36,284 nucleotides of DNA from Anaerolineales bacterium (GTDB lineage Bacteria; Chloroflexota; Anaerolineae; Anaerolineales; Villigracilaceae): positions 1-36,284 of the forward strand of contig JANWWK010000092.1 of NCBI GenBank assembly GCA_025056175.1, in the 5' to 3' direction. The translations under genes were made by a program, and so were the position numbers. Within the stretch, counting starts at the first letter, position 1; each line of letters opens with the position of its first letter. Positions 1 to 36,284 of this stretch are shown piece by piece. The notes under the pieces were generated by a model. That model searched no databases and was not told where the DNA came from. It saw only the letters and a list, made by a program, of their open reading frames with translations.

Positions 1-574
1 GGGCGCAGCCGTTTGCAGGCCGCTCAGCCAGTCAGGCACCTCCGAGGGAGCGGCGGTCGGCGCAGAGGGCGGAGTTTCGGGCGCAGCCGCCTGCAGGCCG
101 CTCAGCCAGTCAGGCACATCCGAGGGAGCGGCAGTCGGCGCAGAGGGCGGAGTTTCGGGCGCAGCCGTTTGCAGGCCGCTCAGCCAGTCAGGCACCTCCG
201 AGGGAGCGGCGGTCGGCGCAGAGGGCGGAGTTTCGGGCGCAGCCGCCTGCAGGCTGCTCAGCCAGTCAGGCACCTCCGAGGGAGCGGCGGTCGGCGCGGA
301 GGACGGGGCTTCGGGCACAGCCGCCTGCAGGCCGCTCAGCCAGTCAGGCACCTCCGAGGGAGCGGCGGTCGGCGCGGAGGACGGGGGTTCGGGCGCAGCC
401 GCCTGCAGGCCGCTCAGCCAGTCAGGCACATCGGAGGGAGCGGCGGTCGGCGCGGACGGCGGGACTTCGGGCGCAGCCGCCTGCAGGCCGCTCAGCCAGT
501 CAGGCACATCGGAGGGAGCGGCGGTCGGCGCGGACGGCGGGACTTCGGGCGCAGCCGTTTGCAGGCCGCTCAGC
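1..574. repeat. 78-bp tandem repeats (7 full copies plus a 28-bp partial copy) inside the DWL gene
   Basis: Units begin at 1, 79, 157, 235, 313, 391 and 469, with a partial unit at 547-574. The period is exactly 78 bp (26 codons), so the reading frame is kept. Units 1 and 3 are identical, and units 6 and 7 are identical; the others differ by a few substitutions. The array reaches the window edge, so the total number is unknown. Near-identity points to recent unequal crossover or gene conversion. Confidence 0.95.
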
Positions 575-1278
575 GAAGCCAGCCAATCGGTTGCATCATC
601 TGACTGCACATCGGGGAATGCAGAGGGCTGTTGCGGAAGGGTGGGAGACGGAGCAGCAGATTGTTCAAGTGCAGAAAGCCAATCCGATGCGTCACTTGCA
701 AACGGAGTGCTTTCCTCTTTCTGCTCAAACGAGAAAGTCGCTGCATCAGTAGAAAAGCCCCAATCGCCAGCAGGGGCAGAGGCGGATTCGGTTGGGGAGG
801 GTTCTGCCTGTAACGCCGCCAGCCAGTCAGGTGTCTGTGGGGGTTCTTCTGGCTGCGCACGCGAAGACGCTTTGGGAGCAGGGGACTCTCCTTGCAGATT
901 TTTCAACCAATCGGGAATATCTTCCTCTTCGTCTGCCGCTTGCGAGAGACCAGCCAACAGGTCAAAGGAAGTATCCGGTTTTTTAGAAGGCGGAGGAGAT
1001 GGCGGCGATTGCGGAGCAGGGGGCGGTTCGGCTTGTGGTGCTTTGGGTTGAGGAATGGGCGAAGTGACCGGCTCATTGGCAGCCCGGCGCACGTCACGCA
1101 ACCAGCCAGGCAGGGTGCGTTCGAGTTCAGAAGTGGGTTTCTTCTCCGGCAGCTGCCCAGGCCGAAGCGGTGGAAGCGGTTCGGTGCGCATGGGGCGCAA
1201 CAATGCGCCACAGAACTGACAAATTTCCAGCGCTTCAGGATTGGTTCTTCCACAGGAGGGGCATTTGACGTCGGCCAC
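1..1278 (-). CDS. Zinc-ribbon protein with tandem DWL repeats (partial, runs off the left edge)
   Basis: An open reading frame of 426 codons with no stop before the window edge. It starts at a GTG that shares one base with the upstream stop (TAGTG), with a good GGAGG six bases ahead. Residues 6-23 form a four-cysteine zinc ribbon: CPSC, then CQFC (C6, C9, C20, C23). A proline, alanine and glutamate-rich, probably disordered region follows, with diverged short motifs (GWLRDV, DWLKNLQ, DWLAALQ, DWLSALE). After that come near-identical 26-residue repeats centred on VPDWLSGLQ, encoded by the 78-bp DNA repeat. No membrane segment is seen in this part. It is the last visible gene of a four-gene operon with two membrane proteins. 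A scaffold role, with DWL as a short binding motif, is inference. The frame is supported by the cysteine pattern, the ribosome site and the coupling; the function is unknown. Confidence 0.8.
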   Translation of the reverse strand, partial: MADVKCPSCGRTNPEALEICQFCGALLRPMRTEPLPPLRPGQLPEKKPTSELERTLPGWLRDVRRAANEPVTSPIPQPKAPQAEPPPAPQSPPSPPPSKKPDTSFDLLAGLSQAADEEEDIPDWLKNLQGESPAPKASSRAQPEEPPQTPDWLAALQAEPSPTESASAPAGDWGFSTDAATFSFEQKEESTPFASDASDWLSALEQSAAPSPTLPQQPSAFPDVQSDDATDWLASLSGLQTAAPEVPPSAPTAAPSDVPDWLSGLQAAAPEVPPSAPTAAPSDVPDWLSGLQAAAPEPPSSAPTAAPSEVPDWLSGLQAAVPEAPSSAPTAAPSEVPDWLSSLQAAAPETPPSAPTAAPSEVPDWLSGLQTAAPETPPSAPTAAPSDVPDWLSGLQAAAPETPPSAPTAAPSEVPDWLSGLQTAAP

Positions 1279-1910
1279 TACTTGCCTCCATACGGACGGT
1301 CAACGCCAAGCAAAATGCGCAGGCCAGTGGTCAATGTGCCAAGCGCCACGCCAATCAGGATGCCACGCGCCCCTCCCAAAGCCAAAATGTTGGTGACCAG
1401 TTGCGATTGCGCAAGTTCATTGAAGACGGGAATCTGCGCCAGGAAGGAGCGAAAACCGATTCCTGCTAACACTACGAACACCGTTGCCAGAAAGAGAATG
1501 GCAGACAGGTCGGTACGTGAACGCAACATGCGAACGGCAGCAACGATGAGCGTGACCGACAGAATAGCCATGAGGCTGACCTCGACCGGGATAAGAATAC
1601 CATCCATCAGAATCGGTTTGAGAGGTTCCAGGCCAGCCGTGCCGCTGATGAGCAGAGAAATCACCATAAAGAAGAGCAAAACCAGGCTGTAAATAGCGCC
1701 TTTTTTGCGGCTACGCAGTTTTGCCAGATGAACAGAAAGCAGGTTGCCAATCCCAACCAGGACGGCTACGCCGCCGACAATCACCGCCCACTGAAACAAG
1801 AGCAGGCGCACTTCCATCATGCCCTGCACGTCCACGAAGTAGCCAATCAGGACAATCAGGCCGGCGCCAATTGCAATGACTGCATTGAGGATGGAGAAGA
1901 TGCGTCTCAC
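1278..1910 (-). CDS. Six-helix integral membrane protein of unknown function
   Basis: A 210-residue protein with about six hydrophobic segments (roughly residues 5-27, 36-61, 71-93, 103-129, 134-153 and 174-200). Basic stretches sit between helices 2 and 3 (KLRSRKK) and after helix 4. I chose the GTG start at 1910 because it overlaps the upstream stop by four bases (GTGA), as in the gene before it; a longer reading from 1967 would overlap by 61 bases. The stop shares one base with the next start, so it should be translationally coupled to the zinc-ribbon/DWL gene. I do not recognise a named family. It is probably a partner of the membrane-anchored protein encoded just upstream. Confidence 0.8.
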   Translation of the reverse strand: MRRIFSILNAVIAIGAGLIVLIGYFVDVQGMMEVRLLLFQWAVIVGGVAVLVGIGNLLSVHLAKLRSRKKGAIYSLVLLFFMVISLLISGTAGLEPLKPILMDGILIPVEVSLMAILSVTLIVAAVRMLRSRTDLSAILFLATVFVVLAGIGFRSFLAQIPVFNELAQSQLVTNILALGGARGILIGVALGTLTTGLRILLGVDRPYGGK

Positions 1911-2659
1911 AGCAAGCCTGCCATTTTGAGAAATGCGCCGCCAAGCAGGGCCAGAATAACAAGCCATCGCAAAATATCCTGCACCAGCAAACTGGCGGTA
2001 TGGGCCGGCCCAGCCTGGGTGTATGCACCAGCGGCAAACAGTTCTTCGCCGATGAGTGGCTCCTGGGTGGCGGCGTAAAGCACCGCTTGCGCGGGCAGGC
2101 TATCGCTGGCGGCGATGACAGGTGTTTTTTGCCGGTCGGCAGATTCGATAAGGAGGCCAACTTCCGGCCCAAAACTGCCAATGATGACGTTGTTGGAGAT
2201 GTTTTCATCCCGGATGGCGGGCATGACGCCTGCCGCGTAAGAGAGCGGGGTCAAACCTGTCAGGCGGCCATTATTCATGTCGAACGGTTGCTCCGTAGCG
2301 ACGGCCTCGTGTGCCGTCCGCAAGGTATCTTGCGCCAACAGGTTCAGGGTCGGACTGCCAGTGGTGGTGATGGGGGGATGGTCGCTGAGTGAGGTGACCT
2401 CGCCGAGATGGCGAACAAGCGCCAGACCGGCCAACGCCGAAGCCGAGGAGGGGGTCAACAGGTTGGCACTGCCCAGCGAAACGTGCAGGCGTGTGCCGTC
2501 TTCGACCACCAGGCTGGCAGCACGACGAATGCGTAAAAAGGCTGAGATGTTCCGAAGGGGAAGGGGAAAACGTTTGAACAGCAAAGACAACAGCGTGAGA
2601 GCCAGCGCTGCAACGAGGACGAGAACCAGGCCAAGCAGTCCAGCAGTTTGCGAAGTCAC
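1907..2659 (-). CDS. DUF6754-like membrane-anchored protein
   Basis: A 250-residue protein with an N-terminal membrane helix (about residues 7-28), a basic turn (KRFPLPLR), a soluble domain (about 45-225) and a second hydrophobic segment at the C-terminus (about 229-249). Conserved-looking stretches include GTRLHVSLG, SDHPP, GPEVGLL, AASDSLPAQAVLYA and QEPLIGEELFAAGAY. From memory this resembles the DUF6754 family of Chloroflexota and related groups, which has no established function; a profile search would be needed to confirm. The GTG start at 2659 overlaps the stop of the upstream 82-aa gene by four bases (GTGA). A longer frame reading back to 2998 is not supported, because it would run through that gene. 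The 3' end likewise overlaps the next gene by four bases. Confidence 0.78.
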   Translation of the reverse strand: MTSQTAGLLGLVLVLVAALALTLLSLLFKRFPLPLRNISAFLRIRRAASLVVEDGTRLHVSLGSANLLTPSSASALAGLALVRHLGEVTSLSDHPPITTTGSPTLNLLAQDTLRTAHEAVATEQPFDMNNGRLTGLTPLSYAAGVMPAIRDENISNNVIIGSFGPEVGLLIESADRQKTPVIAASDSLPAQAVLYAATQEPLIGEELFAAGAYTQAGPAHTASLLVQDILRWLVILALLGGAFLKMAGLL

Positions 2660-2904
2660 TGTTGCTGTCCTTTCAGGATGTCGGCAAAAGCGTGGGTTTC
2701 CTCGTCCTGTTCCAACAGGCGAGCAATAGCATTGAGTTGATGTCCCGTTTGGGGCAAAACGAGCGGTTGAACCACATAGAGGATTTGCGCGGTCAGGATT
2801 CGCAATGGAGCGACAGATTCGAGCAGCCAGAGGGCAAGACCGTCCAGTTTTCGGCGGCGCAGAGAATCTATCCAGGCAGGCCAGTGCGCTTGCGTCGAAT
2901 CCAT
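2656..2904 (-). CDS. Small 82-residue protein, first gene of the DWL operon
   Basis: An 82-residue protein beginning MDSTQAHW. Its middle is moderately hydrophobic (about residues 22-50), and its C-terminal third looks helical and acidic (ARLLEQDEETHAF). I do not recognise a family. An in-frame TTG two codons upstream is possible, but the ATG is preferred because a TATACT box lies exactly six bases ahead of it and there is no ribosome site, which suggests a leaderless message. Its stop overlaps the next start by four bases. The case for its being real is this coupling, the promoter and the conserved-looking operon order rather than homology. Confidence 0.65.
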   Translation of the reverse strand: MDSTQAHWPAWIDSLRRRKLDGLALWLLESVAPLRILTAQILYVVQPLVLPQTGHQLNAIARLLEQDEETHAFADILKGQQQ

Positions 2905-2910
2905 AAGCAA

Positions 2911-2916
2911 AGTATA
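2911..2916 (-). promoter_or_regulatory. Candidate -10 box for a leaderless DWL operon transcript
   Basis: TATACT on the minus strand, in an AT-rich stretch, lies six bases before the ATG at 2904. Transcription would begin at or next to the A of the start codon. No convincing -35 is seen at 17 bp; a weak TGACGC lies 18 bp upstream. No Shine-Dalgarno sequence precedes this gene. Confidence 0.5.
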
Positions 2917-3000
2917 GCATAAAAATTAGAACAGGCGTCATACTATTGTATTTCGCCTGCGTTGCAGTGGGCAAGCGGTACGTTTGGTAGAGCGGCATAG

Positions 3001-3006
3001 TATAAT
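3001..3006 (+). promoter_or_regulatory. Candidate -10 box for the B12-binding/meaB/prs/mutM operon
   Basis: A perfect TATAAT lies about 97 bases ahead of the first gene of this operon. The -35 region is weak. This places the promoter in the 199-bp intergenic region shared with the divergent DWL operon. Confidence 0.45.
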
Positions 3007-3103
3007 TTTGCGCAGCGTTTCAAGAATACGCCATGCCAGGCCAGCCGGTCTCTGGCCCTGTGCGTGGTAAGAAGGAACGCATTCGTACCCCTACGGAGGA
3101 AAC

Positions 3104-3511
3104 ATGACCGAACGAAAAATCCGCGTTCTGGTTGCCAAACCGGGCCTGGATGGACATGACCGAGGCGCCAAAGTGGTGGCGCGCGCTTTGCGCGATGCCG
3201 GCATGGAGGTCATTTACACCGGTCTGCGCCAGACCCCCGAAATGATTGCCGAAGCTGCTTTGCAAGAAGATGTGGACGTGGTGGGGCTGTCCATTCTTTC
3301 GGGGGCACACATGGCGCTGGTACCGCGCATCCTGGAATTGCTCAAAGCCAATGGTCAGACCCATGTGCGGGTATTCGTCGGTGGGATTATCCCTGACGAG
3401 GACGTTCCCCGCCTGAAAGAGATGGGCGTGACGGGCGTGTACGGCCCAGGTGCGCCCACTGAGCAAATCATCGCCGAAATCCGCGCTGCCGTTTCTGGCG
3501 TAGCGGCCTAA
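3104..3511 (+). CDS. Cobalamin-binding subunit of methylmalonyl-CoA mutase type
   Basis: A stand-alone 135-residue B12-binding (Rossmann-type) domain equivalent to the C-terminal or small subunit of methylmalonyl-CoA mutase. It carries the base-off/His-on signature DGHDRG (D16-x-H18-x-x-G21), where H18 should be the lower axial cobalt ligand. The supporting SxL (S63-I-L65) and GG (93-94) loops are also present. The start ATG has a strong GGAGG. The GTPase MeaB, which loads and protects B12 mutases, is encoded 19 bases downstream. The large catalytic subunit is not in this window, so the mutase is probably split with its large chain elsewhere. A related mutase (isobutyryl- or ethylmalonyl-CoA type) cannot be excluded from this subunit alone. 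Confidence 0.9.
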
Positions 3512-3530
3512 TCGTTCCCTTTTCCTGGGC

Positions 3531-4526
3531 ATGGAATTGGCACAATCTGTTCTCAAAGGCGACCGGCTGGCGCTGGCGCGCCTGCTCTCTCGTGTCGAAA
3601 ACGATACGCCGGAGGGCCGTCAGGCATTGGATGCACTCTTTCCACACACGGGCAGGGCACATCTGATTGGAGTGACGGGCGCGCCTGGCACGGGTAAATC
3701 GTCGCTGGTCAATCAACTGGCGTTGGGCATACGCAAACAGGGTCAACGCGTAGCAATCGTGGCGGTAGACCCCTCCAGCCCGTTTACCGGGGGCGCCGTG
3801 CTGGGCGACCGGGTACGAATGCGCGACCTGTCTGGCGATTCGGGTGTATTTATCCGCTCGATGGCTTCACGTGGTTCCCTGGGTGGGCTGGCCGCCACCA
3901 CGGCTGCCATAACGCAGGTCTTCGACGCCGCCGGATTCGAGGTCATCCTGATCGAGACGGTCGGCGCTGGTCAGAGCGAGGTGGATATTGCCCGGCTGGC
4001 ACATACGACGATTGTCGTGGAAGCGCCCGGTTTGGGGGATGATATTCAGGCCATCAAAGCAGGGATTCTCGAAATTGCGGATATTCTCGTCATCAACAAG
4101 GCCGACCGGCCTGGTGTAGAAACGACCGAACGCGCACTCAAGACCATGCTGGAACTGGCGCACCCGGTACGCAAAGTGTTCCGCCATCATGGGCAGGTGA
4201 TGGAGTTAAACGGAGAAACCGTTCCGCAAGAAGGTCTGTGGATTCCGCCCGTTTTGCGGACAGTAGCCACCGATGGCAGAGGCATTCCTGAATTGCTGGA
4301 GGCGATTGCACGGCACGCAGCGCACTTGCGTTCGAATGGAGATTGGGCTCGGCGAGAACGCGCCCGCTTCCAGGCAGAGTTCGACCTGCGGCTTCAGGAA
4401 ATGCTGATGGAGCGTTTTCTGGCAAACGTTCCTGCACAACGGCTGGAATCTGCGCTTGAATCCATCCAACTTCGAAAATGTTCACCGCGCGAAGCGGTGT
4501 CGCTCTTAATCAACGACAAGAACTGA
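3531..4526 (+). CDS. meaB: MeaB/ArgK-type G-protein chaperone of B12-dependent mutase
   Basis: A 331-residue G3E-family GTPase. The Walker A loop is GAPGTGKSS (residues 50-58), followed by the VDPSSPFTGGAVLGDRVRM block typical of ArgK/MeaB. A switch region ETVGAGQSEVD (142-152) and the NKAD guanine motif (189-192) follow. The length fits the family (about 320-340). MeaB gates cofactor delivery to, and protects, methylmalonyl-CoA mutase, which agrees with the B12-binding subunit encoded directly upstream. The old name ArgK (arginine transport kinase) is misleading. The ATG has only a weak ribosome site, so translation may depend on the upstream gene. Confidence 0.92.
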   Translation: MELAQSVLKGDRLALARLLSRVENDTPEGRQALDALFPHTGRAHLIGVTGAPGTGKSSLVNQLALGIRKQGQRVAIVAVDPSSPFTGGAVLGDRVRMRDLSGDSGVFIRSMASRGSLGGLAATTAAITQVFDAAGFEVILIETVGAGQSEVDIARLAHTTIVVEAPGLGDDIQAIKAGILEIADILVINKADRPGVETTERALKTMLELAHPVRKVFRHHGQVMELNGETVPQEGLWIPPVLRTVATDGRGIPELLEAIARHAAHLRSNGDWARRERARFQAEFDLRLQEMLMERFLANVPAQRLESALESIQLRKCSPREAVSLLINDKN

Positions 4527-4538
4527 AAGGCGCTTAGC

Positions 4539-5528
4539 ATGGCTCGTAATGACCAGCATGCAATGAAAGTATACGGAGATATTAAGTTATATGCCGGTAC
4601 CGGTTCGCCCGAACTGGCACAGAAAATTGCCGATTACGTCAAAGCCCCCCTGTGCGGGCGCGATATTATTCAATTTCCCAACGAGAATCTGTTCGTCAAA
4701 TTGCATTCCAGCGCGCGTGGTCAGGATGTGTATGTCATTCAGACGACCTCTTCGCCGGTGCATCGCAATTTGATGGAATTGCTGATTCTGCTCCAAACGC
4801 TCAAGCTGGATTCTGCCGGGCGCATTACAGCGGTTATCCCTTACCTGGCATATGCCCGTTCGGACAAAAAAGACCAGCCGCGTGTACCGATTACGGCACG
4901 GCTGGTAGCAGACATGATTGAAGTGGCCGGGGCCGACCGCTATATTTTGATTGACCCACACGCCGGCCAGGTGCAGGGGTTTTTCTCCATCCCTGGCGAT
5001 GTGTTGACCGGGTTCTATTTGATTTCCGATTATTTGCGTTCCAGGCGAAGCGAAATGAAAGACCCGGTGGTGGTGACGGTGGATTTAGGGTTTGCGAAGA
5101 AAGGGCGGAATGTGGCCGCCAACATCGAGGCCCCCATTGCATTCATTGAGAAGCGCCGGGTGGCGAACGATGCCAAAGCCCAGGCGCTGACCGTCATCGG
5201 TGAGGTAGAGAACCGCGATGTGATTCTGGTAGATGACGAAATTGACACCGGCGGTTCTATTGTGCAGGCAGTGAATCTGGTGAAGGAGCGCGGCGCGCGG
5301 AATGTGTATGTGGTGTGCGTGCATCCTGTGTTCTCAGCCAACGCGGTGGACCGGCTGGCGGCACTGCCGGTGAAACAGTTCATCACTACCGATACAGTTC
5401 CCATTCCAGCAGAAAAACAGATTTTGCTCAAAGACCGGCTGACGGTCATCTCCGTCAGCGCCTTGATTGGTGAAGTCATCCTGCGCGCGCACCAGGGGCG
5501 CAGCGTGGGAGAAATGTTCAACGAATAA
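4539..5528 (+). CDS. prs: Ribose-phosphate pyrophosphokinase (PRPP synthetase)
   Basis: A 329-residue protein of the usual class I length. It makes PRPP from ribose 5-phosphate and ATP for nucleotide, histidine and tryptophan synthesis. Visible motifs are PYLAYARSDK (101-110), the metal-binding IDPHAGQVQGFF (138-149) and the PRPP loop ILVDDEIDTGGSI (229-241). The segment normally reading DxGGxxRAR is here VDLGFAKKGRN, and the PRPP loop has E where M is common, so the enzyme is somewhat divergent. The start ATG follows an AAAGG; a second Met (residue 9) is possible. It lies 12 bases after meaB and three before mutM. Confidence 0.93.
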   Translation: MARNDQHAMKVYGDIKLYAGTGSPELAQKIADYVKAPLCGRDIIQFPNENLFVKLHSSARGQDVYVIQTTSSPVHRNLMELLILLQTLKLDSAGRITAVIPYLAYARSDKKDQPRVPITARLVADMIEVAGADRYILIDPHAGQVQGFFSIPGDVLTGFYLISDYLRSRRSEMKDPVVVTVDLGFAKKGRNVAANIEAPIAFIEKRRVANDAKAQALTVIGEVENRDVILVDDEIDTGGSIVQAVNLVKERGARNVYVVCVHPVFSANAVDRLAALPVKQFITTDTVPIPAEKQILLKDRLTVISVSALIGEVILRAHQGRSVGEMFNE

Positions 5529-5531
5529 ACC

Positions 5532-6332
5532 ATGCCTGAGCTGCCAGAAGTCGAGAGTTTTGTCCGCAGCCTGCGTCCGGAACTCACTGGCCGCACAGTG
5601 CAGGCCGTCCACCTTTTGTGGCGGCGTACGCTGGCTATGCCAACGCCAGAAGACTTCAGAACCCAATTGGGCGGGCAGAAAATAACAGGCGTGGAGCGGC
5701 GCGCCAAGTATCTGGATGTGCAACTCGGCAGGCTGCACCTGTTCATTCACCTGCGCATGAGCGGCGATTTGTACCTGCGTCCGCTTCCGTATGCTCCACA
5801 GACACATGACCGTCTGATTGTGGAACTCTCGGATGGGCACGCACTGGTCTTCCACGACCCCCGCAAATTCGGGCGCATCTGGCTGACGACACAGCCCGAA
5901 GAAGTCACAGGCCGCCTGGGGCCGGAACCGTTCGACCCGGCCTTTACCCCCCAGGAATTGTATAACCGGCTGAGAGGGCGCCGCCGTCAGTTGAAACCGC
6001 TTCTGCTCGACCAATCGTTTTTAGCCGGTTTGGGAAATATCTATACCGACGAGGCATTACATCTGGCCGGCCTGCACCCTCTACGGATTTCGGATACAAT
6101 CAGCTTTGAAGAAGCTGCGCGGCTGTATCATGCAATCCAAACGGTTTTACAGACCGGAATCGAGCATAATGGAGCCAGCATTGATTGGGTGTACCGGGGC
6201 GGGAATTTCCAAAACTACTTCCGCGTGTATGACCGGAAAGGACAGCCCTGCCCAACGTGCGGCACCCCCATCGAATGGATGGTCGTCGGTCAGCGCGGCA
6301 CGCATATTTGCCCGCAATGTCAGGTGAAGTGA
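5532..6332 (+). CDS. mutM: Formamidopyrimidine-DNA glycosylase (MutM/Fpg)
   Basis: A 266-residue base-excision repair enzyme that removes 8-oxoguanine and formamidopyrimidines and nicks the abasic site. The mature N-terminus PELPEVE supplies the catalytic Pro and Glu. Other family marks are RRAKYL (catalytic-region Lys59), HLRMSG (73-78), DPRKFGR, GLGNIYTDEAL (helix-two-turn-helix region) and the C-terminal zinc finger C240-x2-C243-x16-C260-x2-C263, including the GxRGTHxCPxCQ end. Length is normal. It starts three bases after prs, and its stop overlaps the next start by one base (TGATG). Confidence 0.95.
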   Translation: MPELPEVESFVRSLRPELTGRTVQAVHLLWRRTLAMPTPEDFRTQLGGQKITGVERRAKYLDVQLGRLHLFIHLRMSGDLYLRPLPYAPQTHDRLIVELSDGHALVFHDPRKFGRIWLTTQPEEVTGRLGPEPFDPAFTPQELYNRLRGRRRQLKPLLLDQSFLAGLGNIYTDEALHLAGLHPLRISDTISFEEAARLYHAIQTVLQTGIEHNGASIDWVYRGGNFQNYFRVYDRKGQPCPTCGTPIEWMVVGQRGTHICPQCQVK

Positions 6333-7066
6333 TGGAAACAACCCCTACAATTGCCCCCACCACCTTTGTTCTTATCCTGGCCGTTGCAATTCTCATCGCG
6401 TTGGCCGCCGGGTATGCTGCTCGTTTGCTGGAGGAAAAATCGCAGTCCGGCGATGCGCCCGCCGCAACCGAAGAGGCTGAAAAGCCAATTCTGCCCGAAG
6501 AACACATTGCCCTGAAGGTGACACTGGATAAGAGCCTGCAATGGCATCTGGAAGTGGACGGCGCACGCGTTCTGCCTGGTGAAGTGACGGCAGAACAGCG
6601 TGCCCGGCTGGTGAACATCCTGGTTCAAATTCGCCCCTGGGTGGAGGGAAAGGGCGCCGCCGCCCCAGCGGCTTCGGCCCCCCCGTCCCCGCCGCCACCT
6701 GCTGCGTCCACACCTGTGGCTGTTTCCATCTCCAACATTTCACCGGTTGCGCCCCCCAAAGAAGAAGAGAAAAACAAAATGCGCCTGAGCCTGGGGCGGG
6801 GATTCCGCAGCTTGATGGCAAACGACGTCAAAGTCATCGAGAACACCCGTCCGCCTTCGATTGTTACACTGATTGATGACTTTCTTCAAAAGCGGCTGGC
6901 CGATTCGCCCCTGGCCGGGCAGGATATTCACCTGGAAGAGGGAGCGCAGGGGGAAGTAATCGTGTTCGTCGGCAAAACCCGCTATGCCAGCGTGAATGAA
7001 GTGACCGACCCGCAAATTCAGGCCATGATTCGGGCAGCCATCAAAGACTGGGAAAAAAGCACCTAG
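6332..7066 (+). CDS. Single-pass membrane protein of unknown function
   Basis: A 244-residue protein. It has one N-terminal membrane helix (about residues 10-32), a short domain (about 50-100), a proline/alanine/serine-rich linker (about 103-140) and a C-terminal domain (about 150-244) containing LIDDFLQKRL and VIVFVGKTRYASVNEVTDP. The ATG at 6332 overlaps the mutM stop by one base, which argues for coupling; an upstream in-frame start at 6257 lies inside mutM and is rejected. I do not recognise a family. The topology suggests an anchored protein with a flexible stalk and a soluble terminal domain. Confidence 0.75.
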   Translation: METTPTIAPTTFVLILAVAILIALAAGYAARLLEEKSQSGDAPAATEEAEKPILPEEHIALKVTLDKSLQWHLEVDGARVLPGEVTAEQRARLVNILVQIRPWVEGKGAAAPAASAPPSPPPPAASTPVAVSISNISPVAPPKEEEKNKMRLSLGRGFRSLMANDVKVIENTRPPSIVTLIDDFLQKRLADSPLAGQDIHLEEGAQGEVIVFVGKTRYASVNEVTDPQIQAMIRAAIKDWEKST

Positions 7067-7157
7067 CCGTCCAGAGAGAAATCTCACCATAGCGGGGGCT
7101 TATTTGCCGTCTTCCGATTTCGCGGCGTACCTGAGAAACGGCGCTCTCTCTGAACCG

Positions 7158-7186
7158 TTGTGTAAAACGGCGCAGCTTGCTATACT
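7158..7186 (+). promoter_or_regulatory. Promoter for the pseudokinase gene, apparently leaderless
   Basis: TTGTGT (7158-7163), a 17-base spacer, then TATACT (7181-7186), which ends six bases before the ATG at 7193. There is no Shine-Dalgarno sequence. A direct repeat AAACGGCGC occurs at 7136-7144 and within the spacer at 7165-7173, 29 bp apart, and could be an operator. Confidence 0.6.
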
Positions 7187-7192
7187 TTTCTC

Positions 7193-9154
7193 ATGCCTGC
7201 CGATTTGCTCGCCCACACCCTCTTCGGGCAATACCGGCTCGAAGCCTTTGCAGCCCTTACACCGCAAGGGGAACTCTATCGCGCCTGGGACCTGCAAAAC
7301 AGCCGACATCTCGCACTCACTTTGCTCCCCCCGCAAATCACTGGCAATCCCGAAACCTTTCGCCAGCTGGATAGCCGCGCTTCGGTCCTCAAAAAACTGC
7401 GCCATGCCGGGTTACTCTCCTTTGCTGGCCTGGCACACGATGAAGCCCGCCTGGCTCTGCTCGAAGCATGGTGCGACGGCCCTACGCTGCGCGATGTCCT
7501 GCTTTCTAACCCTGGCCAGCCGCTCGGCGTACCAGAAATGCTCACCTATGCTAAAGCGCTGGCCGCCACGCTCGATTATCTCCATCTGCAAGGCTTTGTC
7601 CACACCGGCTTATGTCCAGAACGCGTCCACATAGACCGTGAAGGTCGCATCTTTTTGGGCGGGCTGGGGCTGAGCAAACGCAACGGAGAAATAGACTTTC
7701 AGCCCATTCTGCACCCGTACGCTGCGCCAGAACAGGTGCACCCTGCGCGGCTTTCGCCTGCCGCCGATATTTACGCTCTGGCGGCCCTGCTGTTTGAACT
7801 GCTCACCGGCCAACCGCCCGCCGATGAACTCACCAGCCCGCGCAAACTCAATCCATCCATTCCCGATTACCTGGCCCGCCTGATTCTACAAGGTCTTGCC
7901 AAACGTCCAACCGAACGATTCAACAGCGCAGGGGAATTTTTTCTGACCCTGTGTATGGGGGCCGGCCTACCGGCAGAAAGCATTCCCGAACGAGCCGGTC
8001 AGGAACGTGCTCCGGTCACCGCGCATCTCCTGCACACCTGGCATTACCTGCCGCCGCCGGTTGAAGTCGTCAGCGCGCCCATTCCACTCCGTCCTTTGGA
8101 AAAAGTGGGTACCCAGAGCGCAGTTGCCACACGCCCCAAAACCGATTTCTCCCGCTTCCTGCGTCCGGCGCTGATACTGCTCCTGCTGGCCGGAATTGGC
8201 CTGGCCCTGTGGCAAATTGAACCCGCCACCCCCTCTGCGCCCGTGCCTGCACAGAGTGTTGCCACTGCCACATCTGCCCTCTCCGGTCTGATTCAGGCCA
8301 CCCCTGCCCCCACACTCACTCCTTTGCCGGCGCCCACCGAAGCGCATGGCGGCAATATCGTCTTCACCTGCACGCGCGGCGATTTCAACCAGATTTGCAT
8401 GGTGCGCGCCGATGGACAAAACCTGCAACTGTTGACCAACACCACCTTTGCCCACAATTACTATCCGGCTTTTGCTCCTGGCGGCGAGGAAATCGTCTTT
8501 GCTTCCAACCGCGGCGGCACCTTCGACCTGTATCGGCTGGTGCTGAAAACCGGCGAACTGACACAACTGACGAACCGCATTGGCAACGTCCTCTCACCGA
8601 GCTATTCCCCCGATGGGCAGAAAATTGTCTTTGTCAATCGCGTGGGCGAAGGCCCCTCAACCATCTGGATTATCAACCGCGATGGCCTCAACCCACGACA
8701 GATATACCCGGCGCCCAACAATGTCGTGGCTGCCGCCTGGTCGCCAGATGGGAATACGATTGCCTATGCCATGTCAGTAGACCAGCCCAAAGAATTCGAG
8801 ATTTTTCTGATGAACCCCGATGGCACCAATCACCGCCGCATCAGCCGCGGGCTGTTAGGGATTGGCGGTTCGCTGGCCTGGTCGCCCGATGCCCGCTACC
8901 TGCTCATCTTTGCCGGCCCGCCAGGGGATAAAGACATTTACCGGCTCGAAGTCTCTAACGGTAATTTTCTGCGCCTGACCACCGGCGGCAACAACACCGC
9001 CGCCAGTTACTCTCCTGATGGAACGCAAATTGTCTTCAATTCTCTGCGGAATGACGGCCAGGCCGATTTATACATCATGAAAGCCGATGGGTCGGACTTG
9101 CGTCAGCTCACCAGCCATCCCGAACCCGATTGGCAGCCGCGCTGGGAAAAATAA
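7193..9154 (+). CDS. Ser/Thr pseudokinase - membrane helix - TolB-like propeller protein
   Basis: A 653-residue protein. Residues 10-255 follow the eukaryotic-type kinase fold: YAAPE (the APE motif, 176-180) and ADIYALAALLFELLTGQPP (subdomain IX) are clear. The catalytic residues are missing: the beta-3 lysine position reads LALTLL (Thr43), HRDLKPEN reads HTGLCPER (Asp to Gly139, Lys to Cys141, Asn to Arg144), and DFG reads GLG (Gly157). The glycine loop is also degraded. A membrane helix (about 323-342) and a Pro/Thr-rich linker lead to a C-terminal PD40/TolB-like beta-propeller (about 385-650) with repeated YSPDG/WSPDG blades, predicted to be outside the cell. It is probably a non-catalytic signalling or scaffold protein; this is inferred from residue loss. 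It is monocistronic as far as seen. Confidence 0.88.
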   Translation: MPADLLAHTLFGQYRLEAFAALTPQGELYRAWDLQNSRHLALTLLPPQITGNPETFRQLDSRASVLKKLRHAGLLSFAGLAHDEARLALLEAWCDGPTLRDVLLSNPGQPLGVPEMLTYAKALAATLDYLHLQGFVHTGLCPERVHIDREGRIFLGGLGLSKRNGEIDFQPILHPYAAPEQVHPARLSPAADIYALAALLFELLTGQPPADELTSPRKLNPSIPDYLARLILQGLAKRPTERFNSAGEFFLTLCMGAGLPAESIPERAGQERAPVTAHLLHTWHYLPPPVEVVSAPIPLRPLEKVGTQSAVATRPKTDFSRFLRPALILLLLAGIGLALWQIEPATPSAPVPAQSVATATSALSGLIQATPAPTLTPLPAPTEAHGGNIVFTCTRGDFNQICMVRADGQNLQLLTNTTFAHNYYPAFAPGGEEIVFASNRGGTFDLYRLVLKTGELTQLTNRIGNVLSPSYSPDGQKIVFVNRVGEGPSTIWIINRDGLNPRQIYPAPNNVVAAAWSPDGNTIAYAMSVDQPKEFEIFLMNPDGTNHRRISRGLLGIGGSLAWSPDARYLLIFAGPPGDKDIYRLEVSNGNFLRLTTGGNNTAASYSPDGTQIVFNSLRNDGQADLYIMKADGSDLRQLTSHPEPDWQPRWEK

Positions 9155-9157
9155 GCA

Positions 9158-9180
9158 GGGGCTGCCTAAAAGCAAGCCCC
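9158..9180 (-). terminator. Candidate terminator of the dppBC transcript
   Basis: Read on the minus strand, GGGGCT (9180-9175) pairs with AGCCCC (9163-9158), with an extra GC/GC pair inside across one bulged base. A run of five T follows at 9151-9147, inside the end of the convergent pseudokinase gene. It is placed between convergent genes. Confidence 0.4.
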
Positions 9181-9233
9181 CAGGCAACGCCCAAAATCAG
9201 ATTTGCACCCCCTGTTTGCCAGCCAGGCGGGTT

Positions 9234-10196
9234 TCATTTGCTGACATGCGCCAGGCGCGGGTCAAGCGCATCACGCAGACCATCGCCAAGCAAATTAAAG
9301 GCCAGCACGGTAAGCATAATTGCAAAACCGGGAAAGAAAACCAGGTGTGGCGCAGTAAATACTTGATTGCGCTCTGCACCTAACATCGAACCCCATTCCG
9401 GTGTGGGCGGCTGCGCGCCTAACCCAAGAAACGAGAGCGCGGCAGCATCAAGAATAGCCGTGGCAATGCCAAGTGTTCCCTGCACAATCAAGGGGGTGAG
9501 CGCATTCGGCAAAATTCGCCCAAACAAAATGTGCGCTGTGCTACCACCCAGGGCGCGCGAGGCCGAAACATAATCCATCTCGCGGATAGAAAGCACACTG
9601 GCACGCACCACGCGGGCATACGCCGGAATCGAGACAATCCCAATCGCCAGCAAGGCGTTGATAAGCCCCGGCCCCAGCACAGTGACAATTGCAATTGCCA
9701 GCAGCAGCGACGGGAAGGCCAGCAAAACGTCCATCACGCGCATAATAGCGTTATCTAACCAGCCGCCAAAATAACCACCCAGCGCACCTAAAACCGTGCC
9801 AATCACAATCGCAAACGTCACTGTAGAAAAGCCCACCATCAGACTCAGGCGTGTTCCGTAGAGCAACCGGCTGAACTGGTCGCGGACGTTGCCATCAATG
9901 CCCATCAGGTGTTGTGGCTGGTCTGGCGGGCAACCCAGCAAATGAATACAAGGCGCCTGACGCATTTTTACATCTTCGATGCCAATCAGTACCTGGAGAG
10001 GGTCATACGGCGCCAGCCAGGGCGCCATGATGGCAATGAAAACCAGCAACAAGATAATTCCCATGCCCACCAGCGACGATTTGCGACGGAACAGGCGCTT
10101 CCAGGTAATGCGCCACAGACTGACCGATTCCAGCGAGAGCGCTTCAGCATCGAGTGCAGCAATTTGAGAAGGAGCAGAAGGGGTTGTATCACTCAT
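9234..10196 (-). CDS. Dipeptide/oligopeptide-type ABC transporter permease (DppC type)
   Basis: A 320-residue inner-membrane permease. The N-terminal OppC-type segment (WKRLFRRKSSLVGMGIILLLVFIAIMAPWL from about residue 32) precedes a six-helix core. The cytoplasmic EAA loop reads about SASRALGGSTAHILFGRILPN, and the C-terminal LSFLGLGAQPPTPEWGSML block is typical of the family. It starts two bases after the dppB-type stop, so the two are coupled. It works with the DppB-type permease and the binding lipoprotein encoded upstream. No ATPase gene follows, so the ATP-binding subunits must be encoded elsewhere or shared. The substrate (peptide, sugar or other) cannot be told from the permease. Confidence 0.93.
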   Translation of the reverse strand: MSDTTPSAPSQIAALDAEALSLESVSLWRITWKRLFRRKSSLVGMGIILLLVFIAIMAPWLAPYDPLQVLIGIEDVKMRQAPCIHLLGCPPDQPQHLMGIDGNVRDQFSRLLYGTRLSLMVGFSTVTFAIVIGTVLGALGGYFGGWLDNAIMRVMDVLLAFPSLLLAIAIVTVLGPGLINALLAIGIVSIPAYARVVRASVLSIREMDYVSASRALGGSTAHILFGRILPNALTPLIVQGTLGIATAILDAAALSFLGLGAQPPTPEWGSMLGAERNQVFTAPHLVFFPGFAIMLTVLAFNLLGDGLRDALDPRLAHVSK

Positions 10197-10198
10197 GG

Positions 10199-11281
10199 CT
10201 AGTTCAGTCGAATGCGCGGGTCAATGTAGGCGTAGGAAATATCCACAATCAGGTTGAGGACGACAAAGAAAATGGCAATTACCACCGTAAACCCCTGCAC
10301 AACGGCATAATCGCGGGCGGTGATGGCATCGTAGAGGATGCGCCCCACCCCCGAAAGGCCAAAAATCGTTTCGGTCAGCACGGCGCCACCCAACAGCGTG
10401 CCAAGCGAAAGCCCCAGCACCGTTACTATCGGCAAAAGTGCATTCCGAAAAGCGTGCCTGAGGATGACTTCGCGGTAACGCACGCCTTTGGCACGGGCGG
10501 TGCGGATGTAATCCTGTCCCAACACTTCGAGCATGGAGGAGCGCGTCATGCGAGCAATCAGCGCCATCGGAATCGTCCCCAGGGCCAGGGCTGGCAGCGT
10601 CAGGTGGCGGAGCGAATCACGCAAGAGCGCCCCATTCCCCGTCAGCAAGGCGTTCAGGATGTTCAGGCGCGAGAGAAATTCAGGCAGGGCGCGTCCCAAC
10701 CCGCTTTCCGGCAGGGTGAGATTCCAAACGGTGTAGAACGGCGTGGTATCCATTCCAGCACTGACCCGGCCCGAAGGCGGCAGCCAGAACGGCGTATCTT
10801 TCAACAGCAAAGAAAAGACATACGCCAGCATCAACCCCAGCCAGAAAACCGGCATCGAGACGCCAATGTTGGCCCACACCATCGTCAAGACGTCTATCCA
10901 TGAGTTATGACGGATAGCAGAGATGATTCCAAGCGGAACGCCGACCAGAATGCTCACAAACAAGGCCGCAAAACTCAACTCGACTGTGGTGGGCAGGCGT
11001 TCGACCAGCAGACGCGTAACAGGCTGACTGAAACGGATGGAATTGCCGAAATCGCCCCGCGCTACATCGCGCAGATAGATGGCAAATTGTTCGGGAATGG
11101 GGCGGTCGAGGCCTTTTTCGCGCAGGAAGCGGTCGCAGGTTTCTTTGGTGGCTTTTTCACCGAGCAAGGCACGGCACGGGTCCCCCGGAATCATGCGAGC
11201 CAGGGCAAAAGTCACCAGCAAGATGCCAATCAGGACGGGGATGGAAGCAAGCAAACGCCGCAAAATGTATTGAAGCATCAT
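10199..11281 (-). CDS. Dipeptide/oligopeptide-type ABC transporter permease (DppB type)
   Basis: A 360-residue permease starting MMLQYILRRLLASIPVLIGI, the classical DppB N-terminus. It has MIPGDP followed by a periplasmic stretch, helices, and the EAA loop IRTARAKGVRYREVILRHAFRNALLP. It ends in AYIDPRIRLN, also typical. I start at the ATG at 11281 (a second ATG follows at 11278). A longer reading to 11332 would begin inside an intercistronic hairpin and is rejected. The protein is slightly longer than usual because of an insert between helices (roughly residues 180-230). It lies downstream of the binding protein and is coupled to the DppC-type gene. Confidence 0.92.
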   Translation of the reverse strand: MMLQYILRRLLASIPVLIGILLVTFALARMIPGDPCRALLGEKATKETCDRFLREKGLDRPIPEQFAIYLRDVARGDFGNSIRFSQPVTRLLVERLPTTVELSFAALFVSILVGVPLGIISAIRHNSWIDVLTMVWANIGVSMPVFWLGLMLAYVFSLLLKDTPFWLPPSGRVSAGMDTTPFYTVWNLTLPESGLGRALPEFLSRLNILNALLTGNGALLRDSLRHLTLPALALGTIPMALIARMTRSSMLEVLGQDYIRTARAKGVRYREVILRHAFRNALLPIVTVLGLSLGTLLGGAVLTETIFGLSGVGRILYDAITARDYAVVQGFTVVIAIFFVVLNLIVDISYAYIDPRIRLN

Positions 11282-11304
11282 GGGCAAGCGATTCCTTTTG
11301 TGAA

Positions 11305-11338
11305 CACGGGATGACGGTACAACCTCCGTCATCCCGTG
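11305..11338 (-). other. Intercistronic hairpin between binding-protein and permease genes
   Basis: A perfect 13-bp stem (CACGGGATGACGG with its complement, 11305-11317 and 11326-11338) and an 8-base loop. On the transcribed strand no T-run follows, so it is unlikely to be a full terminator. Hairpins here commonly protect the upstream message, giving more binding protein than permease. Confidence 0.7.
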
Positions 11339-11364
11339 CCTTTCTCAGCATGGTTGCAGGATGA

Positions 11365-13101
11365 TTACTTGCCGGGCTTCTTCATCAGACCCCACAGGTA
11401 ATCATAGTATTCCCAAACGCCAGTGTTGCCCGCATGGGTGGGTGCGGCGATGTTGAGACCCATGTTGAATGTAGCGACCACGTCGGCGGAGGTGAAATCG
11501 GTGCCATCATGGAATTTGACCCCCTTCCGCAACGTACAGGTCCACACCGTCAGGTCGGCATTCGGCTCACAGGATTCAGCCAGGACCGGGACGACCGCCG
11601 TACCGTTGACTTCATAACCGTAGAGGGCCTCCATCACCTGGTCGCAAGCGCGCAGCGATTCGCCATCGGTCTCATCGGCACAGAACAGGCTGATGGGTTC
11701 CGCATTCTGCATGAAGATGAACACATCGCGCCCGCCGGGGTCGGAAACCGCAAATTGTTCATTGGTCAGCGGGCTGGCCTGCGGGTTGGTCACATCGGCG
11801 CGGTAAGCCGTGCCAGAACCGCCATGCGCCACCGGCACCATCGGCACGAGTTCACGGATGGCGTTGTTGGCGGCGACATAGAAGGGTTCGGCTTGTTTGG
11901 GGTCAGCAATTTGTGCGCCTTTCACCAATTGTTCATAGATTTCAGGGAAGGGGTTACCAAACTGCGGGTTCGAGGCCCCAAAGTGGAAATCCAGGAAGTT
12001 GGTGATGTGCGGATAATCGGCGCCCCAGCCCAGAAAGTACAGGCCGTCCAGTTTACCGGTGGTGGAGGCTTCGATGAACGCGCCCGATTCCATCACGACG
12101 ATTTCGGCTTCGATGTTCAGGTTTTCTTTCAATTGCGCCTGCACATCTTGGGCCACATTCGCCACCTGAGGCAGGTAGCCGCGCACCACGTCACGGTAGT
12201 AAAGCTTAGTCTTGAAGCCGTTCGGGAAACCCGCTTCGGCCAGCAGTTTGCGGCCTTCTTCAGGGTTGAAGTCGTACCAGGGGTCACCCACGCAGCCGTT
12301 GGGGATGGAGCAGGGAGTAAAATGCGTGGCCACTTCGGAGCCGGCGGGATAGAAGTTCTTGACGATGCGTTGACGGTCAATCCCGTAGGCAATTGCCTTG
12401 CGGACGCGCACGTCATCCCAGGGCTTGAAGGTGTTGGTCATGCCGATATAGAAGATGTTCAGCGCGGGGCGTTCAACCAGCACCAGGTTGGGGTCTTTTT
12501 TGACGACCTCGAAATCGGATGGGCCGACGTTATCAATGCCATCCACGGTACCGGCTTGCAGTTCGAGCAGGCGTCCGGCCGCTTCGGATTGCCAGCGGAT
12601 GACCAGCGTTTCGGCAAACGGCTTTTGACCCCAGTAGTTCTCAAACGCTTTGAAGGTTACGCTTTCGCCGCGTTTCCATTCCGAGATTTTGTAGGGCCCG
12701 GTGCCAACCGGCTTTTCCAGGCCTTCGCTGGTGCGCTTGCCATCGGCGGCAGTGCGTTCCAACCATTCGGAGGGATAGATGGCAAAAGGCGAGAAGGCAA
12801 TTTTCGAGAGGAAGGCCGGGTCTGGTCGGCACAGCGTGAATTTGACGGTGTAGTCATCCACTGCTTCGATGGCCTGGAAAAGACCAGCGTAATCACCGTT
12901 ACACTCTTCCTTGGGAACGACAAGTGATTTGCCGTCGAAAGTAGCAATCGGAATATCCGGAACGGGGGTGGGTTCGGTGGGTTGTTCGGGTGCCTGGGTT
13001 GGTTCCGCAGGGGCAGGAGTGGCAGCTCCACCACCACAGGCGGCCAGCACCAATCCGGCCAGTACGAACAACGAAAGCAAGGCGTATAACGAACGCTTCA
13101 T
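11365..13101 (-). CDS. Family 5 (dipeptide-type) ABC substrate-binding lipoprotein, circularly permuted
   Basis: A 578-residue lipoprotein: signal peptide with lipobox LAAC (Cys22), a Pro/Glu-rich linker (28-50), then SBP_bac_5 segments. Their order differs from DppA/OppA. AVDDYTVKFTL (80-90), EKPVGTGPYKISEW (129-142), VRKAIAYGIDRQRI (233-246) and LGWGADYP (357-364) come first. The segment that is normally N-terminal (QNAEPISLF..., ALYGYEV, VVPVLAES, WTCTLRKGVKFHDG, SADVV) is at residues 465-542, near the C-terminus. Nothing seems missing, so this is a permutation rather than a truncation. The ATG at 13101 has a strong GGAGGAG; an upstream reading to 13380 is rejected. It feeds the DppB/DppC permeases downstream. 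The substrate is unknown. Confidence 0.9.
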   Translation of the reverse strand: MKRSLYALLSLFVLAGLVLAACGGGAATPAPAEPTQAPEQPTEPTPVPDIPIATFDGKSLVVPKEECNGDYAGLFQAIEAVDDYTVKFTLCRPDPAFLSKIAFSPFAIYPSEWLERTAADGKRTSEGLEKPVGTGPYKISEWKRGESVTFKAFENYWGQKPFAETLVIRWQSEAAGRLLELQAGTVDGIDNVGPSDFEVVKKDPNLVLVERPALNIFYIGMTNTFKPWDDVRVRKAIAYGIDRQRIVKNFYPAGSEVATHFTPCSIPNGCVGDPWYDFNPEEGRKLLAEAGFPNGFKTKLYYRDVVRGYLPQVANVAQDVQAQLKENLNIEAEIVVMESGAFIEASTTGKLDGLYFLGWGADYPHITNFLDFHFGASNPQFGNPFPEIYEQLVKGAQIADPKQAEPFYVAANNAIRELVPMVPVAHGGSGTAYRADVTNPQASPLTNEQFAVSDPGGRDVFIFMQNAEPISLFCADETDGESLRACDQVMEALYGYEVNGTAVVPVLAESCEPNADLTVWTCTLRKGVKFHDGTDFTSADVVATFNMGLNIAAPTHAGNTGVWEYYDYLWGLMKKPGK

Positions 13102-13191
13102 ACAACTCTCCTCCTGAGAGAATGGGAAAATACGGAGCAGGATACCGGGGCGTTTTCTCCTCCTCCGGCGCGGCGAGAGCCATGCAAAAGT

Positions 13192-13219
13192 ATTATACAA
13201 CAGGGTTACGGGATTGCCA
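13192..13219 (-). promoter_or_regulatory. Candidate promoter for the binding-protein/dppBC operon
   Basis: TATAAT at 13197-13192 on the minus strand, with a weak TGGCAA 16 bases upstream (13219-13214) inside the end of amrS. The -10 is about 90 bases ahead of the ATG, leaving an ordinary leader with a Shine-Dalgarno sequence. Confidence 0.5.
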
Positions 13220-14318
13220 GCGGCATTCCTCTCCCAAACAGCCGCGCGCGCTTCGAGCCGGAGGGCCATAGGCCCGGAATTTGCGTTCCACAGTGTGGAC
13301 ACTGACCGCTCTCGCTGATGTGATAGGCTGTGACCACATAGCCACGCCGCTTCACCAGCAGGTGGTTGCAGTGAGGGCAATAAGTCGATTCGTAATCTTC
13401 TACCCTCCCCGGCAGATTGCCGGCATAGACGTAGTTCAACCCAGCCTCGCGTCCGATTTCGGCAGCGCGAAGCAGCGTTTTGGGTGGAGTGTAATCGTGG
13501 TCAGTCATCTTATAATCCGGGTGGAAGGCGGTCACGTGCCAGGGAATATCCGGTGAAACCGAGCGCAGGAAACGCGCCGCTTCGTAGAGTTCCTCGTTGC
13601 TGTCGTTAAAGCCTGGCACAATCAGGGTCACCACCTCCACCCACAAGCCAAGCGCGTGCGCCCGTTCGATGGTCTCCAGCACGTTCTTCAGCACGGCACC
13701 CAGTCTGCGATAGTTTTTCTCCTGCATGGATTTCAAATCCACCTTATAGGCATCCAGCCAGGGGCGCAGATAAGCCAGCACTTCGGGGGTGGCGTTGCCA
13801 TTGGAGACGAACGCGCACATCAGCCCGGCGGCTTTGGCTTTTTTGAAAATCGAAACGCTCCATTCGGAAGTAATCAACGGCTCGTTATAAGAAGAGACCA
13901 GCACATCGGCCTGGTAGCGCCTGGCGAGGCTGACCATCTCATCTGGTGTGACGCGCCGCACCAGGTTGGCCGAAACCGACGAGGCCGGGTCACGCATGGC
14001 CTGGGAGGTCAACCAATTTTGGCAATAATCGCAATGAAGGTCACATCCCAGCATCCCAAACGTCAGCGCGGTGGCACCGGGCAGGACGTGCGAAAAGGGT
14101 TTCTTCTCAATTGGGTCAGCCTGCAGAGCAGCCACATAGCCCCACGGGACGCGCAGTTCTCCCTCGTGGTTGAAGCGCACCTGGCAAATCCCCCGTTTGC
14201 CCGGACGGATAAGACAGCGATGCGCACAAGCTGTACAACGAAGATTGCCATTTTCTAATTTTTGATACAGTTCCCCCGAAACGGTCATTTCATCCAGAAA
14301 CATCGCCAGGTCTTGCAT
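13206..14318 (-). CDS. amrS: AmmeMemoRadiSam-type radical SAM enzyme (AmrS)
   Basis: A 370-residue radical SAM protein. The [4Fe-4S] motif is C92-x3-C96-x2-C99 (CDLHCDYC) in the GMLGCDLHCDYCQNW block. It is preceded by an N-terminal cysteine cluster (C28, C31, C35, C45, with PGKRGICQVR) and followed by SSYNEPL, CAFVSNGN, YKVDLKS and VPGFND blocks. The C-terminus has a two-CxxC zinc ribbon (YCPHC and CPHC, about 55 residues from the end). This matches the AmrS family, often found with MEMO1 and AMMECR1 domain proteins; neither partner is seen here. The reaction is not settled. The start has an AGGTGA site. It is probably transcribed from its own promoter in the 229-bp upstream gap. Confidence 0.9.
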   Translation of the reverse strand: MQDLAMFLDEMTVSGELYQKLENGNLRCTACAHRCLIRPGKRGICQVRFNHEGELRVPWGYVAALQADPIEKKPFSHVLPGATALTFGMLGCDLHCDYCQNWLTSQAMRDPASSVSANLVRRVTPDEMVSLARRYQADVLVSSYNEPLITSEWSVSIFKKAKAAGLMCAFVSNGNATPEVLAYLRPWLDAYKVDLKSMQEKNYRRLGAVLKNVLETIERAHALGLWVEVVTLIVPGFNDSNEELYEAARFLRSVSPDIPWHVTAFHPDYKMTDHDYTPPKTLLRAAEIGREAGLNYVYAGNLPGRVEDYESTYCPHCNHLLVKRRGYVVTAYHISESGQCPHCGTQIPGLWPSGSKRARLFGRGMPLAIP

Positions 14319-14514
14319 GGCATCACCTCACGCCAGAACAAACTGCTCAACGGCCAAACAGTTCAGGAATAAAACCTGAGTGACGATTCTACCGACACGT
14401 TTTTCAATGCAAGGCTGCAAAGATTTTTTGGAGTGTATGGAAATCATTCTAAAACGCGCATACACTCTTCAAACTTCTGGGGCGGTCCGTTCAGGCCGTT
14501 GTGGTTAAACCCTT

Positions 14515-14541
14515 TTGGCAAGGGAGGCGTAACTATATAAT
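14515..14541 (+). promoter_or_regulatory. Promoter for mobA, apparently leaderless
   Basis: A perfect TATAAT at 14536-14541 ends six bases before the mobA ATG (14548). The -35 candidate TTGGCA (14515-14520) has a short 15-base spacer. There is no Shine-Dalgarno at usable distance, so the transcript should start at or beside the ATG. Confidence 0.6.
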
Positions 14542-14547
14542 ACAACA

Positions 14548-15150
14548 ATGCTCACCGTTTCGATTCAGGCAGGTGGAAAATCCTCGCGCATGGGGCAGGA
14601 TAAGGCGCTCATGCCGTTTTTGGGCAAGCCGCTCATCGAACGCATCCTTACGCGCCTTCGCCCGATAGCGGATGAAATCATTGTTACGACCAACGACCCG
14701 GATGCGTACCGTTTTCTGGGAGTGCCACTCTTCAGAGATATTTACCCAGAGCGCGGCGCGCTGGGCGGCTTGCACACCGCCCTGGCCTGCGCTTCGCATC
14801 CGCTGGTGGCAGTGGTCGCCTGCGATATGCCCTTTGCCAGCCCGAAACTGATTGAGTTTCAAAAACGCCTTTTGCTTGAAGAAAACGTAGATGTGGTTAT
14901 CCCAGGCGGGGCGGAGGGACTGGAGCCGCTCCATAGTCTGTATCGGCGCGAAACCTGCCTGCCCGCCTGCGAGCGCGCAATTCTGGCGGACAAGTGGAAA
15001 CTTATCTCGTGGTTTCCACAAGTGAACGTGCGAACACTCCAGCCAGAGGAGATTCGGCCTTACGACCCGCATGGGCTGGCGTTTTGGAATGTCAACACGC
15101 CTGAAGAATTCACCCGTGCCGAAACCATCGCAGCGGAAAGCAGCGCATAA
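14548..15150 (+). CDS. mobA: Molybdenum cofactor guanylyltransferase (MobA)
   Basis: A 200-residue nucleotidyltransferase that adds GMP to molybdopterin to make the guanine dinucleotide cofactor. The N-terminus carries the nucleotide loop QAGGKSSRMGQDKALMPF (residues 7-24), then RGALGGLHTALA, VVACDMPFAS (metal-binding Asp) and, near the end, FWNVNTPEEF, close to the family FxNINTPxD motif. Length is normal. No molybdoenzyme or other moco gene is next to it. It is alone on the plus strand, convergent with uspA, and apparently expressed from a leaderless promoter. Confidence 0.92.
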   Translation: MLTVSIQAGGKSSRMGQDKALMPFLGKPLIERILTRLRPIADEIIVTTNDPDAYRFLGVPLFRDIYPERGALGGLHTALACASHPLVAVVACDMPFASPKLIEFQKRLLLEENVDVVIPGGAEGLEPLHSLYRRETCLPACERAILADKWKLISWFPQVNVRTLQPEEIRPYDPHGLAFWNVNTPEEFTRAETIAAESSA

Positions 15151-15342
15151 ATTCGGTGACTTCACGGTCAGACAGTTCGACCATGACAGCCCAACCGGAA
15201 CACGGGAAGCAGACGGAAGCGCATAGAAATAGCTTTTCCTGTCGCTCCGTGTTTTCCGTGTACCAAAAAGGGACTATCCCAGAAGCTGCCGAATGCGCGG
15301 ATGCCTCCCGCTGCGAACGGGAAGCCCTGTGCTGCTTCTATG

Positions 15343-15768
15343 CTATCGCGCAATCAGCACCGGACAAGGCGCGTGATTGACCACTTTTTGCGACTGACTG
15401 CCCAACAACAGGCTGCCAATCTGTCCCAGCCCACGCGACCCCATCACAATCAGGTCACTGCCGCGCGTTTCAGCCACGCGCAGAATAGCATCTGCCGCCG
15501 GGCCTTCCAAAATTTCGGTGTGAATTTCGGCGGGCGTTTCTCCAATGGCCTTCAGCGCCTGTTCCATGACCGTTTCGGCCTCTTTCATGCGCTCGTCAAT
15601 CGCCTTTTGCAGATTCGGCTCACCCAAATAGGCCGGCAACGGGTCATATGCCACCACCACCCGAAGGATGACAGGAGACAACGAGCAGCGGCTGATTCCG
15701 GCGGCTAAATGTGCGGCTTTGTGCGCCGATTCTGAGCCATCAAAAGCAAGCAGGATATTCTGGAACAT
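15343..15768 (-). CDS. Universal stress protein, UspA family
   Basis: A 141-residue single-domain Usp. The first strand ILLAFDGSESA carries the nucleotide-contacting Asp. The C-terminal ATP-binding signature G-x2-G-x9-G-(S/T) is seen as MGSRGLGQIGSLLLGSQSQKVV, followed by APCPVLIAR. It is therefore likely an ATP-binding Usp. The ATG at 15768 is preferred over a GTG two codons upstream because AAGGAGG lies just ahead of it and overlaps that GTG. It is monocistronic and transcribed divergently from the class V aminotransferase-like gene. Confidence 0.93.
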   Translation of the reverse strand: MFQNILLAFDGSESAHKAAHLAAGISRCSLSPVILRVVVAYDPLPAYLGEPNLQKAIDERMKEAETVMEQALKAIGETPAEIHTEILEGPAADAILRVAETRGSDLIVMGSRGLGQIGSLLLGSQSQKVVNHAPCPVLIAR

Positions 15769-15794
15769 AGCCACCTCCTTTTTGCTCTATATTC

Positions 15795-15823
15795 AGCATA
15801 GCACGCTTTGAGCAAGAATCCAA
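15795..15823 (-). promoter_or_regulatory. Candidate sigma-70 promoter for the universal stress protein gene
   Basis: On the minus strand, TTGGAT (15823-15818), a 17-base spacer, and TATGCT (15800-15795), about 26 bases before the ATG, with the ribosome site in between. Confidence 0.5.
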
Positions 15824-15879
15824 CCGCCCAAAAACGATGTTATCATTCGCTCACTGCTTTTTTGCATCAGGAGTTCTGT

Positions 15880-17142
15880 ATGCCCCTCGACCTTTCCCTC
15901 GTCCGCAGCCAGTTTCCAGGCCTGGATAAACCGGTCATCTACTTCGACAATCCCGGCGGTACGCAAATCGCGCGCCCCTCGCTCGACCGCATTAACCGCT
16001 ACCTGCTGGAGTGCAATGCCAATCATGGAGGGGTCTTCCCAACCAGTATGGCATCCGACGCGATTTTAGACGAAGCCCACCGCGCCATGGCCGATTTTTA
16101 CAACGCTGCCAGCCCGGAAGAAATCATCTTTGGCAACAACATGACCACGCTCACCCTGCACATCAGTCGCTCAATTGCGCGTACCTGGAAGGAGGGCGAT
16201 TCGATTGTCGTCACCCGTCTGGACCATGACGCTAACGTGACCCCCTGGGTGCTGGCGGCACAAGAGAAGGGTGTCCACGTCCTGTGGGTAGATTTCGACA
16301 TCGAAGATGGCACGTTGAAGATGGACGAAATGCAGCGCGCCCTGGAAAGACAGCCGCGCCTGCTGGCGGTTGGCTATGCCTCCAACGCGCTCGGCACCAT
16401 CAACCCTCTGCCTCAGATTATCAAAATGGCGCACGCCGCTGGAACGCTCGTTTATGTGGATGCCGTGCAATATGCCGCGCACGGGCCAATTGATGTTCAA
16501 CAACTGGATTGTGATTTTCTGGTTTCTTCGTCCTACAAATACTTCGGCCCGCACTGCGGTATTCTCTACGGCAAGCGGGCGCTGCTCGAAGCGCTATTTG
16601 CCTACAAAGTACGTCCTGCCTCCAACGCCCTCCCACACAAATTCGAGACCGGCACCCAAAACCACGAGGGGATAGCCGGCGTGCTGGGAGCCATCGAATA
16701 TTTTGAGTGGCTGGGGCATGAGTTCGGCGACGAACACAGCGAGGGCCTGGTTGAAGAAGGCTACCGCGGGCGGCGACTCGAGCTCAAGAAGGCGCTCACC
16801 GCCCTGCGCGCTTACGAATACGAACTCAACCGCGCTTTACTGGACGCTTTGCAATCAGTTCCAGGCCTTCACATCTACGGCATCACCGACCCTCGTAAAC
16901 TCGAACAGCGTGTGGCGACTTTTTCCTTCCGTCTGAACAATTTGCACCCGCGCCATGTTGCCGAAAAACTGGCGGAACAGGGCATTTACGTTTGGGATGG
17001 CAACTACTACGCCATCCACGTCACCGAGCGGCTCGGCCTGGAAGATAAGGGTGGGATGGTGCGCGTCGGCGCGGTACATTACAACACGGTGGACGAAGTG
17101 GAGCGATTGCGCCAGGCACTGATGCAAATCAGCCAGGAGTAA
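15880..17142 (+). CDS. Class V aminotransferase / cysteine desulfurase-like PLP enzyme
   Basis: A 420-residue fold-type I PLP enzyme. YFDNPGGTQI (21-30), GNNMTTLTLHI (cofactor loop), RLDHDAN (113-119), VDAVQYAAH (194-201) and the Schiff-base lysine in SSSYKYFGPHCGILYG (K220) are seen. It fits the cysteine-desulfurase-like VC1184 subfamily as I recall it. The region where IscS/SufS-type enzymes have the catalytic cysteine (RAGxHC) reads VRVGAVHYNT, with no cysteine, so true desulfurase activity is doubtful; a lyase or aminotransferase role is open. I chose the ATG at 15880, which has AGGAG ahead of it, over one at 15808. It is divergent from uspA. Confidence 0.85.
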   Translation: MPLDLSLVRSQFPGLDKPVIYFDNPGGTQIARPSLDRINRYLLECNANHGGVFPTSMASDAILDEAHRAMADFYNAASPEEIIFGNNMTTLTLHISRSIARTWKEGDSIVVTRLDHDANVTPWVLAAQEKGVHVLWVDFDIEDGTLKMDEMQRALERQPRLLAVGYASNALGTINPLPQIIKMAHAAGTLVYVDAVQYAAHGPIDVQQLDCDFLVSSSYKYFGPHCGILYGKRALLEALFAYKVRPASNALPHKFETGTQNHEGIAGVLGAIEYFEWLGHEFGDEHSEGLVEEGYRGRRLELKKALTALRAYEYELNRALLDALQSVPGLHIYGITDPRKLEQRVATFSFRLNNLHPRHVAEKLAEQGIYVWDGNYYAIHVTERLGLEDKGGMVRVGAVHYNTVDEVERLRQALMQISQE

Positions 17143-17203
17143 CAATCTACGAAAATTCTCGTCCTGCCGGCGCTGCGCCAGCAAACTGAAACATCACATT
17201 TGA

Positions 17204-17327
17204 GCCATATAGCCCCGACATACCACTTCCTGGCATACGTGAATGTCTGGGCTGCGTGGCACAACCTGTCCTGGGGATAGACTCTGAGATGCCCGGACCG
17301 CAAAGCAATCGGGCCCGGTTTCGTTGT
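17204..17327. other. Structured intergenic region, possible RNA element
   Basis: Arms at 17204-17221 and 17243-17260 can form an 18-position stem with two mismatches and two wobbles (as read on the plus strand) around a 21-base loop. Immediately after, ACAAC (17261-17265) can pair with GTTGT (17323-17327) around a second small GCCCG/CGGGC hairpin. No T-run and no known riboswitch signature were recognised. It could be a small RNA, a leader of an alternative transcript, or a decayed element. Confidence 0.35.
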
Positions 17328-17337
17328 ACGACAAAGG

Positions 17338-17343
17338 TATAAT
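17338..17343 (+). promoter_or_regulatory. -10 box for the M1-peptidase operon, apparently leaderless
   Basis: A perfect TATAAT ends seven bases before the ATG at 17351. The -35 region is weak. There is no Shine-Dalgarno sequence, so a leaderless message is likely. Confidence 0.55.
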
Positions 17344-17350
17344 TTCTTCA

Positions 17351-18913
17351 ATGCCTGCTAACAAGAGCCTTGCTGCCCTCTTTCTTTTTTCCTTGTTCCT
17401 GTCCTCCTGCCTGACCGCCCCTCTCTCTACCGACCCGCATCCCCCGGAAGCCTACGTCTTCATCACGTCCAACCCACAAGCCACCGCGACCCCGTTCCTG
17501 CCATCCCCCAATACGGAAACACCCATCCCCAGCCCAATTCCACCCACTCTGCCGCCTGCCTCCGCAACACCTTCAGCGACGCCCCTCCCGCCGACCCCCT
17601 CCCCCCTGATACCTGCCACTTCCCTGCCTGACACCTCCCACCCTCAATACGCCATCTCGGCGCTGGTAGATTACGCCAATCAGACCGTTGCCGTCAGCCA
17701 GGTCATCCGCTACCCCAATCAGAGCAGCGAAACACTTCCCAGCCTGGTGCTGGCCGTCAACCCCAACTTGTGGGCGGGTGTATTCAACCTTCACAACCTT
17801 ACCATCAACGGCACCCCCGCCGAATACGACCTGCAAAGCCACCGTCTCACCCTGCGCCTGACACCGGCACTCCCGCCCGGTGGTGTTGTCGAAATCGGAA
17901 TCGCCTACCACCTGAACCTGCCGTACAGTTCTACGCGCCATGAAAACTTCGGCTACACCTGGCGACAAACCAATCTGATTGATTGGTATCCTTTCGTCGT
18001 TCCCTACGCAGGCAACGGTGCATGGATTTTGCGTGACCCACACCCCTACGGCGAAAACCTGGTCTATCCACTGGCCGATTTTCGCGTGCATTTGACGTTT
18101 GCAGATTCCACGCCGCCAGTGGTGGCCGCTTCAGCTCCGGCCCGTTACGAAGATGGTGCATTCGTATACGATTTTCCCAACGCCCGCAATTTCACTCTCA
18201 GCTTCAGCCCGCATTTTCTGGTGCAAACTGCTGAAGCCGGAGGCATCACGCTCTACAACTACTACTTCGCCGAACATGCCTCTGCTGCAACCCACGCCCT
18301 CGAACTCACCCGTCAGGCTGTGCTGACCTACCAGGACATTTACGGCCCCTATCCGCACGCTTCGCTCTCCATCGTAGAAACCGACCTGAACGATGGCCTG
18401 GAAGCCGATGGGTTGTATTTTCTTGCGGCCAACTTCTACGATTCTTACGATGGCAGCGTTCGCAACAACCTTTCCGTGATTGCCGTTCACGAAACGGCAC
18501 ACCAGTGGTGGTATGGAGGCGTTGCCAGCGACCAGGCGCTCGAACCCTGGCTCGATGAAGCCCTTTGCACCTACAGCGAACGCCTCTTCTACGAGTACAA
18601 TTATCCTGGCGCACTCAACTGGTGGTGGAACTTTCGGATTTTCTATTACAACCCAACCGGTTTTGTAGATTGGCGCATCTATGACACCGGCTCATTCCGA
18701 ACCTACGTCAACGCTGTTTATTTTCAGGGCGCCAAATTTCTCGAAGCCTTACGTTCGCGCATGGGTGATTCCGCTTTTTTTGCCTTTCTGGCCGATTATT
18801 ACACCCGTCATCGCGGACACATCGTCACCGCCGATGATTTCTTCTCGACGCTTACCGCCCATACATCCATCACTTATGCCGACCTGATGCGCACCTATTT
18901 CACGTACCGCTGA
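17351..18913 (+). CDS. M1-family (gluzincin) metallopeptidase-like lipoprotein, copy 1
   Basis: A 520-residue exported protein. A signal peptide with lipobox LSSC (Cys20) is followed by a long Pro/Thr-rich stalk (about 25-95), an M1-type N-terminal beta domain and a catalytic domain. The zinc site is H380-E-T-A-H384 followed after 18 residues by E403 (LDEALCTYSE), a correct HExxH-x18-E. The exopeptidase motif GAMEN is replaced by GLEADGL. The start at 17351 fits both the signal peptide and the -10 box; an earlier in-frame start at 17324 would precede the promoter. It is the first of a tandem pair and the two probably share a transcript. It is likely a cell-surface protease, but the substrate is unknown. 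Confidence 0.88.
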   Translation: MPANKSLAALFLFSLFLSSCLTAPLSTDPHPPEAYVFITSNPQATATPFLPSPNTETPIPSPIPPTLPPASATPSATPLPPTPSPLIPATSLPDTSHPQYAISALVDYANQTVAVSQVIRYPNQSSETLPSLVLAVNPNLWAGVFNLHNLTINGTPAEYDLQSHRLTLRLTPALPPGGVVEIGIAYHLNLPYSSTRHENFGYTWRQTNLIDWYPFVVPYAGNGAWILRDPHPYGENLVYPLADFRVHLTFADSTPPVVAASAPARYEDGAFVYDFPNARNFTLSFSPHFLVQTAEAGGITLYNYYFAEHASAATHALELTRQAVLTYQDIYGPYPHASLSIVETDLNDGLEADGLYFLAANFYDSYDGSVRNNLSVIAVHETAHQWWYGGVASDQALEPWLDEALCTYSERLFYEYNYPGALNWWWNFRIFYYNPTGFVDWRIYDTGSFRTYVNAVYFQGAKFLEALRSRMGDSAFFAFLADYYTRHRGHIVTADDFFSTLTAHTSITYADLMRTYFTYR

Positions 18914-18925
18914 ACAGGAACCCCC

Positions 18926-20542
18926 ATGAAGCCCTTCCGTTTCCCCTTCCTCCGCCGCCCTGCTCACCAGGCAACTGGTCTCTTTGCCCTTTTCCTGATT
19001 TCTTGCCTGATTTTTGGGGGATGCACACCGGCTGTACCCGGAATCGTCACCGTTACGCCCGTCTCTCCACCGCCTCCAGCCACTTCAACCCCTCTGCCAC
19101 CTCCCTCGCCTTTCATCGAACAGACCGCTCTCCCCGCGCTCGCCACCCCGCTCTTGCCGCCCGAACCGCCCCCCTCCCTGACACCTGACACCTCCACACC
19201 TGCCACGCCTCCTGACCTGTCCACATCTCTCCAGGATATTACCTACCATATCGAAGTCTTGTTCGATTACGACAACAAAACCCTGCTGGCCGACCAGAAA
19301 ATCACCTTCACCAACCGCAGCGGACGCCCGCTGGAAACCCTTACGCTGGCAGTCGAACCCAACCGGCGCGGCGGCATCTTTCGCATCGAACGGCTGGGAG
19401 TAGATGGGGTCACCCTCACCAACTATACGCTCGACAGGCATCGTCTCACCTTCATCCCACCGGTTCCAATTCCAAACGGTGCTTCGGCGCAAATTGAACT
19501 CAACTATCTACTGGTCCTACCGCTCATCGAACAGGGCGACCCAAACCTGGTGCGTCCGCAAATTTTTGGTTACACCAGCCGCCAGGTCAATCTCACCGAC
19601 TGGTATCCCATGCTCGTTCCCTTCGACCCGACCAGCGGCTGGTTGCTGCCCGATCCCTGGTATTACGGTGAGCATCTCACCTATCCACTCGCCGATTTTG
19701 ACATCCGCCTGCAATTTACCGACCCCGCCAAAGCGCCTCTGGTGGCCGCCGGCGGCGCAGCAGAAGCCGGTGATGCTCTCACCCGTTACACGCTCGAAAA
19801 CGGACGCACCTTCGCCTTTGCGATGGGACAGACGATGAAATCGCTCTCCGGCGAGGTCAACGGCGTCATCGTCACTTCTTATTTTTTCCCAGGCTTCGAG
19901 ACCCCCGGTCAGGCCGTGTTGGAAACCACCCTGAAAGCGGTGAAGACGTATACTGAACTGTTTGGCCCCTACCCCCACCGCACGCTCACTGCCGTACAGG
20001 GCGATTTCAATGACGGGATGGAGTTCGACAGCCTGTACTACCTCAGCAATGCCTTTTACAACCTGTACGACCGCACACCAAACAACTATCTGGTGATGGT
20101 TGCCGCCCACGAAACCTGTCACGCCTGGTGGTTTGGGGCGGTTGCCAACGACCAGGCCAATCATCCCTGGTTGGATGAAGCCCTGACCACCTATTGCGAG
20201 CGTCTCTTCTACGAAAAAAACTATCCCCAATCACTGGCCTGGTGGCAATCGGCGCGCATTGACTTCTTCCAACCCGAAGGCAAAATAGATGGGAATGTGC
20301 CAGGGTATGGTGGCTTCACGCCTTACACCAATGCCACTTATCGTCAGGGCGCACGCTTCTTGCATGAACTGCGCGAGCGAATCGGCGATGAGGCCTTTTT
20401 TGCCTTCCTGAAAGACTACTACGCCCAAATGAACGGAAAAATTGCCCGCCCTGCCGATTTCTTCAGCATCCTGCCAACCCACGCCCCCGTGAATTATTCC
20501 GACATTGTGACAAAATACTTTTCCAACCCCCCTGTGCCATGA
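18926..20542 (+). CDS. M1-family (gluzincin) metallopeptidase-like lipoprotein, copy 2
   Basis: A 538-residue paralogue of the preceding protein with the same layout: signal peptide with lipobox FGGC (Cys33), a Pro/Thr-rich stalk to about residue 105, a beta domain, then the zinc site H395-E-T-C-H399 with E418 in LDEALTTYCE. The GAMEN position reads GMEFDSL. Shared blocks with copy 1 include the DWYP, YPLADF and FGPYPH regions and the DEAFFAFL-type C-terminus. It begins 12 bases after copy 1, and its stop overlaps the hydrolase start by four bases (ATGA). Tandem duplication followed by divergence is the simplest reading. Confidence 0.88.
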   Translation: MKPFRFPFLRRPAHQATGLFALFLISCLIFGGCTPAVPGIVTVTPVSPPPPATSTPLPPPSPFIEQTALPALATPLLPPEPPPSLTPDTSTPATPPDLSTSLQDITYHIEVLFDYDNKTLLADQKITFTNRSGRPLETLTLAVEPNRRGGIFRIERLGVDGVTLTNYTLDRHRLTFIPPVPIPNGASAQIELNYLLVLPLIEQGDPNLVRPQIFGYTSRQVNLTDWYPMLVPFDPTSGWLLPDPWYYGEHLTYPLADFDIRLQFTDPAKAPLVAAGGAAEAGDALTRYTLENGRTFAFAMGQTMKSLSGEVNGVIVTSYFFPGFETPGQAVLETTLKAVKTYTELFGPYPHRTLTAVQGDFNDGMEFDSLYYLSNAFYNLYDRTPNNYLVMVAAHETCHAWWFGAVANDQANHPWLDEALTTYCERLFYEKNYPQSLAWWQSARIDFFQPEGKIDGNVPGYGGFTPYTNATYRQGARFLHELRERIGDEAFFAFLKDYYAQMNGKIARPADFFSILPTHAPVNYSDIVTKYFSNPPVP

Positions 20543-21402
20543 GCGACCTTGAACACACCTTTGTGCCAACCAACGGCATCCGCCTGCACGTCGTTCTTTC
20601 TGGTCCGACGGATGGCATCCCCGTCCTGCTGTTGCACGGTTTCCCGGAGTATTGGGGCGGCTGGCGGCGGCAAATTCCGGGATTGGCGCAGGCCGGTTAC
20701 CGGGTCATCGTCCCCGACCAGCGCGGATACGGTCAATCGGATACGCCGCGCGAAGTCGCGGCTTACGCCCTGACCGAACTCGTCAACGATGTCATTGGAC
20801 TGATGAATGCGCTTGGCTATGAAACCGTGTTTCTGGCCGGTCATGATTGGGGCGCAGCAGTCGCCTGGAGCGCCGCGCTTCTGCATCCATCACGGGTGCG
20901 AAAACTGGCGATTCTCAACGTCCCTCATCCGGCAGTGATGATGCACTTTCTGCGCCGTAACCCCGTCCAAATGCTCAAATCCTGGTATATTGCATTTTTC
21001 CAGATTCCTGGCCTGGCCGATTGGTTATTGGCCCAGAACGATTTTGCCCTGGCCGTGCGCCTGCTGATTGCCAGCGGCAAAAAAGATACCTTCAGTTATC
21101 AGGAACTGGAAGAATACAAACAAGCCTGGCGCGCCTCCGGCGGACTGACCGGCATGATTCACTGGTATCGCGCGCTGGCGCGTTTCCGGCTACCCTTACC
21201 CTCCAGTTTGCACTTACAGATGCCGGTTCTGCTGTTATGGGGAAAAAACGACGTGGCTCTCAGCGCCGCGATGGCCGCCGAGAGCTTGAAATTTTGTCCA
21301 CAGGGAAAACTGGTTTACTTCGAGAACGCCACTCACTGGGTACAACACGATGAAGCCGAAGCCGTCTTTGCGCACCTAACAGCCTGGTTCCGCCAGGTTT
21401 GA
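20539..21402 (+). CDS. Alpha/beta hydrolase, epoxide-hydrolase-like
   Basis: A 287-residue soluble alpha/beta hydrolase. The oxyanion-side motif is HGFPEYW (33-39). The nucleophile elbow is GHDWGA, with aspartate (D103) rather than serine. The acid is D238 (WGKNDVA) and the base H266 (NATHWVQHDE). Two lid tyrosines, Y150 and Y210, sit where epoxide hydrolases use them to bind the epoxide oxygen. Together these favour epoxide hydrolase over haloalkane dehalogenase (which would have Trp/Asn halide ligands). The start overlaps the upstream peptidase stop. The gene ends eight bases from the convergent FIST gene. Confidence 0.87.
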   Translation: MSDLEHTFVPTNGIRLHVVLSGPTDGIPVLLLHGFPEYWGGWRRQIPGLAQAGYRVIVPDQRGYGQSDTPREVAAYALTELVNDVIGLMNALGYETVFLAGHDWGAAVAWSAALLHPSRVRKLAILNVPHPAVMMHFLRRNPVQMLKSWYIAFFQIPGLADWLLAQNDFALAVRLLIASGKKDTFSYQELEEYKQAWRASGGLTGMIHWYRALARFRLPLPSSLHLQMPVLLLWGKNDVALSAAMAAESLKFCPQGKLVYFENATHWVQHDEAEAVFAHLTAWFRQV

Positions 21403-21410
21403 AGCGGAGG

Positions 21411-22580
21411 CTATTCCTTCTCTCCAAAGGCGGCAACCAGGATGTTTTGATTCAGAAAGCGCGGATGTTCATCCTGCGAATCGGCAGGGATAATCTGACC
21501 CAGCGTGTAACCGCCTGCAATCGGGATGTTTGCACCCAAAACGTCTTGAATGGCCTGGAAATACGCATCCACCCGCGTCTGCATCAACATATACCAGGCA
21601 ATATCTACCAGAATGAGTGCAAAGACCGGTCGAACGCCGTTTAGCGCATGCACGGCCTGTTGTGCCGCTTCCACCGATGCTTTGTGACAATCGGCGGGAC
21701 TGCCAATCATCAGGTAAGCATCACTGCCATCGCGCAGAAATGCGTTCATGCGAAAACTGCCATCGGCCTCCACGCGCAGCGGCGCGCGCACCTTGAGCTG
21801 GGAAGAATTCTGCTGCTCAAAGCCAAGGGGATAGATACGCGTCAGGTAGTTGATGGGAGGAAACGACCACTCACGGGCCGGCTTGCCAAACATTTGTGCG
21901 TATGTTTCAGAGGCCGGACGTCCATCGAGCGTGCGCAACCAAAAACCGCGTGAGCGCGTAACGCGAAAATGTGTGCCGACTGGCACCCATCCATGCCCGT
22001 ACCCAATCCCAACCTGAAGCCCTCCGCGCAAAAATGCTGCTCCCACAGCACCGTGCCCGGTTTGCATACCGGCAATTTGAAAACCACTTGCGCTTTGCAG
22101 GTCGCCGCTGGAAAGGCCGCCCCATAAGGGGATGCGCGCCGGAAAGCCGGCACAAAACTCCTCGGCGTTGCCTTCCAACCCATCCGCAAAGACCAGCAGA
22201 CTATCTACGGGGCGCTGTTCATAACTCAACAATTCCATGATGCGCGCCGCCATTTCCCCGCTCGATTGTCCGTACGCGGCATACCAGTGCGTTTCGGCAC
22301 GCAGGGTTTCGCCAGCCAGCAGAGCCACCACAACCGTATGCAAGCGCGTCCCTTTTTCTGTAATGCCTGCAAAAGAACTGAAGCCCAATATCGGTATGTT
22401 GCCCAGCAAACTTGTTACGCCATCAAGTGCTTTTTGTGGGTCATGACGGTGTGGAACAATCAGAATTCCTAACACCGGGTTGACATTTCCAAGCCGGTTC
22501 AGGGCATAATGTGCGGCCTGCAGCCCGGCTTCGCGCGGGTCGAGTGCGTAGGCTTCTCCAACAGCGGCAACAATCGCCAT
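21411..22580 (-). CDS. FIST-domain sensory protein
   Basis: A 389-residue soluble protein with an N-terminal FIST domain (about 1-215; GFSSFAGIT, SGDLQSASGF, GAVGAAFLRGGLQVGIGYGHGW) and a FIST_C domain (about 225-389; GRPASETYAQ, YPLGFEQ, RDGSDAYLMIGSP, GGYTLGQI). FIST modules are proposed to sense small ligands such as amino acids and often accompany kinases or methyl-accepting proteins. Here the gene begins 10 bases after the large sensor kinase, so the pair probably forms a signalling unit. The ATG at 22580 has GAGGAG ahead of it and is preferred over a start at 22646 inside the kinase gene. Confidence 0.88.
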   Translation of the reverse strand: MAIVAAVGEAYALDPREAGLQAAHYALNRLGNVNPVLGILIVPHRHDPQKALDGVTSLLGNIPILGFSSFAGITEKGTRLHTVVVALLAGETLRAETHWYAAYGQSSGEMAARIMELLSYEQRPVDSLLVFADGLEGNAEEFCAGFPARIPLWGGLSSGDLQSASGFQIAGMQTGHGAVGAAFLRGGLQVGIGYGHGWVPVGTHFRVTRSRGFWLRTLDGRPASETYAQMFGKPAREWSFPPINYLTRIYPLGFEQQNSSQLKVRAPLRVEADGSFRMNAFLRDGSDAYLMIGSPADCHKASVEAAQQAVHALNGVRPVFALILVDIAWYMLMQTRVDAYFQAIQDVLGANIPIAGGYTLGQIIPADSQDEHPRFLNQNILVAAFGEKE

Positions 22581-22590
22581 CTCAGACTCC

Positions 22591-25500
22591 TCAGTTCTCG
22601 GAAATCGGAATGGTGAAGTGGAAGGTCGTTCCTTTGCGGAATTCACTCTCGAACCAGATTTTCCCGCCCTGCATTTCCACCAGGCTCTTGGTGATATTCA
22701 GGCCAAGACCAGTTCCAGGCGATTTGCGCGCCTGCTCATCATCAGAACGGAAGAACTTCTGAAAAATTTTGCGCTGGTCTTCGGGCGTCATTCCCAGCCC
22801 ATTATCTTGCACCGAAATATGCACCACTTCCGCTGCTCCCTGCGGGTCCCACTGATTGGCAGCTCGTTCTGCTCTGACCACAATCTGCCCGCCTTCGGGC
22901 GTATATTTGTGTGCGTTGCTCACCAGATTCACCAGAATCTGTTCGATACGAGTGCGGTCTGCCCAAATTTTTGGCAGGTCAGAGGGCAACTCAACCTCAA
23001 TGGTCTGATTCTTATCCTCAATCTGGCGCTTGGTCGAGCGAATCACCTGCTCCACCACCTGCGGCACTTCAACCGGTTTAAGGTCCAGACGCAGACGGCC
23101 AGCCTCAAGTTTCGAGGCATCGTTCAGGTCTTCCACAATCGTCTTCATGCGCTCGATATTTGAGCGAATGACGCTGAGGAAAGCAGCCTGCGTTTCGCTA
23201 ATCGTTCCCCCTGCCCCTGCTGCAAGCAGCTCAGCATAGCCTTTAATGGCGGTCATCGGATTTTTGAGTTCATGCGCCACAAAGGAGACAAACTCGCTCT
23301 TGGCAACATTCGCTTGCTGCACTTTGCTGTACAGTTGGGCATTCGAGATGGCAATCGCAGCATGGTCGGCCAGGCGGCTAATGAAATTAAAGGTCTCCTG
23401 GGAAAAGGAATCGGGACGCAGGCTTTCGAGCAACAGAATTGCAATCGTTTTGGATTCACGCCGAATGGGTATCACAATCTGACTGAGGCCGTTCTTCAAG
23501 AAAATGCGATTGGGGTCAGGTTGTTCAAGAACATTCGATTTCATCTGCCCGGTCTGAATCGGTTCCTGCAGTGCCGGGTGTTCAATGCTCATGTAATTCT
23601 CTCGGAACGCCTTCAATTCATCTGCGTAACCCTGTTCGGCAATGAGACGCACCCCTTCCTCTTCGACAAAACCAACAAAGGCTGCATCTGCGCTGGATTG
23701 GCGCAACGCCCAATCCAACGTAATTTGCATCGTGCGGCCGACTTCCAGGCTGGTGTTCAATTCCCGGTCAATGCGTTGCATCACCGAGAGTTCTTCCACG
23801 CGGGCATTCAGTTCCTGGTCGGTCAGGGTAAACAAACGTGCGTTCTCGAATGCCACCGAAGCCTGCCCGCTAAAAGCAGAGAGCAGGTTCTGGTCATCTT
23901 CGGTAAAGGGACTGCCATCTTTTTTGTTGATAACCTCGATGACCCCAATCACCCGGTCTTTTACTTCCATTGGAATTGCCAGAAGGGAACGGGTGACAAA
24001 GCCGGTTTGTCTGTCGGTCGAGGCGTTCCAGGTTGCGGAGGAAGCAACGTTGTTGATGATAACCGGTTGACGGGTGAGGACCGCCTGTCCCACGAAGCCG
24101 CTTCCAGGGGGTAGACGCTGTCCTACCAGATTTTGAGCAACGGGTCCTTCCGTCACTTTGAAAACCAGTTCGCCGGTTTGCTCATCCACAATGAACAGGG
24201 TCCCCGCTTCAGCATTCAAGATTTTCACAGCGCTTTGCAGGATGGTCTGCGAAAGCGTTTCAATTTGGGTAGTCGAAGTCAGTTGCCGCGCAATCATGTT
24301 GAGCGTAGCAAGCTGTTCGGCACGCCGCTCGGTCTCTTGCAGCAAGCGTGATTTGACGATTGCGCCGGCAGCCTGGTCGGCAATGGCCTGGAGCAGGCTC
24401 ATCTGCGCCACGCTGTACGAAATAGCCGGATTACGTGAAGCAATACTGAAAGCGCCAATCGTTTCCGCGCCAGCGTTCAACGGCACACCCATCCAGGCAT
24501 ACAGGCCTTTGACCGGCGGCATGACGCCCATCACCTGGCATTGGGTCAGGAAATCTTGCGTCAGAATGGCACGGCGGCTGGCAATAACTTCCTGCTCCAG
24601 CGAAGTTTTCGGCTGAAGAGGGATATTTTCCATTGAAGTAATGCGTTCATCGTTTTCAACGTAAAACGCATGATAGTAGTATTGGCCGGTGCGGTTGTAA
24701 AGCGTCAGGCGGGCATCACTGCCCGGGGTGATTTGGATGGCCTGGGCGTAAATCAGTTCCAGAATATCGTCGAATCTGAGAGTGATGTTGATACCTTGAG
24801 CAACGCGGGCCAGCGCGTTCATTTCGCTCATACGCCGTTCCATGTTCGCCAGCACTTGCGCCCGCTCCAGCGCCACGGCTGCCTGCCGGCCAAGCGCTTC
24901 CAAAAAGGCAATGTCGTGCGCGGCGTAACTTTCTCCTGAAAGGCGCTCGCCCAGTGCCAGCCAGCCAATTAACCGGTCACGTCCGGGCAGAGGGATGAAC
25001 AACTGTGCATCCAGGAGCGCAACCCGTCCCCGTTCGGAGAGCAAGGTTTCGGGGATGTGCGTCTCATCCACAAAAACAGGCATCATCTCACGGCGCATCA
25101 CACGAGGCAGTGGGCTATTGGTATCGAATTGAATATCGCTGGTCAGTTGGCCGGTTTCATCGGGCGTGGCAGTATATTGGTCGGTCAGCGGGTTGTAGAG
25201 GAAGATGTGAAACTGCCCGGGCAACAAACTCACGGTCACTTGTTCACGCAAACTGCGCAGAATATCGTTCATCCCCACTGCATGGGTGAGTTCGCGCGAA
25301 AAGTCATTCAAGCGCTTCTGATGTACGGCTTCACCGCGAAAGAAAATGCTATCTATCTGCTCTTGTAAACGGGTGCGTACGGGGTTCAAAAGCAGCGTAA
25401 ACACGAAAACCGCGCTGGCTATCAGCAAAGGGTTATCGGGCGCAATGGTAACATTCAACATCCATGCGCTCAACGTGCCGATGCCAATGGCAATCAGCAC

Positions 25501-26661
25501 ATAAGAAAGCATCGCCAGCAAGCTCAGCAGAGAATACAAAATGGTGCGGGTCAGCAAATAATCGGCCCGCAACAGACGATAGCGCAGGATGGTGTAACCG
25601 GTCACCAGGGGAAAGACCACCAGCGGCAAGAACCCCAGATAAGGGTCAAAGTTCATCACGTAAAATGAACTTAGCAAAAGCCAGAGTGTGATGTAAGCGA
25701 AACTAAGCAGGGCGCCAAACAAAATGGTGCGTGCCTGCTGACGCACAACCGGCGAAGGGGATTTGCGCCAGCGATAGAAGGTGGCAGCCAGGAAGAACAA
25801 AATGCCCAGACCCGTAAAGATATAACTGAACTTCCACGTTTGCGCGTAGTACGTAGGCCGGGTGAAATCGTACAGTGCAGTAAATTGAAAAATGCTCAAC
25901 CCCAAGCCAACCAGATAACCGGTCAGGCGCAAGAAGGGATAACGCATTTCGATGCGCGCTTCTTGCGGAAACACCAGCCCCATGTGAAACATGGATGCTC
26001 CCGCCAGCGAGACAGCAATTAGCCATGGAAAGGTCAGGACATGGGTCGTATAAATGTTCAGCAGGCTGCCGGTGATAACGGCGACAGAACTCGCCATCAC
26101 CGAAAACGCGCGTGCAGAAGTTTCCGTTCGACGCAGGCCAAAAATCCATAAACTGACCGCCAGGTAGACCAGGCCGGTAAAATACGGGACCAGGAAAAAG
26201 CGAATCTGGTCGGAGAATGGAAAAAGCGAGAGTGTGACCTGGAACGTCACCGTCTCGCCTTTGCGCGGCCCTTCGTTTTCATTGCGGAAGGTGGCCTGAA
26301 TCTGGTCACCAGGCCGGTAAGCGGAGAGAAAGGCTTCGATGTCTCGATAATTACGCGGGGTGATGGCGTTGCTGCCATCAGGAGCAGCCAGGCCGATAAG
26401 TTGATAGCCAAAGCCAGTCGAACCCGGTTCAAGCGCTTTGATTTGATAGTACAACTCCCATGCCGGGCTGGGTGTTGCAGGCCCAATGCCGTTTGTCACC
26501 AGCGTATGTTCAACAAAAACTCCCAAAAATGGCTGCCGAAAAAATCGAACAGCCCAAAACGGCGCAGCAACGATCACCAGCACGACCACAGCTTGATACG
26601 CCCAAACCAGGTACTGCATCATGCGGTTGCTCATTTCGATTGGCCTGGTGTTTTTTTTCAT
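22591..26661 (-). CDS. Large membrane sensor histidine kinase: ComP-like input, four GAF domains, HisKA-HATPase
   Basis: About 1,356 residues. A membrane helix (16-39) precedes an extracytoplasmic PDZ-like domain (about 45-148, inferred) and about eight more helices (155-428), a layout like B. subtilis ComP. Four GAF-type domains follow (about 455-605, 620-775, 790-945, 960-1110), then a HisKA dimerisation helix with the phosphoacceptor His1130 in FVAHELKNP, and a HATPase_c domain with N box (NLVSNAHKY), G1 (DNGLGM) and G2 (GTGLGLNI). No receiver domain or response regulator gene is seen nearby. The start is uncertain: an ATG at 26661, a GTG at 26667 with GGGGAG ahead, or a TTG at 26697 overlapping the gyrB stop. 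It sits between gyrB and the FIST gene. Confidence 0.92.
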   Translation of the reverse strand: MKKNTRPIEMSNRMMQYLVWAYQAVVVLVIVAAPFWAVRFFRQPFLGVFVEHTLVTNGIGPATPSPAWELYYQIKALEPGSTGFGYQLIGLAAPDGSNAITPRNYRDIEAFLSAYRPGDQIQATFRNENEGPRKGETVTFQVTLSLFPFSDQIRFFLVPYFTGLVYLAVSLWIFGLRRTETSARAFSVMASSVAVITGSLLNIYTTHVLTFPWLIAVSLAGASMFHMGLVFPQEARIEMRYPFLRLTGYLVGLGLSIFQFTALYDFTRPTYYAQTWKFSYIFTGLGILFFLAATFYRWRKSPSPVVRQQARTILFGALLSFAYITLWLLLSSFYVMNFDPYLGFLPLVVFPLVTGYTILRYRLLRADYLLTRTILYSLLSLLAMLSYVLIAIGIGTLSAWMLNVTIAPDNPLLIASAVFVFTLLLNPVRTRLQEQIDSIFFRGEAVHQKRLNDFSRELTHAVGMNDILRSLREQVTVSLLPGQFHIFLYNPLTDQYTATPDETGQLTSDIQFDTNSPLPRVMRREMMPVFVDETHIPETLLSERGRVALLDAQLFIPLPGRDRLIGWLALGERLSGESYAAHDIAFLEALGRQAAVALERAQVLANMERRMSEMNALARVAQGINITLRFDDILELIYAQAIQITPGSDARLTLYNRTGQYYYHAFYVENDERITSMENIPLQPKTSLEQEVIASRRAILTQDFLTQCQVMGVMPPVKGLYAWMGVPLNAGAETIGAFSIASRNPAISYSVAQMSLLQAIADQAAGAIVKSRLLQETERRAEQLATLNMIARQLTSTTQIETLSQTILQSAVKILNAEAGTLFIVDEQTGELVFKVTEGPVAQNLVGQRLPPGSGFVGQAVLTRQPVIINNVASSATWNASTDRQTGFVTRSLLAIPMEVKDRVIGVIEVINKKDGSPFTEDDQNLLSAFSGQASVAFENARLFTLTDQELNARVEELSVMQRIDRELNTSLEVGRTMQITLDWALRQSSADAAFVGFVEEEGVRLIAEQGYADELKAFRENYMSIEHPALQEPIQTGQMKSNVLEQPDPNRIFLKNGLSQIVIPIRRESKTIAILLLESLRPDSFSQETFNFISRLADHAAIAISNAQLYSKVQQANVAKSEFVSFVAHELKNPMTAIKGYAELLAAGAGGTISETQAAFLSVIRSNIERMKTIVEDLNDASKLEAGRLRLDLKPVEVPQVVEQVIRSTKRQIEDKNQTIEVELPSDLPKIWADRTRIEQILVNLVSNAHKYTPEGGQIVVRAERAANQWDPQGAAEVVHISVQDNGLGMTPEDQRKIFQKFFRSDDEQARKSPGTGLGLNITKSLVEMQGGKIWFESEFRKGTTFHFTIPISEN

Positions 26662-26693
26662 AGGCACAACACGCGCTCCCCAAAAGGGCAGTC

Positions 26694-28625
<1,932 letters not shown>

Positions 28626-29603
28626 TCAGGCGCGCGCTGAAGATGGGTGATTGGTTTTGAGCCACTGCAGAGCCGATTCTATCCAGAGATAAATGTCTCG
28701 ATAGTAAAAGAAGCTGGCTGCCAGCAGGCTGGTGGAGACAAACGCATGACCCAGAATACCCACCGCTGTCATCCACGAGTCAGCAGGGGGGATACGCCAG
28801 AGTATATCCAGGCCATAACTCAACAGAATCGCCAACAGGGAGAACCAGCCGAGATTAGGCAACCCGTAGCGTATCATGCGGAACCCATTCCAAACCGAGA
28901 GGAACAGATTCTGTCGTCCGGCGTAAATGCCATGCGCAGAGTAGAACACCCCCAGCAAAAACCAGGAGAAGGGGATGAACAATAACAACAAGATGACGAA
29001 GCGAATGCCGGGGTTCAACAGCCCCAGCACTGCCAGCAAAAGGATGACCGGCACATTCAAGAGCGTGAAGAAGAACATCCAAAAACCGGAAAGCAAAACG
29101 GTGTGAAAGAGCGACCACAGCAGCGAGGGGGCATTTTCTTTGAACACCGCTCCTGCCACCACATGGTAATACAACCCGCCACCCAGCCAGCCCAGAGCGG
29201 TCAGCGCCAGCAGCAAGAGAAGCGAAATACCAATGCCACCGGGTTCAATTTCTATGCGTGTTCCAAAAGGCGTTTGCAGAGAGAGATTCGCCGCCATCAG
29301 GCTGTAGATTCCGAACGGATAAGCACGCAAGACGCTGAACAGGTTGAACCCGTTGGCAAACTCACTCAGCGCCGTGAGCAATTCCTGCGATTGGCTTGCA
29401 TCCGGCAATTGCCGGGCTACGTCCAGCAAAGGCTGAATCAGCGCACGGCCTTTGAGTTGCGGTCCCAACCACAGGAAGAAATCCAACAACACTGGCAGCA
29501 ACAGAACCTTGAGATTGTTGGCAACCGTATCGAAACCTTTGATGAAGGCAGAAATGGCGCCGGGCGCAGGCGGCGGGAGAGACGGGCTTTTACTTTCCAT
29601 CAT
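28626..29603 (-). CDS. Polytopic membrane protein of unknown function upstream of gyrB
   Basis: A 325-residue protein. After a Pro-rich start it has a segment FDTVANNLKVLLLPVLLDFFLWLG (about 22-46) and several further hydrophobic helices (about 87-105, 124-150, 165-185, 190-222, 250-272 and 285-305). I do not recognise a named family. The start is the ATG at 29603 (a second ATG is at 29600); a TAGAAT box ends nine bases ahead and no ribosome site is seen. It is the first gene of the run continuing with gyrB, the kinase and the FIST protein. Confidence 0.75.
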   Translation of the reverse strand: MMESKSPSLPPPAPGAISAFIKGFDTVANNLKVLLLPVLLDFFLWLGPQLKGRALIQPLLDVARQLPDASQSQELLTALSEFANGFNLFSVLRAYPFGIYSLMAANLSLQTPFGTRIEIEPGGIGISLLLLLALTALGWLGGGLYYHVVAGAVFKENAPSLLWSLFHTVLLSGFWMFFFTLLNVPVILLLAVLGLLNPGIRFVILLLLFIPFSWFLLGVFYSAHGIYAGRQNLFLSVWNGFRMIRYGLPNLGWFSLLAILLSYGLDILWRIPPADSWMTAVGILGHAFVSTSLLAASFFYYRDIYLWIESALQWLKTNHPSSARA

Positions 29604-29612
29604 AATCAATTG

Positions 29613-29618
29613 ATTCTA
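29613..29618 (-). promoter_or_regulatory. Candidate -10 box for the membrane protein-gyrB-kinase-FIST run
   Basis: TAGAAT on the minus strand, with TTGTGA 15 bases upstream. It ends nine bases before the ATG at 29603, so the transcript would have almost no leader. Confidence 0.4.
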
Positions 29619-29798
29619 CCACAGCCAAAATTTTCACAACGTTGAGATGAGCCTGGTTCTTTTGGAGTCGCCGCGATACGCACTTTTCTGGACACGGAAT
29701 GCGCGCAAAACACGGCAAATCAGCGCCGGGCAAACCCCCTCCCCTGCAGAGAGAAAGGTGGGCAGCGACTGGCTCGCAAGTTTGAAATGACTGTCGGC

Positions 29799-29828
29799 TT
29801 GTGTTCCCGGATGATTTTGCGATATAAT
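29799..29828 (+). promoter_or_regulatory. Promoter of the valS T-box transcript
   Basis: TTGTGT (29799-29804), an 18-base spacer and a perfect TATAAT (29823-29828). Transcription would begin just before the base of T-box stem I. The 29640-29795 stretch upstream holds no gene that I can see. Confidence 0.65.
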
Positions 29829-29833
29829 CCGAA

Positions 29834-30122
29834 TATCCGGGAGGAGTAAGCAATCGGAACGCTGATAGAGAAGGCTGGTCTCAGGCTGGAAGCCGCCGCA
29901 GCAACCCCGTTGCTGAACGTCGCCCGGAGTGATTGCCGAAGAACGACTTTGCTCCCTGCTCGAGGAACAAAGTCCAGTAGACCGGCACGGAAGTCTCCGT
30001 TAGCAGACAACCTGATGATCGTCAGGGAAGAGCGTTCTCTGGGCCTGTTCGGCAGGAGAGCGAATCGAGGTGGTACCGCGGAAGCTGACGCTTTCGTCCT
30101 CGTCAGGACGGAGGCGTTTTTG
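29834..30122 (+). ncRNA. T-box riboswitch, valine (GUC) specifier, controlling valS
   Basis: Stem I is closed by TCCGGG (29836-29841) with CCCGGA (29923-29928). Its specifier loop shows AGTA (29845-29848) opposite GAAC followed by the specifier GTC (29919-29921), a valine codon. The conserved T-box sequence GGTGGTACCGCG lies at 30069-30080. Its TGGT (30071-30074) can pair with the ACCA end of uncharged tRNA-Val. It is followed by the attenuator stem. Uncharged tRNA-Val should stabilise the antiterminator and allow valS transcription. The specifier agrees with the downstream ValRS gene. Confidence 0.93.
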
Positions 30123-30124
30123 TT
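30089..30124 (+). terminator. Attenuator terminator of the valS T-box
   Basis: A 12-pair stem (30089-30100 with 30105-30116, including two G-U pairs), loop CGTC, then TTTTTGTTT. The 5' part overlaps the region needed by the T-box antiterminator, as expected for a regulated terminator. Confidence 0.88.
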
Positions 30125-30182
30125 TAGGAGAATGTAATTCTCTGGCCTGCCTCCCCCCGCTGTGCAGGGCCTTCCCCTGGCC

Positions 30183-30223
30183 CTCTCCCACCGGGAGAGA
30201 GTAAGCGTGAGGGTAGAGAGTTA
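30183..30223 (+). repeat. Small palindromic dispersed repeat in the valS leader
   Basis: CTCTCCC (30183-30189) and GGGAGAG (30193-30199) form a tight hairpin, followed by GTGAGGGTAGAGAGTT. A related copy lies after valS at about 33087-33118, in the same orientation. It is preceded by a CCCTGGCC block that also occurs (inverted) in the second copy. Confidence 0.5.
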
Positions 30224-30266
30224 CAGCACAATCATCTTTGGTAATCTTCTTCGTAGTGGAGCCAAC

Positions 30267-32966
30267 ATGACTTACGAACTGCCCAAAACATACGACTTCA
30301 AAAACACCGAACAACGGATTTACGCCATGTGGGAAGCCGGTGGCTACTTTCAGCCACACAATGACCCCAACAAGCCCGATTTCGACCCCAACGTGAAGCC
30401 GTTTGTCATCTCCATCCCACCGCCCAACGTGACGGGCGAACTGCATTTGGGCCACGCGATGTTCGTCAGCATGGAAGACCTGATGATTCGCTATCATCGT
30501 ATGAAGGGCTATTCCACCCTGTGGGTGCCTGGCACCGACCATGCCGGAATCGCTACGCAGTTGATGGTGGAACGCGCGCTCGAAAAAGAGGGCCTCTCCC
30601 GCGAGCAGCTGGGACGGGAAAAGTTCCTGGAACGCACCTGGGCCTGGAAGGAAAAATACGGCGGGTTGATTACCCGCCAAATTCGCCGGCTGGGGGCCTC
30701 CTGCGATTGGACACGCGAACGTTTTACGATGGACCCGGGCCTCTCCAAAGCAGTGCGCGAGGCCTTTGTGCGACTGTACGAGAAAGGGCTTATCTATCGC
30801 GGGCCGCGTCTCATCAACTGGAGTCCGGGGCTCAAAACTGCTGTCAGTGACCTGGAGGTGGAATACTCCGAAGAACCCGGCACGCTGTATTACTTCAAGT
30901 ACATGCTGGCCGGCTCTGACGATGCCTACATCCCCGTCGCCACCACCCGCCCGGAGACGATTCTGGGCGACACGGCTGTAGCAGTTCACCCCGAAGACGA
31001 ACGCTACCGCCAGTACATTGGGAAAAAGGTGGTCGTGCCGATATTGGGACGGGACATCCCCGTCATTGCAGATGAGTACGTGGCGCGCGAATTCGGTACG
31101 GGTGCGCTCAAAATCACCCCCGGGCATGACCCGCACGACTACGAAATCGGCCACCGTCACGGACTGCCCATCCTCTCTATCTTCGATAAAGATGCCCGCG
31201 TCAACCATCTTGGCGGCCCGTATGCCGGGTTAGACCGCTTCGAGGCGCGCAAGAAACTGTGGAACGATATGAAGGCTGCCGGGCTGGTTCTCAAAGAAGA
31301 ACCCTATACGCTCAACGTACCACGTTCCCAGCGCGGCGGTGAAATCATCGAGCCGATGATTTCCGAACAGTGGTTCGTCAAAATCGCCCCGCTGGCCGAA
31401 AAAGCGCTGGCCGCCGTCAAGAACGGCGACATCAAAATCGTGCCGGAACACTTCGAGAAAGTCTATTACAACTGGCTGGAAAATATCGCCGATTGGTGCA
31501 TCAGCCGTCAACTGTGGTGGGGACACCGCATTCCAGTCTGGTACTGTGCTGATTGCGGCAAAGAGACCTGCGCGCGCGAAGACCCCACCACCTGCGCGCA
31601 CTGCGGCTCTGCGCGCATCGAACAAGACCCCGATGTGCTGGACACCTGGTTCTCCAGCGGCTTATGGCCTTTCTCGACCCTGGGCTGGCCCGACGACACC
31701 CCCGACTTGCGCTACTTCTATCCCACCTCTTACATGGAGACTGGCTACGACATTCTGTTCTTCTGGGTAGCGCGCATGATTATGAGTGGGCTGGAGTTCA
31801 CCGGCAAAGCGCCCTTCCACACCGTTTATCTGCACGGTCTCATCCGTGATGAACACGGGCAGAAGATGTCGAAAACCAAAGGCAACGTGATTGACCCGCT
31901 CATCGTCATGGATGATTTCGGCACCGACGCGTTGCGCTTCACGCTGCTGGTAGGGTCCACGCCCGGCAAAGATACCAACCTGAGCCTGAAAAAGGTGGAA
32001 GCCAACCGTAACTTTGCCAACAAACTGTGGAATGCCGCCCGCCTGGTGATTGGCCTGTTGCAGAAAGCGCCCTCCACCCCGGCCTCACCCGAACCACAGT
32101 GGACTCTGGCCGATGCTTTCATCTTTGCCCGCCTGAAAGCCCTGACCCGCGACGTGGAACGCCTGTTCCAGACCTTTCAATACGGTCAGGCCGGTCAAAT
32201 GCTCTATGACTTCTTCTGGAGTGATTTTGCCGATTGGTATCTGGAAATTGCCAAACTTCAGGTGAACGAGGGCGGTGACCGCGCCTTTTACACGGCCGAC
32301 CTGCTGGTGCGCGTCTTCGAGACGACTTTAAGGCTGTTGCATCCGTTCGTCCCGTTCGTTACCGAAGAAATCTACGGACATCTCAAAAAGGCGTGCAACG
32401 GACATTCGGAGCATTTCAAGCCGCAAGATGGCCGCTGGAACGCAGTGTTGATGATAGCCCGCTGGCCCGAACCGATGCCCGACGAAGGCTGGGAAGACGA
32501 AAACCTGCGTGAGTTTGCCCTGTTCCAGGAAGCGGTGCGCGCCATCCGCAACCTGCGGGCGGAAAAGAACGTCAAACCCGGCCTGAAACTGGGCGCGGTG
32601 GTGGTGGAAGGGATGGAACGCAAAGGGTTGTACCAGACGCTCAAACGTGACCTGGCTGCCCTGGCCGGTTTGGATGAGACTCGAATCACTGTTCACGCCC
32701 AATTGGCGCAAAAGCCAGAAGGCCACGTCGCACTGGTGGCCGGGCCCATCGAAATTTTCCTGCCGCTGGCCGAGATGCTGGACCCGGAAGAAGAGCGCGC
32801 CCGTCTGCAAAAAGAGCTGGCCGAGGCCGAAGCGCAAATTGCCCGGCTGGAAAAGCTGCTCTCCTCCGATTTTGCCGCCAAAGCCCCACCGCAAGTAGTA
32901 CAAAAAGAGCGCGATAAGCTTGCGCTCTATCAGGAAACCGCCGCAAAACTTCGGGCGCAATTGTAA
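30267..32966 (+). CDS. valS: Valyl-tRNA synthetase
   Basis: An 899-residue class I aminoacyl-tRNA synthetase that charges tRNA-Val. The HIGH motif is HLGH (60-63, in PPPNVTGELHLGHAM). The large CP1 editing domain follows. A zinc-binding insert with YCADCGKE and CAHCGS comes before DVLDTWFSSGLWPFSTLGWP. KMSKTKGN (533-540) is the KMSKS loop, then come the anticodon-binding helices and a C-terminal coiled coil (ERARLQKELAEAEAQIARLEK). These mark ValRS rather than IleRS or LeuRS. The ATG at 30267 has GTGGAG ahead; an earlier in-frame start at 30162 lies within the leader repeat and is rejected. Expression is controlled by the T-box upstream. Confidence 0.97.
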   Translation: MTYELPKTYDFKNTEQRIYAMWEAGGYFQPHNDPNKPDFDPNVKPFVISIPPPNVTGELHLGHAMFVSMEDLMIRYHRMKGYSTLWVPGTDHAGIATQLMVERALEKEGLSREQLGREKFLERTWAWKEKYGGLITRQIRRLGASCDWTRERFTMDPGLSKAVREAFVRLYEKGLIYRGPRLINWSPGLKTAVSDLEVEYSEEPGTLYYFKYMLAGSDDAYIPVATTRPETILGDTAVAVHPEDERYRQYIGKKVVVPILGRDIPVIADEYVAREFGTGALKITPGHDPHDYEIGHRHGLPILSIFDKDARVNHLGGPYAGLDRFEARKKLWNDMKAAGLVLKEEPYTLNVPRSQRGGEIIEPMISEQWFVKIAPLAEKALAAVKNGDIKIVPEHFEKVYYNWLENIADWCISRQLWWGHRIPVWYCADCGKETCAREDPTTCAHCGSARIEQDPDVLDTWFSSGLWPFSTLGWPDDTPDLRYFYPTSYMETGYDILFFWVARMIMSGLEFTGKAPFHTVYLHGLIRDEHGQKMSKTKGNVIDPLIVMDDFGTDALRFTLLVGSTPGKDTNLSLKKVEANRNFANKLWNAARLVIGLLQKAPSTPASPEPQWTLADAFIFARLKALTRDVERLFQTFQYGQAGQMLYDFFWSDFADWYLEIAKLQVNEGGDRAFYTADLLVRVFETTLRLLHPFVPFVTEEIYGHLKKACNGHSEHFKPQDGRWNAVLMIARWPEPMPDEGWEDENLREFALFQEAVRAIRNLRAEKNVKPGLKLGAVVVEGMERKGLYQTLKRDLAALAGLDETRITVHAQLAQKPEGHVALVAGPIEIFLPLAEMLDPEEERARLQKELAEAEAQIARLEKLLSSDFAAKAPPQVVQKERDKLALYQETAAKLRAQL

Positions 32967-32974
32967 AACAGCAG

Positions 32975-33033
32975 TCCGGGCAGCCCGGAGATAAATCTCT
33001 GGTCTGCCCGGAGAAAATCCGCTTCAGCGGATT
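32975..33033. other. Two strong hairpins after valS
   Basis: First hairpin: TCCGGGCAG (32975-32983) pairs with CTGCCCGGA (33004-33012), extended inside by CC/GG and GAGA/TCTC to a small loop. Second: AATCCGC (33016-33022) with GCGGATT (33027-33033). Neither has a T-run on the plus strand. On the minus strand the second is followed by a short TTTTC, so it might help end the convergent transcript. Confidence 0.55.
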
Positions 33034-33086
33034 GAATAGACGCGCTTTCGCCCTCTTCAGACGGGTTTTTGGCTGTTTTCCTGTCC

Positions 33087-33118
33087 GTGTGGGAGAGGCC
33101 AGGGTGAGGGGAGATAGT
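33087..33118 (+). repeat. Second copy of the dispersed repeat, downstream of valS
   Basis: GTGGGAGAGGCC..GTGAGGGGAGATAGTT resembles the leader copy at about 30193-30223 (GGGAGAG..GTGAGGGTAGAGAGTT). Its 3' part contributes to the terminator stem below. Confidence 0.45.
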
Positions 33119-33123
33119 TCTCC

Positions 33124-33133
<10 letters not shown>
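33109..33133 (+). terminator. Intrinsic terminator of valS
   Basis: GGGAGA (33109-33114), loop TAGT, TCTCCC (33119-33124), then TA and seven T (33127-33133). The T-run lies within the convergent binding-protein gene, where its complement encodes the two C-terminal lysines. Confidence 0.65.
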
Positions 33134-34191
<1,058 letters not shown>

Positions 34192-34213
34192 GGGTGGATT
34201 CCTTTGAGATGGT

Positions 34214-35032
34214 TTAGATTTTCCAGTACAGAATGTTTCGTTCCAGCCAGACAATCAGGCCGTAGAACATCATGCCAGAGAGGGAAAGGATGAAGATGGC
34301 GGCAAACATCGGCGGCAGGTTCAGGTTACTGTAAGCCAGCCACATCACGCGCCCCAGCCCGCCAGAAGCCCCCGTCCATTCCGCAATCACCGCGCCGACG
34401 AGCGAAAGCGGGGTAGTGACGCGCAAAGCAGCGAACAGGTAGGGCAAAGCCAGCCAGGCGCGCAAATGCACCAGAATTTGCCAGCCACTGGCGCGGTGGA
34501 CGCGCATCAGGTCGAGCATGTCCCGCTCGGCGCTTTGCAGACCAACCAGGACGTTGACCAGGGTGGGGAAAAAGGTCAGCAAGGCGGTGATGATGATTTT
34601 GGGAAGCACCCCAAAGCCCAGCCAGATGGTGAGCAGGGGTGCAATGGCCGCCAACGGCGTGGATTTGACCAGGATGGCGAGAGTCATCACGCCGCGCTCC
34701 AGGCTGGGACGCAGACTGACCAGCGCAGCGACCAGGATTCCAACCAGCCCACCCAGTGCCAGCCCGCCCAGCGCTTCGCCCAGCGTCACCGCGAGCGCAG
34801 AGAGGAAGTAGCCAGGACGTTCCAGGAAAGTCTGGAGAATGCGCGAAGGGGCAGGCAGCAGGTACACCGGCACATCGAACTGTCGCACGCCTGCTTCCCA
34901 GCCGAGAAATAACCCTGCCAGCATCAAAACCGCCCACAGCATCGAGCGGCTGAAAGACGGCAGGCGCAAGCGGCTTATGCCAGGCCTTGCGAGGCGCTCA
35001 TCCACTCGGGCGTGATGAGAAAGGCCTGCCAT
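34214..35032 (-). CDS. ABC transporter permease (ThiX/SsuC-type)
   Basis: A 272-residue inner-membrane permease with about six helices. [31 protein letters not shown] is the typical N-terminal region of nitrate/taurine/pyrimidine-type permeases. The EAA loop is at about 180-200 ([29 protein letters not shown]), and a late [15 protein letters not shown] block is also typical. The ATG at 35032 has GGAGG four bases ahead but lies 58 bases inside the upstream regulator gene. A GTG at 34999 is an alternative start. It should pair with the ThiY-like binding protein downstream. The ATPase is missing locally. Confidence 0.88.
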
Positions 35033-36069
35033 TCGACCTCCGGTAGGGGGTTGTATCCGCCCAGATAACGACGCCGCAAACGCCGCAACAGGTTGGGGAC
35101 TTCGGTTTTCTCAAGCGGCAGGGCTGTTCCGCGCGCCAGCACGCGGCGCAGAGGCGGCCAGGGTTCATCCACCGTCAACGAAACATTCGGGTTAACGCGC
35201 ACATATTCGGCCCAGAGCGAACCCTGCCAGGCCGTGACGTAGAAGTGCTGTCCATCCCATTCCTGCCAGACGGGTACGACGTGCGGCGCCCCATCGGGGC
35301 GCACGCAAGCCAGGCGGGCAATCCACGGACCGGAAAGAAACGCGGTGATTTGGGCGGAGTCTAACGCGCGCCGCTGAATGGGCGATTCGGTCACCGGGGC
35401 CTGCCAGGGGGCGTAGCGCAACGCGCCCAGCCGGTAGGAGAGCCGCGCGGCCATCTCGCGCAGGGCGGGGAGATAGCCGTCCAGCCGGTCTGCGCTCCAG
35501 CGAAAGGCCGGCGCGCTCAGGAGCAAAGCCGCTGAAGGAGTTTGCCCATCGCGGCAGATGGGCAAGGCCAGTTCCACGCTGTCAGCCTGCCAGGTCAACG
35601 CATAGCCGGCCTGACCGACTTCCGGCGGCGGCACCGACAGCAGGGCGAGCGCAGCGGCACTGCCAGCCTCGAAGCGCGTGGCCGCCGGGAAGACGCTGCG
35701 AACCCGGGCATTCCCTTCTACCTGCGCGGCGAGCAGCGCCCCCGAAGGCGAAGGCAAGACCAGCGCCAGAGTCTCCGGCCAATCCAGCGCAGAGGCTTCC
35801 TGATAAAACGCTGATTGTAAATCGGGCAGCAGCAAATGACCCCGCCGCCAGGCCAGCAGACGCGGCCCTGCGCGGTAGCGTCCGCGTTTTTCGGTTTGCT
35901 CAATGTAACCGAGCGATTTGAGCGTGTTGAGCAGGACGAACAGCGAACTGCGCGAAATTTCAACCCGCTCTAACAACTCGGCCACTTCTCTGCCTTCAGG
36001 TTGTTCAAGCAGGGCTTCGAGCAGGGAGAGGGCGCGTTGAACAGACGTAGTTTCAGTCTCGACAGGCAT
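34975..36069 (-). CDS. IclR-type regulator fused to a PNPOx-like FMN-binding domain
   Basis: A 364-residue protein. Residues 1-75 are an IclR winged helix-turn-helix ([38 protein letters not shown]). Residues about 80-225 resemble a degenerate IclR effector domain ([26 protein letters not shown]). Residues about 235-364 look like a pyridoxamine-phosphate-oxidase-type split barrel ([38 protein letters not shown], then a cofactor-contact-like [14 protein letters not shown]). Fusion is on one uninterrupted frame, with an AAGGA site before the ATG. The product probably regulates the linked heterocycle/thiamine-type transporter, perhaps sensing a flavin, heme, pyridoxal or F420-like ligand; that is inference. 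Confidence 0.82.
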
Positions 36070-36084
36070 TAAAGTCCTTTTTTA

Positions 36085-36108
36085 TGGATTTTTGTCCAGT
36101 ATATTGGA
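36085..36108. promoter_or_regulatory. Candidate IclR-type operator over the -10 box
   Basis: TCCAGTATATTGGA (36095-36108) is a 14-bp palindrome with one mismatched pair. TGGATTTTTGTCCA (36085-36098) adds another inverted pair of the same half-site. The half-sites TGGA/TCCA/TGGA begin at 36085, 36095 and 36105, exactly 10 bp apart. Autoregulation by the fusion regulator is likely. Confidence 0.55.
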
Positions 36109-36126
36109 TTTTATTGAGTTTTTCAA
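36098..36126 (-). promoter_or_regulatory. Sigma-70 promoter of the IclR-PNPOx/ThiX/ThiY operon
   Basis: On the minus strand, TTGAAA (36126-36121), a 17-base spacer and TATACT (36103-36098), about 29 bases before the ATG. It is the best consensus promoter in the window. The -10 lies within the palindrome. Confidence 0.75.
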
Positions 36127-36155
36127 GAGGTCACCATTGGACAAACAGGGCTTTC

Positions 36156-36284
36156 TTAAAGTCGGGTAAGCAGCGCAAAGGCTTCTGCAGGATGAGCATT
36201 GAAGTAGCGTCTGGCAGAAGGCAGGTAACGATATTTCAAGTTGCCCAGCAGGATACCAATTACCAGGTTGTTGATACACGCCAT
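36156..36284 (-). mobile_element. C-terminal end of a transposase (cut by the right window edge)
   Basis: The last 42 residues before a TAA stop: ACINNLVIGILL, then YLPSARRYFNAHPAEAFALL. This pattern (RNLxIxLLR...A.RxxxxxPxxALxLL) is typical of the tail of DDE transposases of the IS4/ISAs1-like groups as I know them. The ATG at the very edge need not be the true start. It is transcribed toward the IclR-PNPOx promoter, and the element's end should lie within about 30 bases of the stop. Whether the element is intact cannot be seen. Confidence 0.6.

Follow-up and report, generated by a model that had tools for sequence, protein, structure and literature searches.

The analyzed window, a stretch of 36,284 nucleotides that makes up an entire contig of a draft genome assembled into 95 contigs, encodes an SBP_bac_5 lipoprotein (P0001) whose segments are circularly permuted: the part that is N-terminal in E. 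coli DppA and OppA follows the core of the protein instead of preceding it. A first-pass annotation of this DNA had proposed such an order and had guessed that similar proteins might form a family in Chloroflexota. Both proposals are borne out by our analysis. The segment order of P0001 is far beyond chance, and a survey of homologues supports a real, conserved family of permuted SBP_bac_5 proteins in Chloroflexota, a judgement that covers the 80 top-ranking relatives out of at least 511.

The features of the gene and its surroundings are collected in Table 1. The open frame around P0001 extends back to a TTG at 13380 (671 residues); we chose the ATG at 13101 as the start because the signal peptide and the Shine-Dalgarno-like site belong to it. 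As the first-pass annotation had noted, a signal peptide and lipobox stand correctly at the N-terminus (LAAC, residues 19-22). The lipobox cysteine is present in all 71 sequences of the family alignment A2, which comprises 70 of the 80 contig loci described below, 10 truncated, fused or lipobox-less loci having been omitted, and P0001 is on this sequence basis a predicted bacterial lipoprotein. On the plus strand, a long open reading frame (11434-12927) overlaps the gene; we take this overlap to be chance.

Table 1. Features of the P0001 gene and the adjoining permease genes (window coordinates)
Feature	Positions	Strand	Basis
Permuted SBP_bac_5 lipoprotein gene (P0001), 578 residues, stop codon included	11365..13101	-	Open frame, Pfam, phmmer, own HMM
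Shine-Dalgarno-like AGGAGGA, 7 bases before the ATG	13109..13115	-	Sequence
Signal peptide and lipobox LAAC, residues 1-22, with predicted lipid-anchored Cys22	13036..13101	-	Sequence; Cys22 in 71/71
Residues 70-455, corresponding to DppA ~119-122 to the C-terminus	11737..12894	-	phmmer, VIA-align, own HMM
Residues 456-578, displaced N-terminal part (~DppA 1-117), now C-terminal	11368..11736	-	phmmer, own HMM
Cys67 codon, first member of the cysteine pair near the new N-terminus	12901..12903	-	Cys in 70/71
Cys91 codon, second of that pair	12829..12831	-	Cys in 71/71; in 26/26 permuted and 0/55 ordinary rows
Arg307, aligned with DppA Arg355 (precursor Arg383; peptide carboxylate)	12181..12183	-	phmmer alignment; 71/71; PMC12136057 (excerpt)
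Asp362, aligned with DppA Asp408 (precursor Asp436; peptide amino group)	12016..12018	-	phmmer alignment; 71/71; PMC3295651, PMC12136057 (excerpts)
DppB-like permease, 32 bases past the P0001 stop; true start may be Met18/Met19	10199..11332	-	Pfam, similarity
DppC/GsiD-like permease, after the DppB-like gene	9234..10196	-	Pfam, similarity

The permuted order is seen directly in sequence alignments. In a phmmer search against the PDB, residues 74-450 of P0001 align with positions 123-501 of DppA (1dpe), and residues 492-568 align with positions 35-117 (i-Evalue 5.8e-6); for GbpA (3m8u), residues 71-428 align with 122-480 and residues 468-566 with 12-117 (4.1e-5). An HMM that we built from 38 Chloroflexota SBP_bac_5 proteins of ordinary order agrees with phmmer: hmm positions 150-519 match at residues 74-447 (iE 2e-88), and hmm positions 28-141 come afterwards, at residues 440-555 (iE 4.5e-25), the reverse of the ordinary profile order. 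The motifs quoted in the first-pass annotation lie where it had placed them, with VGTGPY (132-137) and VRKAIAYGIDR (233-243) ahead of the displaced QNAEPISLF (465-473), ALYGYEV (492-498), TLRKGVKFHDG (523-533) and SADVV (538-542). P0001 also scores 280.5 bits against Pfam SBP_bac_5 (PF00496; gathering cut-off 32.4) in two stretches, the main one placing profile positions 65-365 at residues 75-378, and the same cut-off is passed by 71 of 71 members of A2. Because membership of PF00496 is decided by score only, P0001 is a member of that family with permuted order; profile annotation hides the permutation, as Pfam shows a plain SBP_bac_5 match. In the phmmer sequence alignment, DppA 117 is the last position of the displaced piece and DppA 123 the first of the core, while in the VIA-align structural alignment the core extends as far as DppA 97; since these limits differ, we place the exact cut somewhere in DppA 97-122.

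To the sequence evidence can be added a predicted structure. The AlphaFold2 model of the whole P0001 chain, made with 71 sequences, is one confident chain (mean pLDDT 90.4, pTM 0.85), with pLDDT below 50 in the linker (residues 23-40). Its top Foldseek matches are DppA and GbpA (Yersinia DppA 5f1q, E 1.2e-26), and VIA-align gives Z scores of 29.8, 29.8 and 29.4 for 3m8u, 5f1q_A and 1dpp_A, respectively. For 1dpp_A (507 residues), 390 residues are aligned at an rmsd of 2.5 Å, model residues 51-456 on chain residues 97-507, leaving over DppA 1-96 and model residues 457-578. Both Foldseek and VIA-align keep chain order, so that a permuted chain should match through to the C-terminus of DppA and leave over the start of DppA and the end of the model, exactly as observed. 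The first-pass annotation had suggested comparing a predicted structure with SBP_bac_5: the core fits DppA, indicating a two-lobe DppA-like fold of cluster C on the predicted model and over the core only, while residues 457-578 stay outside the order-keeping alignment. A search of the PDB with the family profile matched 99 chains, and in none of the 60 listed was the order permuted, the core starting at position 102 or later.

Could the C-terminal segment instead be a separately folding, additional piece of an N-terminal domain, attached to a truncated ordinary protein or acquired by fusion with a neighbour? Fusions can yield such architectures, and some relatives of P0001 carry an SBP_bac_3 domain in front. 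Against this reading, however, none of the 30 proteins scored with the HMM has an N-terminal part in front of its core, and residues are conserved throughout the C-terminal segment. An added domain was an objection that the first-pass annotation had itself raised, and the HMM answers it: at the N-terminus of P0001 there is no second copy of the N-terminal part, and all that matches there (residues 1-41) is hmm 1-43, the end with the signal peptide. The predictions point the same way. The displaced segment alone (residues 452-578) is modelled poorly (pLDDT 60.6, pTM 0.47), whereas within the whole chain its 10-residue blocks have pLDDT values of 83-98, and 79 at the very end, suggesting that the segment needs the rest of the fold. 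Foldseek with the poor model of the isolated segment gave no match at E ≤0.001 (best 0.078), with SBP_bac_5 proteins at the top of the list; we let this search count for little. The absent N-terminal equivalent and the poor prediction of the isolated segment led us to reject an extra domain, which we consider very improbable, and the circular permutation of P0001 is supported.

The same order recurs throughout the relatives that we surveyed. The HMM shows it in L206 and in every one of L011-L040, a set of 30 proteins to which P0001 itself belongs. Among 301 Chloroflexota genomes, 40 contain a match at E 1e-60; two of these (G150 and G245) have the ordinary order, and 38 remain, with the match in G227 covering only query residues 8-431. 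A scan of contigs from one genome per GTDB species gave at least 511 relatives, and in 79 of the best 80, which we examined, the order is permuted; in the one unscored locus (L124), the frame taken ends after 219 residues and the tblastn match spans query residues 70-574. Because resemblance to the permuted alignment was what selected these 80 loci, they are an unfair sample of all SBP_bac_5 proteins, and some of them come from the same genomes as the first set. The names attached to them are ones that we take to be Chloroflexota, and they include an isolate, Bellilinea caldifistulae GOMI-1 (L071). Among viral contigs, 57 stretches matched a pattern, with no relative among them; among plasmids, 1665 records were matched by the C-terminal third, and the 5 checked of the 20 listed all have the ordinary order. 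This distribution also disposes of an artefact of assembly or annotation. A whole contig of a 95-contig draft genome might be rearranged, or its source genome might carry a frameshift, but the 29 relatives from other genomes (50-79% identity) have the same order, as do the contig loci, L071 among them; the order of P0001 is therefore not an artefact, and we give that explanation next to no credence.

To place the permuted proteins among ordinary ones, we rotated the permuted rows to ordinary order and calculated a quick tree with a midpoint root. This tree is without eight near-duplicate permuted rows (L013, L015, L016, L018, L024, L030, L035 and L039) and nine ordinary rows (L179, L183, L186-L189, L197, L198 and L202), and L173 was removed by the length filter. 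The 26 permuted rows fall on one side of a branch with an SH-aLRT support of 100, and the 55 ordinary rows on the other. In the midpoint-rooted tree, which has several long ordinary branches and rows of odd composition (permuted L042, L037 and L040 among them), the permuted clade is nested, adjoining the ordinary L043, L152, L185 and L190 (support 93). A single permutation event fits best for this order, which we call type 1. No duplication intermediate was found among the relatives examined: L033 (814 residues) was considered as one, and its front domain is of the amino-acid-binding type instead; the similar fusions L070, L079, L114 and L120 have SBP_bac_3 in front (Pfam).

The permuted proteins are also marked by cysteine pairs. 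The first hairpin at the new N-terminus lies between Cys67 and Cys91. Of the 71 sequences of A2, 70 have both residues, as do 33 of 33 in the genome set; since residue 70 is where the rotated alignment begins, the counts for Cys67 refer to permuted sequences only. We suggest that Cys67 and Cys91 probably form a disulfide that holds the new N-terminal arm in place. Cys511 and Cys522 occur together in 65 of the 71 sequences and are both absent from the other 6: they come and go together, which is the behaviour of disulfide partners. The pairs Cys264/Cys270 and Cys474/Cys486 are found in 22 and 25, respectively, of the 26 permuted rows. In contrast, the ordinary proteins L043, L044, L152, L185 and L190, which count among the closest ordinary neighbours of the permuted clade, have no Cys at positions 91, 264, 270, 511 or 522, although one of them, L043, shares Cys474 and Cys486, the one ordinary row with that pair.

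Downstream of P0001 lie the genes of a DppB-like and then a DppC/GsiD-like permease, the arrangement of a Dpp-type importer, though both permeases score below the NCBIfam cut-offs. The first reaches 318.6 of the 350 bits needed for Opp2B (a nickel-transporter model) and 302.8 of 590 for DppB; the second reaches 305.9 of 484 for GsiD and 293.7 of 483 for DppC; and a Dpp-specific cut-off is reached by neither permease nor by P0001. Among solved structures, E. coli DppB is the best match of the first permease (E 7e-81 over residues 19-375), ahead of OppB (2.9e-53), and the alignment sets Glu59-Lys60 of the permease against Glu41-Arg42 of DppB. These are scoop-loop residues whose partners in the complex from E. 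coli are Arg383 and Asp436 of DppA (PMC12136057, excerpt). Of the 80 best contig loci, 76 have a DppB-like gene as the neighbour that follows the SBP gene; the four without one are L085 and L114, each with 6 kb of sequence left, L122 with 1.1 kb and L107 with 112 bases. The ordinary L043 and L044 also adjoin a DppB-like gene. The operon in the window contains no DppD or DppF ATPase, a plus-strand kinase following the end of DppC at 9234. Among the 61 loci with enough sequence beyond DppC, 19 have a DppD-like ATPase immediately behind it, and DppD-like genes are present elsewhere in the same genome (L041).

What P0001 binds is the weakest part of our explanation. In E. coli DppA, Arg383 and Asp436 (precursor numbering) bind the two ends of the peptide, and reversing both abolishes binding (PMC12136057, excerpt). 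Arg307 and Asp362 of P0001 are aligned with these residues in ungapped phmmer stretches (mature R355 and D408) and occur without exception in the 71 sequences of A2; in the wider set (n = 33), only the paralogue L042 departs, with Asn at position 307, and its 8 kb locus contains no permease. This conservation points to di- or small peptides as the ligand. Both residues are also found in 12 of 12 nearest ordinary relatives tested (L043, L044, L152, L185 and L190 have the same pair), so that they do not by themselves fix the ligand. With 185.3 bits against a cut-off of 1005 for the DppA equivalog (NF043070), P0001 is not DppA itself. The term "dipeptide-type" used in the first-pass annotation is thus a fair working label insofar as the end-binding residues are kept, and falls short of an assignment to DppA. 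Most likely, to judge from the sequence, P0001 is a Dpp-type small-peptide receptor.

The permuted fold would stand equally well with another ligand, such as heme, glutathione, metal-chelator complexes or sugars. Cluster C is diverse, and the top structural matches of the model include glutathione-binding GbpA and also HbpA2, to which no ligand tried for the family was bound (PMC3295651, excerpt); the shortfall from the DppA cut-off and the permeases, whose best scores are for nickel-type Opp2B and glutathione GsiD (all below cut-off), lean in the same direction. The invariance of Arg307 and Asp362 argues against it, however. HbpA2, the protein without a bound ligand, has Arg at the position of Asp408 (PMC3295651, excerpt), and the first permease is nearest to DppB among solved structures. 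On balance we hold a ligand of this other kind to be rather unlikely, and retain a small peptide as the preferred ligand.

These results can be combined in a working model, which as a whole we judge to be fairly probable: P0001 would be a permuted cluster C flytrap, lipid-anchored, that serves as a receptor of di- or small peptides for the adjacent permease. The termini of DppA lie close together in the N-lobe. In P0001 a short link at residues ~448-458 would connect the ancestral termini, and the new N-terminus would open in the loop before strand AIEAVDDYTVKF (DppA ~97-122), the predicted fold remaining that of an ordinary DppA/OppA flytrap. The lipid anchor at Cys22, together with the linker, would tether the receptor to the membrane. 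Arg307 would grip the carboxylate of the captured peptide and Asp362 its amino group, and the peptide would then be handed to the DppB-DppC permease, whose scoop loop (Glu59-Lys60) may enter the cleft; power would come from DppD/DppF-type ATPases encoded elsewhere in the genome.

It is instructive to compare P0001 with known systems. It resembles E. coli DppA (1dpp, 1dpe) in core sequence, predicted fold and the dipeptide end-binding Arg and Asp, and its locus resembles DppABCDF in the adjoining DppB- and DppC-like genes and in the acidic-basic pair of the scoop loop. It differs from DppA in being rotated and predicted lipid-anchored and in the four Cys pairs of most family members, and from DppABCDF in having no DppD or DppF beside it. 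Natural circular permutation of an ABC binding protein is already known: TpMglB-2 (Tp0684) of Treponema pallidum is a circularly permuted cluster B glucose-binding lipoprotein, for which its authors proposed "Type Ic / Cluster Bc" and considered the topology a possible adaptation to membrane anchoring, with relatives in other treponemes and in Gram-positive bacteria (PMC4990184, excerpt). Like P0001, it is a natural permutant and a membrane-tethered ABC binding protein whose N-terminal strands have moved near the C-terminus. Unlike P0001, it belongs, on the same excerpt, to cluster B rather than C, with another cut, a fourth hinge crossing that its permutation needs, and probably another ligand. 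P0001 itself falls outside Type Ic / Cluster Bc (a permuted cluster B fold), its sequence being SBP_bac_5 and its listed structural matches cluster C. We found no permuted SBP_bac_5 (cluster C) protein in the literature searched, which consisted of open-licence papers and is hence weak evidence of absence; the cluster C case is apparently undescribed there, and TpMglB-2 was the sole natural permutant of an ABC binding protein that we found in it, such permutants being rarely described. The design of biosensors from peptide-binding proteins can profit from cut points that nature has tolerated.

The same genome contains a second permuted SBP_bac_5 protein (type 2; L041:6160-8751, identical to G000:C74:15159-17750), which at 864 residues is much longer than P0001. 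The two are alike in the lipobox, the C-terminal half placed first and an operon with permeases, but type 2 is cut near hmm 230 rather than hmm ~145, and in a direct BLASTP comparison past the signal peptide the best match is 25 residues long (E 0.015). The second half of the profile comes first in type 2, with Pfam positions 148-361 at residues 72-318; by our HMM, hmm ~232-510 precedes hmm ~110-237 in 22 of 22 rows (for example residues 57-362, then 521-726, in L131, iE 3.4e-6), the iE of the N-terminal part being below 0.001 in only 10 of the 22 and 0.004-0.043 in the others. In a profile-profile comparison made without L139 and L148, type-2 residues 66-412 match ordinary positions 238-526 (E 3.7e-27), and part of 412-770 matches ordinary 111-170 over a short stretch (58 columns, Prob 96.9, E 1.5e-10); the C-terminal ~90 residues gave no match to the ordinary profile (E 0.46).

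Because the cuts of types 1 and 2 differ, at least two rearrangements must have occurred. A quick tree of the shared core separates the two types. In an AU test without L143 and L148, a joint clade of types 1 and 2 was not rejected (p 0.568), the joint tree being 5.5 log units higher; the two cut points are shown by the alignments, two independent origins from ordinary ancestors being no more than a possibility. It is tempting to speculate, though we regard the idea as tentative and somewhat doubtful, that the cluster C flytrap was permuted at least twice in lipid-anchored receptors of Chloroflexota, and adaptively so: the tether would be moved to another face of the N-lobe, and the Cys67-Cys91 clamp would have co-evolved with the new N-terminus. 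If this were true, it would define a "Cluster Cc" in parallel to the "Cluster Bc" of Treponema. A large permuted cluster C family, with ordinary relatives in the same phylum and a second cut in the same genome, would allow a test of whether the position of the tether influences delivery to the permease. At E 1e-30, type 2 is found in 21 of 201 genomes, rows L143 and L148 of the 22 being one place in one genome.

The genome from which the window derives encodes a second SBP_bac_5 protein, which is permuted otherwise than P0001, the lipoprotein of the window, with its segments rotated at a different cut point (type 2; locus L041). The type-2 gene adjoins an ordinary SBP_bac_5 gene (L041:3868-5838) and is followed by permease and ATPase genes. 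No obvious lipobox was observed in four distant type-2 relatives (L144, L145, L146 and L147). In L144 and L145, both read at full length, the C-terminal end consists of a hydrophobic stretch and a basic tail, as if these proteins were held by a C-terminal anchor.

Permuted SBP_bac_5 proteins related to P0001 and their fusions, with the type-2 protein
Feature	Position	Strand	Basis
Type-2 SBP_bac_5 protein, lipobox, 864 aa	L041:6160-8751 = G000:C74:15159-17750	(+)	
Divergent second permuted paralogue, genome G104	L042:3236-4975	(-)	
SBP_bac_3 + permuted SBP_bac_5 fusion	L070:519-2927		Pfam
SBP_bac_3 + permuted SBP_bac_5 fusion	L079:5074-7530		Pfam
SBP_bac_3 + permuted SBP_bac_5 fusion	L114:4999-7518		Pfam
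SBP_bac_3 + permuted SBP_bac_5 fusion	L120:4732-7527		Pfam
Amino-acid-type front domain + permuted SBP_bac_5 fusion	L033		Sequence reading only

The divergent paralogue L042 has Asn at the position of Arg307 in P0001, and of the four Cys pairs three are missing from it; no permease gene was found in the 8 kb of sequence around the locus.

In the fusions, an amino-acid-type (SBP_bac_3) binding domain lies N-terminal to the permuted SBP_bac_5 domain, so that one chain carries two binding proteins. The L120 fusion also has a match to the haem-binding Pfam family Dehyd-heme_bind (E = 2.8e-7), N-terminal to its SBP_bac_3 domain.

Elsewhere in the window, the product of the gene at 7193-9154 (+) combines a protein kinase domain with WD40-like PD40 propeller repeats in one chain. 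A 497-aa open frame at 11434-12927 (+), on the strand opposite to the SBP gene, is probably a chance outcome of codon usage.
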